The translations under genes were made by a program, and so were the position numbers. This document shows positions 1 through 64,000 of a stretch of DNA of 64,000 bases, one piece after another (the stretch's first letter is position 1; each line of letters starts with the position of its first letter). Origin of the DNA: Saccharomycopsis phalli (lineage: Eukaryota; Ascomycota; Saccharomycetes; Ascoideales; Saccharomycopsidaceae). The DNA lies in the NCBI GenBank assembly GCA_020342235.1, contig CP073216.1, forward strand, positions 1-64,000, in the 5' to 3' direction. The notes under the pieces are model-generated. The model saw only the letters and a list, made by a program, of their open reading frames with translations. It made no database searches and was not told where the DNA came from.

Positions 1-365
1 CCGCACATCCGACATCCGCACATCCGCACATCCGCACATCCGCACATCCGCACATCCGCACATCCGCACATCCGCACATCCGCACATCCGCACATCCGCA
101 CATCCGCACATCCGCACATCCGCACATCCGCACATCCGCACATCCGCACATCCGCACATCCACACATCCGCACATCCGCACATCCGCACATCCGCACATC
201 CGCACATCCGCACATCCGCACATCCGCACATCCGCACATCCGCACATCCGCACATCCACACATCCGCACATCCCCACATCCCCACATCCCCACATCCCCA
301 CATCCCCACATCCCACATCCCCACATCCCCACATCCCCACATCCCACATCCCACATCCCCACATT
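1..365. repeat. 8-bp tandem array, candidate telomeric repeat
   Basis: The + strand is a long run of CCGCACAT units (period 8), G-strand GGATGTGC. From about 260 it drifts to CCCCACAT-type units and irregular 7-8 bp spacers. The C-rich strand reads 5' to 3' inward, as at a left chromosome end. The G strand contains CGGATGT, the core shared by Candida-type telomere repeats and Rap1 sites. Telomere identity is inferred; an internal minisatellite is the alternative. Confidence 0.7.
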
Positions 366-430
366 ACATCACGTCATCTCATGCCACATCATGCTCTCTC
401 ACGCCATCTCATGTTACCTATTTTTATCTC

Positions 431-558
431 ATCACATGACACGTTTCTCACATGACTTTGATATATCACGTGGTGTCAACACGTCACATGTCAACTATAT
501 CACATGCCAATTTAATCACGTGATAATGTTATGTCATTTGACTTAATCTCATCACATG
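431..558 (+). repeat. Periodic cluster of RTCACRTG sites
   Basis: Seven TCACRTG motifs, all in the same orientation, begin at 431, 447, 465, 483, 499, 515 and 551. Six of them are full RTCACRTG (the 447 copy has C in first place). Spacing is 16, 18, 18, 16, 16 and 36 bp, so it looks like a degenerate 16-18 bp minisatellite in which only the site is kept. RTCACRTG is the Cbf1/CDEI consensus. The array sits directly inside the telomere-like repeat. A role in subtelomeric chromatin is inferred. Confidence 0.65.
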
Positions 559-644
559 ATTTGTGTCATGCCGTTTCATGCCTCCTGATGTATCATCTAA
601 GCCACTCATCCCATTTCTCTTGTCCCACATCTGTCCCATCAACT

Positions 645-657
645 GCCTAACACTATT
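645..657. repeat. Target-site duplication, left copy
   Basis: GCCTAACACTATT at 645-657 recurs exactly at 2664-2676 and brackets the LINE fragment. This is the footprint of target-primed reverse transcription. Confidence 0.85.
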
Positions 658-2663
658 AATAATAATAATATTTATTTTTGTATTTAGCTATATATTGTCT
701 CCGGCAATACGGTGATTCGACAGATATATTTTCACTCAGGAACATCCTGAGGCAGCATTGCTGTTGAAGAAAACCCTTTGTCAACCCTCATTTGGTTGCT
801 TGGGATTAAAAACTTCAGTGGGGGCAGTTATATTGTTGGTGCTTGGTGCTTGTATGGATTGTGTAAGAAGCCTGGTCACTCTTGTTGTCGAATGTGACCG
901 CTGAATCTCATCATGTGTTGGAGGAATCATATTCCAACACGTTCTGGTAGAACTCAAGGAGTTTGTGGACTGATTTTTGGTCGGCAAACACTTTTCCAAG
1001 CGTATTGCGTATGCCATGAGTGGAATCTAGTATGTCATCAATGCGCGATAGAATTCGAGCTTCTAGGAGCTCTGGGCATCGTAGGTCATGTATGATGGAG
1101 GGGGAGTGAGTCCCACATCGTTTGCACTTTGGGTCATCATTGCCAAATAATTTGAGCAACGATCCGTCTGTGAGGCTCTTTCCGCTGAGTAGTTGTGATG
1201 CCAAACTGAGGATTGCCTTGGGGCCTGCAAGTGCTTCCGTGAGGAGGAGCTTGGTTTTGTCTCGGTGCACTTTGAAAGGAGTGGTGCTGATTTTGCGTGC
1301 GTTCCTATAGTGGTTTGGGAATGATTCGCTGGTTGAGGTGATCATTGCTTGCCACTCTTTGGTTGCTGCGTCTGAGGCTATTTTCTTGAGCATCTGGATG
1401 CGGGTCCGTCTTGGATCTTGCATCGGTGGCGGGTCGTCCTCGAGTCGTTGTTCCTCTAGTGCATAATCCGCGCGTTGTTCAAGTAATCGAGCGGCTGCGT
1501 CAAACGTTCTGATATCTGGATTGTGAGGGGCTGTTGCCTGTAACATGTCCTGGATAAGAGGGCGCTTTGGAATTATGATTCTCGTGCTTCCATTGATCGT
1601 GGTAGTTTGGAACAAACTTGAGCGGACTGGGTTTTGGCGTGATGTATTCATGAACCATCTCATAGATTTCATTATTGCCAAGGACTTGAGTAGGATCGTT
1701 GGTGGTGGAATACCACTTTCGATATAGATGATCGGGGTGGACGTGGGTCTGAGGAGGCCTAGCGCCAGTCGTAGGATTGAGTTGAATATCACACTGACCT
1801 GACCCCATTGGGTTTTTGTCATGCTGTTATAGAACACCTCGAGTCCATACGATATGATGGGGACTGCGCACGTTTTGAACAATATTATCGTGGTACGTCC
1901 CGTGGTTCCTCGTGTCATTCGGCTTAAGTACCTTATTTGTTCAGCAGTACGGCGCATCTTGGACAATGTTTGTTTTAGATGGCTCCTGAAGCTGAGTCTT
2001 GAATCAAGGGTAATGCCTAATAACTTGACCTCGTTTGTTTCCTCCTTTCGTCCTCCGTTCGGAAGTTGGAGGCTAGATTCACAGTTCGGTAACCGTCTTC
2101 GATTCGGGAAGAATCGTATGTATTGTAGTTTCGGGCCATAGTCAAAGCTTGTGAAATTCTCTTGACCCCATTGATGGCATTCCTGTAAGCATCGTTGAAG
2201 TGTATGCTCAATGTCGCCTCGGGATCCCGTTTTGACAATTGTAATGTCATCAATGAATCCTAAAGCCACAGCCCCTTTCCGCTCAAGCCGGTTGTAGAGG
2301 TCGTGGGTGTAGATCATGAAGAGGATTGGAGAGATTGGAGAGCCTTGTGGGACACCGAACGTAACGGGGAGGTGCTGGTCTGATAACTGTCCATCAATTT
2401 TTAGCTGAGTGCTTCGGTTCTGGAGGAAGTTATTAGTCCAATTAATTATCTCGGGTGGAGCGCCGACGGCCTGCATCTTTTGTAGTAGGATCGGGTGGCT
2501 CATGTTGTTGAAGGCACCTTCAATGTCGACTAGGACTGCTCCGGAGTGGCTGGAGTTGTCTAGTGGCATTTTCTGGTTGTCCTTGAGGTGAGTCTGGGCG
2601 TGGACCTTGAGGTTATTTACTAAGGTTGTAACCGCATCCGTTGCGCAGTACCCTTTGCGCCCC
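658..2663 (-). mobile_element. 5'-truncated Tad/I-like LINE, subfamily A
   Basis: A non-LTR retrotransposon on the minus strand. Its 3' end is a short TTA/ATT microsatellite tail at 658-675, and its 5' end is cut inside the reverse transcriptase. It is bracketed by a perfect 13-bp target-site duplication. About 2.0 kb is left of an element that should exceed 5 kb. The 3' half is almost identical to the copy at 12249-13187, so both belong to one subfamily. The exact duplication and open frame suggest a fairly recent insertion. Confidence 0.9.
911..2662 (-). CDS. LINE ORF2 fragment: reverse transcriptase and C-terminal zinc knuckle
   Basis: The open frame runs from the 5' truncation (GRKGYCATDA at 2662) to the stop at 911. 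RT motif A is AVLVDIEGAFNNM, motif B GVPQGSPISPILF, and motif C GFIDDITI, with FIDD in place of the usual FADD. Near the C terminus a CX2CX8HX3C knuckle begins at CKRCGTH, typical of Tad, R1 and I-type ORF2 proteins. The endonuclease and the first RT blocks are missing, so the fragment cannot mobilise itself. I see no RNase H domain. Confidence 0.85.
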   Translation of the reverse strand, partial: GRKGYCATDAVTTLVNNLKVHAQTHLKDNQKMPLDNSSHSGAVLVDIEGAFNNMSHPILLQKMQAVGAPPEIINWTNNFLQNRSTQLKIDGQLSDQHLPVTFGVPQGSPISPILFMIYTHDLYNRLERKGAVALGFIDDITIVKTGSRGDIEHTLQRCLQECHQWGQENFTSFDYGPKLQYIRFFPNRRRLPNCESSLQLPNGGRKEETNEVKLLGITLDSRLSFRSHLKQTLSKMRRTAEQIRYLSRMTRGTTGRTTIILFKTCAVPIISYGLEVFYNSMTKTQWGQVSVIFNSILRLALGLLRPTSTPIIYIESGIPPPTILLKSLAIMKSMRWFMNTSRQNPVRSSLFQTTTINGSTRIIIPKRPLIQDMLQATAPHNPDIRTFDAAARLLEQRADYALEEQRLEDDPPPMQDPRRTRIQMLKKIASDAATKEWQAMITSTSESFPNHYRNARKISTTPFKVHRDKTKLLLTEALAGPKAILSLASQLLSGKSLTDGSLLKLFGNDDPKCKRCGTHSPSIIHDLRCPELLEARILSRIDDILDSTHGIRNTLGKVFADQKSVHKLLEFYQNVLEYDSSNT

Positions 2664-2676
2664 GCCTAACACTATT
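2664..2676. repeat. Target-site duplication, right copy
   Basis: Exact copy of 645-657, abutting the truncated 5' end of the LINE. Together the two copies restore an uninterrupted pre-insertion sequence. Confidence 0.85.
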
Positions 2677-2962
2677 CAATCTTCCTTATCCTAACTTCCC
2701 TTCCTTATCCCAACTACCTTGCTCCTCTTTTACTTTTCCATACATATACCTCTTCCCTGCTCTAACTTCCACATCTTATTCCTCTTATTTGCCTCTCATT
2801 CCTCTCATGCACCTACGCCGTTCCACCTAATACTCATTATTGCCTAACATAATCCTATCGCCCTATAATTTCTTTATTCCTTCACTTGGCCGCCTTACAA
2901 TCATTCACGCCCATTTCTTTTTCTATTATTATATATACTCCACTTAATCTTCTATATTCCTC

Positions 2963-3934
2963 ATGGTCTTTACATTTATCTTCTTTCATCTTCTCCATCT
3001 AACTTTGGCTCGAATTATCACTCAGCAAGATGCTCCCAACTATTTGGCCCGCATCTCAAGTACTCAACAATTTCTTCCCAAAAAAGGCCCATACACCTAT
3101 CAATACCAGTCTCAAGCTGGCCAAGGTGTAGCTATCTACGTCATCGACTCGGTTCCACTAGATTCAATGTCTAGCTACAAAGATCTTTTTATCAATCAAC
3201 CCCAAATCATTTATAAGAATTCATATGATACTTCTCGTCTAGCTCTTTCAAAGTCTGATCATGCCATGAATGTTGCCCTTATTGCTGCCGGAAAAAATTC
3301 AGGCGTTGCTCCAAATGCTCAAGTTTTTATTATTCCCGTAAAATTCGATCATACCTTTACAATCCATGATGTTTCAGATGGAATTTTACATGCACTTCAG
3401 GATTACCACACAAATCGTCGACAGTCACATCCAAAGGGTGTTGTTATCAATATCAGTATCGGGTGCAATCTTAACTCAGTCAGCCGCTCTCAAGCATTTC
3501 TGGATTCTTTAGATGAAATACTTGAAAATATTCCAAATGTTCATGTTGTGGTTTCTGCAGGTAACTCAAATGAAGATGCATGTAAATATTCATTCACCAG
3601 TTCAAAATACGCAATCACCGTTGGTTCATCCAATTTTTATGGTGCTGAGTCTCAATTTTCTAACTGGGGAAAGTGTGTTGATTTCTTCGCCATGGGAGAA
3701 GATATTATATTGAAAGATGACCCACTCAAAGGCACCTCATATGCCACTGCGCAAGTATCAGGCCTCGTGGCTTACTTTATTTCAGTTAATCCAAATTTGC
3801 AAAGCTCCTATAATAATGGTGATTACAGTTCGAAACAGATGAAAACATTGCTCGAAGAAAATGCCAACAAGCATTCTATTACTCTGTTTAAAGGTACCTT
3901 TGCTCCATTAATTGGAAATGATATTAAGCTTTAA
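2963..3934 (+). CDS. Secreted subtilisin-like serine protease without propeptide
   Basis: A 323-aa S8 peptidase of the proteinase K/cerevisin type. A hydrophobic leader (residues 2-16, VFTFIFFHLLHLTLA) leads almost directly into the catalytic domain (LARIS at 28-32). Catalytic residues are present: Asp62 in VIDS, His100 in SDHAMNVA, oxyanion Asn201 in SAGNS, and Ser259 in GTSYATAQ. The flanking residues around Asp and His are unusual (DSV for DTG, HAMN for HGTH). Fungal S8 enzymes normally carry an I9 chaperone propeptide, which is absent here although the relative at 10186-11127 has one. The gene sits between a LINE and LTR debris. It looks intact but could be an orphaned catalytic module of low activity. 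Substrate is unknown; secretion is inferred from the leader. Confidence 0.8.
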   Translation: MVFTFIFFHLLHLTLARIITQQDAPNYLARISSTQQFLPKKGPYTYQYQSQAGQGVAIYVIDSVPLDSMSSYKDLFINQPQIIYKNSYDTSRLALSKSDHAMNVALIAAGKNSGVAPNAQVFIIPVKFDHTFTIHDVSDGILHALQDYHTNRRQSHPKGVVINISIGCNLNSVSRSQAFLDSLDEILENIPNVHVVVSAGNSNEDACKYSFTSSKYAITVGSSNFYGAESQFSNWGKCVDFFAMGEDIILKDDPLKGTSYATAQVSGLVAYFISVNPNLQSSYNNGDYSSKQMKTLLEENANKHSITLFKGTFAPLIGNDIKL

Positions 3935-3975
3935 TCTGTTATTATTCACGCTATATATAGTGGCAAAGTAGCTGA

Positions 3976-4060
3976 TGCTGTTGAAGATGTCAAAGATCCT
4001 AGAGATTAAGGAGATCGTCCTGTTGAAGATCTGAGAGATTAAGGAGATGGACAGTGGGGT
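3976..4060 (+). repeat. 30-bp subtelomeric repeat cluster 1
   Basis: About two to three degenerate copies of a unit containing CTGAGAGATTAAGGAGAT, directly before an LTR start. The same unit occurs at 5279-5346 and 13262-13323, and inverted at 9930-10082. Confidence 0.6.
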
Positions 4061-4062
4061 CA

Positions 4063-4205
4063 TGTTGAAAGTATTGAAGGAGCTAATGCATGTTGAAATA
4101 CATCATGCATGATAAATAAGAGTGTACTAAAAGATTACTATCTTTTAGTACCATGTGACGTAATCTAGCAGATCCTTATGGCATCCATATCTTCTATTAT
4201 AGATA
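4063..4205. mobile_element. Chimeric copia-type LTR fossil
   Basis: The first roughly 90 bp match the start (TGTTGAAAG...) of the LTRs at 9568 and 13324. From 4154 the sequence is the inverted far end of the same LTR family (TGTGACGTAATC...). Two LTR pieces therefore face each other. It is a broken fossil made by rearrangement or nested insertion. Confidence 0.65.
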
Positions 4206-4369
4206 ATAAAATAAAAATGAGTTCTTCCCAATTTGGTGAAACACAAAATGAGTTTGAACCCCCGGGCGACCCATTAGGGCCCCAAACAACAGCAAACCGT
4301 ATGGATTCCCACGGCGAATCTATTCACCAACTTCAAATTGACCCAAGTGCCACCAGGGCACCAGCAACA
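4206..4369. other. Non-LTR-matching segment with a short ORF between LTR pieces
   Basis: An open frame at 4178-4423 (81 codons) crosses this stretch and starts inside LTR sequence. It could be a remnant of the internal part of a copia-type element or chance. Nothing else is recognisable. It is treated as part of a fossil. Confidence 0.3.
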
Positions 4370-4445
4370 TGTTGTAATCTAGCTTCTCTTTGTACGGCTT
4401 CCATATTTACTTGGTGTAAATAAGTCAATTCTTGTTATTCTAACT
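4370..4445 (-). mobile_element. Diverged LTR end, inverted
   Basis: Resembles, in reverse, the terminal 70-80 bp of the LTR family (the GCTAGATTAC side, with a run related to TATGGAAGCC). A close sister piece lies at 10083-10166. Old fossil fragment. Confidence 0.5.
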
Positions 4446-4593
4446 ATACGTATCCTATACTATTTATACTCACATTCTGTTTACCAGTTTGTTCCTATTC
4501 CGGATACTTGTCTTCACTGTCAGTTGAACCTTATTATGGAATGTTAACTCTAATAGTGTTTGGTTAAACCTTATCCTCAAATGGTATTCATCA

Positions 4594-5106
4594 ACAGTCA
4601 TCAATATCAGTTTTGGCGATATCACTGAAATAGAGGACGAACAAGGCGATGCCCTGACTCTTCTAAAAGACACTATTAGACAATTTCCAAATGTTCACTT
4701 TGTGGTTGCTGCAGGTAACCTGGATGAAAATGCCTGTTATATTCCCTTTGTCAATGTAAAAGGAGCACTCACTGTTGGTTCGTCCAATTTCAATAATTAC
4801 GAGTCCGGTTTTTCCAACTGGGGAAAATGTGTCGATTTATTTGCCATAGGTGAGAATATATCAGTTAATGGTGCTTCTATCACAGGTACCGAATATGCCG
4901 CTGGGCAAGTATCTGGCCTCGTTGCCTACTTTATTTCAATTGATAAAAACTCCCAAAGCAGCTATATGAATGATGATGTCAATTCAGAAGGAATGATAAG
5001 ATTAGTCAAACATTTTTCCCAAGATTATTATATTAAGCTGAATAAAGGTACTGTTGCTAAATTAATTAAAAACGATGTTCCAATACCAGTCGTAAATGTC
5101 ATTTGA
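4594..5106 (+). pseudogene. Subtilase C-terminal fragment, catalytic Ser replaced
   Basis: The frame reads TVINISFGDITE, then HFVVAAGNLDENAC, VGSSNFNNYESGFSNWGKC and GTEYAAGQVSGLVAYF, and stops at 5104-5106. It parallels residues 160-323 of the subtilase at 2963-3934 almost block for block. The N-terminal half with the Asp and His is gone. The nucleophile position in GTSYA is now Glu (GTEYA). No credible start codon is seen, since the open frame only has GTG at 4702. The upstream join lies in LTR-derived DNA. It is a dead tandem relative of the intact gene, although the remaining frame is clean for about 170 codons. Confidence 0.75.
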
Positions 5107-5278
5107 AACACTATCTAATGGAATACTGGATATTACCGTTGCCCTACTTTAGCCCAGAAATAACTCTATGAAGTTGTTCAATATACGTCATCTATATTTG
5201 ATAAACTTCCCTGTTGTCGTATTCTAGTTTTTCTTCAATGTGCAATGAAGAAGGTTTACTCTAAAACTTTCGTGATCC

Positions 5279-5346
5279 GTGTTGAAGATCGTGTTGAGGA
5301 TCTGAGAGATTAAGGAGATCGACAACGATATCATACATTAAGGAGA
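5279..5346 (+). repeat. 30-bp subtelomeric repeat cluster 2
   Basis: Copies of the CTGAGAGATTAAGGAGAT unit followed by CATACATTAAGGAGA, where the LINE begins. Cluster 3 carries the same CATACATTAAGGAGA string uninterrupted, which fixes the LINE 5' junction at about 5346/5347. Confidence 0.6.
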
Positions 5347-5430
5347 GGGTTGTCACGTTTGGCGCAGTTGTTCATCCCGCCTGATAGGAAGGCACCGTCA
5401 CGGGTTCAATTCGATGCTTAGTGACAACCC
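5347..5430 (+). other. tRNA-like head of the LINE (A and B boxes, 9-bp closing stem)
   Basis: An 84-nt stretch opens with GGGTTGTCA (5347-5355) and closes with its perfect complement TGACAACCC (5422-5430). Inside, TGGCGCAGTTGT (5360-5371) matches the pol III A box and GGGTTCAATTCG (5402-5413) the B box, at tRNA-like spacing. The T stem does not pair and the A box sits too far from the stem, so it is not a working tRNA gene. It resembles a SINE head and coincides with the first base of the element. An internal pol III promoter or RNA handle for the LINE is inferred. Confidence 0.55.
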
Positions 5431-5522
5431 TACGGCAGGCTACCGTGCTAGTACCCGCGGTGAAAACTCACAGCCTGCCCCATGCACAAATTACCAGCAC
5501 AACTACTAAAATCCCGCCCAGG

Positions 5523-7160
5523 ATGACTGAAAAAAGCCCAGGCTCGCCGCGGCGGCCAATCCAGGAACCATGGTCAGATGCAACTGCATCGCACCAATCC
5601 CCTAACTTTGCCCCTGAGAGCAGCCCCGCTGCCCAACACGGGACAGAGTCTCCCTCACTGACATCCAATTCCGTCTGGCCGACATCCCATTTACCGCTGT
5701 CGTTTGAGAAAGCGCTCGCACGGAGAATCCCTCTCCCTCCACTTACCGAAGACATCCCAGAGTTCATCCGCCCATGGATTATTACCACCAACAGCATCAT
5801 GCAAGAGCTCTGCTCTGAACAACCAACACTATCTTGGCAAAAATTAACCGCAGAGCACATCAACCACCTCGCCAAAGATGTACACGGATGCAAACAGATC
5901 TGCAGCACTCTAGTGAACGAGATCCGGGAGCTAAAGGCTGAACTCAGATCCACCAAAAGCACCAGCTACTCTCAAGCAGCCGCCCGGGGCATGAGAAGCA
6001 ATCCACCGTCAACTCGCCCAACCCATAGGGGGCGCCCTAATTCACCTTACCGTATTGACGGAAGGGAGTTGTACGCTCAAGGGAAACTCTTCTATATTCA
6101 GAACCCAAATCCAAACCCATCTTGTCAAGCTGAAAGGGACCAACAAGTCAAGCAAGTCAACACCTTTCGCGAACAGATCCCACAGGCTACCCGCGTCACT
6201 CTCACACGCTCCAAACAGATCAGAATTCACGTCTCCGAGCCATTGAGCATGGAGGCAAAGAATACTGTTCTTTCCATTTTTGAATCACCGGGATTTTTCG
6301 ACCCGAGCCCTTGGGCCACGCGCGTCGTGGGGAACATCCCCCTCACAGTCTCACCAGCCGCCCTTGAAGCTTTCTTCATAAAGGAAGCCAAAAAAGCAGA
6401 ATGGGATGATCCACTCTTCTCCGCCCCTCCACGAGCTCTCATCAAACGAGACGTCCACATTGACTGGGACAACATCTCAGAAGATAACGAAAAAGCTTAC
6501 TGTGCCAAGCTCTTCTTTCCAAATGAAGACACTGCTACCTTCTTCACCAAGCAAAGTTTCTACCTTAACGGATTTATACCCATCCCAGTGTTCGCCACGA
6601 GAGAGCGGTCTAATCCAAGAAAACGGCAACACATGAGCCCGCCAAATGAACCAATCACAAGCCAACATAGCGGGAGAGTCACACGCAGTCAGTCTCAAAT
6701 GAGAAGTCCACCACTGGAGGCCCAGCCTCAAGCCACCACCCCACCATCAGCTACTCCAGATAGCGAGAAGGTACCTGAAACCCAAGTCAAGGACATCACC
6801 CCTGAGGACGACTCCTTGACCCACCAAGACAATGTCGACAATGAATCCGAGGACATGGACCCGGACTATGTCCCACAAGATGACCAGGAGAGAGACGACA
6901 CATACCTGGACGACAACATGGATGAAGCATCAGAGCTCCAGTCAGGCTCAGAAGAGGAGCAGGAAGAGGAGCCCTCTCAGGAAAATGACGAAGACTCGAC
7001 TCCATCAACAAACGAAGCCACTGCCAGCCGGAAAGCAATCAAGGCAGAAAGAATTGCAAAAGAGATTGAGAGTAAAGCCCGGAAACTCCGTCCCAGAATA
7101 ACTCTAGCCAAAACCTACCAGAGTGGAGCATCCAAGTCTGGTCGCCGGCAATTAAAATGA
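5523..7160 (+). CDS. LINE ORF1 protein
   Basis: A 545-aa protein from the ATG at 5523. The open frame extends upstream to a GTG at 5421 inside the tRNA-like segment, which is unlikely to start it. The N-terminal 100 residues are Pro/Ser/Thr-rich and the middle is mixed. A region around FDPSPWATRVVGNIPLTV to PIPVFATRERS may be an RNA-binding fold of RRM type. The C-terminal 170 residues are strongly acidic (runs of D and E) and end in a basic tail. I see no CCHC knuckle. ORF1 proteins of this LINE group bind element RNA; that role is inferred. The stop overlaps the ORF2 start (ATGA at 7157-7160), suggesting termination-reinitiation. Confidence 0.8.
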   Translation: MTEKSPGSPRRPIQEPWSDATASHQSPNFAPESSPAAQHGTESPSLTSNSVWPTSHLPLSFEKALARRIPLPPLTEDIPEFIRPWIITTNSIMQELCSEQPTLSWQKLTAEHINHLAKDVHGCKQICSTLVNEIRELKAELRSTKSTSYSQAAARGMRSNPPSTRPTHRGRPNSPYRIDGRELYAQGKLFYIQNPNPNPSCQAERDQQVKQVNTFREQIPQATRVTLTRSKQIRIHVSEPLSMEAKNTVLSIFESPGFFDPSPWATRVVGNIPLTVSPAALEAFFIKEAKKAEWDDPLFSAPPRALIKRDVHIDWDNISEDNEKAYCAKLFFPNEDTATFFTKQSFYLNGFIPIPVFATRERSNPRKRQHMSPPNEPITSQHSGRVTRSQSQMRSPPLEAQPQATTPPSATPDSEKVPETQVKDITPEDDSLTHQDNVDNESEDMDPDYVPQDDQERDDTYLDDNMDEASELQSGSEEEQEEEPSQENDEDSTPSTNEATASRKAIKAERIAKEIESKARKLRPRITLAKTYQSGASKSGRRQLK

Positions 7161-9567
7161 AGATATTAGTTATCTCCATTAACATACAAAAGAAACTATC
7201 AATCCTCGAAGCAACACTTAATCACTACAAAAATTCAAAGGCCATTATCATGGTTCAAGAGCCTCCATACCGTCATGGTGCATGGGGCCTCACAAACCTA
7301 GGACAAGCCTTTACTATGTTCGACGTCCCCGAATCCCAATCATCATCCACAGCAAACGAGGCGCTTACGGAGTCGGCTCCAACTGGAGCACCCCCTGTCC
7401 GCCCCAGAGTTGTAACCTATGTCAGCAACCACATCATCAAATCAACATCACCAAAGTTCCGGATTGACCACATTGATACACTACGGGGAGGAGATATAAT
7501 AGGTATCAAGATCACATCCAGACGACTCTCCATCGATCTCATCAACATCTACAACGCCCCGGCAACATCCGCGGCTCACCTCCTATCAGAGTCCCTTGAG
7601 ACTCTCCAGCATCACCTAGTGTCCTGTGGCGGCTGCTTTAAAGGGGTCATCATGGGCGACCTAAATGCCTCACACCCATCTTTTACCTCCCGGATCATAC
7701 CGGGCCAACGTGCTACATCTGACACTGCTGCTATTGACGCCATCATTGAGCTCGGAGATCTCTCCTGCCTTAATGAGTATGATAAACCTACACATCAAAG
7801 AGGTAACACGTTAGACGTCATTTTTGCAAGTCCCTCACTATCTCGGAAGGTAAGTTCCCTGACGAAACTTATGCAGTTTGGATCCGATCATTATGGCCTT
7901 AGGGTCAATATAAAAACTTCGGGCACTAGGGGCCCAGGCCCCTTCCTACTGCTCCCTAATTACTCCAAAACCGACTGGCTGAAAGTACTCGAAGAGCTAG
8001 ACCGCAAAGGGCCGAAGCTTCAACTCCGGTCCCCCCAGGCTCTCAACAAGGTCACCAACTCGTTCACAAAACGAATCCAGAAGCTTATAGCCGACCACAC
8101 GCCAAGGAAAAAAGTTAGTTATTTGTCAAAGAGATGGTTCACTCCAGAGGTGAAAGCTGCATTTGACAGAATGAGGAAAATGGCAATGAATGACCCACAG
8201 AGGCGGAACGCCCTAGAGGAATTCACCAAGATTCTTGGAAAAGCAAAGGCGGATTGCTGGAACTCGTTTCTTGAATCCTTGGACTCCTCTACCATTTGGA
8301 CCGCGTTCAAATACTCCACCCCCCGCATCACCCACAAGATGTCCAAGCTGCATAACGAACAAACTCAGCTCTTTAGTGAAACCTTCTACCCACAGATCTC
8401 TGTAGGGGAAGAACTCTCACGGAACACGTTCACACTACACGAAGTCCCGTCTGACACTATCAACCTGATTACAAAAGAGGAGATATACAAGTCCTTTCGT
8501 TACTTAAAGCTAAAAAAGGCCCCTGGGCCCGACCAAATATCAGTGGGACAGATTCGGGAACTATGGAAAGGAAACACATTTCCGAACCAAATGGAAGCTA
8601 TTCTCAATGCGTGCCTAATGCTAGGCATCTGCCCAGACCAGTGAAAGGAAAGCATCACAGTGGTAATCCCCAAGCCGGGAAAACCAGACTATAACGTGGC
8701 AAAGGCGTACAGGCCAATTAGTCTCTTGAACATAATGGGAAAAATCCACGAATCAATCATGACTCAGCGCCTTGCAGCAACAATCAAGCTACCAAATGGA
8801 CAATTTGGGGGCAGAGCAGGGTACTGCGCTACAGACGCGGTCATGTCACTAGTCAACGAAGTGTCACGGTACAAACAAGTTCAAAAAGTCAGAGAACATC
8901 GTGTGTTAACAGCAGGAATCCGCACCTTACCATCCCAACACCGCCACTCTGGGGCAGTATTGGTGGACATCGAAGGTGCCTTTAACAACATGAATCACCC
9001 CATACTCCTAGCCAAAATGAAACAAGTAGGAGCTCCTCCTGAAATAATCAACTGGACCAGCAGCTTCCTAACTAACCGGAAGACAAAGCTCCGAATCAAT
9101 AATGAACTCACGGAATCGTGGATTCCAGTAACGTTCGGAGTGCCGCAAGGCTCACCCATCTCGCCCATCCTTTTCATGATCTACACACACGACCTCTACA
9201 AGCGACTCACGGACAATGGAGTACAAGTAATAGGATTCATTGATGACATTACTATCTTCAAGCATGGCAAACAGAAGACGATCCAGAAGGCCCTCTCGGA
9301 GAGCCTACGGATCTGCCACCAATGGGCACGGGAAAACTACACTAGTTTCGACTATGGCAAAAAGCTACAATACATTCGCTTCCATCCCAACACCACCGGC
9401 TCGGTCCTACGCCTTCCAAATGGACAGACGAAAGACGAATCGGAGGTGGTCAAACTATTGGGTATCACTCTTGACAAACGACTACGATTCACAGAACACA
9501 TCAAGTCTACGATTACCCGCGCCAAAAAAGTGACAGAGCGTATTAAAACACTCAGTCGCGTTACACA
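7157..9567 (+). pseudogene. LINE ORF2: endonuclease plus reverse transcriptase, one in-frame stop, 3' truncated
   Basis: The N-terminal 250 residues form an APE-type endonuclease: MVQEPP (catalytic Glu), INIYNAP, IMGDLNASH and GSDHYGL. The RT follows: KKAPGPDQIS, then VVIPKPGKP, GRAGYCATDAV, motif A VDIEGAFNNMNH, motif B GVPQGSPISPIL and motif C GFIDDITIF. A TGA at 8642-8644 interrupts CPDQ/KES, where LINEs of this group usually have Trp (TGG). The same frame resumes at once. The frame ends in LTR sequence after LSRVTH, so the end of the RT and the zinc knuckle are gone. Confidence 0.88.
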
Positions 9568-9923
9568 TGTTGAAAGTGCTGAAAGTGTTGAAGGAGTTAA
9601 TGCATGGTGAAATACATCATGCATGATAAATAAGCTGGTATTGAGAAATAGCAATCTTTCAGTACCATGATATCATACTGTTTATGGTATATTAAGAGTA
9701 TGGGGTCATAGTATTAGCAATCTAATAAAGTTATCAGGTCATACTAATAGTGAACTGATAATAATATGAGGTCATACTAATAATGATGTCATGAGATAAA
9801 GATAACTGAAGGCATCTCAGAAAGAATATAAATAGGACAGGAAATAGCTAGTATAGTAACAAGAAGATGAATTATCTATAACAGTAGATATGGATGCCAT
9901 AAGGATCTGCTAGATTACGACAC
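9568..9923 (+). mobile_element. Copia-type solo LTR (fossil)
   Basis: About 356 bp starting TGTTGAAAG, with TATAAATAGG near 9830 setting the orientation. Its end is the LTR terminus CTAGATTACG. It is nearly identical to the LTR at 13324-13680. It cuts LINE ORF2 and has no internal region beside it. Ty1/copia-like (Ty5/Tca type) by its ends; looks fairly young by similarity to its sister. Confidence 0.75.
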
Positions 9924-9929
9924 GGTGAT

Positions 9930-10082
9930 CTCCTTAATGTATGACCACACTGTCCATCTCCTTAATTTATGAGATCCCCAATAGGACGATCTCCTTAATC
10001 TCTCAGATCTTCAACAGGACGATCTCCTTAATCTCTAGGATCTTCGACATCTTCAACATTTAATCTCTCAGATCTTCGACAT
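9930..10082 (-). repeat. 30-bp subtelomeric repeat cluster 3 (inverted)
   Basis: Four to six copies of ATCTCCTTAATCTCTCAG-type units, the inverse of clusters 1, 2 and 4. It includes the intact junction string that cluster 2 shows split by the LINE. Confidence 0.65.
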
Positions 10083-10166
10083 CTTCAACAATCTAGCTTC
10101 TCTTTGTACGGCTTCCATATCTACTTGGTGTAAATAAGTCGATTCTTGTTATTCTAACTATTCATC
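10083..10166 (-). mobile_element. Diverged LTR end, inverted
   Basis: Sister of 4370-4445 (shared CTAGCTTCTCTTTGTACGGC and a match through TTGTTATTCTAACTA). It abuts the broken 3' end of the subtilase relative at 10186. Old fossil piece. Confidence 0.5.
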
Positions 10167-10185
10167 AACATCTTCCACAGTTTGT

Positions 10186-11127
10186 TCAGAGAAATTTAAC
10201 AAACGTGTTTCTTTGCTTAATTAAGGTCCGGGCATCCTTGAGAGGATTAATTCCTTCCGACGAGTAATCAAACCCAACATGCACTACCATGTCTTTTTTA
10301 TCCTGTTTCATTGATATATAATCATCGACAGCAAAACCCATTGCATCCAAGGTAGATGATATGGAAGTTTCTCCTGCAAAGTAAGAAGGCACTATAATGA
10401 CCCGGGCAAAAGGTACTACACCTGTCTCCTCGCTGGCTATTTTGATAGCTTTTGTGATAGCTTGGTCAGTATTCTTATACTTCAAGAAGTAGCCTTTGTT
10501 TAAGTAGCTGGCTTTATCCTCTTGATTAATATAATGAATTTCTGGAGGGCTGATAAATAAGTCATCGTACTGAGATATCTCAGTGCTATACATCTCGTCC
10601 AAGATGTATATTGTTTCACCTTCACCTTTATCTTCACGACGCCATTGGTCTGTGTAAATATTAGAGCGCAACTTTATCTTACAGTCTTGAATGACGTAAC
10701 TGACAAGATTTTCTTTACTGAGCTCCGTGGCTACAGATTTAAAAAAATTACCAACAAAGATTTGATTTCCTGTAGCCTTTGTAATTCTCGAGTAGATAAT
10801 TCCCTGAGGATTTGAGAAGTCATTCTTGATATCCTGACCTATGCTGTTTACAGTTCCTCTTTTTTCATTCCGCTTCAATTCTTTATTTTGAGAACTCATC
10901 TGAGAAAGTGCTTCATTTTGTAATTCATTTGCCATAGTAACGAAAGTTCCCATATCATTGTCACTTAGTTCCCGTGTCATCATTATAATGTATGAGTTCG
11001 AAATAGGATCGAAGCTCTCAGTATCAAAAATTCTAGGGAGCTTGCCAGTTCTTTCGATAGATACCGGAGATAAATGCATGGCATGAATACCATGCATTAA
11101 AATAGTCAAAAATATTGCAAATTGCAT
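10186..11127 (-). pseudogene. Subtilase relative with propeptide, catalytic His lost, C-terminally truncated
   Basis: A 313-aa open frame with a signal peptide (MQFAIFLTILMHGIHA). An I9-like propeptide follows at about residues 44-150 (SYIIMMTRELSDNDMGTF). The start of an S8 domain has Asp177 (IYILDEM) and DDLFISPPEIHYIN, which mirrors KDLFINQPQIIYKN of the 2963-3934 enzyme. Where that enzyme has SDHAMNVA this one reads NTDQAITKA, so the catalytic His is Gln222. The frame stops before the Asn and Ser blocks, next to LTR debris. It is a broken gene, or less likely a propeptide-bearing pseudoenzyme. It shows what the full subtelomeric family looked like: leader, I9, S8. Confidence 0.75.
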
Positions 11128-11579
11128 GATGAAAATAATGACTTTTTATTTGTCTTTTATAGTGATGATGAGATTTGCGATGCAAATAGCCGTGCATATT
11201 GAAACAGAGTGACATAAGCGTCAATGGCAACAACAAAAAAAAAAGAGGCAATAGAAACAACATAAGAAATAATAAAATGTGTGACAATATAATAAAGAAT
11301 AATTGTATTACTGAAGACTACTGGTGAGTGAATGAGCTATTTTTTGTTGAATTGGCTGTTCCGATGTACATACGGCGATTCACATAGCATGCAGAAAATT
11401 CGGCTGTTATGTGTCATATACTTCAATTTTGCCGTTCAAAATATTAAAAATATACATCTATGAGCTTTAAATATACCTCACAAGCTTCTGATGACCAAGA
11501 GCCGTCATACTTTGATAGGCAATCAATAATAAAAAGTCTCAAGTTGAGCTTATAGTTATCTAGTAAAAAGAAATAAATT
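11128..11579. other. AT-rich gap
   Basis: Presumed upstream region of the minus-strand subtilase relative. It holds short A/T runs and no ORF or RNA gene that I can support. Confidence 0.4.
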
Positions 11580-11735
11580 GTCTACACTAGTAAGTTTCGT
11601 GATCTAGTGTTTCTCTTAATGGATGAGGAAATAGACATCGACAGAAAAGAATATGAATAGAACAGGAAATATCTAGAGTAGTAACAAGAATAAGAATATC
11701 TACAATAGTAAGATATGGAAGCCATTGAGAGAAAC
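11580..11735 (+). mobile_element. Diverged LTR end (fossil)
   Basis: Aligns by eye with the last 150 bp of the 13324-13680 LTR (AATAGAACAGGAAATATCTA, GTAACAAGAA, AAGATATGGAAGCCAT). It is clearly older and lacks the 5' part. It runs straight into the lipase relic. Confidence 0.55.
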
Positions 11736-12240
11736 GCTAGCTTACGACAACTTCGTGCGGTTCTTTCAGCCATATGTACCACTGGTATTCGTAAGGACGC
11801 AAAATCGACCCTCTGGGGTTACTCTGGTGGATTTTTGCCTACATAATGGGGTTCCCTGACCTAACCAACATGCTTTTGATGTGAATTTGGTTGGTGCTGC
11901 CATAGGAGGAGTCATTGCTGATATCGACAGTATCGCCAGGAATAAAATGGAAAAGCTCACTACCGGTTTAGTATTTGCTGCAGTGAATGGATTGTCTAAT
12001 GAGAACTCTCAATTGAACGATCTCATTGAACAGAATGCGGTTCTATCCATGTTACAGAAATTAAGGGTTCCTCAGTCCACTTGTCTCATTCAATACGCGC
12101 CACAGTTCCTCTTTTCCAGATGAGCTCAATACTTCAAGAATGGACAGGGTATGTTGGATATCCCATAAGTCAAGAAGATCGCTTCAAAAAATAATATTCT
12201 CAACTCGGGTCTTACGCCAAAGATTCCAATCATGTTGTAT
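11736..12240 (+). pseudogene. Relic of a Candida-type secreted lipase
   Basis: Translation in several frames gives AICTTGIRKDAKSTLWGYSGG (11771 on), with the lipase nucleophile-elbow motif GYSGG. It is followed by NLVGAAIGGVIADIDS and LVFAAVNGLSNENSQLNDLI (open at 11881-12123), then FKNGQGMLDIP and GLTPKIPIMLY. Order and wording fit the fungal secretory lipase (LIP) family. Stops and frame changes break it, and both ends are lost to an LTR piece upstream and a LINE downstream. A dead extracellular triacylglycerol lipase gene. Confidence 0.7.
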
Positions 12241-12248
12241 ATGTTGAA

Positions 12249-12926
12249 AGCACGAGAATCACAATTCCCAAGCGCCCTCTTATCCAGGACATGTTACAAG
12301 CAACAGCCCTCCACAATCCAGATATCAGAACGTTTGACGCAGTCGCTCGATTACTTGAAAAACGCGCGGATTATGCCCTAGAGGAAAAGCGACTCGAAGA
12401 CGACTCGCCACCGATACAAAATCCAAAGCGGGCCCGCATCCAGATGCTCAAGACAATGGCCTCAGACGCGGCAACCAAAGAGTGGCAAGAAATGGTCACC
12501 TCAACCAGTGAATCACTCCCAAACCACTATAGGAATGCGCGCAAGATCAGCACCAGTCTGTTCAAAGTGCACCGAGACAAAACCAAGCTCCTCCTCACGG
12601 AAGCGCTTGCCGGCCCCAAGGCAATCCTCAGTTTGGCATCACAACTACTCAGCGGAAAGAGCCTCACAGACGGATTGTTGCTTAAATTATTTGGCAATGA
12701 TGACCCAAAGTGCAAAAGATGCGGGATTCACTCCCCCTCCATCATACATGACCTACGATGCCCAGAGCTCTTAGAAGCTAGAATTCTATCGCGCATTGAT
12801 GACATATTAGATTCCACTCATGGCATACGCAATACGCTTGGAAAAGTGTTTGCCGACCAAAAATCAGTCCACAAACTCCTTGAGTTCTACCAGAACGTGT
12901 TGGAATATGATTCCTCCAACACATGA
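12249..12926 (+). CDS. LINE ORF2 C-terminal fragment with zinc knuckle
   Basis: Open from the truncation point (STRITIPKRPLIQDM) to the stop at 12924-12926. It includes CKRCGIHSPSIIHDLRC, a CX2CX8HX3C knuckle. Protein is over 90% identical by eye to the end of the 911-2662 ORF. No catalytic domain remains. Confidence 0.8.
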   Translation, partial: STRITIPKRPLIQDMLQATALHNPDIRTFDAVARLLEKRADYALEEKRLEDDSPPIQNPKRARIQMLKTMASDAATKEWQEMVTSTSESLPNHYRNARKISTSLFKVHRDKTKLLLTEALAGPKAILSLASQLLSGKSLTDGLLLKLFGNDDPKCKRCGIHSPSIIHDLRCPELLEARILSRIDDILDSTHGIRNTLGKVFADQKSVHKLLEFYQNVLEYDSSNT

Positions 12927-13187
12927 TGAGATTCAGCGGTCACATTCGACAACAAGAGTGACCAGGCTTCTTACACAATCCATACAAGCACCAAGCACCA
13001 ACAATATAACTGCCCCCATTGAAGTTTTTAATCCCAAGCAACCAAATGAGGGTTGACAAAGGGTTTTCTTCAACAGCAATGCTGCCTCAGGATGTTCCTG
13101 AGTGAAAATATATCTGTCGAATAACCGTATTGCCGGAGACAATATATAGCTAAATACAAAAATAAATATTATTATTATTATTATTGT
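12249..13187 (+). mobile_element. 5'-truncated LINE, subfamily A
   Basis: The last 940 bp of a LINE: the ORF2 C terminus, a 3' UTR and an ATT microsatellite tail at 13167-13187. It is almost identical to the 3' part of the minus-strand copy at 658-2663. It begins abruptly at AGCACGAGAATC inside ORF2 and lies in the lipase relic. I see no convincing target-site duplication; TTGTAT occurs on both sides but is too short to count. Confidence 0.85.
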
Positions 13188-13261
13188 AATTTTCCTTGTA
13201 TGCATAATCTGTTGGTTATGTGCATTGCTTATGGATATGGTGTGAAGCATGTAGGGAGCAT

Positions 13262-13323
13262 TGTGTTGAAGATGTCGAAGATCTGAGAGATTAAATGTTG
13301 AAGATGTCGAAAATCCTAGAGAT
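13262..13323 (+). repeat. 30-bp subtelomeric repeat cluster 4
   Basis: Two copies of the GTTGAAGATGTCGAAGATC / CTGAGAGATTAA unit, ending exactly at an LTR start. Confidence 0.6.
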
Positions 13324-13680
13324 TGTTGAAAGTGCTGAAAGTGTTGAAGGAGTTAATGCATGGTGATATACATCATGCATGATAAATAAGCTGGTATTGA
13401 GAAATAGCAATCCTTCAGTACCATGATATCATACTGTTTATGGTATATTAAGAGTATGAGGTCATAGTATTAGCAATCTAATAAAGTTATCAGGTCATAC
13501 TAATAGTGAACTGATAATAATATGAGGTCATACTAATAATGATGTCATGAGATAAAGATAACTGAAGGCATCTCAGAAAGAATATAAATAGGACAGGAAA
13601 TAGCTAGTATAGTAACAAGAAGATGAATTATCTATAATAGAAGATATGGATGCCATAAGGATCTGCTAGATTACGTCACA
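13324..13680 (+). mobile_element. Copia-type solo LTR (fossil)
   Basis: 357 bp from TGTTGAAAG to GTCACA, with TATAAATAGG about 95 bp before the end. Its ends are the usual TG...CA. It is nearly identical to 9568-9923. No internal region follows, and flanking 5-bp duplications are not evident. Confidence 0.78.
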
Positions 13681-13773
13681 TTGTAATAAAATATCCGCTT
13701 AAATGAGAAGCAATAGTAAAGTGGGATATTTATTTAATAAAATTGATAATAGCCTTATACTTTTGACGGTCTT

Positions 13774-14109
13774 CTACTGAGAAGGGTAGACACATAATAG
13801 GTGGCTTATGTATACATGGACCAAACCATGACGATGATTATAGATGAAATAATTGATAAGATTCAGCTGAGGGTTTGAGACTATAGCGTTGTAAGCAGTG
13901 ACTCTTTCTGAATTTATAGAGATATTGATGGCTATAACATCTAGCATTTTTCTATCTAGTGGCACTACCCTCTTTACTTGACAGTCAAAAATTAATCCTA
14001 CGCAAGTATTGAGTACAAATACATGCTTATAAACCACTTGTTCTATTATATTTCTATGTTCTATTCTACGTGCTAAGCACAATATCGTGAATTGGTCTTC
14101 CGCGGACAA
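13774..14109 (-). CDS. Unknown ORF overlapping the secreted-protein gene
   Basis: A 111-codon open frame in a different frame from the 14066-14590 gene, overlapping its 3' end by 44 bp on the same strand. It has no leader and no motif I recognise. It may be the remainder of a longer ancestral gene or chance. Confidence 0.3.
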   Translation of the reverse strand: MSAEDQFTILCLARRIEHRNIIEQVVYKHVFVLNTCVGLIFDCQVKRVVPLDRKMLDVIAINISINSERVTAYNAIVSNPQLNLINYFIYNHRHGLVHVYISHLLCVYPSQ

Positions 14110-14590
14110 TTCCTCCTATATCCTTCCCATCTGCCTTGAATCCATTTGTAGCTTGGCAGTGGGCCAATATGCATCGAACGTTGTTATTCTTTCCTGACTG
14201 ACTATTTTTATTGAAATTCACTTCGTTATTCTTGCTGTTCTTGTCCAATGTCTCGGTCAGAATAATTCCTGGCGAGGCTTTGGTGCAACCTTGGTCCTCA
14301 AATAAGCTAAAGGTACATTTGACGTTGTCGCGGTATACGCTACGCACGACATTGTCGACGAGGTCATCCTGAGACCAGGACACTTTATACTTGTAATGGT
14401 CCTTATTGTTAGCTGTAGTGACAATGTTGAGTCTCTGGTTGGAGATTGAACTGTTTCCCTTTTTCAAATCAATTTGGCCAAACAGATTAATGTCGTTCAG
14501 ATTATATCCAGAGAAGGATGCATCACGTTTTGTAATAATAGGAAAGGCCAAGCAGCTGGCAACGAGAGTTGAGAAGACAAACAATTGCAT
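14066..14590 (-). CDS. Small secreted protein of unknown family
   Basis: A 174-aa protein with a clear signal peptide (MQLFVFSTLVASCLAFPII) followed by a Kex2-type Lys-Arg at residues 21-22. The body is polar and Asn/Lys/Ser-rich with four Cys (CTFSLFEDQGC early; CILAHC later), so two disulphides are possible. It resembles no family I can name. Its place at the inner edge of the subtelomere beside decayed hydrolases suggests a cell-surface or extracellular role. The overlapping downstream frame raises the chance that the C terminus is altered. Confidence 0.6.
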   Translation of the reverse strand: MQLFVFSTLVASCLAFPIITKRDASFSGYNLNDINLFGQIDLKKGNSSISNQRLNIVTTANNKDHYKYKVSWSQDDLVDNVVRSVYRDNVKCTFSLFEDQGCTKASPGIILTETLDKNSKNNEVNFNKNSQSGKNNNVRCILAHCQATNGFKADGKDIGGIVRGRPIHDIVLST

Positions 14591-15172
14591 TTAGTTAATT
14601 ATAATAATTATAACGTATTATCTTGGTGTATTCTTGCTTTTATATTTATTGTGTTTCCATATTTACAGGAGCTGCCATAGATGAGGACTGTATTAAACAA
14701 TGTGACAGGTGCATATCAATTGCCTTTTTTGGCATGCAAAACATATTTCACAATGAACAATAACCTCGCCCAAATATTAACCGACATACCGTTGATAGTA
14801 CCTGATACAAGTCGTGGATGTGTTATTAATTTATTGACTTGAGAGGCCTTGGGTCTGGTAGTTTATATTTTGCGACGCACCAATTTATGGATGAGTACCC
14901 TGCACGACTAGAGCAATGTAAGTGGTTCCACAATTCGCTAGGTACGCAATACTTTAGTTACACAATATTTTAGATACACTGGTCTTAAGGGAATTGTTAA
15001 TTCACATGCTATACATCTGGCTTGAGCAACTTGTTGAAGCTCCAAATAATTAAAAGCATTAGATGGCCAGGGCTAGCAAACCTGCGGAAACCAAGTCTCG
15101 ATAAAATATACCAGTGTTCGGTAACACCCCCACACCCCCATTTTCTCGGCATTGCGTAAATCAGTCAATGCT
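14591..15172. other. Gap between subtelomere and core
   Basis: AT-rich, with no ORF, repeat family or RNA gene that I can support. It contains the promoter of the secreted-protein gene and the 3' flank of the hydrolase at 15173. Confidence 0.4.
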
Positions 15173-16525
15173 TCAACTCCATCCTAAAAACTTCTTTACC
15201 AACAGATTAAATCCACTAGGGTTATCCAAAAATAAGTTATGTCCACTGTTTGGAACAACACTAAATTTCGACCCTGCTCCAAGGTGCTCGTTATTTATGC
15301 TGTCGGAAGCTAGCTTCCCTGCCTGGACGTCCATCCAATCACTATCTCCATACAACCACAATGTCTTGGGGAAAGATCCCTTTTGCTTGCTCTCCTTGAA
15401 TCGCTCAAGTTTGTCCATAATAGGATCCCTGGCCGTCACTATAGGAGACAAGATTCGGGAGATGGACTTTTCGGTGGAAGACTGTTTCCAAAAGGACGCA
15501 AGAGCATAGTTAGACAACAACTCAACCTCCTTGGCATCTGGGGAGCCAGTTACATACCTAGCATTGGTGAATTTTGACGCAAAATGAACCCCAACAGGCC
15601 CTAGTCCTCTCAAAACTGGAAAGGGCATAATCGCGGAGTCCCATAGCTTTAGGAAAAAGCTAGGCACTCTTACAAGTTTACCCGTGTGGTCGAAACTTGT
15701 CAGGTCTTCAGAGGGCACAATACCCTTGGTGATATCTTTAGTTCCGTGGTACTTCATGGAACTAATGGCGTAGATGGATCGCTCGACTCCAACGGGACTC
15801 ACAAGAATCAACTTGTTTACGTGTTCTGGATACTTTATCGCATATGACATTGACAAGTAAGCTCCAAAAGAGTGACCAAGTAAGTTGATCTTTGGCAAGT
15901 TCTTACACTTGCGCCAGCTCTCAATCGACTCCACGTAATAGTCCTCGTAGTTTTTGACAATCTCCGCGGTACTTTCGGCTATTTTCAAAAGCTCGCTTGG
16001 AGAATTCTCATAATCAATGGATTGTATGTTTGACTCATTTTGTATTGGCACCTTTATCGTCTGTTCCACCACCTTTGTCTCATCCTTGGTGGGACTGGCT
16101 GCGGATTTCTGGTCCTCGCTATAGTGGATTTTGATTTTTGGCGACTTGAAATTTTTGTCAGAGAAGTCAAACTTATTGTTGCTACTTAATGAATGGCCCA
16201 ATAAATCTATCGAATACAACTCGATATTCCGGTTGTCGACTTCGGTCAACGCATCGTAGTTCCGGCAAAAGAACCCCAACCCCGCACCATATCCATGAAT
16301 CATTAACAAAGTATCGTCAGGCTGCTTATCACCGCTAAAATTCCTGATGGATAACTCGTTCAAATATGTCTTGTCATCAATATGCGCCTGGTTGATGACA
16401 GAGATCTTGCCACTTGCGTCACTCTGGTCGAATTGCGGGATACTGTACAGAAGGAGCTCCCTTTGAGCACCAAATAGCTCACTTTTGTGGGAGACCCGGA
16501 ACCATTCTTTAACGGACGTAAACAT
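15173..16525 (-). CDS. Alpha/beta hydrolase of the ICT1/CLD1/ECM18 family
   Basis: A 450-aa protein. LMIHGYGAGLGFF is the HG oxyanion block, LLGHSFGAYLS the GXSXG nucleophile elbow, and SGHNLFLDNP near the C terminus holds the catalytic His within HX4D. That combination marks the ABHD4/5-related yeast group: Cld1, the mitochondrial cardiolipin-specific deacylase; Ict1, a lysophosphatidic acid acyltransferase; and Ecm18. The N terminus has basic and hydroxylated residues compatible with mitochondrial import. Which paralog it matches cannot be settled by reading. It is divergent from RPC82 with 134 bp between starts and a shared RTCACGTG. Confidence 0.85.
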   Translation of the reverse strand: MFTSVKEWFRVSHKSELFGAQRELLLYSIPQFDQSDASGKISVINQAHIDDKTYLNELSIRNFSGDKQPDDTLLMIHGYGAGLGFFCRNYDALTEVDNRNIELYSIDLLGHSLSSNNKFDFSDKNFKSPKIKIHYSEDQKSAASPTKDETKVVEQTIKVPIQNESNIQSIDYENSPSELLKIAESTAEIVKNYEDYYVESIESWRKCKNLPKINLLGHSFGAYLSMSYAIKYPEHVNKLILVSPVGVERSIYAISSMKYHGTKDITKGIVPSEDLTSFDHTGKLVRVPSFFLKLWDSAIMPFPVLRGLGPVGVHFASKFTNARYVTGSPDAKEVELLSNYALASFWKQSSTEKSISRILSPIVTARDPIMDKLERFKESKQKGSFPKTLWLYGDSDWMDVQAGKLASDSINNEHLGAGSKFSVVPNSGHNLFLDNPSGFNLLVKKFLGWS

Positions 16526-16603
16526 TGCTGTGCAAGTGGCGAAAAATCAAGGCTTATATAGTCACTTGCCTCCGTTATATGCGGACCACTCTCGGAAATA
16601 ATA

Positions 16604-16611
16604 TCACGTGG
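16604..16611. promoter_or_regulatory. Cbf1-type site in the ICT1-family/RPC82 divergent promoter
   Basis: TCACGTG preceded by A (RTCACGTG) in a 134-bp intergenic region. Predicted Cbf1 or other bHLH site. Confidence 0.45.
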
Positions 16612-16659
16612 CACGCATCTGAAAAATTTATCTTGTTAGGTTCTAGGCGCGGGTCGACA

Positions 16660-18519
16660 ATGGACCTGGGTAACCGAGAAATAGATCTGGCGTCACGGCT
16701 TCAGTCATCAAAGTCATATCTCTATACTTCAGTGATTCAAGATTTCTTGGGTACCGAGGCCTCAGTGGTAATATCCAAGCTCTTGTCATGTGACAGACTT
16801 ACTGTCCGAGAGTTGGTACAAAAGACCAAACTTAGTCGAAAGAAGGTCAAGGCAGTGCTCCTTACGTTAGTGCAGCTTCATTGTGTGACCTATTTTCTGC
16901 AGGACCCAAAGTCTGTCTACTATTTTTTAAATGAGGAGGGGGTGTTGTTATTACTATACTCAGGCGAGATTCTGACCTTGATCAAGCTGCGGTACGCCGA
17001 CGACCAGTATCCACAGATCATCCAGGCTTTTTTGAAATATGGCAACTTGACCTTGCAGGATTATATGAGTTCGATGGGAGAGTCGGATTTGAACGTGGAA
17101 AAAAAGTTTGTGGAGCTTATTGACGAGGGGTTCTTGGTGCCGATCCAGGGACCGCTTGAGTTCCAGCAACGGTACGAATTGTTCCACCAGTTGTATGAAA
17201 AAAACTACCGGCAATTCCCGCGGGGCCAGACCATTAGTGAGATTAAGAAGAAGAGAGAAGTCAAGTTGCAGACAGAGAAGGAGTACAACCAGGTGTTCCA
17301 AATCAACTACCAAGACATTTATGAGTCCAATGGCAATGCTACGCTCAGCAACTTCAACAGCTTCAAGGTAAACAGCATTGATGTCAGTCTCAAACATATT
17401 AAGCCGACTGTACTGTTTAAGATCTCGTTGAACCGGGTGTTGAAGAGTTTCCGCACCAGAGCGTTGCTGAAACTTGTGAACCAGAGACTCGGAGCTGTCA
17501 CTGCAAAAATCTACGAGAAAATCTTGCTCAAGCTCGAGAAAAACTCGCCTGACTGCTCGATGTACTCTCTCTATTTCAGCGATAAGTACATTGCCATCAA
17601 TAGTCAAATGGAGGAAGTTGGTGCCACGGAGTTATTGACGAAAAGTGCGTCGCAATACACAAAATTTGTCAAGGACATTGAGGCAGACACAAAGTTGTGC
17701 ACGACGCTCTATGAGACGTCGCGGCTTATTTCTGGAATTGATATTGACAAGTCGATCAGCTTCAACACGTTGAAGAGACTGGCGAACGGGTCGGGCGGGC
17801 ACGTTGGGAAGAAGGTAAAGCTAGAGGACGGGCTAAATGTGATTGGTGATGAAGAGGAGGAAGAAGTGGACGATGAAGAGGACGACGATCAGAACTCGGA
17901 ACTCAAGGTTTTGCGGCAGCATTTTGAGATGATGGTCAACAATCCGGTTCCTTTTCTTCAGGTCAAGCCGAATGGCAGTTACTATGTTCCGTTTGCAGAC
18001 TTGACACGGCACTTGAAGAGCTATACATACATGTACTTGGTGAAGGCGGTGCTTAGCTTGAACGAGTTCAAGGTGCTCAATTGTATAATTAGCGAGAAGT
18101 TGGTGGATGAGAAGACGTTGATCAACTCGACGCTTCTCCACGAGAGTCAGTTGCGGGTTGCGGTGAACCGGCTCTTTAAGATCCAGGCAATTGAGGTCCA
18201 GGAGATCCCCAAGACGCTTGATCGGCAGGCGAATCGGTCGGTGTTTGCGTACCGGCTCAACTCCAAGAGCGCGTATGCGTTGATTGACGCCAATTTGTTG
18301 AACGAGATGGCGATTTTGTTGAACAACTTGCGGGAGTTGAAGGTGAAGAACAAGTTGTTGCTCAGCAAGGTGAAGAGAGAGGATATCAAGGGGCGGGAGG
18401 CGGAGTTGTTGTTGTCTAATGAGTTGAACCAGTTGAAGTGGATCAATGAGAAGGAGTTGAACTGTATTGGGCGGATCCAGCGGGTTAGAAGTATATGGGA
18501 GGTGTTTGCCCTTTTTTAG
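16660..18519 (+). CDS. RPC82: RNA polymerase III subunit C82
   Basis: A 619-aa protein from ATG 16660 (MDLGNREIDLASRLQ). The open frame reaches back to 16525 but that extension overlaps the divergent promoter. C82 (human RPC3) carries extended winged-helix domains and, with C34 and C31, opens the promoter and contacts TFIIIB. Seen here: an N-terminal winged helix (LTVRELVQKTKLSRKKVKAVL), further HTH blocks, and an acidic insert at about residues 396-412 (EEEEEVDDEEDDD). The C-terminal coiled coil (LLNNLRELKVKNKLLLSKV) is standard for the family. Length is normal. Confidence 0.9.
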   Translation: MDLGNREIDLASRLQSSKSYLYTSVIQDFLGTEASVVISKLLSCDRLTVRELVQKTKLSRKKVKAVLLTLVQLHCVTYFLQDPKSVYYFLNEEGVLLLLYSGEILTLIKLRYADDQYPQIIQAFLKYGNLTLQDYMSSMGESDLNVEKKFVELIDEGFLVPIQGPLEFQQRYELFHQLYEKNYRQFPRGQTISEIKKKREVKLQTEKEYNQVFQINYQDIYESNGNATLSNFNSFKVNSIDVSLKHIKPTVLFKISLNRVLKSFRTRALLKLVNQRLGAVTAKIYEKILLKLEKNSPDCSMYSLYFSDKYIAINSQMEEVGATELLTKSASQYTKFVKDIEADTKLCTTLYETSRLISGIDIDKSISFNTLKRLANGSGGHVGKKVKLEDGLNVIGDEEEEEVDDEEDDDQNSELKVLRQHFEMMVNNPVPFLQVKPNGSYYVPFADLTRHLKSYTYMYLVKAVLSLNEFKVLNCIISEKLVDEKTLINSTLLHESQLRVAVNRLFKIQAIEVQEIPKTLDRQANRSVFAYRLNSKSAYALIDANLLNEMAILLNNLRELKVKNKLLLSKVKREDIKGREAELLLSNELNQLKWINEKELNCIGRIQRVRSIWEVFALF

Positions 18520-19393
18520 GCCATGATAGATGTTTCTCTGGGGTGCGATATATATTTCCATTTGTATGTGTGATGTATGTTTCCTAGGTTGTGATGTATG
18601 TTTCCCACAGTGTAATAAGCCCCTAAGGGAGGTTGCTACTTTACCGTCTATGATTAGGATGGCGCGGCTAAGTATTTGTCAGAAGTAGCTCTGGAAAATA
18701 AAATTACAGTTGGTGTTTGTACTATAGAGAAGGAATCTACGAGTCTTTTAAGCCTCGTCTTGTTTGCAAAGAAAGACGGGCTTGACTGGTGAAGGATATA
18801 CCTTTGACTAGGAAATTGGGTCAAAAAGCAAGTATAAAACACAAAGACAAAGAACAAAGAAAAGTAAGTTTCAAGGAAAGAAAGGAAGATCTTGCCATGG
18901 ACCAGAGGTCATGAGACAACGCGGTTTTATTGTGGGGAGAAAATGGGCCTGGCCAGACCATTTCCTACCGATGGTAAACAGAATTTCAGGGCAACTCTTT
19001 CTTCTTCTTCACTACAAAGCTATACGAAAGACCATATTGTTATGAAAAGGGAGCGGTATTGGCTAGGATAATATCATTGTGACAAATGCTTAAACAGGAC
19101 GAAGTTGTAGAAAGGGAATCGACTGGGTAGGACCATTGCTGTTGTCATGGGAGTTTGGATCAGCCATTATGGAGCCGAAAAGTAAAATTTCTGCGTCTAT
19201 TTCACCTACGAGTGATGTGTTTCCTACTGTGACACATTTTCTACTGCGTGATACGATCTCTGTAGAGTGAATCTGTGTAGAGTGAATCTGTGTAGAGTGA
19301 CACATCCCTTGGTCTACTTGCTCACGTGGACAGTGCGCCTGCTCACGTGTACAGCTACATGACGATTCCCTGCTGTGTAATATACAAATTCTA
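18520..19393. other. Convergent intergenic region with short repeats
   Basis: Between the ends of RPC82 and SWI1. It contains three copies of a 17-bp unit around GTAGAGTGAATCTGT (19260-19305) and two TCACGTG motifs near 19324 and 19346. A 108-codon minus-strand frame across these repeats is not credible. Confidence 0.45.
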
Positions 19394-21015
19394 TCACGAT
19401 TGAGAATACTCTTCAATTAAATATTCGTGGACCTTCGTAGAGTAGTGCGCGACCTTGAGAATCTCCTTCAATATCGTGCCATCCATAGTCTGCGCCAAGA
19501 GGCTTCCCAAGATTGTGTTCAGCGCAGGAAACACCTTTGGGAGCTCGACCAACTTTGCCATCTGGTCTTTGCTGGCGTCCGAATCAAGCGAGCGGAACGT
19601 CTTGCTGAGCAAGATGTTGAGCATCGAGAAGCACCGCCTGGAAATGAGCGCCAAGAACTCCTTGCCAGGCTCGTTTCTGTTGCTGCCGGCGAAAATAAAC
19701 CCCATGCGCAACAAGTTAGAGCCAATGGACTCTTGGCTGCACAACCAGTTCAACGCGAGGTTCGGCTCGCCCGGCAAGCTCACTGGAATCATTTTGCTGA
19801 GCAAGTTGCCAGCCAAGAGCGCCTGGAGAATCGCAGCCGCACGTTCCTCGACCTCCAACGTGCCGCTGATTTGCGTGTTAAAGGGCAACGCGCTGAGGAA
19901 AAACCCAAAGAGCCGTTCCAACAACTTGCCGGACTTGGGCGACTCGTGCAAATAGAGCCGGGTCAACTCGAACGTGATATTCTCCTCAAGCTCCTGGTTC
20001 TCGGCCACGAGCCCCAACCCCTCAAAAAACGCGTCGTCGTGAAGCTGGTCGTCTTCATCCTCGTCCTCCTTTGTGTCGTCGCCCGAGGTGTTGGCCTTGA
20101 ACGCGTTGAACGTCTTGAACGCCTTGTTTGGCTTTTTGTACACCCCCGTCACCACGCACTTGATCAAGAAGCGGTTTTCGGGGCAGTTGGCCAAGATCTT
20201 GGTGAGCATATCAATGGCATATGTCTCGTACTTTTGCACCCCCGGGAAAAACTCCAGAATTAAGCTTGAGGTGCTGTCCTTGGCGTGGTTTGTCGGTCCG
20301 GCAAACTGGAGCGCCAAAAGCACCACGCAGAGCGCGTCATTGAAGCTGGTCAACTTGATCGTCTGGCCGATGTTCATCAACACCATGAGACAGTCCTTGA
20401 GGAGGATCATCTTCCGGCGGGAGTACATGAACTTGCTGTCAAACGCAAAGCAGCTAAAGAGCAACTTGAACACGAACCGCTTGAGGTAGTGGTTCCGGTC
20501 CATGAACGGCCGGTTGCCCTCGGAAAACGACAAGTTGCGGAGGGTCATGGAGATGGTCACGAGCTGGTCCACCAACATGATCTGGTAGTTCTCTGCAGAC
20601 CGCATGCTGGCGTCGCTGAACGGGCAGTCAATCTCCTGATGTATGTCGACTAACATGTCAATGTACGGCGGCAATCCAAACTTTTCCACCCGGCGCAAGA
20701 AGCGGTACTGCTCGTACTCCGGGGCCAGGTCGAACTTGAACAATTTGTACCGCTTGATGTAGTCGTCAAACATCTGCAACGAAGGCACCTCGTGCTTTGG
20801 CGACGAAGGCACCTCGCTGCGGCTGTCTGGTTTCAAGTCCCCGGTGAAACTGTCAATGGTGAATTGCAAGTCTCCCCCATGGTGTCCCGCGGTGTGCCGC
20901 GCAAACACCCCGTCTATTGCGTCGTGGTAGTACTTGTCGTATGTCGTCACGCGGTCGTAGTTGGCCACTGCAATGCTCCTTGGCTTGCGGCGTGGCTTTG
21001 TCACTTTGTGTGTGT

Positions 21016-21052
<37 letters not shown>

Positions 21053-22579
21053 ACTGCCACTGCCACTGCCGCTGTTGCTATCGCTACCGCTGCCGCTGCT
21101 ACCGCCGTTGCTACTGCCATCGCTACCATCGGCAGCATCGTTATAAATCAACTCATCCAACACAAACAATCCCAACTCACACACCCGGTCCACAAGCTCA
21201 GGACAGTCCCGCAACACTATCTCCGACCGGTGGTCCGCACTAATCACAAGCAACATATTCAACATGTTGTTAATCTCACTGAGCGAGTCGCTCTGAAGCG
21301 CCATCATCAACGCATGGATGCTCAAGTGGCCAATCTCAGGCGGAAACAAGTAGCTCGGTTTCAACGACTCCATCTGCTCACCCCCTACCAACGTCTTCTT
21401 CAACGGATGTCCCGCATGAAGCCCCGAGTACGACCGCACAGTGGGCTCATACTTGCGAATGTACAAGGGATCTGTGCTGTTTGCATCGCCGTTTGCCACA
21501 TCAGGTGATGCCTTGGCAGGGAGCGGCGAGTTGCTTGCCGATTGTGGTAATGTCGGTTTCGGGCCCACGGACCCGCCAACTGATCCACCAACTGATCCAC
21601 CAACTGATCCGCCAACTGATCCGCCAACTGATCCACCAGAGGATCCACCAGTTGACTGGGCAGTTACCGGCTGCAGCCCGCCAACCGAAGGCGGGCGCGT
21701 CTGTGGCTGCTGGCGCTGCATTTCCTGTAGCTTCTGCTGCTTGTTAAATTCGAGCCGCTGTGCGCCCTCGGGGGTCTTTAAATACAACTCAAAGCTCTGC
21801 AAGTATTCCAGGTAAATGTTAAACAACTGCGACGACACTGCAGCCATGTTTGCAGGCGAGGCGCCGAGGTTGAGCCGTTGGCACACTGCAGGCCACATGT
21901 TGCCGCTACATACAGCCTGGAACCCGCCCATTCGACTGACTATAAAGTACAAGACGAACATGTTGACGTCCTTGCCGTTGACCTTGGTGAAGGCGCTATC
22001 AAACTTCTTGTTCTGGCCTTCCAAATACTGCCCGAGCGTGGTCTTGAACAACTCAGTCTGGATCTGCAACGTCTGCTTCTTCTTCAAGGCGTCGTTGCTC
22101 GCGTCTGCAGACGGACTGCCTTTGAGCTCCTGGTTGCTGCCTAGCTGCACGCTGCCCTCGGGCGCGTTGGGCTTATTATCTGCCGGGAACTCGTCGCTGT
22201 TCCGCACTGGCTGACCCGCACGACGCGCCGCCTGGGGGTTTTGCAACTGCTGCTGAAGCAGGTACATCAACTGCGAGTACTGCTGCTGCGCACGCTGGAA
22301 CTCCATTTGTAACTGCTGGACTGCAGGGCTGTCGCCGCCCAGGGCTCGATTCTTTTGTATCAGCTCGCGAATAAACCTCATCTTGGCTTCCAATTGCTGC
22401 TTCATGGCGATGTCGTTTGGGTTGGCGTACTGCCGCATGCTAGCCGGGTTCTGGATCCCGTTACCCTTCTGACTCTGACTGTCCATTGCCAACTGTTTGT
22501 AATACTCTTGGAGCAAGGCACACACTGATTCAATGAACGCGTACTTTTGGATAATGGGTAGTTGAGGTTGTTTTCTCAT
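19394..22579 (-). CDS. SWI1: SWI/SNF subunit Swi1 (ARID protein)
   Basis: A 1061-aa protein. An ARID DNA-binding domain lies at about residues 175-270 (FKTTLGQYLEGQ, FVLYFIVSRMGGF, WPAVCQRLNL). It is preceded by a Gln-rich stretch (QQQYSQLMYLLQQQLQNPQ). A (GGSV)n run follows, encoded by a 12-bp minisatellite at 21570-21650. A Ser/Gly/Asn-rich run (near 21005-21125) precedes the conserved C-terminal armadillo-like region. Swi1 is a core subunit of the SWI/SNF chromatin remodeller. Low-complexity lengths probably vary between strains. The start at 22579 is the first in-frame Met; MDSQSQKG at residue 32 is an alternative. Confidence 0.88.
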
Positions 22580-22850
22580 GCGGCGGTAGGGTAAGTTCTA
22601 GAGGTTGCCCGCCACACCTTGTTGCCAGGGGAGACCTCAATGGCAAGACTACATTGCAGCGGTTTCCGCCATCACAATAATATATACATGTATATATATT
22701 AGCATCATCAAATGAGACCCAGGGCGGCTGCCTAGCATGCCTGTCTGTGTGGCGCTGCGCCGCTATGCGCACCACAGTAACTGATCAGTTCTCCGACATT
22801 GATGTATAAATAGCGCCCCTCAGATCCGTCACCGCAATTTTCGGCTACAA

Positions 22851-23684
22851 ATGAACACCACCCACGCAAAGAACTTGGGTCCCTTGCCACGGCCCACCCC
22901 TCTGCCAAAAAGCCACGTCTTTGACTTGTTCTCCCTCAAGGGAAAGGTCGCCTCAATCACCGGCTCAGGCGGCGGCATTGGATATGCGGTAGCCGAGGCG
23001 TTTGCTCAGGCAGGCGCCGATGTAGCCATCTGGTACAATTCGAACCCCCAAGCGCTTGAGCGTGCGCAGCTACTCGGCGAGACGTACGGGGTGAAGGTGA
23101 AGGCGTATGCGTGTGCAGTCACCGACGAAGGCGCGGTGAAGGAGACGATTGCGCAACAGATCCGGGACTTTGGCAAGATTGATGTGTTTGTGGCCAACGC
23201 AGGGGTCGCTTGGACCGAGGGCGACGTGGTGGATGCCGACGCTACCGGTGCGTTCAACCGCGTCATGGACGTCAACGTCAGCGGGGTGTACTACGCCTCA
23301 AAATACGTGGGGCAGCACTTCCGCAAGCAGGGTGCCGGCTCGTTTATCGTGACTGCATCCATCAGCGCACACATTGTGAACATCCCACAGTCCCAGGCGG
23401 TGTATAACGCCTCCAAGGCTGCGGTGTTGCAATACGCCAAGTCCTTGGCAGTTGAGTGGTCCGGTTTTGCCAGGGTCAACACAATCAGTCCGGGCTACAT
23501 CAACACCGACATCACTGCGTTTGCGGACGACGACTTGAAGCGGCTGTGGTGGGCGTTGACGCCGCTCGGGCGCGAGGGCAGTCCTCAGGAGTTGGTGGGG
23601 GCGTACTTGTACTTGGCGTCCGACGCCAGCACGTATACCACCGGCAGCGACATTGTGGTGGACGGAGGGTACACTTTGGTATAG
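22851..23684 (+). CDS. SOU1: SOU1-like sorbose reductase (short-chain dehydrogenase)
   Basis: A 277-aa classical SDR. The cofactor motif TGSGGGIG is at about residues 37-44, NAGV in the central strand, and the catalytic Ser in TASIS. YNASK provides Tyr and Lys, and the family end DGGYT is present. Wording and length match Candida Sou1/Sou2 and the related NADPH carbonyl reductases, which reduce L-sorbose or fructose to hexitols. Paralog choice is uncertain. It is divergent from SWI1 across 271 bp, with TATAAATAG at 22804-22812. Confidence 0.83.
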
Positions 23685-24108
23685 ACAAATAACATGGCGT
23701 TAATATATGCAACTGTAGTCGGGCTGTCTCAAAAGTCCATTTTGAGCGAGCCGGAGCATGCACGGAACACTGCGAATCATTGCCATCTATCCGAAATAGG
23801 AACGCATTGAGGTAGTTTTCGGGGCGTGATGTGTTACATTTGCCACTCAGTGCATTGTGGCTAGGTGTGGGTGCTGCCTATTTTTCCTTGAGTTTCCTTT
23901 TCAAACTCCTGGCGCTTCACTGCCTTGGGCATTTCGTTGCGCCCCCGCACTCTTTTCATTGCGCTCTGCACTCTTTTCATTGCGCTCTGCACTTTTCATT
24001 GCGCACTGCACTTTTCATTGCGCACTCCGCTCTGTGGCACATTTGCGCGGGGTCAATGCAACACGAATTATAAGCGGATCCCGAGATTGGGCGGCGGAAA
24101 ATTTTGCA
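23685..24108. other. Intergenic region with 20-bp repeats before the aldo-keto reductase
   Basis: From 23938 to 24030 a unit of about 19-21 bp (CTTTTCATTGCGCTCTGCA) repeats four to five times. An open frame runs through it into the reductase from a GTG at 23857, giving a Cys/His/Phe-rich peptide that looks like translated repeat, not protein. Confidence 0.55.
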
Positions 24109-25008
24109 ATGAGCTGGTCTTCCAAAGACATCCCGGTCCAAATGCCCACCCAGCCTCCGGAGCAGCACATTCTGTCCTCCAGAGTCACAATGCCCTCCAT
24201 GGGGCTTGGAGTGTACTTGGTCCCGCCAAATATGACCAGCGACTTGGTGTACCATGCGCTAAAGTGCGGCTACAGACTCTTTGACACCGCCCAGATTTAC
24301 AAAAACGAGCAGGAAGTCAGCGAGGGCGTCATCAGGTGGATGCGGGAGGACCCTGTCCATAACCAGCGCGCCAGTGTGTACCTTGTGAGCAAAGTCTGGG
24401 ACAGCATGCAAGGCACCGTCAATACCAAGCAGTCTCTCAAGATATCCATCCGCAAAATGTGTTTACCGGGGGTCGACTACATCGACTTGTTTCTCATCCA
24501 CTCGCCAAGCACCAACAAGACCCTCAGGCTAGAGACCTATGCCGGTTTGCAAGAGGCCAGGAAATCAGGCTATGTCAAGAACATTGGCGTATCCAACTAC
24601 GGGGTCCATCACCTCCAGGAATTGTTTGAGTGGCCGGGATTGAAGTATCCTCCCATTGTAAACCAGCTCGAGCTCCATCCATGGCTCATGAGATGCGAGT
24701 TGGTCGACTTTTGCCGGAAGCACGACATCATATGCCAGGCGTACCTGCCGCTTTCAAAGGCACGCAAGTTCAACGACCCGACTCTTAATGAGATTTCCAA
24801 CAAGTATCACAAGACAAATGCCCAGATTCTCATTCGGTGGTCGATCCAGCACAACTTTGTGCCGATTTCTAAGACGATTCACCACGACCGATTGGTGTCC
24901 AACGCAGATGTGTGGGACTTTGAAATGTCGCAGGAGGATATTTGTAGGTTGGAGTTTGTGCATGATTATTTTATTACTGGGTGGGACCCGACGCTTTTTT
25001 GTGGGTAG
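24109..25008 (+). CDS. Aldo-keto reductase, YJR096W-like
   Basis: A 299-aa protein from ATG 24109 (MSWSSKDIPVQM). Tetrad residues sit in GYRLFDTAQIYKNE (Asp, Tyr), LVSKVW (Lys) and LFLIHSPS (His). IGVSNYGVHHLQEL and NQLELHPWLM shape the cofactor pocket. It follows S. cerevisiae YJR096W (xylose/arabinose reductase) block by block, including ETYAGLQEARKSG and RWSIQHNFVPISKT. Such enzymes reduce sugars and carbonyls with NADPH in the cytosol. The neighbouring SOU1-like gene is also a carbonyl/sugar reductase, so a shared polyol role is possible but not shown. Confidence 0.85.
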   Translation: MSWSSKDIPVQMPTQPPEQHILSSRVTMPSMGLGVYLVPPNMTSDLVYHALKCGYRLFDTAQIYKNEQEVSEGVIRWMREDPVHNQRASVYLVSKVWDSMQGTVNTKQSLKISIRKMCLPGVDYIDLFLIHSPSTNKTLRLETYAGLQEARKSGYVKNIGVSNYGVHHLQELFEWPGLKYPPIVNQLELHPWLMRCELVDFCRKHDIICQAYLPLSKARKFNDPTLNEISNKYHKTNAQILIRWSIQHNFVPISKTIHHDRLVSNADVWDFEMSQEDICRLEFVHDYFITGWDPTLFCG

Positions 25009-25770
25009 TGGTTGGAGGAAGACGCATATGGTGGAGTGACTTGGAACGAGACATGGATTGAGACTTGAGTTAGTTCGGGACGAGACTCATTTGGTAGTGG
25101 TGTTGCTTAGATGGTCTAGATGATATTGCTAATTGTCATTGGTCAAATATATTGACCAAATACCTTTGGCATGCCTTTAACTATACCTTAACTAACCTTA
25201 ACCATCCCTTGGCTATCTGACCAATTGTTATTGATCAAAGGTCATTGATCAAAGTTCATTGGCTAAATAATATACAATTGTCCTTGAGCACTGCTCTACA
25301 TGACGTCTTGTTCATCGTACACTGTCCATTTCTAGTTGTCTCTGCCATCGCCTCTACCCATTTCCAAACACATAGTTCTCTTTCCATTGCTCCTTTCCAT
25401 TGCTCTGTTCCATTTCCTAGCTTTTCTTTCTTTTAACTCTCATCTTCTTTCTTCCTCTCATCATATCATCCTCTTCCCCCTCTCTTCTTTCCTTTCCTCC
25501 TCTCTTCTTTCCTTTCCTCCTCTCTTCTTTCCTTTCCTCCTCTCTTCTTTCCTTTCCTCCTCTCCTTCCTACTTTTATCCTCTTCCTTCACTTTCCTTTC
25601 TTTGTCACGTTTCGTATGTCTACACCGTTTGTACTCTACCCTTTCCTTACTCATTGTCAATACATATGCTTCCTTCTGTGTCCTTACTTTAATGTTGGAT
25701 ACATAAATACACCACCTTTTGACTTTTTCCACTTCTCCCTTTGGTTCGCCCTGCTCACTTTCAAACTGCC
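25009..25770. other. Intergenic region with pyrimidine minisatellite
   Basis: 25480-25565 holds four copies of a 20-bp CTCTTCTTTCCTTTCCTCCT unit. TCATTGATCAAAG/TTCATTG repeats lie near 25230-25260. The rest is C/T-rich on + and precedes the gene at 25771. Open frames here are translated repeats. Confidence 0.5.
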
Positions 25771-26685
25771 ATGTCGGGCAAAGATCATCTCTACCCTCCT
25801 CACTGGCGTCCAGAATACACTCAGCTGGATGACGAAGAGTTGCAATACTACAGTCCCCTCGGCCATTACCCCGACCCTTGTGTCCCAGGATTAGGGCCCA
25901 GCTCTCATATTCTTGGCTCCTACCCCTCCATACCTCAAGTCAGCCTTACTTTCAACAACACCTTCCACGTCAAACCTACGGACGTGGTTTACAATTCAGA
26001 GGCCATTGACAATTCTAGAGACTTGAAAATTGACCAGGTGTATCATAGCGAGCCGGTTTACATTACAAAGTCTAACCTCCACATCAAGAGGGAGCACTTC
26101 CCATCCAACTTCTTGATTCCAACTGACAACGACGCCCGGAGAACAATTTTGACAGTAGCGAACAAAGTCGCACGTCTCGGCATCTTCCTGGCGCTTTCTA
26201 GAATCCCTCAGCACCCAAACTACAAATTTTACCTCAAATGGGTAGCTACAATCGACTGCAGCGAGAAATTCTTTGACGGCGAAGGCGCCACCAGGATCAG
26301 AAACGAGGACAAGATGTCCCGCATAAAGTTGGCCTACTTTCTCAAGTTGAACCATCTCTTTGACACGTCTTCACAGGGCAAATACGAGATGATTACTCTT
26401 ATTCTGCAGATTGAAACAGTAATTTCTACTGTGGCCCTGGACTTGGGCATTCCGCTCTACTTGGTACCTGTGCCTCATGGCGAAAAGAAACCTCAGCAGG
26501 TCCATACATGGAGAGGCAAACCATGGGAAATTCAAAGCAGAGTCACCTACTGTGTTCAGCAGGTTCTTTATCCATATCTACCCTACTCTGCGCCAGTGAC
26601 GTTTGTGATAATCGCACGGTACGCTTACTATATAGCCCAGGTGAATAAGCGCAACTCCAAAAGATACAGTAACCCAGAACAATAA
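25771..26685 (+). CDS. Conserved-looking protein of unknown function
   Basis: A 304-aa protein from ATG 25771 (MSGKDHLYPPHW). The first 60 residues are Pro/Tyr-rich. A globular, helix-rich part follows from about residue 110 (FLIPTDNDARRTILTVANKVARLGIF, NYKFYLKWVATIDCSEKFF, LILQIETVISTVALDLGIPLYL). There is no signal peptide and no motif that I can name. It ends in a basic tail. Composition and unbroken length support a real gene. A distant mitochondrial or regulatory function cannot be judged from the sequence. Confidence 0.6.
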   Translation: MSGKDHLYPPHWRPEYTQLDDEELQYYSPLGHYPDPCVPGLGPSSHILGSYPSIPQVSLTFNNTFHVKPTDVVYNSEAIDNSRDLKIDQVYHSEPVYITKSNLHIKREHFPSNFLIPTDNDARRTILTVANKVARLGIFLALSRIPQHPNYKFYLKWVATIDCSEKFFDGEGATRIRNEDKMSRIKLAYFLKLNHLFDTSSQGKYEMITLILQIETVISTVALDLGIPLYLVPVPHGEKKPQQVHTWRGKPWEIQSRVTYCVQQVLYPYLPYSAPVTFVIIARYAYYIAQVNKRNSKRYSNPEQ

Positions 26686-27159
26686 ATGGCAACTTGGAGT
26701 CTTGTAAGAATAGTATTCTGTGCACATGTAAACATGCTTAAAAGCATAAGTGATTCTGCAGCAAGTCATACAAATCTTCTAATTCGCCAAGTGCTTCACA
26801 GCGAGCTTGATCCACAAGACCTCAATTCCATTACAATTATATTCTTGTAATATAGCAATTAATATATGGGTTTGTTAAATGACTAAGGTATATTTGCTTG
26901 ACTTAACTTGAAAAAGAAGGTTCATTCTCGGTAGAAAGATAACTGGCAGTACCTTTTTACAAGAGATTCGACCAGAAGAAAGGTCTAAGATAAATAAAGT
27001 CACAAAGCAAAAATTACTCTCTTACAATACTGGCTTGTCTATACAATACTGATTTGTCTATACAACAAAATGCCTACTCATTGTTTGTAAAATCTAAAGC
27101 CATGAGGTGCTCTGGCACTAAACAAAACACTTATTAATTCATGCAATACTATACAACTG
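26686..27159. other. Convergent intergenic region
   Basis: 3' flanks of the 25771 gene and ISA1. AT-rich, with a doubled ACAATACTGATTTGTCTAT-like unit at 27025-27065 and nothing else recognised. Confidence 0.4.
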
Positions 27160-27816
27160 TCATACCATAAAAGACTCGCCACATCCACACGACCCTTTGG
27201 AGTTTGGGTTTTTGAACACAAACCGGCTGGAGACCTTATCATCTATATAATCCATTTCCGACCCAATAATGCTAAACAACGCCTTCGAATCTATCAAAAC
27301 CAGTATATTGTCATTAACCTTCACCACCTCATCGAACTTTTCGGGCTTTTCTACATACTCAAAATGGTACGATAACCCAGAACACCCTCGGTTCTTGACC
27401 CCAATACGGATCAACTTTGGCACCGGCAGATCTAGCAAGCCTTGCAAATGTTGTACCGCATTCGGCGTAAGGGTTATTAGCGCCTTCCGTGGCTTCAACT
27501 GTCTTCTGCGGCGAGGTTTGTCCAGATCTGCTGTTGGAGCTGCTTCACTGACCACTTTCACAGACTTTTCAGCCGGTTCTTTTGTGAGTCTTCTTAGCGC
27601 TCTGCGCCGCGGCATGCTATGTTTTCTCCATCCATTTTCATCGCTTTGCAACTGGTTGGGCTCAACACTATTCAAAGAGACATAACTCAAAGGCACGTCA
27701 ACTTCTCTTGGAACCGTTTGCAAGAATCTCTTGGAACTCTTTGACGAATCTGACAAAAGCCTCTTGAAGAAAACTTGTGTGCCTGGACGAGCCATCATCA
27801 AACCTCGGTTCATCAT
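27160..27816 (-). CDS. ISA1: Mitochondrial A-type Fe-S assembly protein Isa1
   Basis: A 218-aa protein from the Met at 27816 (MMNRGLMMARPG), whose basic N terminus suits a mitochondrial presequence. The open frame extends to 27912, but a TATAAAA on the minus strand at about 27850-27860 lies between, so the longer start is unlikely; MMARPG six residues further in is an alternative. The A-type domain fills the C-terminal 110 residues, with VKNRGCSGLSYHFEYV, DSKALFSIIGSEMDYIDD and the paired cysteines in GSCGCGESF. Isa1 works with Isa2 and Iba57 to make 4Fe-4S clusters in the matrix, for clients such as aconitase, which is also in this window. Confidence 0.88.
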   Translation of the reverse strand: MMNRGLMMARPGTQVFFKRLLSDSSKSSKRFLQTVPREVDVPLSYVSLNSVEPNQLQSDENGWRKHSMPRRRALRRLTKEPAEKSVKVVSEAAPTADLDKPRRRRQLKPRKALITLTPNAVQHLQGLLDLPVPKLIRIGVKNRGCSGLSYHFEYVEKPEKFDEVVKVNDNILVLIDSKALFSIIGSEMDYIDDKVSSRFVFKNPNSKGSCGCGESFMV

Positions 27817-27867
27817 CTTGCCTTGTAAAAGCATGCATTTGAAATCAAGATTATATAAAACCCGTTC

Positions 27868-27875
27868 ACACGTGA
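27868..27875. promoter_or_regulatory. Cbf1-type site upstream of ISA1
   Basis: GTCACGTG on the minus strand (CACGTGAC on +) just upstream of the TATA element. Predicted. Confidence 0.4.
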
Positions 27876-28154
27876 CTCGCCCGGAGATGCTGACACTGAT
27901 CCACAATCCCATTGGCTGATGGTCACGAGCCCGCGGGTAGGGTCTGTATTATCGGCATTGGTCATTTATGCTCAAAGAGAATCAAGCAACAATCAGGGTA
28001 ACTCAAAGTATAGCAGGGTAATTGTGCGTCGTATTTTGCTGGATGCGGTTACATGACTGGGATTGGGGGTGAGAAATTTGGTCACGGGGATCGTTACGGA
28101 TTGATAACAAATGCAAAGAATATACAATACTATAAAAAGCGCCAGTTGACGATG

Positions 28155-29138
28155 CTAGAGGAAATTTTCAAATGTAAAAGTGTCAGCACTCCCATTTTCT
28201 AGTGGGATTAGGTCCTCGATACTGGTCTTGACCGTTTTCTCCTCGTTGAACAACTTGGCTTCCAAAGAGTCGTCACTGAATCTGACTGAAAAAACCAAGG
28301 CTCGCTTGGTATGGATGCGGGAGTTGGCACGCGTTCTTTGTGGCAAATTTGGGTCTTTTTGGGTCGTTTCTTTTGCCCTGGTCTTTTTGTCTGACTCCAC
28401 ATGTTTTGCCTTTAGTAGCACGTGCTGTTTTGCTTTCAGCAGTCCTTCCACTTTTGCTTTCAGCAGCCCATTGTGTTTTTCCTTTAGTAGTCCATTGTGT
28501 TTCACTTTTATTAGTCCATCATGTTTTACCTTTATTAGGCCATCATGCTTCGATAGCTGCCTGTGGGATAGAATATTATCGGACTGCAGCCTTTTTGGTA
28601 ATGGTCTTTTTGGCGAGGGTCTTTCCTGTCTTGTGTATTGTCGTTCTTGTCTGGTGTATTGTCTTTCCAGTCTGGTGTACTGTCTTTCCATTCTGTCCGG
28701 CAGCTCTCTTAGCTTTGCCTGTTCTTTCCTTAGGTCGTCCAAGCCTTTTCTCATGCCTAGCTTGGCAATGGTATAAGGATCCCGCTTCAGAGCCGGCTGG
28801 GAGCTGTCATCCTCGAATGAGATTATGGAATTTTGTCTGAGCAATGCCTTGGAGGAAATTGCAGGCAGGCTCTTTGTATTCTTCACACGTATTAGCCTGC
28901 TTCCCTTTCTTCGTAGCAGTGTCGGCTCGAATTCTATCACGGAGTCCTGGTCTAGCGACGGTGACGTTATACGAGGCGACTTGGAGTCACCTTGAGAGCG
29001 GCTGGTAGTGACTATGGGCTTTCCTGTGGGTATAATTGAGCCGTATCCGCTTGCAACTGCGTGATAAATGGAAGCGTCATGCGGCCTTGGAGAATGGTAG
29101 TTCATGCTCAACTGGATGGACATGGACTTTTCTGTCAT
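28155..29138 (-). CDS. Unknown basic protein with two internal peptide repeats
   Basis: A 327-aa protein. Residues 151-171 hold three copies of ERQYTR(L/Q). Residues 197-246 hold about six copies of an 8-residue unit, KHDGLIKV drifting to KHNGLLKA, encoded by a 24-bp minisatellite at 28400-28550. The N-terminal 110 residues are Ser-rich with SVIEFEPTLLRRKGSRLI. The C terminus turns to SVRFSDDSLEAKLF and ends TFTFENFL. The KV/LLKA repeat could form an amphipathic helix that binds a partner or nucleic acid. I do not recognise the family. Confidence 0.6.
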   Translation of the reverse strand: MTEKSMSIQLSMNYHSPRPHDASIYHAVASGYGSIIPTGKPIVTTSRSQGDSKSPRITSPSLDQDSVIEFEPTLLRRKGSRLIRVKNTKSLPAISSKALLRQNSIISFEDDSSQPALKRDPYTIAKLGMRKGLDDLRKEQAKLRELPDRMERQYTRLERQYTRQERQYTRQERPSPKRPLPKRLQSDNILSHRQLSKHDGLIKVKHDGLIKVKHNGLLKEKHNGLLKAKVEGLLKAKQHVLLKAKHVESDKKTRAKETTQKDPNLPQRTRANSRIHTKRALVFSVRFSDDSLEAKLFNEEKTVKTSIEDLIPLENGSADTFTFENFL

Positions 29139-29920
29139 TGTGGATGTTCAAGCTTGGGGTATTATGAGTGGTTAGTTTGTTAGCTAGTAATGGATAGTTG
29201 TTGGTTAGTTAGTAATGAGTAGCTGTTGGTTTATCTAGTAATGAGTAACTTTTTCGATGAATAACTAGTTGGTTATGAAGTTAACTAGTTGGTCAATTAG
29301 CTGTATCCTAGATATTTCGTCACTGATTGTTTCGTCACCCAATTGTATTCACCAATCGATAGTACCAATTCAATCACCTAATTCTATCCTCTTGGCACCT
29401 TTGTATATTTATAAATGGTCGGTCTCCACCTTGGAATAATGACTCCTGAATTTAAGAAATTTTCGCTGGTGAATTGTTCCCAAGGAGGCTGTTTCTGTTC
29501 TTAGTGTACCTTCAAATGTCCTTGGAGAACAATAGTAGGTCTGTCTCAGTCTGTGACAATTGTTTCCACAGAGTCCCAAGGTAAGTGCAAACAGCAGTCA
29601 ATCTGTGAATATGAAGGCAGGTCGATACTAGCTAGCAAGAAGATCTGTTATCCGGAAGCAGCCCACATATATAGGTGCTATTTCTGAAGCGTTGTGTAAG
29701 AGTTTCATCTACTAAAGGTATCAAGCATGCAGCTACATATTACGTGTTGGTGATCTCGCCAACCGATGGAGGAATTCATCTGAAACACCGAGTCCAGGAA
29801 ATGCCGAGAGACGCCCCTTGTCCTAATACCTGTAAGAAGCGACCAGGGAGAACTGGGTCCTTAAGGTTCATCCAGGCTTCCAATTCTGGCCACAGCCACT
29901 GATGCGATGCTAGTTACCAG
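29139..29920. other. Divergent intergenic region
   Basis: Promoters of the 28155-29138 gene and PTC5. Near 29160-29290 there are repeated TTAGTTAGTAATGAGTA-type units. A 75-codon frame at 29675-29902 has no support. Confidence 0.45.
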
Positions 29921-31513
29921 ATGTTGCGCGCTAGCAGTTACGCAAAAGCCTACCCGGCCGCAGTAAGCTGCAGAACGCGTTTTGGAAAATTCTGCATTTT
30001 TGCAGGTTATGTGCCCACCCAATCTCACCTGGTTGCGTGCCCTGTGCCGCAGGAAGAGCGACTAGGCCAAAAAAAAAAAAGGGCAGTGGGTCTGGTATCA
30101 CGGGGCATGAGATCCGCTGTTGGCACGAGGGTGTTTTCGCGCAACGTGGCGGACTATCTCTACTTTGATGTGAACCCTGGTCTTGTTCCTGCTCTGAGCC
30201 TGTATTTGCGCCACGCACCGTGCCTGAAAAAGCCCAGTGCCCGCTTGAAGGTCCCGCTTCTCAAGTCGCCGTTATACTTTGGCCACTACAGTTCGCGGGT
30301 GAACCGGTTCTACAACGAGGACCGCTACAGCGCCGCGGTCTTGGATCTTCCGTTTAACCGGTTCAATCCGCGGCTCCAGGCCCAGATCGACGCGCGATTC
30401 CGGCAATTGCCCACCGGGGCAAACAATAGTACCGACAGCTTGCAGGTGTTCAACTTTAACATCTTTGACGGACATGGGTCCGACAAGATCTCCGGGTATC
30501 TCAGCGAGAACTTGAGCCGGTGCATCGAGCAGTTTGACTCGAGCTTGTTGACGTCAAGCCATCTCACCGAGCTTGCCCTGGGGTACATGGAGCACTTCAA
30601 CTCGCAGGCGGAGCGCAGCACCGACGGACTCTACTGGAAGCGGTGGCTCCGGGCGTCGGCCAAGACGTACGAGCGGATGTTCAAGGAAAACTCAGACAAT
30701 CTCGACGATCTCGGTCTCCGCTTGTTGTTCAGCTACTTGCAGCTCGACTACGACATGCTCACCAAGTCACTTATCCCCGGTCCGCAGCCTCCTTCCGGGG
30801 GATCGACGGCGACGTCGGTGCTCATATACAGCTTGGCGGCCGACAGCCCGCGGGACTTGTATTTCGACGACCACACGGTGTCACGAGTGGTGGTGTCACA
30901 TCTTGGAGACACCAAGTGCGTCATTGTCGACAAGCACGGGATTGCGCATTCGTTGACGTCGGACCATCACCCAGATTCGCCCGTGGAAAGCACACGGCTT
31001 GCCAAGTTTAGCTCGAACATGTTTGTCAACATGGACTCGTTTGGCGAGGAGCGGTTCTTGAACTTTGCAAACACCCGGTCGTTTGGCGATTATCATGCCA
31101 AGGCCAAAGGCATCACGGCAGAGCCCGAGGTGTTCTCGTCGCTCGTCGTCGGCAACTCAAAATACATTCTGGAGCAGCCAAACGCAGCCGAGCTCCGCGA
31201 ACAGACCGTTGGCGGACTTGGAGGCGACGAGTCGTTCCTAATGTTGGTCAGCGACGGGGTCACTAACCACTGCAGCGAGCAGGAGATGGCAGATTTGGTC
31301 ATGTCGACGTACAACTTGCGCGGCGCCGGCAGAGGTACTCCGCAGCGGTGTGCCGAGGAGCTCATCCATTATGTTGAAGCGGTGGGCGGCGACGACAACG
31401 CAACGTGTTTGGTGATTCGGTTGAATGGCTGGGGTCGCTGGCCCATTATGGACCGCACCGGGAAGTTGCGCGAAGAGAAGTTGAACGACGGGTTTGGTTC
31501 GAGGCGGACGTAG
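29921..31513 (+). CDS. PTC5: Mitochondrial PP2C phosphatase Ptc5
   Basis: A 530-aa protein with a basic, hydroxylated N terminus (MLRASSYAKAYPAAVSCRTR) suited to mitochondrial import. PP2C blocks in order: NEDRYSA at about 132-138, FDGHG (metal Asp) at 182-186, SHLGDTKCV, LTSDHHPDSP, NTRSFGD, LVSDGVTNH and GGDDNAT near the end. S. cerevisiae Ptc5 dephosphorylates pyruvate dehydrogenase E1-alpha in the mitochondrial intermembrane/matrix system. A 12-A run at about 30070-30081 falls inside the coding sequence and could invite slippage or sequencing error. Confidence 0.85.
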   Translation: MLRASSYAKAYPAAVSCRTRFGKFCIFAGYVPTQSHLVACPVPQEERLGQKKKRAVGLVSRGMRSAVGTRVFSRNVADYLYFDVNPGLVPALSLYLRHAPCLKKPSARLKVPLLKSPLYFGHYSSRVNRFYNEDRYSAAVLDLPFNRFNPRLQAQIDARFRQLPTGANNSTDSLQVFNFNIFDGHGSDKISGYLSENLSRCIEQFDSSLLTSSHLTELALGYMEHFNSQAERSTDGLYWKRWLRASAKTYERMFKENSDNLDDLGLRLLFSYLQLDYDMLTKSLIPGPQPPSGGSTATSVLIYSLAADSPRDLYFDDHTVSRVVVSHLGDTKCVIVDKHGIAHSLTSDHHPDSPVESTRLAKFSSNMFVNMDSFGEERFLNFANTRSFGDYHAKAKGITAEPEVFSSLVVGNSKYILEQPNAAELREQTVGGLGGDESFLMLVSDGVTNHCSEQEMADLVMSTYNLRGAGRGTPQRCAEELIHYVEAVGGDDNATCLVIRLNGWGRWPIMDRTGKLREEKLNDGFGSRRT

Positions 31514-32687
31514 CAGGACCACTAATACATTGTATTATACTACGCATTCACGTGCGTCTGTAGCAAGGGTTTTTTTTTTTTTTTTCTTTCTTTCTGTTAT
31601 GTAGTACCGGTGCTGCAGGAGCACCAGCATTGTACAATGCTATTGTTAAATATGGAATTTTGAGGTGAAATTTTGTAGTGAAATTTTGGGGGATTTGAGG
31701 TGAAATTTTGTGTAGGTTTGCTGACGATTTTTGCAATTGCTGATTCCTGGAAATGCTCATGGGTCGGTCTAGAATCACATGTGTTTGCCGAGAGATCTAC
31801 ATCTATGTTTCAGATCCTTGCATCGGTTTTACCCTCCTAATCTGTATTACATCTCTCCAATTATCCGTCTACATTTTTCCCAAACGTCGGTCTATACATT
31901 CTTCCTATACGTCTCTCCTTATAATCTGTTTATACGTTCTTCGTATGCATCTCTCCTATTTTATGCCTATACATCCCTCCCTAAGGTCAGTCTATACATT
32001 CTTCCTATACATCTCTCCTTATAATCTGTATCACATCTCTCCTTATAATCTGTATTACATCTCTCCGATCATCTATCTATACATCCCTCTGATCATCTGT
32101 CTACATCCCTCATATTATCTATATTTACATCCTCCTATTATCTGTATTTACATCCCTCCTATTATCTATATTTACATCCCTCCTATTATCTATATTTACA
32201 TCCTCCTATTATCTGTATTTACATCCCTTCCTATACATCCCTGTCTTTACATCGGTTCTACTCCCTCCTTATGCATCCCTGTCTTTACATCCCTTTGACC
32301 TTTTCCGTCTATCTTCACTTTTCTTTTTCTTTCCACTTTACTTTCTTTATCATTTCTCCATTATTTCTTTTCACCTTTTATCTTTCATTCTCATTCACCT
32401 CTTTCATTCTCGTTCAATTCTCTTTTAATTTCACTTTTTTAACGTCTCATTTTCTCCTTCACATCTCTTTCATTTCTCTGACAATTCTCTTTTCGATTTC
32501 ACTTTTTCCACATCCCATTTCTGTTCTTTTCACTTTTTCCACATTCCATTTCTGCTCTTCACTTCCTTATCCTTTTATTCACTCCCATTTCTGCTCTTCA
32601 CTTCCTTATCCTTTTATTCACTCCCATTTCTGCTCTTCACTCCCTTATCCTTCCTTCAAGACTCTTGACTCCTGCGAGACTTCTCCC
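31514..32687. other. Intergenic minisatellite region
   Basis: A T17 run near 31570, then 31840-32290 packed with a 22-23 bp unit of type ACATCCCTCCTATTATCT, then C/T-rich sequence. Three tandem copies of a 37-bp unit around TTTCTGCTCTTCACTTCC lie at 32540-32655. The 181-codon open frame at 31753-32298 is an Ile/Tyr/Ser-rich translation of these repeats and is not annotated as a gene. Confidence 0.6.
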
Positions 32688-33215
32688 CTATCGCATCCTC
32701 TCAATATACCACACCCTACCCCCTCGGAGATAAATCAACATATCCTGCACAACCCCACTCACCAACCCAAAAACTACACCCCGTCGCATCAAATTCCGCG
32801 CCTGGATATTATTAAGCCCCTTATACTTGGCATACCCTCCGGCCGCCACGCCACTAGCCACCGTCGTATTTATAAAGTCTACCCCGCCCCGCAACTCGTC
32901 CAATGCCGCCTCAAACGCAAAGTACCCAAGAAGAAGCCCCGTGACCTTCACGCCGTACCGCACCCCCTCGTTGATGCCCTCCTTGATACACACATAGTTC
33001 TTCCGCTTGTGATAAAAGTACCACCCGCCAACCGTGGTGGGGAGCCGGTGCGAGTTCTCGGCGAGGTACACGAGCGACGACGTGTTGTAGCCCTCGTAGA
33101 ACCCCGACAAAAACCCATACACCGACGACGTGAGCGCAATTGTCAGAAGCCGGTACTGCGGCTTCCAATGGAATCGCTCGTTGTTGTCGGTTGTTGACCG
33201 TGTAAACTCTGACAT
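32688..33215 (-). CDS. Tim17/22/23-family membrane protein, possibly complex I assembly
   Basis: A 175-aa protein from Met at 33215 (MSEFTRSTTDNNERF); the frame extends to 33302 but would overlap the COG4 start. Four hydrophobic segments carry Gly-rich faces: LLTIALTSSVYGFLSGFYEG, GVRYGVKVTGLLLGYFAFEA, VASGVAAGGYAKYKG and GVVFGLVSGVVQDML. This is the Tim17 fold pattern. EGVRYGVKVTG resembles TIMMDC1-type proteins, the complex I assembly factors, which would suit a yeast that keeps complex I. Import-channel paralogs are the alternative. It shares an 85-bp divergent promoter with COG4. Confidence 0.6.
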   Translation of the reverse strand: MSEFTRSTTDNNERFHWKPQYRLLTIALTSSVYGFLSGFYEGYNTSSLVYLAENSHRLPTTVGGWYFYHKRKNYVCIKEGINEGVRYGVKVTGLLLGYFAFEAALDELRGGVDFINTTVASGVAAGGYAKYKGLNNIQARNLMRRGVVFGLVSGVVQDMLIYLRGGRVWYIERMR

Positions 33216-33300
33216 GCTGGTCCCGTGCTTCTCACTCCCGGCTTTTATACCAGGCCGGGTAATCCTGGTATATCGTGGGTGAGTGGCCGCACCACGGACC

Positions 33301-35754
33301 ATGAGTCTTGAGTTGGATCTTCAACGGATAGCAGTGCAATTCGCCCAGGTGGCGACCGAGGAGCAGGCAGTGCAGTTGTTGGCAGAGCTTCTGGCGCGTG
33401 ACCGTGACACCGACTCGCAGTTGGACGAGCTTGTCAACCAGTTGAACATTGACAGCGAGCAAAACACAATCGGCTTGGATTTGGCGCGCACCGAGCTTCT
33501 CACGTCGTTGTCGACGCTGACGTCGTTGAAGAAGGTGTTGCTGGAAAGCTCCCACTTGGCCAAGAAGCTCACCTACAAAGTCCGCCTTTTGGACTACGAA
33601 CGGTCGCGGGTTGCCAACACCAAGGTGTTTGTGCAGAACATCATTGATCTCCGCAAGCACATTCTAATCATCAGCCAGTCCATCGAGCAAAAGAACTGGG
33701 ACAGAGTCTCTGCGTCAATTGCGTTTATCTTGCAGGAGATCCCACACTCCATCCTCACCTCCAGCCAGTATGCCGACATCATGATTCCCAGCGCAGAGTT
33801 GCCCGACCGTCCAGACACATTGCTCCGCCGCTGGACCAGCGAATTGAAACAATTGTACGTCGACCAGTTCAACCGAGCCGTCAAATCACGTGACCTCGTC
33901 GGCTTGACCAGTTTCTTCTCCTACTTCCCGATGATCGGCGAGCTGGCGACTGGCATCAACTGTTACTCCAGCTTCATCAACAACATCATTTCCGATCAAT
34001 CGCGCAGTCTCCTTATCCGCGCTCCAAAGGACAAGTTGAACTTTTACTCCGCAGCCACCATGAAGTTGTTTGAAATCGTGTCCAAGATCGTCAACCAGCA
34101 CAGCACAATCATCGTCAAGTACTACGGTAAGGAGGCAATGAGCACTGTCATCGACAAGATTCAGCGCGAGGTCGATTCCCAGGCCGGTTTGATCGCTGAT
34201 ACCTTCTGGGACGTTCGCAACTTTGACAAAATCGTCCATGATATTGACGGATATGGCTTCACCTACTTGAACGAGCTACTGTCGGCTCGGAGCCAGGATG
34301 AAGACGCACCGGGCCATTTCGACAACGACATTGAAGAATTGGTCTCGGTGGTCGATATCGGAGACTACATCAACGAGTTGACCATGCTCATGAACAGGTG
34401 GGTCTTGTACTGCGAATACATTGCAGTCAAGTGGAAAGAATACTCGGGAGACATCTCACGAGACGGCAAGTTGCTACTTGTCAAGCCGTTGCTCGAAAGC
34501 AGTTTCCTTGCCAAGATCCAGACCAAGCTTGTGCCGTGCTACGAAACATTGACAGTATACTACTTGAAAAAGTCGCTTGAAAAGACCTTCAAACTAGAGG
34601 AATTGCCCGACCTCACCCCGATCATCCAGCTGTTCTTGGTCACTGCAAAAACCGACGAGAAAATCCTGGAAGACTGCCCAGTCAGCTCCGTGGTCGAAGA
34701 CTTCATTTTAATCGTCAACAACATTCTCACCAACGGCATTGAAGCCGGTCAGCCGGTCTTGTTGAAGAACATCTTCACTGAGGTCAAACACGTATTGGCA
34801 AACTACTTCTACAAGATTTTGGCCCTGAAATTGAAGGAGCACCAGCCTCGACAGGGCACAAACTTGCTCAACATCAACGAAAAGACCAACCCAACCACCA
34901 TCGATAAGTCAAACGACCCAAACAGAAACGTCATCACCGGAAATCTTAGCAGTCTTCGAAACAGCAGCGACATGGAAAGATCCTCCACCCCGCCAAATGT
35001 GCTATCCAACATGTTGCTCAAAGGCGCAAGCGCATTTAATTCGTTGGGTTTGAACGACGAGTTCAAGCTCACTAATTATATTATATACTTCAACTCTACC
35101 TGCGTCTTTAGAGAATACTTCTTGAAAATGTTGGACCGTTTGGTATTGGACGAAGCTTCGTTGTTGGACAAGAAGTTCCAATTTGGAAGCGACGCAGCCC
35201 GTCTCAGACAATTGGCCACGATTAACCTCGGCGATTATGTCACAAAATTAAACGAGACCTTGATCAAGGAGAATGCCACCATATTTTTTGCCTTGATTTT
35301 CCAAAATAGACTCAAGAGCATCGTGAACGACTTTTTTTCCTACACCAACAGCTATTTGATCGAGTCAAACTCGATAAACAACGGCGCGGAAATCAAAAAG
35401 TTTATCAAGAACTGGTCGATTCTCATCAAGCCATACCACAAAATCCTTGCCAAGGATATTTTCAGCCATATCATCAGGTTGGTAACCAAGATGATCTCTG
35501 AAATGGTTGAAAAGAAGGTTTGGTTATTGAGTAAAAAAATCAATCTCTTGGGGGTGTTGAAGCTCGAAAAGGATGTGAGCCACATTATCAACGAGACCAC
35601 AAAGTATAATTATAGTTTGCGTGAGCACTTTATTAGAGTCACACAGTTGATTATGATTATGGGATTTGACCACGAGGAAGACGAGGCGGAAATTGACTGG
35701 ATATTGACAATGAACGAGCGCAAAAGGGCACGGCAGTTGAGAATTGATAAATAA
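33301..35754 (+). CDS. COG4: Conserved oligomeric Golgi complex subunit 4
   Basis: An 817-aa protein from ATG 33301. The N-terminal 130 residues are heptad-rich (LLTSLSTLTSLKKVLLESSHLAKKL), as in COG and exocyst tethers. Family-typical blocks follow: RAVKSRDLVGLTSFFSYFPMIG, KLFEIVSKIVNQHSTIIVKYYG, and the C-terminal EIDWILTMNERKRARQLRID, close to the conserved end of Cog4. COG tethers intra-Golgi vesicles and binds Sly1/Sed5 through Cog4. Its function supports the mannosyltransferases encoded near the window end. Confidence 0.85.
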   Translation: MSLELDLQRIAVQFAQVATEEQAVQLLAELLARDRDTDSQLDELVNQLNIDSEQNTIGLDLARTELLTSLSTLTSLKKVLLESSHLAKKLTYKVRLLDYERSRVANTKVFVQNIIDLRKHILIISQSIEQKNWDRVSASIAFILQEIPHSILTSSQYADIMIPSAELPDRPDTLLRRWTSELKQLYVDQFNRAVKSRDLVGLTSFFSYFPMIGELATGINCYSSFINNIISDQSRSLLIRAPKDKLNFYSAATMKLFEIVSKIVNQHSTIIVKYYGKEAMSTVIDKIQREVDSQAGLIADTFWDVRNFDKIVHDIDGYGFTYLNELLSARSQDEDAPGHFDNDIEELVSVVDIGDYINELTMLMNRWVLYCEYIAVKWKEYSGDISRDGKLLLVKPLLESSFLAKIQTKLVPCYETLTVYYLKKSLEKTFKLEELPDLTPIIQLFLVTAKTDEKILEDCPVSSVVEDFILIVNNILTNGIEAGQPVLLKNIFTEVKHVLANYFYKILALKLKEHQPRQGTNLLNINEKTNPTTIDKSNDPNRNVITGNLSSLRNSSDMERSSTPPNVLSNMLLKGASAFNSLGLNDEFKLTNYIIYFNSTCVFREYFLKMLDRLVLDEASLLDKKFQFGSDAARLRQLATINLGDYVTKLNETLIKENATIFFALIFQNRLKSIVNDFFSYTNSYLIESNSINNGAEIKKFIKNWSILIKPYHKILAKDIFSHIIRLVTKMISEMVEKKVWLLSKKINLLGVLKLEKDVSHIINETTKYNYSLREHFIRVTQLIMIMGFDHEEDEAEIDWILTMNERKRARQLRIDK

Positions 35755-36328
35755 GCCCCTTTTTAGGGGATTTTGCATGCATGATAATTAATAATTCGTG
35801 TTTGGATTATGATATTCAAAGCCTTGTAGCATTAGTTTGGAGCCGTTTAAAGGCAGTGATGCCTTTTGGAGTGTGCATGCGTATGCATTAACATGACTGG
35901 GAATGCATATCCAATTTACAACTTTTCGTGGAATAGCAAATGCCACGATAGGAAATTTATCTTGAGAGATGACAGCTCTTTTTGGCTATATTGAATGGCT
36001 TATGAGCTTGTGGTTCTTCTTTTGGTTATATTGAATGGATTGTGGGGTGATGGTTCTGCTTTTGGCTATATTAAAAATTGTCTGAGATGATAGATCACAT
36101 TTTGGCTAAATTAAATTTTGTCTGAGATGATAGTCTTGTTACATTGAAATTTGTCTAAGATGACAGATCTATTGGCTACATTGATATAAATCCTCGTGTA
36201 ATAAAAATAAAATCAAAGTTTAAATATATACGTAAATGCACAGTAGACATTGGCTTTTCTAATACTTAGACATGGGTCTTTGAAATGTTCAAATGTTGGT
36301 GTTTTGTCGTTCAAACAGTTTTTATTGC
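35755..36328. other. Convergent intergenic region
   Basis: Between the ends of COG4 and PHO84. From 35985 to 36185 a degenerate 40-50 bp unit (TTTGGCTATATTGAATGG... GAGATGATAG) repeats about four times. No gene is seen. Confidence 0.5.
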
Positions 36329-38008
36329 TTAAACATTGGTATCTTTTTCGTAAGAGATGGCATCGGTTGGACCACGGCCACCTTCGACTTCTCCATGTAA
36401 CTCTTCGGCCAACTGCTCAAGGGTCTTTCTCTTGGTCTCTGGAATCAAGAACGACAAGATGAGTCCCACAAGCATAAAGGCGGCGAAGATGATCATGACC
36501 TTTGGCAAGAAACAGTTTTTGTTGGTAGCTGAGCATCCGTGGTTGACCAAAGTTCCAATAGCAGTTTGGGCAATAATGGCACCCAACTTACCGGAAGCAG
36601 CAGAAATACCGTGGGCGGTGGATCTGTATCTGGTTGGGAAGCATTCTCCTGGGACGACGAAAGTGGTGGTGTTTGGACCGAAGTTCTGGAAGAACTGGGC
36701 CAAGACGTAAAGAGCCAACAAGCCCTTTTCGCCGAGCTTGTGGTATGCGAATCCAATGACACACAAGAGGACGGTGAGGATGGCAAAGCCCATTATCTGG
36801 ATTGGTTTTCTTCCGACAGTGTCCATCAAAGCGACAGAGAACCAGTAACCTGGGATGGAACCGGCACAGACAAGAATCAAGTTACCGGCGGCGGAGTTGT
36901 ACAACTGGGTGTATACGTTTTTCGACGAGGCAAAACCAATTGTTTGCAAGATAGTAGCCGAGTTCAAGCCCAAGCCATAGTAAGCGACGTCCAACATGAA
37001 CCAAGAACCAGCGGTACCGAGCAAAATCTTCCCGTGCTTCCACTGGGAAAAGTGGCGGCAGAAATCCTTGAACGATGCCGAGGACTTGGCGTCGTCGGAT
37101 TCCTTGATCTCGGTGATTCTGAGCTCCTCAATGGCCTCCTTGCTAGCTGATCCGTTTTGGCCGCTGGTGAACTTTTCGGTGTCGGCAGCAGCCTGGTCAA
37201 TGTCTTGTTCAATGTCCATGGTGTATCTTGGGGACTCTGGGATGGTCAATCTGAAGTAGAGGGCAGCACATGCTGGAACGCATCCGAAACCAATGAGGAT
37301 TCTCCACATGATATCACAGGCCTTGACACACCGAGGACCGCAGTGGTCTTTAGCGTTACCGTCGTTCAATGCGTCTTTGAAACCGGCGACACAGCACAAG
37401 GCCACGAGACCGGCTAAAAGCTGGCCCCAGCCCTGATTGGCAAACACGGCGCCCATGATTGCGCCTCTCCATTTTGTAGTTGAGAATTCCGAGGTGATGA
37501 TAGAGGAAAGAGGATAGTCTCCACCGATGCCGATACCCATGATGATCCGGCAAAAGGTGAAGATAGCAGCGAAGTTGATAGCAGGAGAGTTACCCAAGAC
37601 ACATTGGACGACACAAGCCGAGATCATGACAATTAATTCCAAACCGTAGACACCTTTTCTTCCGACGATATCACCCATGGCCCCGAACCCGACCTGACCG
37701 ATGACAGTTCCGACCGAGGTCGACACCTTGAGCAACGTTTCGGTGGACGACGGGATGTTCCCGTTCCAGTATGCGTACGTCAAGATTGCGACACCCAAGT
37801 TGATGGCAAAGATGTCGTAGGCATCGGTCAAGAAGCCGACACCGGCGACAATGATGATCTTCACCTGGGCCCAGCCGAAACCCTCGTTGTCCATTTTTTC
37901 CAAAGCCAAGCGTCTACGTTCCAACGGATCGGTGACGTCGGCGAAATCGTTAATGTAGTTGTGGAAGGCAGCGTTACCGCCTGCAGTAACATTTTGTTTC
38001 TCAGACAT
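36329..38008 (-). CDS. PHO84: High-affinity inorganic phosphate transporter Pho84
   Basis: A 559-aa protein from Met at 38008 (MSEKQNVTAGGNAAF). Major-facilitator PHS family with 12 membrane helices. Markers: FGAMGDIVGRKGVYG between helices 2 and 3, IGIGGDYPLSSIITSEF in helix 4, AVFANQGWGQ, IPESPRYTMDIEQ, a long cytoplasmic loop (about 280-345) and LMDTVGRKP in the second half. It moves phosphate with protons at the plasma membrane. Two CACGTT sites (minus strand) at 38162-38167 and 38397-38402 fit Pho4 control. The upstream open frame to 38221 is leader sequence. Confidence 0.92.
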   Translation of the reverse strand: MSEKQNVTAGGNAAFHNYINDFADVTDPLERRRLALEKMDNEGFGWAQVKIIIVAGVGFLTDAYDIFAINLGVAILTYAYWNGNIPSSTETLLKVSTSVGTVIGQVGFGAMGDIVGRKGVYGLELIVMISACVVQCVLGNSPAINFAAIFTFCRIIMGIGIGGDYPLSSIITSEFSTTKWRGAIMGAVFANQGWGQLLAGLVALCCVAGFKDALNDGNAKDHCGPRCVKACDIMWRILIGFGCVPACAALYFRLTIPESPRYTMDIEQDIDQAAADTEKFTSGQNGSASKEAIEELRITEIKESDDAKSSASFKDFCRHFSQWKHGKILLGTAGSWFMLDVAYYGLGLNSATILQTIGFASSKNVYTQLYNSAAGNLILVCAGSIPGYWFSVALMDTVGRKPIQIMGFAILTVLLCVIGFAYHKLGEKGLLALYVLAQFFQNFGPNTTTFVVPGECFPTRYRSTAHGISAASGKLGAIIAQTAIGTLVNHGCSATNKNCFLPKVMIIFAAFMLVGLILSFLIPETKRKTLEQLAEELHGEVEGGRGPTDAISYEKDTNV

Positions 38009-38970
38009 GTTTGTGCGTGTTGGTGATGGGAAAATAGGTGCTACGTCGCAGAATATATAGTCGCCGGCCAAAGGGCACATTACCCAAATACCCACCTGTA
38101 TCAGAAGCGTCTCTCGCCACCACTCGCACGAGCCATAAACCGATGTAGAAACTTTTCTGACAACGTGGGTACGCCTATCGGTGGACCACCTCGGACTGAC
38201 GCATACTGTCAACGTGAGCAACGCCGCATAAATCGCCCAGTGCCTTGGCCTTGTAATTCTCCTGCCTCAGGGTACGCTACAATGCCGGTAATTCGTATAT
38301 GGCATATCCTATATTCTCGTTGCCCTGGCGCCACACGTCTTTCTTGTGGATCGTTTGCAAGTCGGTGGTAGCATGCGGGTCTGTGTCCTTGGGAAAAACG
38401 TGGTAATGTACCCAGTGTCAGGTGAAATTCGGTGGACGTGGGTGAATTTCATGTGCGGTTCCAGACCCTGCTGTAGTCATCTATTGTTTGGGTTTTATCT
38501 TTTCTGTCCTTGTCCTTGGGTATATTCGTTTGTCCTTGGATTTATTCGTTTGTCCTTGGGTATATTTTGCTTGTCCTTGGGTATATTTTGCTTGTCCTTT
38601 GGTCGTCTGGTTTTCCTTTGGTCGCCTCTGGGTCTTCTCTGATTGTCTCTGGCTTTGGTTGCTTATTACCAACTACTTCCCACTGCTTGTCTACACCCTT
38701 GTCTACCAAGGTTCCTAGCAACCTAGTCTACTCTACAAATATGTCGCCACCCGTCGCATACAATGACAAGTGCCAAACCATCCTACCTTGCATCCTTGTA
38801 TGGCCACGATGCGTAACTTGAGCCTCTCAACCAGTCCCGTTTTCCCCAGACCACTCAGCGGTGCTACCCTACCAAAGTCTCATCGCCTGCGACGTCATGC
38901 GGCCGGTGCAGAAAAAAATTTTCTAAGAAGAGCTGGTTTTTGAAAATTTTACATAGTGGGAGGTAACGCA
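38009..38970. other. Divergent PHO84/NSR1 intergenic region
   Basis: Holds candidate Pho4 sites (see PHO84). At 38508-38600 four copies of a 22-23 bp TTGTCCTTGGGTATATT unit lie in tandem. Open frames across the repeat are not credible. Confidence 0.5.
38162..38167 (-). promoter_or_regulatory. Candidate Pho4 site (CACGTT) upstream of PHO84
   Basis: CACGTT on the minus strand, 154 bp upstream of the PHO84 start. A second copy lies at 38397-38402. Match to the weaker Pho4 core only. Confidence 0.4.
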
Positions 38971-40530
38971 ATGGTCAAGAAAACAGGGAATTCTAAGACA
39001 AAGGCTGCTGTCAAGCCAGTAAAGAAGTCTAAGAAGCAAGAGAGTTCTAGTGAGGAGAGTTCTTCCGACAGTGACTCCAGCTCTAGCTCCGATTCTGACT
39101 CCAGCTCGGATGAAGAGGTGAAGGAGAAGGCCAAGAAGGTGACCAAGAAGGAAGCCAAGAAGGACGTCAAGAAAGACACAAAGGCCAAGAAGGTGACCAA
39201 GAAGGCCAAGAAGGAGGAGAGCAGCGATTCTGAGTCGGACTCTAGCTCTGATTCTGATTCTAGCGACTCTGACTCTGATAGCAAGTCTGGTTCTGACAGC
39301 GACTCTGATTCCGATTCTGACAGCGACTCTGAGGAGGAGCCAAAGAAGGAAGTCAAGAAGGAGTCTAAAAAGGAATCCAAGAAAGAGTCCAAGAAAGAGT
39401 CCAGCGACTCTGACAGCGATTCCGACAGTGACTCTGACAGTGATTCCGATTCTAGTAGCGATTCCGACTCTGACAGCAAGTCTAGCTCTGACAACAAGTC
39501 CAGTTCCGACAACAAGTCTAGTTCTGACAACAAGTCTGGCTCTGACAGCGATTCCGACTCTGACAGCGATTCCGACTCTGACAGCGATTCCGACTCTGAC
39601 AGCGATTCCGACTCTGATTCTGACAGCGATTCCGACAGCGATTCCGACAGCGATTCCGACTCCGACTCCGACTCCAAGTCCAAGTCCAAGTCCAGCTCTG
39701 ACAGCGATTCTGAATCAAACACCGGGTCCGACTCTAGCTCTGACTCCAGCTCCGATTCAGGCTCCGACAAGAAGAGAAAGGCCGAAGACGTTGAAACCAA
39801 GTCCAAGAAGCAAAAGACTGGTTCTGAGCCAGCCACCTTGTTCGTGGGACGATTGTCCTGGAACATTGACGGCCCATGGTTGAAGAGCGAGTTTGAGTCC
39901 GTTGGAGGAGTCATTGACGCAAGAGTCATTATGGACGGCGAGAAGTCACGTGGGTACGGGTACGTTGACTTTGAGTCCAAGGAAGCTGCCGACCGGGCAA
40001 TGAAGGAGTTCCAAGGCAAGGAGATTGACGGCCGGCCAATCAACCTTGACTTCTCGACCTCCAAGCCAAGCAATGCCAACAAGAACAACAACAGAGCCAA
40101 GAACTACGGCGATGTTGTCTCGGAGCCATCCGAGACCTTGTTTGTCGGTAACTTGTCGTTCAAGACCACCAGAGATAGTTTGCAAGATGCCTTTTCTGAG
40201 TACGGTACTGTTGTCAGCGCCCGGATCCCAACCAACCCAGAAACCGAGCAGTCCAAGGGTTACGGATACGTGCAATTTGCGTCTGTCGACGAGGCTAAAA
40301 AGGCCTTGGAGACCTTGAACGGTGAGTACCTTGACGGACGGCCAGTGCGTCTTGACTTTTCCACTCCAAAGCCGGGCTTCGAGCGCGGCGGATCACGTGG
40401 AGGCCGTGGCGGACGCGGCGGGTCACGTGGAGGCCGTGGTGGCCGAGGAGGCGCTGGACATGGCGCAAACTCGATTCCAGTGAAGAGACAATCTCTGGAG
40501 TTTAAGGGCACGAAGAAGACATTTGATTAA
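38971..40530 (+). CDS. NSR1: Nucleolin-like protein Nsr1
   Basis: A 519-aa protein from ATG 38971. It has a Lys-rich N terminus, then a very long Ser-Asp repeat (about residues 85-265). RRM1 follows at about 288-365 ([21 protein letters not shown]), then RRM2 at about 388-465 ([21 protein letters not shown]). An RGG tail lies at 471-495. Nsr1 is a nucleolar protein for pre-rRNA processing and binds nuclear localisation signals. The Ser/Asp tract is a casein kinase 2 type substrate and is encoded by a 6-12 bp repeat, so its length is likely polymorphic. Confidence 0.9.
39230..39775 (+). repeat. Coding Ser-Asp minisatellite in NSR1
   Basis: Alternating TCTGACAGCGATTCCGAC-type units. The densest run is 39540-39665. 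Three AACAAG (Asn-Lys) interruptions at 39490-39535 are themselves tandem. Confidence 0.7.
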
Positions 40531-41444
40531 TATATACGATAACTATGTATTTTAGAGATGCAACTGTAGTCAGTATTAATAGACGTGACTTTAGCAGGTA
40601 TTTAGAAACATGTATTGGTATCATGATGTAAGATGATAGCAGTTTAACCTCGCCATGAATTATTGGTTGATGAAGTTCATTGGTGGGGGAAATTTAATAT
40701 CAGTAGTGGAATGTTCCAGAGATTTAGTATGTTCTGCCAGACATAAACAGCGAGATTGAATGATATTTTGTTCATTTACTTCTATAGCAATACTAGGCTC
40801 CCCTGAAGGGTGGGATTGATATTTCATCGTATAAAAAACCAAGGGCGACGCCGCTAATTTTTGAGTCGAGAAAAAACCCTTTAAATGGGTATAAAAACTT
40901 TTGACTTGGTCTTAAGGAATTGTTAAAGAAAGGCAAAATCAAATTAATTTAGATATAAATTTATCAATTTAAACAAGAAATCAACCTTTGACTAATTATT
41001 TCACTAACTATTCAATACAAAAAAAAATACAATGGAACATTACTTTGTTAATTTTGACGATGTTATTGTAATAACTTGACCATTACAAATACTCTGGCCT
41101 ATAATTATTAAAGTTGAATTATTAATAGAAAAGACAAGTAGATTTCCTTCTTGAATTTAAAAGCGAATCTGGTTAACTTTTTTTAATTCAATTAGGAAAT
41201 CTGATTGACTTTTTGAATTCAAAAGTCAACCACTCGACAGAAAAATGTACATCTATAGTTTACAATACAGCTATAGCTAACCAAGTACCAAAAACTACCA
41301 TCTTTTTGCAAGACACATTCTAGTCACAAATCTATAAATACAACTACAGTTGTAGAAGATGCACTTAACCATGATTGTAAGAATACAGCTAAGCTATTTA
41401 TTAAAGGTAAACTTAAGCTATATACTTGGGCGACCCAACTCTCA
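40531..41444. other. Convergent intergenic region
   Basis: 3' flanks of NSR1 and ACO1, strongly AT-rich from 40850. A 60-codon minus-strand frame at 40660-40842 has no recognisable features. No repeat array or RNA gene was found. Confidence 0.4.
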
Positions 41445-43814
41445 TTAACCCCGCTTGGCATTGCCAATGTGGTTAATCGCCGACCCAGCCTTGAAAAAGT
41501 CCACTTGGTCCTTAGACATGGTGTGGTTCGTCAAAATAGTAAAAGTGTCGCCGTTCTTCTTGGTGACCTTGACCTCGATGTTTCCTCCGTTGTTACCGTT
41601 CTTTGCAATCATGTCAACCAAATTCACAGTCTCAAGCACGTCCCCAGAACTCAACTTATCGTAGTCAGACTCGTTGGCAAACGTCAATGGGAGCATTCCC
41701 TGCTTCTTCAAATTTGTCTCGTGGATCCGCGCAAACGACTTCACCAAGATAATCTGTCCTCCAAGGAACTTTGGCGACAAGGCCGCGTGTTCCCGGGCAG
41801 ATCCCTCACCATAGTTGTCCTCGGCAACAACAGTCCATGGCCGTTCCTCAGCCTTCCACTTGATCATGAGCTCTGGAATCGTGTAGGCCGATCCGTCCAA
41901 ATCGTACGCCTTGTTCACCTCCCCGGTCTCCTTGTTTTGCGCGCCAATCAAGGTGTTGTTGGAGATGTTCTCCAAGTGTCCCTTGTACTTCAACCAGCTC
42001 CCGGCAGCAGAAATGTGATCCGTGGTACACTTCCCCTCGACCTTGAGCAACACATTAGTCCGTAATTCGCGGCCGTTCCATGGCTGGAACGGTTCCAAAA
42101 GCTGGAGTCGTGTCGAGGTAGGCGACACCTTGACTTCGACACTGGCATCTGGCTGTGGGTTGGCAACAGGGTAGAACTCGGTCCGGCCCTTGATAAAACC
42201 CTCTCCTGGCAAGTCCTTGCCCTTTGGCGGACTGAACTTGAACGGCTTTCCAGACTCGGTGGTGATACTGTCGGTGATTGGATTGAACTTTGCGTCGCCG
42301 GAATAGATCATGGCAGTGACAATCTCTGGCGACGTCAAGAAGTTCATGGTGTTGCGGTTACCATCGTTCCGCGCACGGAAGTTCCGGTTGAACGAGCTGA
42401 AAATCGCATTGGTTTCCTTGGAGTCCTTGCTGACGTCGGTTCTGTCCCATTGGCCAATACATGGACCACATGCATTTGCCAATACCTTTGCACCCGACTC
42501 TTCAAACGTCTTGATCAAGCCGTCGCGCTCGATTGTCGCCCGGATCTGCTCGGATCCTGGAGTGACAAAGAATGGGATCTTGGCTTTGAGCCCGGCTTCC
42601 TGGGCCTGTTTGACCAATTCGGCAGCCCGTGTCATGTCCTGGTACGAGGAATTTGTGCAAGACCCAATCAAGCCCACGGAGATCTTGTCTGGCCAGCCGT
42701 TTTGCTCGGCAACACTGCCAAACTTGGAGATTGGCGTTGCAAGGTCTGGGGTAAACGGTCCGTTTACACACGGTTCCAAGGTGCTCAAGTCGATTTCAAT
42801 GATCTTGTCGTACTCTGCGCCGCTGTCGGCTTGCAAGAGACCAAATTGTTCGTTGGCTTGCTTAGCAGCATCGCCAATTGGTCCACGTCCAGTTGCACTC
42901 AAGTACTTGTAGTGAGCCTCCTGGTATGGGAAAGTCGATGTGGTGGCACCGATTTCGGCGCCCATATTACAGATCGTCGCCATACCAGTGCACGACAAGG
43001 TCTGGACACCCTCACCAAAATACTCGACAATGTACCCAGTTCCCCCTCTGACGGTCAAGAGCCCCGCAAGGTGGGTTATGATGTCCTTTGGCGAGGACCA
43101 GCCGTTCAAATGGCCCTTCAAGTGCACACCAAGGATCTTTGGTGCCTTGAGCTCCCACGGAGTGCCAGTAAGAGCATCCACGGCATCAGCACCACCTACA
43201 CCAATGGCAATAGCACCCAATCCTCCACCATTTGGCGTGTGGGAGTCGGTTCCAAGCATCATGAGCCCCGGTGCGGCGAAGTTTTCGAGCACAATTTGGT
43301 GGATGATTCCCGATCCTGGTCCCCAGAACTGGATGCCGTACTTGTCGGCACAGGACTGCAAGAAGTCAAAGACCTCTTTGTTGGTGGCAATCGAGGCCGG
43401 CAAGTCGGATTTCGCGCCGTCCTTTCCGACAATCAAGTGGTCGCAGTGGATCGAGGCTGGAACCGCGGTGCTGGGCATGCCACAGGTCATAAACTGGAGC
43501 AAAGCCATTTGGGCCGATGCGTCCTGCATGGCTACCCTATCTGGGCTTAATTTGAGGTACTGGTTCCCTCGGATGTCATGGACGTTTTTCGTCGCGGCAA
43601 AGGTCTCTTCCGGGTTGGTGAGATGTGAGTAGAGCACTTTCTCGGCATAGGTCAAAGGTGAGTTGCCAAGAAGCTGTTTGACCTTGGCGAGGTTGTCGAC
43701 CAAGGTGGCGTAAGGCGGGGATCTGGCTTGCAAGTTTTGCGGGACTGTGAGTCCGGAGGCCAATCCCCGGACACCACGGTGCTTGATCAGATTTGCAAGG
43801 CTAGCTCTGAGCAT
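41445..43814 (-). CDS. ACO1: Mitochondrial aconitate hydratase
   Basis: A 789-aa protein from Met at 43814. The N terminus (MLRASLANLIKHRGVRGLAS) is a mitochondrial presequence. The 4Fe-4S ligands sit in GSCTNSSYQDM (near residue 386) and ANACGPCIGQWDR (near 449 and 452), as in yeast Aco1. The swivel domain has DGSAYTIPELMIKW and GEGSAREHAALSP. It converts citrate to isocitrate in the TCA cycle, and the Saccharomyces protein also helps package mitochondrial DNA. The upstream open frame to 43901 crosses the shared promoter and is not coding. It is divergent from ARO1 across 142 bp. Confidence 0.95.
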   Translation of the reverse strand: MLRASLANLIKHRGVRGLASGLTVPQNLQARSPPYATLVDNLAKVKQLLGNSPLTYAEKVLYSHLTNPEETFAATKNVHDIRGNQYLKLSPDRVAMQDASAQMALLQFMTCGMPSTAVPASIHCDHLIVGKDGAKSDLPASIATNKEVFDFLQSCADKYGIQFWGPGSGIIHQIVLENFAAPGLMMLGTDSHTPNGGGLGAIAIGVGGADAVDALTGTPWELKAPKILGVHLKGHLNGWSSPKDIITHLAGLLTVRGGTGYIVEYFGEGVQTLSCTGMATICNMGAEIGATTSTFPYQEAHYKYLSATGRGPIGDAAKQANEQFGLLQADSGAEYDKIIEIDLSTLEPCVNGPFTPDLATPISKFGSVAEQNGWPDKISVGLIGSCTNSSYQDMTRAAELVKQAQEAGLKAKIPFFVTPGSEQIRATIERDGLIKTFEESGAKVLANACGPCIGQWDRTDVSKDSKETNAIFSSFNRNFRARNDGNRNTMNFLTSPEIVTAMIYSGDAKFNPITDSITTESGKPFKFSPPKGKDLPGEGFIKGRTEFYPVANPQPDASVEVKVSPTSTRLQLLEPFQPWNGRELRTNVLLKVEGKCTTDHISAAGSWLKYKGHLENISNNTLIGAQNKETGEVNKAYDLDGSAYTIPELMIKWKAEERPWTVVAEDNYGEGSAREHAALSPKFLGGQIILVKSFARIHETNLKKQGMLPLTFANESDYDKLSSGDVLETVNLVDMIAKNGNNGGNIEVKVTKKNGDTFTILTNHTMSKDQVDFFKAGSAINHIGNAKRG

Positions 43815-43897
43815 GATGAGTGATTGATTGAGTGAAAAATCGTGCTGACAGTGCATCGGTCTGCATGTGGTCCATTGGAGGGTAACACATCGGCGTA

Positions 43898-43905
43898 TCA
43901 CGTGC
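43898..43905. promoter_or_regulatory. Cbf1-type site in the ACO1/ARO1 promoter
   Basis: ATCACGTG in the 142-bp divergent promoter. Predicted bHLH site; could serve both genes. Confidence 0.45.
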
Positions 43906-43911
43906 CGATAG

Positions 43912-48579
<4,668 letters not shown>

Positions 48580-48939
48580 ATGGATAGATAGCTGTTTGAA
48601 ACATGTACATTGCCGGCAAATGAATCTGGGGTACTACACATGAAGACTGCATGAATAAAGGTTTTTAAATGCCGACGTGAGCGCGAAATGAGGCTGAGCG
48701 GGTTAAGAGTACGGTGAGGACAAATGTATACGACACATGTCTATTTTTAGTAATCTCCAGTCACCTTGGGTTGGTTTGTTTACAAACTGTCTTGTGTAGT
48801 GCTCGGGATCCAAGTTAACCGCGCCTCCTCCCTTCTGGTTCAAATGCCGAAGCTAATACGTGCATGCATGTGCATGACATGGCCAAGCCTCTCGTATCCA
48901 TATATAAACCCGCATGCCAAGAAAAAATGCTGACTATTG
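48580..48939. other. Intergenic region before the zinc-finger gene
   Basis: 360 bp with TATATAAA at about 48900-48907, only 33 bp before the first ATG of the next gene. No other feature seen. Confidence 0.4.
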
Positions 48940-50061
48940 ATGCTCCTGAATATGACTCCCCCTTACGATCATGCCAACCAGGCACTACTTCCATTCTACT
49001 TAAATGCACCGATAAATCGGACCTCATTGCCTCAGATCCAAGCAAACATGGGTGACCACTTTAAAAATAATGCTCCGTTTAATGGCATTGATCACATCAA
49101 TGCAAACAGTATCAATACAACTAACAATCTTGGAGCATTCCAGCGCAACAAATTGCGCACCACCGACGTCTTTTACAACGACATGCGCAGCCACGGATTC
49201 AACCCGGAGTCAAAGCCTGCTTTGAAGGTCCCAGCCGACTATATAAGCAGCTTTTACAATGCCAGCGGTCCTTCCTTCAGTAGCTTTGGATCTCACGGAA
49301 TGGGGTCCACCTATGGGTACCTTACGCCGGAAAAGTCGCCCATGACATCTCCATTCCAGACCATTCCCCCTTATAATGTTCTTTCCCCGGAGTCGGAAAA
49401 CGACCCCAAGGAACTTTCTCAGGCTACGGTTGATGCGGCAATCGAGGCGGCGGAAGCAGCGGCTGTGGAAAATAGTGGCGTGAAGGTGATAAAAAGACGA
49501 CGAAAGTCGCAGCAGCAGTTACAGCAGCAGCAGCAGTCTCACAATTCGCCGCAATACCCGTGTAATCAGTGTGATAAGGTGTTTTACCGGCCATTCAATT
49601 TGCGGTCGCATCTCAAGTCACACTCCAACGAGCGGCCATTTGCGTGCAAACACTGTGGGCGGAAGTTTACGAGGGGCCACGACCGGAAACGGCACGAGCT
49701 TCTTCACGATGGGCTCAAGAAGTACAAGTGTGGTGGATTTCTCAAGGATGGAACCACTCCTTGGGGATGCAATAAAAAGTTTGCCCGGTCCGACGCATTA
49801 GGCAGACATTTCCGAACCGAAACAGGATGGCTTTGCATTAAACCGCTTATGCTAGAGACCAGGGAGAAGGAACAGGCTGCACCTCAAATACAGCCCAATG
49901 AACTTCATTTCCCAGCGAGCCAAGGACGGTTTCGAGGCGGGGAGTATGATAATACTAATAGTCTGCGGTCGCTCTACATGGGCATCAACTTTAACAGTTA
50001 TGATGATCCTTCTTCTACGAATGAGTTGGTGGTTAACGATATATTAAAGAATGTAAAATAG
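48940..50061 (+). CDS. Crz1/Crz2-like C2H2 transcription factor
   Basis: A 373-aa protein. Zinc fingers lie at about residues 206-300: [21 protein letters not shown], then [21 protein letters not shown]. An atypical third module follows ([27 protein letters not shown]). That order and wording is the signature of calcineurin-responsive Crz1. A short polyglutamine run precedes the fingers. It is shorter than Crz1 and I see no clear PxIxIT docking site, so a Crz2-type paralog is possible. The TATA box is close to the first ATG, so translation may begin at MTPPYD (48952) or MGDHFK (49048). Confidence 0.8.
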
Positions 50062-50289
50062 ATGGACAGGTACGTCATGTGTTATTATCACCAATGTAGT
50101 ATTCATATTTATGCAGCGGCGACAAGAAATCTTGGATCTTATTGCCGGGTGTGAGACATGCACCAGGATCGGAGTGCTTCCCGGGTAACACACAGAAGCC
50201 CTGGTCGGTCCGGGTAACGTGACATCCGTTACTCCGGGTAATAGTTTTGCTTGCTTTGAGTGAAAAATCGGGCTCAGCAGTCCAAAACC

Positions 50290-52101
50290 ATGCCACCAAT
50301 AGTTGAGGAGACTGCTACTAATTCATTCTGGCGATTTTTTGAAAAGAACAAGATCGCGGTTGCCGCAGCCGCCGGTATTCTTGTCGCCGGTACTGCTGGA
50401 TATGTCATTTACACTTCGACACGAGATGACGATGCCGACAAACCGTTGAGTGCCAGTGCAAAGAAGAACAAGAAGCGACGCAACAAGAAGAAAAACTCCA
50501 ATAAGGAAAAGTCCAGCGGCACCGAGGGACCTGTCGAGTACCCATTGGACGCCCAAGGATTGCCAGCCATCTCCGAGGAATTCCTTGCTACCTTGACAGG
50601 CGAGGTCAAGGAAAAGTTAGCGCTCCAGCTTAAGGAGCAGGGTAATGTCGCCTACAAGACCAAGAGCTTCGACAAGGCCATTTCCTACTACACCGGGGCG
50701 TTGGCCGTCAAAAAGGACCCGGTTTTCTACTCGAACCGGTCCGCATGTTACGCTTCGTTGGAGCAGTACGACCATGTGATTGAAGACACCACCGAGGCGC
50801 TCAAGTTGCAGCCAGATTACCCAAAGTGCTTGTTGCGAAGAGCCACGGCCTACGAGAAGTTGGAGAACTACCAGGATGCCATGTTTGATCTCACTGCGTT
50901 GTCGCTCTTCAACTCGTTCGACAACCGTCACGTGGAGCCGGTATTGGAACGCAACCTCAAGGCGCATGCCGAGCGCATTGTCGCGGCCCAAATCAGAGAC
51001 CAGGTTCCTACGCTTCCATCGGCGTCGTCGATCTCATCGTTCTTGGGCTCGTTTGCCGACGAAGACGAACTTGCCAGCATCGACCAGAGCGACGTGCAAC
51101 CGGGATCGGGCGACGAGTATCTTGTCAAGGCGTTGAAGAAGATCCGCGAGTCGACCAACGAGTCGTATGAGTTGGCGGACTCTTATTTTAACCAAGCCAT
51201 CAAGGCATATGGCGATGTCGCCAAGGAAGACAGCAAGGCCAAGAACTTGGCGCTTGCGCTTGAATATTCCGGTGCATTGAAGTTCTTGAAAAACTGCTCC
51301 GCCGACGCGTTGATTGACTTGGACAAGGCGCTCATTTTGAACCCACGGCCGCGTGTGTACATCTACAAGGCACTTATTGCTGCCGACAAGGGCGATTACG
51401 AACAAGGCACCAAGATCTTTGATGAGGCAATCAAGATTGACCCTACATCCTCGGACGCTTACTACCACAAGGGACAATTGTACTACTTGCTCAACCAGTT
51501 GCCAGAGGCAGAGAAAAACTTTGCCAAGGCCAAGGAGTTGTGCCCGACAAACGTCTTCAGCTACATCCAGCTTGCATGTATCGAATATAGAAAGCAGAAC
51601 AGAGCCGCCAGCGACCGTCTTTTTGCCGAGGTCAAGGCCCTCTTCCCAAAGTCGCCAGAGGTTCCAAACTACCGCGGGGAAATCTTGGCAGATTCGGGTG
51701 AGGTTGATGCCGCCATTGAGGAGTACGACTTGTCCTACAAGTTGCAGGCTGAATCCGGCATGATCTCCATCGGTGTCGTCCCGTTGGTCAACAAGGCTAC
51801 CTTGTTGGCAAGAAAGGGCCCTGAGGCTCTTGCTGAGGCCACTAAGCTTTTGGAGAAGGCCGCCAACGAGGATACAAAGTCGGAATTGGCGAGAGTCACC
51901 TTGGCGCAGGTCAGATTGCAGCAAGAGAGAATCGAAGAAGCCATTGAGTTGTTTGAGGAGGGCACAAAATTGGCACGTACTGCCGAGGAAAAGGTCCAGG
52001 CTACTAGTTATGCTGAAGCCGCAAAGATGCAACTTAGAATAAAGGGAGACCCTGTTCTCAGCAAGAAGGTTAGAGAATTGATGGCCACTTATGCGCAATG
52101 A
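50290..52101 (+). CDS. TOM70: Mitochondrial import receptor Tom70
   Basis: A 603-aa protein from ATG 50290. A single N-terminal membrane anchor at about residues 22-41 (KIAVAAAAGILVAGTAGYVIYT) is followed by a Ser/Lys-rich linker (KKNKKRRNKKKNSNKEKSSG). TPR motifs fill the rest: an N-terminal clamp that binds Hsp70/Hsp90 (KEQGNVAYKTKSFDKAISYYT) and a C-terminal preprotein-binding block. Length and layout match yeast Tom70, the outer-membrane receptor for carrier proteins. The open frame begins at TTG 50260 but ATG 50290 fits the family. Confidence 0.93.
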   Translation: MPPIVEETATNSFWRFFEKNKIAVAAAAGILVAGTAGYVIYTSTRDDDADKPLSASAKKNKKRRNKKKNSNKEKSSGTEGPVEYPLDAQGLPAISEEFLATLTGEVKEKLALQLKEQGNVAYKTKSFDKAISYYTGALAVKKDPVFYSNRSACYASLEQYDHVIEDTTEALKLQPDYPKCLLRRATAYEKLENYQDAMFDLTALSLFNSFDNRHVEPVLERNLKAHAERIVAAQIRDQVPTLPSASSISSFLGSFADEDELASIDQSDVQPGSGDEYLVKALKKIRESTNESYELADSYFNQAIKAYGDVAKEDSKAKNLALALEYSGALKFLKNCSADALIDLDKALILNPRPRVYIYKALIAADKGDYEQGTKIFDEAIKIDPTSSDAYYHKGQLYYLLNQLPEAEKNFAKAKELCPTNVFSYIQLACIEYRKQNRAASDRLFAEVKALFPKSPEVPNYRGEILADSGEVDAAIEEYDLSYKLQAESGMISIGVVPLVNKATLLARKGPEALAEATKLLEKAANEDTKSELARVTLAQVRLQQERIEEAIELFEEGTKLARTAEEKVQATSYAEAAKMQLRIKGDPVLSKKVRELMATYAQ

Positions 52102-53236
52102 GCGAGTATGTATCTAATTTAAATATGGTTAATTCGTGTATATAAGAATGACGTGTGTAGCCAGGATAACTAGTATGAAATGTAGCCAGATAATTTTGCC
52201 AGACAATTTTAGCTGACAATTTTAGCAGACATTTTAGCAGACATTTTTAGCAGACATTTTTAGCAGACAATTCTTCTACCAGGCAATGTTCGTAGACGAT
52301 TTTAGTCAGGAAATCTTACCTCTGGGCATAGCCAGATAATCTTACCTGTGGAATGTAGCCATTGATTATAAATGTTAAATGGATCTTTAGAAATGTGTGA
52401 ATATACACTGTATATAAATGTATTGTAAATCTACCTTATTTCTAAAGCGTATTGCAAGTCTACCTTGTATCGGAAATGTAGCCATTGATTGTATATGTCA
52501 AGTGAATCTTTACAAATGTGTGAATATACATTGTATGTAAATATATCGTAAATATACACCGTATGTAAATGTGCCGTAAATATACACTGTATGTAAATGT
52601 ATCGTAAATCTCATCTAAATATATTGTAAATCTACCTGTTCTGATTATGTTGCGGTTATTGCAACATCATCCTATTTCTTGGAGACATGTTTTAAATACG
52701 CTGTTGTACGTCGTACTTGATTTACGACACTTTTGTATATAGCCACATAAAAACTGTGGTCAGACATGATCGCCGATTGAACAAGGATCCAGTATCTCAC
52801 TACATTAGCTTGCTCTATCACAAACCTAAATGACAAATTTCATTGCAAACTCACTCAATTCCAATAAACAAATACATCGTCTAAGTCGCTATAGAAGTAA
52901 ATAAACATATTATTATTATTATTATCGCCCATGTCGGCCCAGTGACACCGGCAGTTTCTACAAGTCTGGCTGGCTGGAATTATACCCATGGTTTTTGAGG
53001 ACCGGTTGCAGCAAATCTATTTTATACCTTGCTACATTTCTCACCTACACATTGTGCGTTTTAAAAGTCTTATTTTCTAAACTACATAGTCAAGGCACCT
53101 TGAGTGTCCTTACAGAATGATAATGCACTAGTATTCATGTACATATTATAGTTATTACATTATATTACAATTCCCTGAACGTTTCGAAAACCTCGGTAGC
53201 ACCAGAACTCTTTGGATATCAGCCATCTGGCACATT
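52102..53236. other. Convergent intergenic region with AT-rich repeats
   Basis: 52190-52275: about five copies of a 17-bp TTTTAGCAGACA unit. 52350-52455 and 52475-52580 are diverged direct repeats of about 105 bp (shared GTAGCCATTGATT, AAATGTGTGAATATACA). A (ATT)n run lies at 52906-52925. No coding sequence was found. Confidence 0.5.
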
Positions 53237-53992
53237 TCAGTTTTGCAATTTAGCCTTTTTGGCTGCCACTTCATCATCCTCATCTGCTGGTCTCTTCTGT
53301 CCCTTTGGTGTCTCGTCTTTATCCAGATCTTTAGCTTGCTCATTTTGTCCATCGGTAGCTTCATCCGTGATTTCTTTGTCATTTTTATCATTTTTATCAT
53401 TTTTATCATCTTCTTTCGCAGGCTCCTCTCTCACTACATCCGGACTGATTCTCAACCTACCCACAATCCCGTCAAACTTAGGATGGCTTCCCAACTTACA
53501 AAGCTTCCCATTAGGACAGAACCCCATCAAATACAACTCACAGAAATTCTTACGAATATGACGCTTCTGGCACTTTGGTCCATCTGGACAAAAGCCCTTG
53601 CTATAGTTGTGGCATTCGGGTATTTTCGCCTGGGGATCGATATGTAAGTAGTAGCACTCTGCTGTTTGGGTACAGTAACCATTTCTAGAGTAAAACAAGC
53701 ACTCGGGCATCTTTCGCAAGTTATATTCGTGCAAATACCCACACGAGTCTCCCTTTTTACAGAGACCTCGAAGCCAATGCTTACATACAACCTTTTTGTG
53801 AAACATTGGATTAATGTGCTTGTTGTAGCAACTGGATCCATTGGGACAGGTCCCGCTTTGCTCGTAGAATTTACATATTGCCCGATCAGGATCAAGGGCA
53901 AACTTGTACTCTCTTCGAAGAAACGGCTCAAAGTTTAGCTTTATATTTGAGAAGTTGGGCGTCAAGATTGTATTTTGCTGGGTGGTGGTCAT
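53237..53992 (-). CDS. YTH1: Polyadenylation factor Yth1 (CPSF30)
   Basis: A 251-aa protein from Met at 53992 (MTTTQQNTIL). Five CCCH zinc fingers run from about residue 40 to 170: CKFYEQSGTCPNGSSCYNKH, CKHWLRGLCKKGDSCGYLH, CLFYSRNGYCTQTAECYYLH, CHNYSKGFCPDGPKCQKRH and CELYLMGFCPNGKLCKLGSH. The acidic/Lys tail has a (NDK)n run. Yth1 is a subunit of the cleavage and polyadenylation factor and recognises the poly(A) signal. Divergent from OTU2 by 95 bp. Confidence 0.93.
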   Translation of the reverse strand: MTTTQQNTILTPNFSNIKLNFEPFLRREYKFALDPDRAICKFYEQSGTCPNGSSCYNKHINPMFHKKVVCKHWLRGLCKKGDSCGYLHEYNLRKMPECLFYSRNGYCTQTAECYYLHIDPQAKIPECHNYSKGFCPDGPKCQKRHIRKNFCELYLMGFCPNGKLCKLGSHPKFDGIVGRLRISPDVVREEPAKEDDKNDKNDKNDKEITDEATDGQNEQAKDLDKDETPKGQKRPADEDDEVAAKKAKLQN

Positions 53993-54035
53993 GATTAGAA
54001 ATTCAAATGCAGATTTCGCGGCTTTAAACAGGCAA

Positions 54036-54043
54036 TCACGTGA
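54036..54043. promoter_or_regulatory. Cbf1-type site in the YTH1/OTU2 promoter
   Basis: ATCACGTGAC, which reads as RTCACGTG on both strands. It lies midway in a 95-bp divergent promoter. Confidence 0.5.
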
Positions 54044-54087
54044 CAACACCAGGATGTTGAATTTTGGTGCAAACTTTTGAGGTGAGC

Positions 54088-55011
54088 ATGAGCGAGATTA
54101 GTGACGAATTGTTGAGTAAGCAGAAGAAGGAGATCAAGGATCTTCAGGCGACGGTGACTGGCATGAAGAAGCAGGCCAATAAAAAGACCCGGAAGCAGGT
54201 GGTGAAGCGTTGTCAAGAGATGGAGGAGGCGTTGAAGTTGAAGCATCAGCAGGAGAAGAGCGCGTATTTACGAGAGAAGAACGGGGTTGTGGAGGAGGAA
54301 GAGGAGGAAATAAGTCCAGAGAAGTTGTTGGAGCAGCTTAATCTTGAGAAGGAAGCAGAAAAGGGGGAGCAGGAAACGGAAAAGGTGGGGCAAAACGCGA
54401 AGAAAGTGGAGCAGGCGACGGAAAAAGTGGTACAGGACAAGCCAAAGAAACGCAACAGGCAAAAGGAACGGCTTGCGAGAAGAGAAGAGGAGCAGAAGAA
54501 AATCAGAGAAGATGCGTCCAAAGAGGCCGAGGGCCAGACGGATTACCGGGCGATTGAGTTGGAGAGCTTGGGCCAATTGTGCGAGAAGTTGCGGGTGAAG
54601 CAGTACGACATCCAGCCGGATGGCAACTGTTTGTTTGCATCTATTTCGGACCAGCTCAAGGTGCGGCATGGGGTTGAAGCTGGGGTTGGTGAGTTGCGAG
54701 CCCGGGCGGCGGAGCATATTAAGAAGCACGCAGCGCAGTTCCAGCCGTTTTTGTTTGACGAGGAGACGCTTAAGATGGGTAGTGTGGAGGAGTATGTGGC
54801 GAAGATATTGAAGAACGGCGAGTGGGGAGGGGACATTGAGATTTTGGCACTTGCTAGCGAGTACAAATGTCCAATTAGCGTGATGATGAGCGGACGGGCG
54901 GCACACCGGGTGAACGAGCAAGGGCCGGAACCCGAGTTGAAGTTGGTGTACTACCAGCATGCCTATGGGCTAGGGGAGCATTACAACTCGCTAAGGGACG
55001 TAGACGAATGA
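54088..55011 (+). CDS. OTU2: OTU-family deubiquitinase Otu2
   Basis: A 307-aa protein from ATG 54088 (MSEISDELLSKQKK); the open frame starts at a TTG upstream. The first 150 residues are a long Lys/Glu coiled coil. The OTU domain follows: DIQPDGNCLFASISDQL (catalytic Asp and Cys), VGELRARAAEHI, EWGGDIEILALASEY and the catalytic His near AYGLGEHYNSL. Otu2 in S. cerevisiae removes ubiquitin from ribosomal protein S7 on the 40S subunit, and the coiled coil mediates ribosome contact. Confidence 0.88.
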   Translation: MSEISDELLSKQKKEIKDLQATVTGMKKQANKKTRKQVVKRCQEMEEALKLKHQQEKSAYLREKNGVVEEEEEEISPEKLLEQLNLEKEAEKGEQETEKVGQNAKKVEQATEKVVQDKPKKRNRQKERLARREEEQKKIREDASKEAEGQTDYRAIELESLGQLCEKLRVKQYDIQPDGNCLFASISDQLKVRHGVEAGVGELRARAAEHIKKHAAQFQPFLFDEETLKMGSVEEYVAKILKNGEWGGDIEILALASEYKCPISVMMSGRAAHRVNEQGPEPELKLVYYQHAYGLGEHYNSLRDVDE

Positions 55012-55054
55012 ATATACAACCGGGGTCGACCTGCTTCTCGTGAGCTGGGGGTGA

Positions 55055-55071
55055 CGCGCGCGCGCGCGCGC
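55055..55071. repeat. (CG)n run
   Basis: About 8 uninterrupted CG dinucleotides between OTU2 and RIB1, with further CG-rich bases to 55078. A Z-DNA-prone stretch in the RIB1 upstream region. Confidence 0.6.
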
Positions 55072-55163
55072 CGCGCCTTGCATTGTTCAAAATTTTCATT
55101 ATTAAGCATTATTCGGGCCTTAGTAATCGTGACCTATCAAGCATTTGGCAATATATAGAGGCC

Positions 55164-56186
55164 ATGTCGCAACGCAACGAGATAGCGCAACCGCAGCCGA
55201 CCAAAAAGGAGCCAGAGATGTTGATGACCAGCACGCATTTGTTTGACAACTTGTCGCTCGTATCACCGGCAGTGACCCCACTCGACCTGGAGTCGGTGCC
55301 CATTGTCCCCACGGCAGAGTTTATCCACGACAAGTCGCGGGCAGAGGTGCCGAGCGAGTTGCCTGAGGTGACGTGTATTGCCCGGGCGAGAATTCCGACG
55401 ACAAACGGACAGGAGATCTTTCTCCACTTGTACTCGAACAACGTCGACAGCAAGGAGCACTTGGCAATTGTGTTTGGCGAGAACATCCGCAGCAAGACCT
55501 TGTTCAGAGTGCAGCCCGGCGAGTCCCAGGGCGACAGAATGACCCGTGGCGCATACGTGGGGAAGCTCTTTCCGGGCCGACTGGAGGCGGACCGGGACCC
55601 GTCCACGGGCATGGAGCTTACGTTTGCCGACGGCGAGTTGGTTTACGACCCCAAGACGTCGGTGTGCGGCGACGAGTCGACCATGGTGCGGATCCACTCA
55701 GAGTGCTACACCGGCGAAACCGCATGGAGCGCACGGTGCGACTGCGGTGAGCAGTTTGACGAGGCCGGACGGAAGATGGGCGAGTTGGGCCGCGGGTGCA
55801 TTGTATATCTCCGGCAGGAGGGCCGGGGAATTGGCCTTGGAGAGAAGTTGAAGGCATACAATCTCCAGGATCTTGGTGCCGACACCGTGCAAGCGAACTT
55901 GATGCTCCGGCACCCGGCAGACGCGCGGTCATTTGGCCTTGCGACTGCGATTCTACTTGACTTGAACTTGGTGAACATCAAGCTCTTGACCAACAACCCG
56001 GACAAGATCATTGCGGTCGAGGGCCAGGACCGGCTCATCCGGGTGACGGAGCGCGTGCCAATGGTGCCGTTGGCATGGCAACACAAGAAGGGCGTCGAGA
56101 GCAAAGAAATTGACGGATACCTACGGACCAAGATCGAGCGTATGGGCCACTTGTTGCAGAAGCCCATCAACATTGGCAACCACTAA
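55164..56186 (+). CDS. RIB1: GTP cyclohydrolase II
   Basis: A 340-aa protein from ATG 55164 (MSQRNEIAQPQP). It catalyses the first step of riboflavin synthesis. Zinc ligands sit in SECYTGETAWSARCDCGEQFDEAG, and the catalytic loop in IVYLRQEGRGIGLGEKLKAYN with LQDLGADTVQAN. ARIPTTNGQEIFLHLYSNN near the start and GYLRTKIERMGHLL near the end match yeast Rib1 closely. A CTG codon at 55581 (residue 140, GR-x-EAD) replaces what I recall as Thr in S. cerevisiae, which fits CUG read as Ser. Confidence 0.94.
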   Translation: MSQRNEIAQPQPTKKEPEMLMTSTHLFDNLSLVSPAVTPLDLESVPIVPTAEFIHDKSRAEVPSELPEVTCIARARIPTTNGQEIFLHLYSNNVDSKEHLAIVFGENIRSKTLFRVQPGESQGDRMTRGAYVGKLFPGRLEADRDPSTGMELTFADGELVYDPKTSVCGDESTMVRIHSECYTGETAWSARCDCGEQFDEAGRKMGELGRGCIVYLRQEGRGIGLGEKLKAYNLQDLGADTVQANLMLRHPADARSFGLATAILLDLNLVNIKLLTNNPDKIIAVEGQDRLIRVTERVPMVPLAWQHKKGVESKEIDGYLRTKIERMGHLLQKPINIGNH

Positions 56187-56210
56187 TACATGCACGTACC
56201 TGTGGTGTAG

Positions 56211-56218
56211 TCACGTGT
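56211..56218. promoter_or_regulatory. Cbf1-type site upstream of the thioredoxin-like gene
   Basis: GTCACGTG in the 77-bp gap between RIB1 and the 56264 start. Predicted. Confidence 0.4.
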
Positions 56219-56263
56219 GCAGGCAGGATTGCCAAAGCAATCCAGCGAGGCAAGCAGTGCAGC

Positions 56264-56740
56264 ATGAATCCAGGTGCAAGAGTAGTGACGCGACGCCGGA
56301 CGCTTTGCCGGATGTTCTTCTCGTGGTTCCGACAAAGACCGATCGTCTACCCTGATCGGGAAATCGGGGTCTTTAACACCACCAAGGTCTACACCCAGTC
56401 GGTGAAGGACGGCGAGTCCGACTTGCACGACTACTTGTTGACGACAAACAACGTGCCCTTGTTGTTGAACTTTACCTACCGGGGCGATCCCAAGTGCAAC
56501 AAGTTGACCAAGCCGTTGTATGACTTGCTCAACTACAAGATCAACAAAAAGGTCAACTTGATTGACGTCGAGTGTGACGAGCCAGCCAACCGCGACTTGA
56601 TGGTCACCTATGGAGTCAAGCAGATTCCCTCGGTGGTGGCTCTTCGCAGCCAGTTGATTGTCGATGTGTTTCTGCCGGATGTCGAGACTTTGGACGAGCA
56701 GCAGCTTGAGCAATGGATCAATGGTGTTGCTATTGAGTAG
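56264..56740 (+). CDS. Thioredoxin-fold protein without CXXC, probably mitochondrial
   Basis: A 158-aa protein. The N terminus MNPGARVVTRRRTLCRMFFSW is basic and could be a mitochondrial presequence. The rest follows a thioredoxin layout: VPLLLNFTYRGDPKCNKLTKPLYDLL, KVNLIDVECDEPANRDLMVTYGVKQIPSVVAL (with the cis-Pro block VKQIPSVV), then LDEQQLEQWING. The active site has a single Cys (DPKC) instead of CXXC, so it is unlikely to be a classical dithiol reductase. Similar small proteins occur in mitochondria of other yeasts; the exact ortholog is not named. Confidence 0.7.
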   Translation: MNPGARVVTRRRTLCRMFFSWFRQRPIVYPDREIGVFNTTKVYTQSVKDGESDLHDYLLTTNNVPLLLNFTYRGDPKCNKLTKPLYDLLNYKINKKVNLIDVECDEPANRDLMVTYGVKQIPSVVALRSQLIVDVFLPDVETLDEQQLEQWINGVAIE

Positions 56741-57291
56741 TGGATGTTGGGTATGGATGTTGTTGAATAGGAAATGAACGTTGTTATTGCTGTAGAAAAG
56801 GGACGTTGTTATTGAGTAGTGGATGTTGAATAGGAAATGGATGATGTTATTGCTGTAGAAAAAGGACGTTGTTATTGAGTAATGGATGTATTAAGTAATG
56901 GATGTACTGAGTGAATGTATGGTGTTATTGCTGTAAAAAAGGACGTTTTTATCGAGTAAATGGACATTATTGGGTAAATGGACATTGTTACTGAATAAAT
57001 GGATGGTGTTGAGTAAATAGACGTTATCGAGTAGGGCGTTGTTCGTTGTTGAGTATGGACCCTTATTCGTTGCTATTGAGTATGGACGTTATCGTTATTG
57101 AATATGGACCCTTATTCGTTAATATTGAGTATGGACCCTTATTCGTTAATATTGAGTATGGACGTCGTTATTCACTGTTGAGTATGGACGTTATCGTTAT
57201 TGAATATGGACGTTTTCGTTATTGACTATGTATATCGTTATTGACTATGCATATCGTTATTGACTATGCACGTCATCACTACACACCATCT
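56741..57291. other. Intergenic minisatellite
   Basis: Nearly the whole gap is made of degenerate 20-40 bp units of type GTTATTGAGTATGGACGTT, with TAGGAAATGGATG and GCTGTAGAAAAAGGACG variants in the first half. It lies between convergent genes. No gene was found. Confidence 0.6.
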
Positions 57292-58359
57292 CTACTTTGT
57301 TCTATTTGGGTCCCACACCTGCACCACGCGGTCATAGAAACTACATGTACTCGACAATCCGTCTAGCGACGTATCCCCACCATACACCATACTCTCGTGA
57401 TGCTGCTTAAACTCCTTCTCCAAGTACACATCTCCATCAACATCCACGACCTTGGCCCCGTCATACATGCAGCACACCAAAAGTTTCAGCAGCGCCCGCT
57501 TCATTGGAGTCAATCTCCACACTCCCCCACCTAGATTGCTGCTGCTCGCGACCTTGGGTGGGTATGGAAGCGCAGTGTTGTCCATGAAACGCAAATCACT
57601 GACTTTCAAGCAGTCATCGTAGCTTCCAGTGAGTAGTCTGTAATGGTTCTGGTTCGCCAGCCACGACCCGTGTCCGTTGTGGTCTCCAGGACCCGCAGTC
57701 AAGATGGACGTGATTCCAGCGTCGTGGATCCGTCGCGAAACAAATATCCGGGTCGCGGCTCGCAAGTCGTTGGCCATCAAACACAGATCGTCTCCCCCAC
57801 TGAACACCACGTTCTGGGCCCCGTCAAAGTTGCCAAACGTGCCAATCCACGCCTCGAGCGTGTGGTCGCTGAACTCGGCTACAAGCGAGAAGTCGCCATT
57901 GGACATTCGAAGCACCTTCATCTCACCAGAAGTCGAGGTGGCCAACATGAGCCCGGGATCGGTCTCTGAGAATTTCACGCTCGTGACCAACAGACTGTCA
58001 AACACAGCAAAATCAGCCACTCTTTGTAGCTCCAAAGTCTCGCCAAAATGCACCCTCCATAGATAGATGGACCCGTTCGACTGCGCAGTGGCGACCAAAT
58101 CGTCGTCAAACGGAGAAAACTGGAGATCCAACACCGCAGAATCTACCGGAATCGAACGCGCTAACTCCAACGAATCGCCGTACTCCAACAGGTCTGCCGT
58201 CGAAGTGTACCGTAGGATATCCACCGAGCCATACTTGCAATTCTTGGCTTCCTCAAATTTATATGTGCCTACAAGGACCCATTTATTATCCAACGGATAG
58301 TATTTCAAGCAGCAGGGAGGCAATTCGAGTGTCGTCTTTGCATTTCCAAAGCAATTCAT
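57292..58359 (-). CDS. RRT2: Diphthamide biosynthesis WD40 protein Dph7/Rrt2
   Basis: A 355-aa seven-bladed WD40-type protein. Blades include SAVLDLQFSPFDDDLVATAQSNGSIYLW, VTSVKFSETDPGLMLATSTSGE, FSGGDDLCLMANDLR and LLTGSYDDCLKVSDLR. The C-terminal HHESMVYGGDTS matches the conserved HDS.YG block of DPH7. Dph7 is the diphthine methylesterase needed for the last amidation step of diphthamide on elongation factor 2. Length is typical. Confidence 0.82.
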   Translation of the reverse strand: MNCFGNAKTTLELPPCCLKYYPLDNKWVLVGTYKFEEAKNCKYGSVDILRYTSTADLLEYGDSLELARSIPVDSAVLDLQFSPFDDDLVATAQSNGSIYLWRVHFGETLELQRVADFAVFDSLLVTSVKFSETDPGLMLATSTSGEMKVLRMSNGDFSLVAEFSDHTLEAWIGTFGNFDGAQNVVFSGGDDLCLMANDLRAATRIFVSRRIHDAGITSILTAGPGDHNGHGSWLANQNHYRLLTGSYDDCLKVSDLRFMDNTALPYPPKVASSSNLGGGVWRLTPMKRALLKLLVCCMYDGAKVVDVDGDVYLEKEFKQHHESMVYGGDTSLDGLSSTCSFYDRVVQVWDPNRTK

Positions 58360-59521
58360 ACTTGAAAAGCTGCAGCTCCCGAGAAAATTTCGTGCTCATT
58401 TTACCACTCCAACGTGCGGAACCAGCCAAGGGGCTCAGCAAGGAAAATATTGCTTTGATGGAATGGAAAATTGATTTGGTGGAATGAGTTGGCAAATTTG
58501 GCTTGTTTTATTTAAAGTAGTGGTCAGAGTGTGATTTTTTGATTTATACTGATGCAACTGGAACGTTATTACATGTTGGAGTAAGTAATTGTACCAATGA
58601 AAAAGTTGACGTTCAATAGTGGTACAATTTAGTAGTACAATTTAGTAGTACAATTTAGTAGTACAATTTAGTAGCACAATATAATAGCACAATATAACCA
58701 GCATTTACACAATTCACATCCCAACAGTATATCACCTTTGGATATTAATTTTCTAGCATGGCAAATCGCAACCATTTTCATTTACATAACCTCAGCAAAT
58801 GGATGAAAATATAAAAGACCAACTCTGTATATTGCTCCGTCACCTCTCAATGGAATTATGCAACTGCTCTTTACATTTGTTACCTGATATCTCCCATGGC
58901 GAAACTGACCATGCCTTTGCAAACTAGTTGTAATATAATAACCAGGATACGAGTTGGCAAAATTGCTAAAATATATTGGCTTGGTAATGCAAATAAACCC
59001 TGACTATTTATACTTGAAAAATAACACTCGTTCTCTATGTGAAAAGGGCATAGTCTGACTAGACTATTGACAGAAGATTGAGTCAGACAGAAGTTACAAA
59101 TAGGACAAGGGATTCTGAAAGAACAAAGAAAAAGTTCTAAAAAGGATAAAAAGTTCTAAAAAAGATAAAAAGTTACGGAAAAGACCACGAAGTTGAAACA
59201 GGGAATAACCCGACTAGCCTATTGCTTTTGACAGAAGATTGCATCAGCCAGAGCAGAGCAGAGAAATAAAATATTGCATTGTATCACACCATTCCTTGCC
59301 TTCAACACAAAAACCACAACTGATTCGACGTTTGGAATAATCTCACAACTGATTATAATGGACTACAAAGGTATTATAATTATGAATTTGCAACATGTAC
59401 ATATATGCTCGTTAATGTATATCCACTATACAGGAGCATCACACAGACCTCAAGAATAAGCCACCGAGCACTACCACCAGTGCTAACCTTTTCGTATTAA
59501 GCGACGAATCATTCTGTATTG
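58360..59521. other. Intergenic region with short AT repeats
   Basis: 58620-58690: four to five copies of TAGTAGTACAATT. 59120-59180: AAAAAGTTCTAAAAA units. A 61-codon frame at 59274 has no support. No RNA gene recognised. Confidence 0.45.
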
Positions 59522-60025
59522 CTAGTTGGCCTTGAGTAATTTCTCGATTTCAGGAGCAAGCGTGGACGGATTAGTAATGGACCCCCATCTTTCGTAGACT
59601 TCACCGTTCTTGTCCACCAAGAATTTCTCAAAGTTCCACTTGATTCCTCTGAAGCCCAACAAGCCAGCCTTCTTAGACTTCAAAAATTGATACACAGGGT
59701 CCGCCTTGGACCCGTTCACCTCAATTTTCTGCAACACCGGGAACGACACCCCGTAGTTTAAGGTACAGTATGAGCTAATCTCCTCTGCAGTACCTGGCTC
59801 CTGCTTACCAAATTGGTTACAAGGGAACCCGACCATCTCTAATCCCTGGTCGTGATACTTCTCGTACAATTCTTGAAGCTGCTTATATTGAGGGGTAAAG
59901 CCGCACTTGGAGGCAACATTCACAATAAGCACGACTTTGCCCTTGAACTGTTCAAAGCTAAAAGGCTTGCCTGAATCGTCGTTTGGTGCAAGCTGGTAAA
60001 AGGACTCTGGTACTTCGACACCCAT
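59522..60025 (-). CDS. Thioredoxin-dependent glutathione peroxidase (Hyr1/Gpx2 type)
   Basis: A 167-aa protein. Peroxidatic Cys41 lies in NVASKCGFTPQY, a conserved Cys69 in GFPCNQFGKQEPG, and resolving Cys87 in SSYCTLNYG. Gln and Trp of the catalytic tetrad sit in that region and in KWNFEKFLV. This is the yeast Gpx2/Hyr1 group, which reduces hydroperoxides with thioredoxin and, as Hyr1, relays oxidation to Yap1. Which paralog it represents is not clear. Confidence 0.9.
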   Translation of the reverse strand: MGVEVPESFYQLAPNDDSGKPFSFEQFKGKVVLIVNVASKCGFTPQYKQLQELYEKYHDQGLEMVGFPCNQFGKQEPGTAEEISSYCTLNYGVSFPVLQKIEVNGSKADPVYQFLKSKKAGLLGFRGIKWNFEKFLVDKNGEVYERWGSITNPSTLAPEIEKLLKAN

Positions 60026-60390
60026 TTAATGTATGAATTAGACTGGACAGGTTTTGGTATTTATACTTTGATACCGTTAATCTAGACCTCCCACAGTTGG
60101 TAAGCATACAGACACCCAGACACCCAGTTCGGAACAAGGCAACAAAATGCAATCGACTTCCGCCGTACATGTTACTCTATCCGTGTAGATCATTGGCCGG
60201 GTCTTTTTGTAGAATACAAATACGTTTATTGAGATTTAACTATACAGTGCGTTTTTCTCCTAGGTCGTGGTGGCGTAGACTGCCCCTTTTTTTTTTCTTT
60301 CCTTCCATTTTTGTTTTCTGGTAATTTGTAATCGAAACATGGTGAAATGCAAGAACATGCTAGAGGCTGATTTCAGTGAGACGCCTTGCA
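60026..60390. other. Intergenic region upstream of the peroxidase
   Basis: Promoter of the 59522 gene and 3' flank of the mannosyltransferase. A T9-C run lies near 60290. No other feature seen. Confidence 0.4.
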
Positions 60391-62304
60391 CTAGTGCTTC
60401 TTATTAATCCAATCTATTTCTTCTTGGATTTGCTGACAAAACTTGGTCTTGTCGTAGCGATCTCCAAATGCCTCTATTTGCTTTTCAATAAACTTCATCC
60501 GCACAAGCTTGGACTTGTCATTACTGCACAAAAAGTCATGAATGTTCTGCCACTGCATCTTCTCAAACTGATAGTATCCCGGCTCGGTTATGACATTATC
60601 GTAGAATTTAATTCGCTGGTTATCTTCCTTCATCTGGTTATTAAGAATCAAATCTATTGGATCAAACTTTGGCGTGGACTCGTGAATAAACATCAACTTG
60701 ATCCTCATGTCAAACACATTGGCATAATAATCCTTCAAGGCTTTCTTGCCATCCGACTCCTCACTAAACAACTTGTACTGCTTGTCACTGATCTTAATGT
60801 ATTCCTCCAACTCCTCCTGGTACATCTTGGAGTGCTTCAACTCGTCACCGGTAATGCCCTTTTGCACACAAAAGTCCTTGATGTACATGTCATTTAACCG
60901 TCGGCTAAACGTGTTAAAATTGTACTCGTCAATAGGACTGAACTGGCCCTGCGCAGTACCCCGGAACTCGTCATTATTTACATGGTGGTATCCAATTGCC
61001 GTCACCGAGGTCTTAATCTGGTAGTACTTTGCTTTTAGCAAGTTGGCTGCCGCCAAAAACGTGTCCTTGTCTCCCTGTCCAGGGGCCCATTGTGTCAACA
61101 AATGGTAGTAATAGTTTGGTCCGTAGATGTTGTAGTATAGCGACAACAAGAGGACATCGGCATGGTGCTTCTTGCTGATCATAAGCTGGCCGGACTCGGT
61201 AGAAGGGTTTGGAATTGTGCCAATAAGATCATGCAAGGGAACTTGTTCCTCAATCTGCCGTTTGCTAGTATATATCTTGCCGGTGTTTGGGTTCTTCTTG
61301 TTCAAGTTCAACTCCGCCAAATCAATGCCCTGGATCTCATAGAAACTAGGATGCGTGGTTCTCTCCCAGTAGTCAGGCCACACAATGAACTTGTGGCTAA
61401 TGTATGGCTCGGTAACAAACAAGATATCGGGGTTCAAGTACGGCACGTTGTCGGCATCTAGAAGCAATATGTTTTCAAAATTCGAAAGGAGGAGCGCCAA
61501 CGACTTTAGCATAAACCCTTTGATCTTGAAGTCGCTGCGGTGGATTATATCAATGTCCAAGATCTCGTACATTTTCAAGCACTTGGCATTGAGATTGGGT
61601 AAAATCTTCTCGCAAAACTCCTCCTCGTACTCATTTTCAAAGGGAATATACACCTCAACTGGGAGCTTCGAGCCAAGATTACGAAGATGCTTGATTGACA
61701 ACAACGCAAACCACGAGTACTGGCCTCCGCCAACGTACACAATACCACTAGAATTGTTTATATAAAACCCGGAATCCCCTTCATTGTCTGGTGGGAAGTA
61801 TATCTTAGACTTTGGGTCCTTTACCTTGGCAAGAAACTTCTTGTGCATGGACTTCAAACTGTCAATTTCACGTCGACCGACTTCTAAATAGGATTCCCCA
61901 AGGAACTTGCTCGACAAAACCGGGTGATCATCCCATGGAGCCATGGAAGGAGCCTTTGGGTAATCCGATGGAAGTGCCTCAAAGTCTGGCTGTACCGCGA
62001 CCAACTCAGCAAACAAATTTTCCAAGTAATTCTTGTGGATGTCAGACTTGAATATCGTGTGGTTATTGTCTGCAACCTCGCTATTAAGATCAATATCATC
62101 ATTGTCATCGTATAATAAAGTCTCATGTGCATTTTCTTGGTCGATTATCCTGTCGACCACTTCCACATTACTATACCCATTGGACGTATAAATGACACGG
62201 AAGTTGAAGATAAGGAAAAGCAGACACACTACAGCAAGTATGGCGTAGTTTGTTATCCGTCTATTCCGACTGAACAACCGCAAGATATAGTTTACCGTGA
62301 CCAT
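60391..62304 (-). CDS. Golgi alpha-1,2-mannosyltransferase, MNN2 family
   Basis: A 637-aa type II membrane protein. It has a short basic cytoplasmic head (NYILRLFSRNRR), an anchor at about residues 18-37 (TNYAILAVVCLLFLIFNFRV) and a luminal catalytic domain. The glycosyltransferase core has IVYVGGGQYSWFALLSIKHLR, then ENILLLDADNVPYLNPDILF with the metal-binding DAD, then GTIPNPSTESGQLMISKK and WAPGQGDKDTFLAAA. Mnn2/Mnn5-type enzymes add alpha-1,2-mannose branches to N-glycan outer chains. A paralog lies directly upstream in the same orientation. Confidence 0.9.
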   Translation of the reverse strand: MVTVNYILRLFSRNRRITNYAILAVVCLLFLIFNFRVIYTSNGYSNVEVVDRIIDQENAHETLLYDDNDDIDLNSEVADNNHTIFKSDIHKNYLENLFAELVAVQPDFEALPSDYPKAPSMAPWDDHPVLSSKFLGESYLEVGRREIDSLKSMHKKFLAKVKDPKSKIYFPPDNEGDSGFYINNSSGIVYVGGGQYSWFALLSIKHLRNLGSKLPVEVYIPFENEYEEEFCEKILPNLNAKCLKMYEILDIDIIHRSDFKIKGFMLKSLALLLSNFENILLLDADNVPYLNPDILFVTEPYISHKFIVWPDYWERTTHPSFYEIQGIDLAELNLNKKNPNTGKIYTSKRQIEEQVPLHDLIGTIPNPSTESGQLMISKKHHADVLLLSLYYNIYGPNYYYHLLTQWAPGQGDKDTFLAAANLLKAKYYQIKTSVTAIGYHHVNNDEFRGTAQGQFSPIDEYNFNTFSRRLNDMYIKDFCVQKGITGDELKHSKMYQEELEEYIKISDKQYKLFSEESDGKKALKDYYANVFDMRIKLMFIHESTPKFDPIDLILNNQMKEDNQRIKFYDNVITEPGYYQFEKMQWQNIHDFLCSNDKSKLVRMKFIEKQIEAFGDRYDKTKFCQQIQEEIDWINKKH

Positions 62305-62796
62305 GGCAGTGTCGAAATAATTAGTCGATATTTTCGTTGATCACATATACTGTCACCCTATACTTACTACATACGAACACCCCCTTTTCACTGCATGTAT
62401 ATGCATCCCATATCAAACACCCCAGGCTTGCTTAATACATACACACCTCAATTTCCTATTGTGTGATCTCCACATGCATCATTGGGTTTTCTGACTACCA
62501 GTTAAATAATTGCTCCGAGTTCAGATTGCAAACATTTCGTGAAAACTTTTCTCATGACCAATAATATTGTCTGTAATAATGGCTAATAGGACGACGTGTT
62601 CTGCGAAGTCACTTACTTTAATAAAACGAGTACCAATGCTAATTTCAGCGGTTCTCTGTATCATTCAGCCAAAAAGGTTCATCTGTCATTAAAAATGTTA
62701 ACTGTCAATTCTCCACACGGACCTCAATCAACCTACAAAGCCTTGTGCTCGTTTTGATTGGAGTATTATACACATTGCTACTATCCTACCAATCAC
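62305..62796. other. Spacer between tandem mannosyltransferase genes
   Basis: 492 bp, AT-rich, serving as promoter for the 60391-62304 gene and 3' flank for the next. No further feature recognised. Confidence 0.4.
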
Positions 62797-64000
62797 TCAA
62801 TCGGTAAATTCTAGCCCACCCAACCATTTTCGTTGATCATCCAATTTCTGACAGAACAGTTCTTTCAGAAACTCCTTCTTCGCATCAATGTAATATTTGT
62901 TTATCTGCTGCTCAATGAACCTAATCACCAATTTCCGCTCACACAAAATGTCATAAATGTAGTCAATCTGAAATTTCTCAAATTGGTAATTACCCTTTTT
63001 GGTAATATAGTTGGCATAGAAGCGTATTCTCTTCGGTTCTCCCGTCTTGACATCTGTAACTTCGTCGTTAATAAATTCCTCGTCATGGATTAACTGAATC
63101 GGATCTAATTTAGGCGTCGACTCATGTATGAAGAAAATTTCCGGCTCCTCGATTCCCGTATACTGTCGTAACGTTTTCCACTCCTCATCACTTATTTCTC
63201 CGTTCTTATACTTGACTAGAATCTTCGCCAACTCACTCTTCTCTTTATCACTGCCGTCCAATTTATTCAATGCTATCAAGTCTTCTATGAGTTTCTTTTG
63301 CTGGTAGTCCTGGATACTCGACTTCTGACCTTGCGCAGTTCCTCGATAGTCACCACCTTCTTTTTTGAAATACCCAATGGCACTGACTTTGGCCGTTACC
63401 TGATAGGCTGTCGAGTTGAGAACCGTCGCTGCTGCCAAAAAAGTTTCCTTGTCGCCCTGCCCAGCGGCGCCTTGTGATAAAAGATGATAGTAGTGGTCTG
63501 GCCCATAGATATTGTAATATAAGGACAACAATATCACGTCCCAGTGCTTCGACTTACTGATCATAAGCTGCCCGGATTCGGTCGATGGATTAGGAATAGT
63601 TCCGTTGAGTAGATGGAGCGGAATATCATTCTGTAACTGGATATCCGTGTACTTGTCCTTATTCAACTCAAACAAGTCAATTGACGCGATATCGTAGAAA
63701 TAAGGCGACGTAGTTCTTTGCCAGTAGTCAGGCCATAGCACAAACTGTTCATTTGTATATGGCTCCGTAGTGAAGAGTGAATCTGGGTTGAAGTACGGAA
63801 CATTATCAGCATCCAATAGCAAGACGTTCTCGAAACTAGACAAAAGCAAAGCCAAAGACTTGTACGTGAAGCCCATAAACTCAAAGTTATTGAACAATGC
63901 AGGAGACTTTTCGTCGTCCTTTAAGAACTCGTACATCAACACACATTTAGCATTCATCTTTGGAAGAATCTCCTCGCAGACAACATACTCGTACTCGTCC
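62797..64000 (-). CDS. MNN2-family mannosyltransferase, 5' end beyond the window
   Basis: The frame is open through the window edge (DEYEYVVCEEILPKMNAKC), so about the last 400 residues are visible. Core motifs are intact: ENVLLLDADNVPYFNPDSLF, GTIPNPSTESGQLMISKS and GAAGQGDKETFLAAA. It parallels the neighbour at 60391-62304 in the same order, with a clearly different C-terminal third. A tandem duplication of cell-wall mannan enzymes, as in the expanded MNN2 families of Candida. Confidence 0.9.
   Translation of the reverse strand, partial: DEYEYVVCEEILPKMNAKCVLMYEFLKDDEKSPALFNNFEFMGFTYKSLALLLSSFENVLLLDADNVPYFNPDSLFTTEPYTNEQFVLWPDYWQRTTSPYFYDIASIDLFELNKDKYTDIQLQNDIPLHLLNGTIPNPSTESGQLMISKSKHWDVILLSLYYNIYGPDHYYHLLSQGAAGQGDKETFLAAATVLNSTAYQVTAKVSAIGYFKKEGGDYRGTAQGQKSSIQDYQQKKLIEDLIALNKLDGSDKEKSELAKILVKYKNGEISDEEWKTLRQYTGIEEPEIFFIHESTPKLDPIQLIHDEEFINDEVTDVKTGEPKRIRFYANYITKKGNYQFEKFQIDYIYDILCERKLVIRFIEQQINKYYIDAKKEFLKELFCQKLDDQRKWLGGLEFTD

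Follow-up and report, generated by a model that had tools for sequence, protein, structure and literature searches.

A regularly spaced array of Cbf1/CDEI-type sites beside telomeres of Saccharomycopsis phalli, a candidate subtelomeric protein-binding platform

Subtelomeric platforms of DNA-binding factors are best known from Saccharomyces cerevisiae, where Reb1 and Tbf1 are the factors concerned. According to the passages of PMC9531808 that deal with them, there are five to eight Reb1 consensus sites in the subtelomeric repeats (STRs) of this yeast, at which Reb1 destabilises a nucleosome and represses TERRA, and a role in limiting silencing has been proposed for both Reb1 and Tbf1; the two proteins reportedly occupy a nucleosome-free stretch adjoining the telomere (cited in PMC12408736, in the part of that text bearing on it). 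Elements of other kinds have been described at the same place in other yeasts. These include TelKO of Naumovozyma castellii, which excerpts of PMC12408736 present as a short, TG-rich element inside the telomere that is absent at 7 of 18 ends, is exchanged between ends and binds Rap1 in vitro, and the Rap1A site of Hansenula polymorpha, located no more than 100 bp from the first telomeric repeat at 6 or more of 14 ends (PMC6510891, in an excerpt). Multiple PmlI sites are indicated in the subtelomeres of Yarrowia, where a figure legend, the part of PMC6746865 that concerns us here, treats them as restriction sites only.

The array described here, at the left end of contig C5 (C5L) and at other chromosome ends of S. 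phalli, shares with the X-element STR of S. cerevisiae, as outlined in the excerpted source, the general form of a group of general-regulatory-factor sites just inside the telomere that varies between ends, as well as its placement between the telomere repeat and the first gene (at 8 of the 12 telomeric ends). It differs from the STR in that the sites are of Cbf1/CDEI type and follow each other at a regular step of 16-18 bp, with no excess of Reb1- or Tbf1-like words. The position directly inside the telomere, the presence at only part of the ends and the exchange between ends are features in common with TelKO, as far as the excerpts on that element go, whereas the array has spacers unlike the telomere repeat and its sites are E-boxes. 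H. polymorpha has one 13-bp Rap1 site, as excerpted, in contrast to an array of bHLH sites here. In site type and in being an 8-bp element, the sites correspond to CDEI of the S. cerevisiae point centromeres; however, in the relevant part of PMC13079627 a single CDEI stands beside CDEII and CDEIII, whereas 4-11 sites stand in a row here. The telomere repeat of Yarrowia (TTAGTCAGGG) differs from that of S. phalli, and the likeness to its subtelomeres rests on a figure legend. Since PmlI cuts CACGTG, the Yarrowia layout may be related, and those subtelomeres may be a precedent. Full-text searches, in which few subscription papers were covered, found no published description of a Cbf1-type array beside telomeres. 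The statement in the first-pass annotation that no subtelomeric element of this form had been described thus stands in so far as none was found in the literature, but has to be tempered by the close functional analogues that have been published.

The genome comprises 14,148,124 bases in 8 contigs, and the window, that is, the whole stretch of 64,000 nucleotides analysed, corresponds to positions 1-64000 of C5. Positions 1-364 consist of an 8-bp unit in tandem, (CCGCACAT)n with CCCCACAT and CCACACAT variants on the C-rich strand and ATGTGCGG on the G strand. Because this repeat terminates 12 of the 16 contig ends, what had been called a telomere-like repeat can be identified as the telomere, with which the window starts. 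Among the four contig ends without the repeat, C2L is N, C8R terminates in small-subunit rRNA, and no repeat was seen at C6L or C7L. Both in the window (1-364) and at other ends, CCGCACAT gives way to CCCCACAT or CCACACAT towards the interior, which may be the trace of an older telomerase template. Matches to Rap1_C, to the TRF family and to the telomerase RNA-binding domain were found in the genome; therefore, the usual telomere proteins are also present. Positions 365-418 (plus strand) carry a degenerate short repeat of 10 bp, recognised by eye as CCATCTCATG-like ("B type"). Repeats of this appearance were likewise seen by eye beside the telomere at C5R, C1L, C1R, C3R and C4L, and at C5L and C5R they sit between the telomere and the array. 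On the inner side of the array, a retroelement piece at 911-2569 on the minus strand, in which the open frame codes for a reverse-transcriptase domain (RVT_1), precedes the first peptidase gene, a subtilase (Peptidase_S8) gene at 2963-3934 on the plus strand that is directed away from the telomere. An endonuclease frame at 7157-8644 (plus strand) is also a retroelement piece. Further into the window, COG4 (33283-35754) has 76% identity to one protein and 52% to that of Saccharomycopsis crataegensis, the nearest from a named species (7,996 candidates scored); two of its eight CTG codons are informative and relatives have mostly serine at both, which suggests that CTG is read as serine in this yeast.

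The C5L array is formed by TCACRTG matches on the plus strand starting at 432, 448, 466, 484, 500, 516 and 552, with steps of 16, 18, 18, 16, 16 and 36 bp. Together with the preceding base, the sites read ATCACATG at 431-438, 499-506 and 551-558 (sites 1, 5 and 7), ATCACGTG at 465-472 and 515-522 (sites 3 and 6), GTCACATG at 483-490 (site 4) and CTCACATG at 447-454 (site 2), all on the plus strand. A or G precedes six of the seven; site 2 lacks the preceding purine, having C before the match at 448. Site 6 holds the palindromic TCACGTGA and is readable on the minus strand too, and this overlap at 517-523 is the sole minus-strand match within the array stretch. Inside the doubled step, TCATTTG at 534-540 (plus strand) is in phase and possibly a decayed site. 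The match positions confirm the original description of seven same-strand TCACRTG sites, six of them RTCACRTG, at steps of 16-18 bp with one step doubled. Over both strands of the 64-kb window, 33 TCACRTG matches were counted, whereas 100 shuffles gave 20.17 (sd 4.44). From these shuffles, the chance expectation for 128 bp of one strand is about 0.02, and the figure of 0.06 first quoted was thus of the right order. Shuffling positions 365-620 themselves is a strict control because the array's own composition is retained; in 20,000 dinucleotide shuffles the maximum was 5 sites (reached in 3 shuffles), compared with the 7 observed.

A search of the contig ends for similar arrays, as had been proposed, found them at 8 of the 12 telomeric ends, in each case in the outermost 700 bp of the contig. 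The number of sites was 11 at C2R and C3L, 10 at C7R, 8 at C8L, 7 at C5L and C6R, 5 at C4R and 4 at C5R, a total of 63. All are TCACRTG by selection, with TCACATG in 52 and the CACGTG variant in 11, and in these first 700 bp all 63 have the same orientation relative to the telomere, palindromic overlaps excepted. The remaining four telomeric ends (C1L, C1R, C3R and C4L) contain no TCACRTG within the first 3 kb, which indicates that the array is not essential in cis. Across the genome, three sites with two successive steps of 15-20 bp gave 41 matches, whereas the reversed pattern gave 3. Contig ends account for 36 of the 41 matches; the other 5 fall at four internal places.

The arrays are not all independent of each other. 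C2R and C3L share 99.8% identity across 2.3 kb, and C7R and C8L 94% across 0.6 kb; such near-identical ends show exchange between chromosome ends. As only about six of the eight arrays are independent, steps were counted in six representatives, where 32 of 38 measured 15-18 bp (16 bp thirteen times, 18 bp fourteen times, 17 bp four times and 15 bp once). The remaining six are approximately double (33, 35 and four of 36 bp), and each contains a related 7-mer in phase, namely CCACGTG, TCACCTG, TCATTTG or, three times, GCGCATG. Five of the 12 telomeric ends share a conserved block, GTGGCGCATG, that keeps the phase of the array and for which the expectation is near zero. The ends concerned are C2R, C3L, C4R, C7R and C8L, with GCGCATG at C6R, and the block may be an element of its own. 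C7R exceeds C8L by two units, a difference of 34 bp; the array therefore changes through gain or loss of units. Immediately after the array at C4R, 467-593 from the end, eleven TCAAATG follow each other at 12-bp steps.

Eleven of the 28 possible array pairs were aligned, with site columns defined in one sequence only and the spacers of the other compared. Two pairs are near-identical and uninformative on the conservation of sites versus spacers. For the nine non-identical pairs, all 18 directed comparisons gave 84-100% identity in the site columns and 43-85% in the spacers, gapped sites being excluded from these percentages; Fisher p values for site versus spacer ranged from 0.0036 to 5e-11 and are optimistic, because columns were treated as independent. 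There is nevertheless turnover of sites: whole sites kept between aligned pairs ranged from 3 of 7 to all, the lowest values being 3/7 (C5L to C5R, and C6R to C4R) and 5/11 (C2R to C6R, and to C4R). The alignment procedure may favour sites over spacers. C5L and C6R have the steps 16, 18, 18, 16 and 16 in common and were compared without an aligner: at an offset of 80, their sites matched at 41 of 42 bases and their spacers at 22 of 49, and neighbouring offsets gave at most 16 of 42 for the sites. The retention of the 8-mer amid diverged spacers, claimed at the outset for C5L, is thus borne out by 18 of 18 directed comparisons and by the aligner-free one, and the suggestion of selection on protein binding is supported by the kept sites, the flanking purine and the presence of a Cbf1-like gene. 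As arrays occur at other ends and spacers are less conserved than sites, neither of the two outcomes named beforehand as contrary to it, namely no similar array at other chromosome ends or equal conservation of the bases between sites, was obtained.

The identity of the binding protein can be approached through the base preceding the site, which played no part in site selection and is therefore an independent test. In the 44 unique contexts, a purine occupied this position 38 times (20 A, 18 G), C five times and T once. The CDEI consensus, RTCACRTG, has a purine before TCACRTG and A or G at the variable inner base, and the preceding purine of the arrays fits Cbf1/CDEI. The bHLH match at C8:788035-788181 was read as a piece of 79 residues, which gave an E value of 1.1e-23 with yeast Cbf1; its basic region, HKEVERRRRENIN, is unchanged, and the helix-loop-helix is followed by the NIEKWTL motif. 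Judged from this piece, the genome is predicted to encode a Cbf1-like bHLH protein. Yeast Cbf1 binds CDEI as a homodimer, according to the relevant part of PMC13079627. Words resembling the sites of Tbf1, Reb1 and Rap1 showed no excess in the 400 bp adjoining the telomere on its inner side at the 12 ends (Tbf1-like, 1 seen versus 0.7 expected; Reb1-like, 1 versus 2.0; Rap1-like, 1 versus 2.2), nor was there an excess of replication-origin (ACS) words near the telomere. It is quite likely that the array sites are bound by a bHLH protein, most probably the Cbf1 orthologue.

A binder of the bHLH class other than Cbf1, such as an Ino2/Ino4-like pair or a Pho4-like or SREBP-like protein, appears unlikely. 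The genome has at least 12 bHLH matches, the asymmetric CACATG could suit a heterodimer, and the inositol element contains CATGTG, the reverse of CACATG; however, the inositol element has T before the site and Pho4 disfavours a 5' T adjoining CACGTG, while T precedes the site in only one of the 44 contexts. In addition, parts of four of the bHLH matches were read, and two have Tyr in the basic region, an SREBP-like trait unlike Cbf1; one is another arginine-type kind. Another role for the sites would be that of upstream activating sites for the telomere-adjacent subtilase genes, which we consider improbable. Eleven of the 12 telomeric ends have subtilase matches within 5 kb that are directed away from the telomere, and the four internal arrays are intergenic, beside ordinary genes (an ABC transporter; a methyltransferase-like and an RRM protein; Gtr1/RagA and a MYST protein; peroxiredoxin and Med17), from which it follows that such sites do occur in promoters. 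The steps of the internal C1 array (17, 18, 38, 18, 17 and 37) indicate that phasing can also arise in a promoter. The near-universal presence of subtilase genes weakens this explanation because it includes array-less ends: all four of these have such a gene at the corresponding position, whereas C7R has an array without a subtilase match there, and in the window the retroelement piece separates the array from the subtilase gene. The predominant variant also differs, internal strand matches in window positions 1001-64000 being TCACGTG in 20 of 25 cases, compared with TCACATG in 52 of 63 telomeric sites. The 46 subtilase matches of the genome, of which 25 lie no more than 25 kb from a contig end, are a subtelomeric peptidase family. 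Close TCACRTG pairs are frequent in the genome (at least 452, versus at least 39 for the reversed pattern), and the 16-18 bp step is not general for them, being found in 14 of the first 100 of the 452 pairs; among these 100, steps of 11, 23 and 32 are commoner and largely belong to dispersed repeats. Such repeats with paired E-boxes were seen at many places on C1 and C2 among the same 100 pairs and are perhaps retroelement promoters.

Tandem organisation beside a telomere could also be that of a neutral satellite, or of a decayed telomere repeat, containing CACAT by chance. CACAT is indeed common to the sites and the telomere repeat, chromosome ends are exchanged, and the array gains or loses units, as the two more units of C7R over C8L (34 bp) indicate. 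Nevertheless, such an origin is very unlikely: the mean step is about 17 and not 16, sites are far better kept than spacers, and the variable inner base is a purine, as it is in CDEI. The likeness of the spacers to the telomere repeat is 0.437, compared with 0.445 in shuffled spacers (0.453 versus 0.443 for the CCCCACAT variant and 0.463 versus 0.464 for the CCACACAT variant), and the decayed telomere repeat was rejected, as spacers are no more telomere-like than shuffled ones (0.437 versus 0.445). It is similarly doubtful, to a high degree, that the sites are seeds for telomere re-addition or inter-end recombination, with a TelKO-like spread between ends as a possible form of it. Telomerase could prime on an eroded site because CATGTG holds ATGTG, the start of the unit ATGTGCGG; moreover, near-identical ends indicate exchange, and at the six ends where telomere and array abut, the last telomeric CACAT (CTCAT at C4R) lies in phase before the first site, at a distance of 16 bp at C2R, C3L, C7R and C8L and of 15 bp at C4R and C6R. 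However, the six ends amount to no more than three independent junctions, distances in phase are not unusual with a repeat of 8 bp, the CACGTG variant (11 of 63) would be a poor primer, and seeding alone leaves the kept T and R positions unexplained. A centromere is disfavoured, as arrays lie beside the telomeres at both ends of C5.

The placement, step, orientation and kept sites of the arrays are observed features. As to what they do, we propose by analogy, with about an even chance of being right, a subtelomeric array of Cbf1 binding sites that would form a Cbf1-coated platform beside the telomere, similar in its working to those of Reb1 and Tbf1. Cbf1 dimers would occupy the sites, packed every 16-18 bp, and would keep nucleosomes off the array stretch. 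The resulting platform would limit telomeric silencing, block or tune transcription running into the telomere, and steady the chromosome end when the telomere is short. The analogy extends over this whole series, from the exclusion of nucleosomes by the dimers to a silencing-limiting, transcription-tuning and end-steadying platform, and the chances for and against it are roughly balanced. A stronger form, in which the array would be a second, sequence-specific end-cap where Cbf1 forms a filament with a step of 17 bp, and where erosion into the array would expose both a bound protective platform and an ATGTG primer for telomerase, seems decidedly unlikely; if true, chromosome ends in this yeast lineage would have a factor of centromeres and promoters among their structural components. 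For the Cbf1-coated platform, a lineage with regularly ordered Cbf1-type sites would demonstrate that what persists is the kind of structure, with one factor exchanged for another. The array would also be a simple, deletable element for asking what subtelomeric platforms do, and Cbf1, familiar from centromeres and promoters, would be linked to chromosome ends as well.
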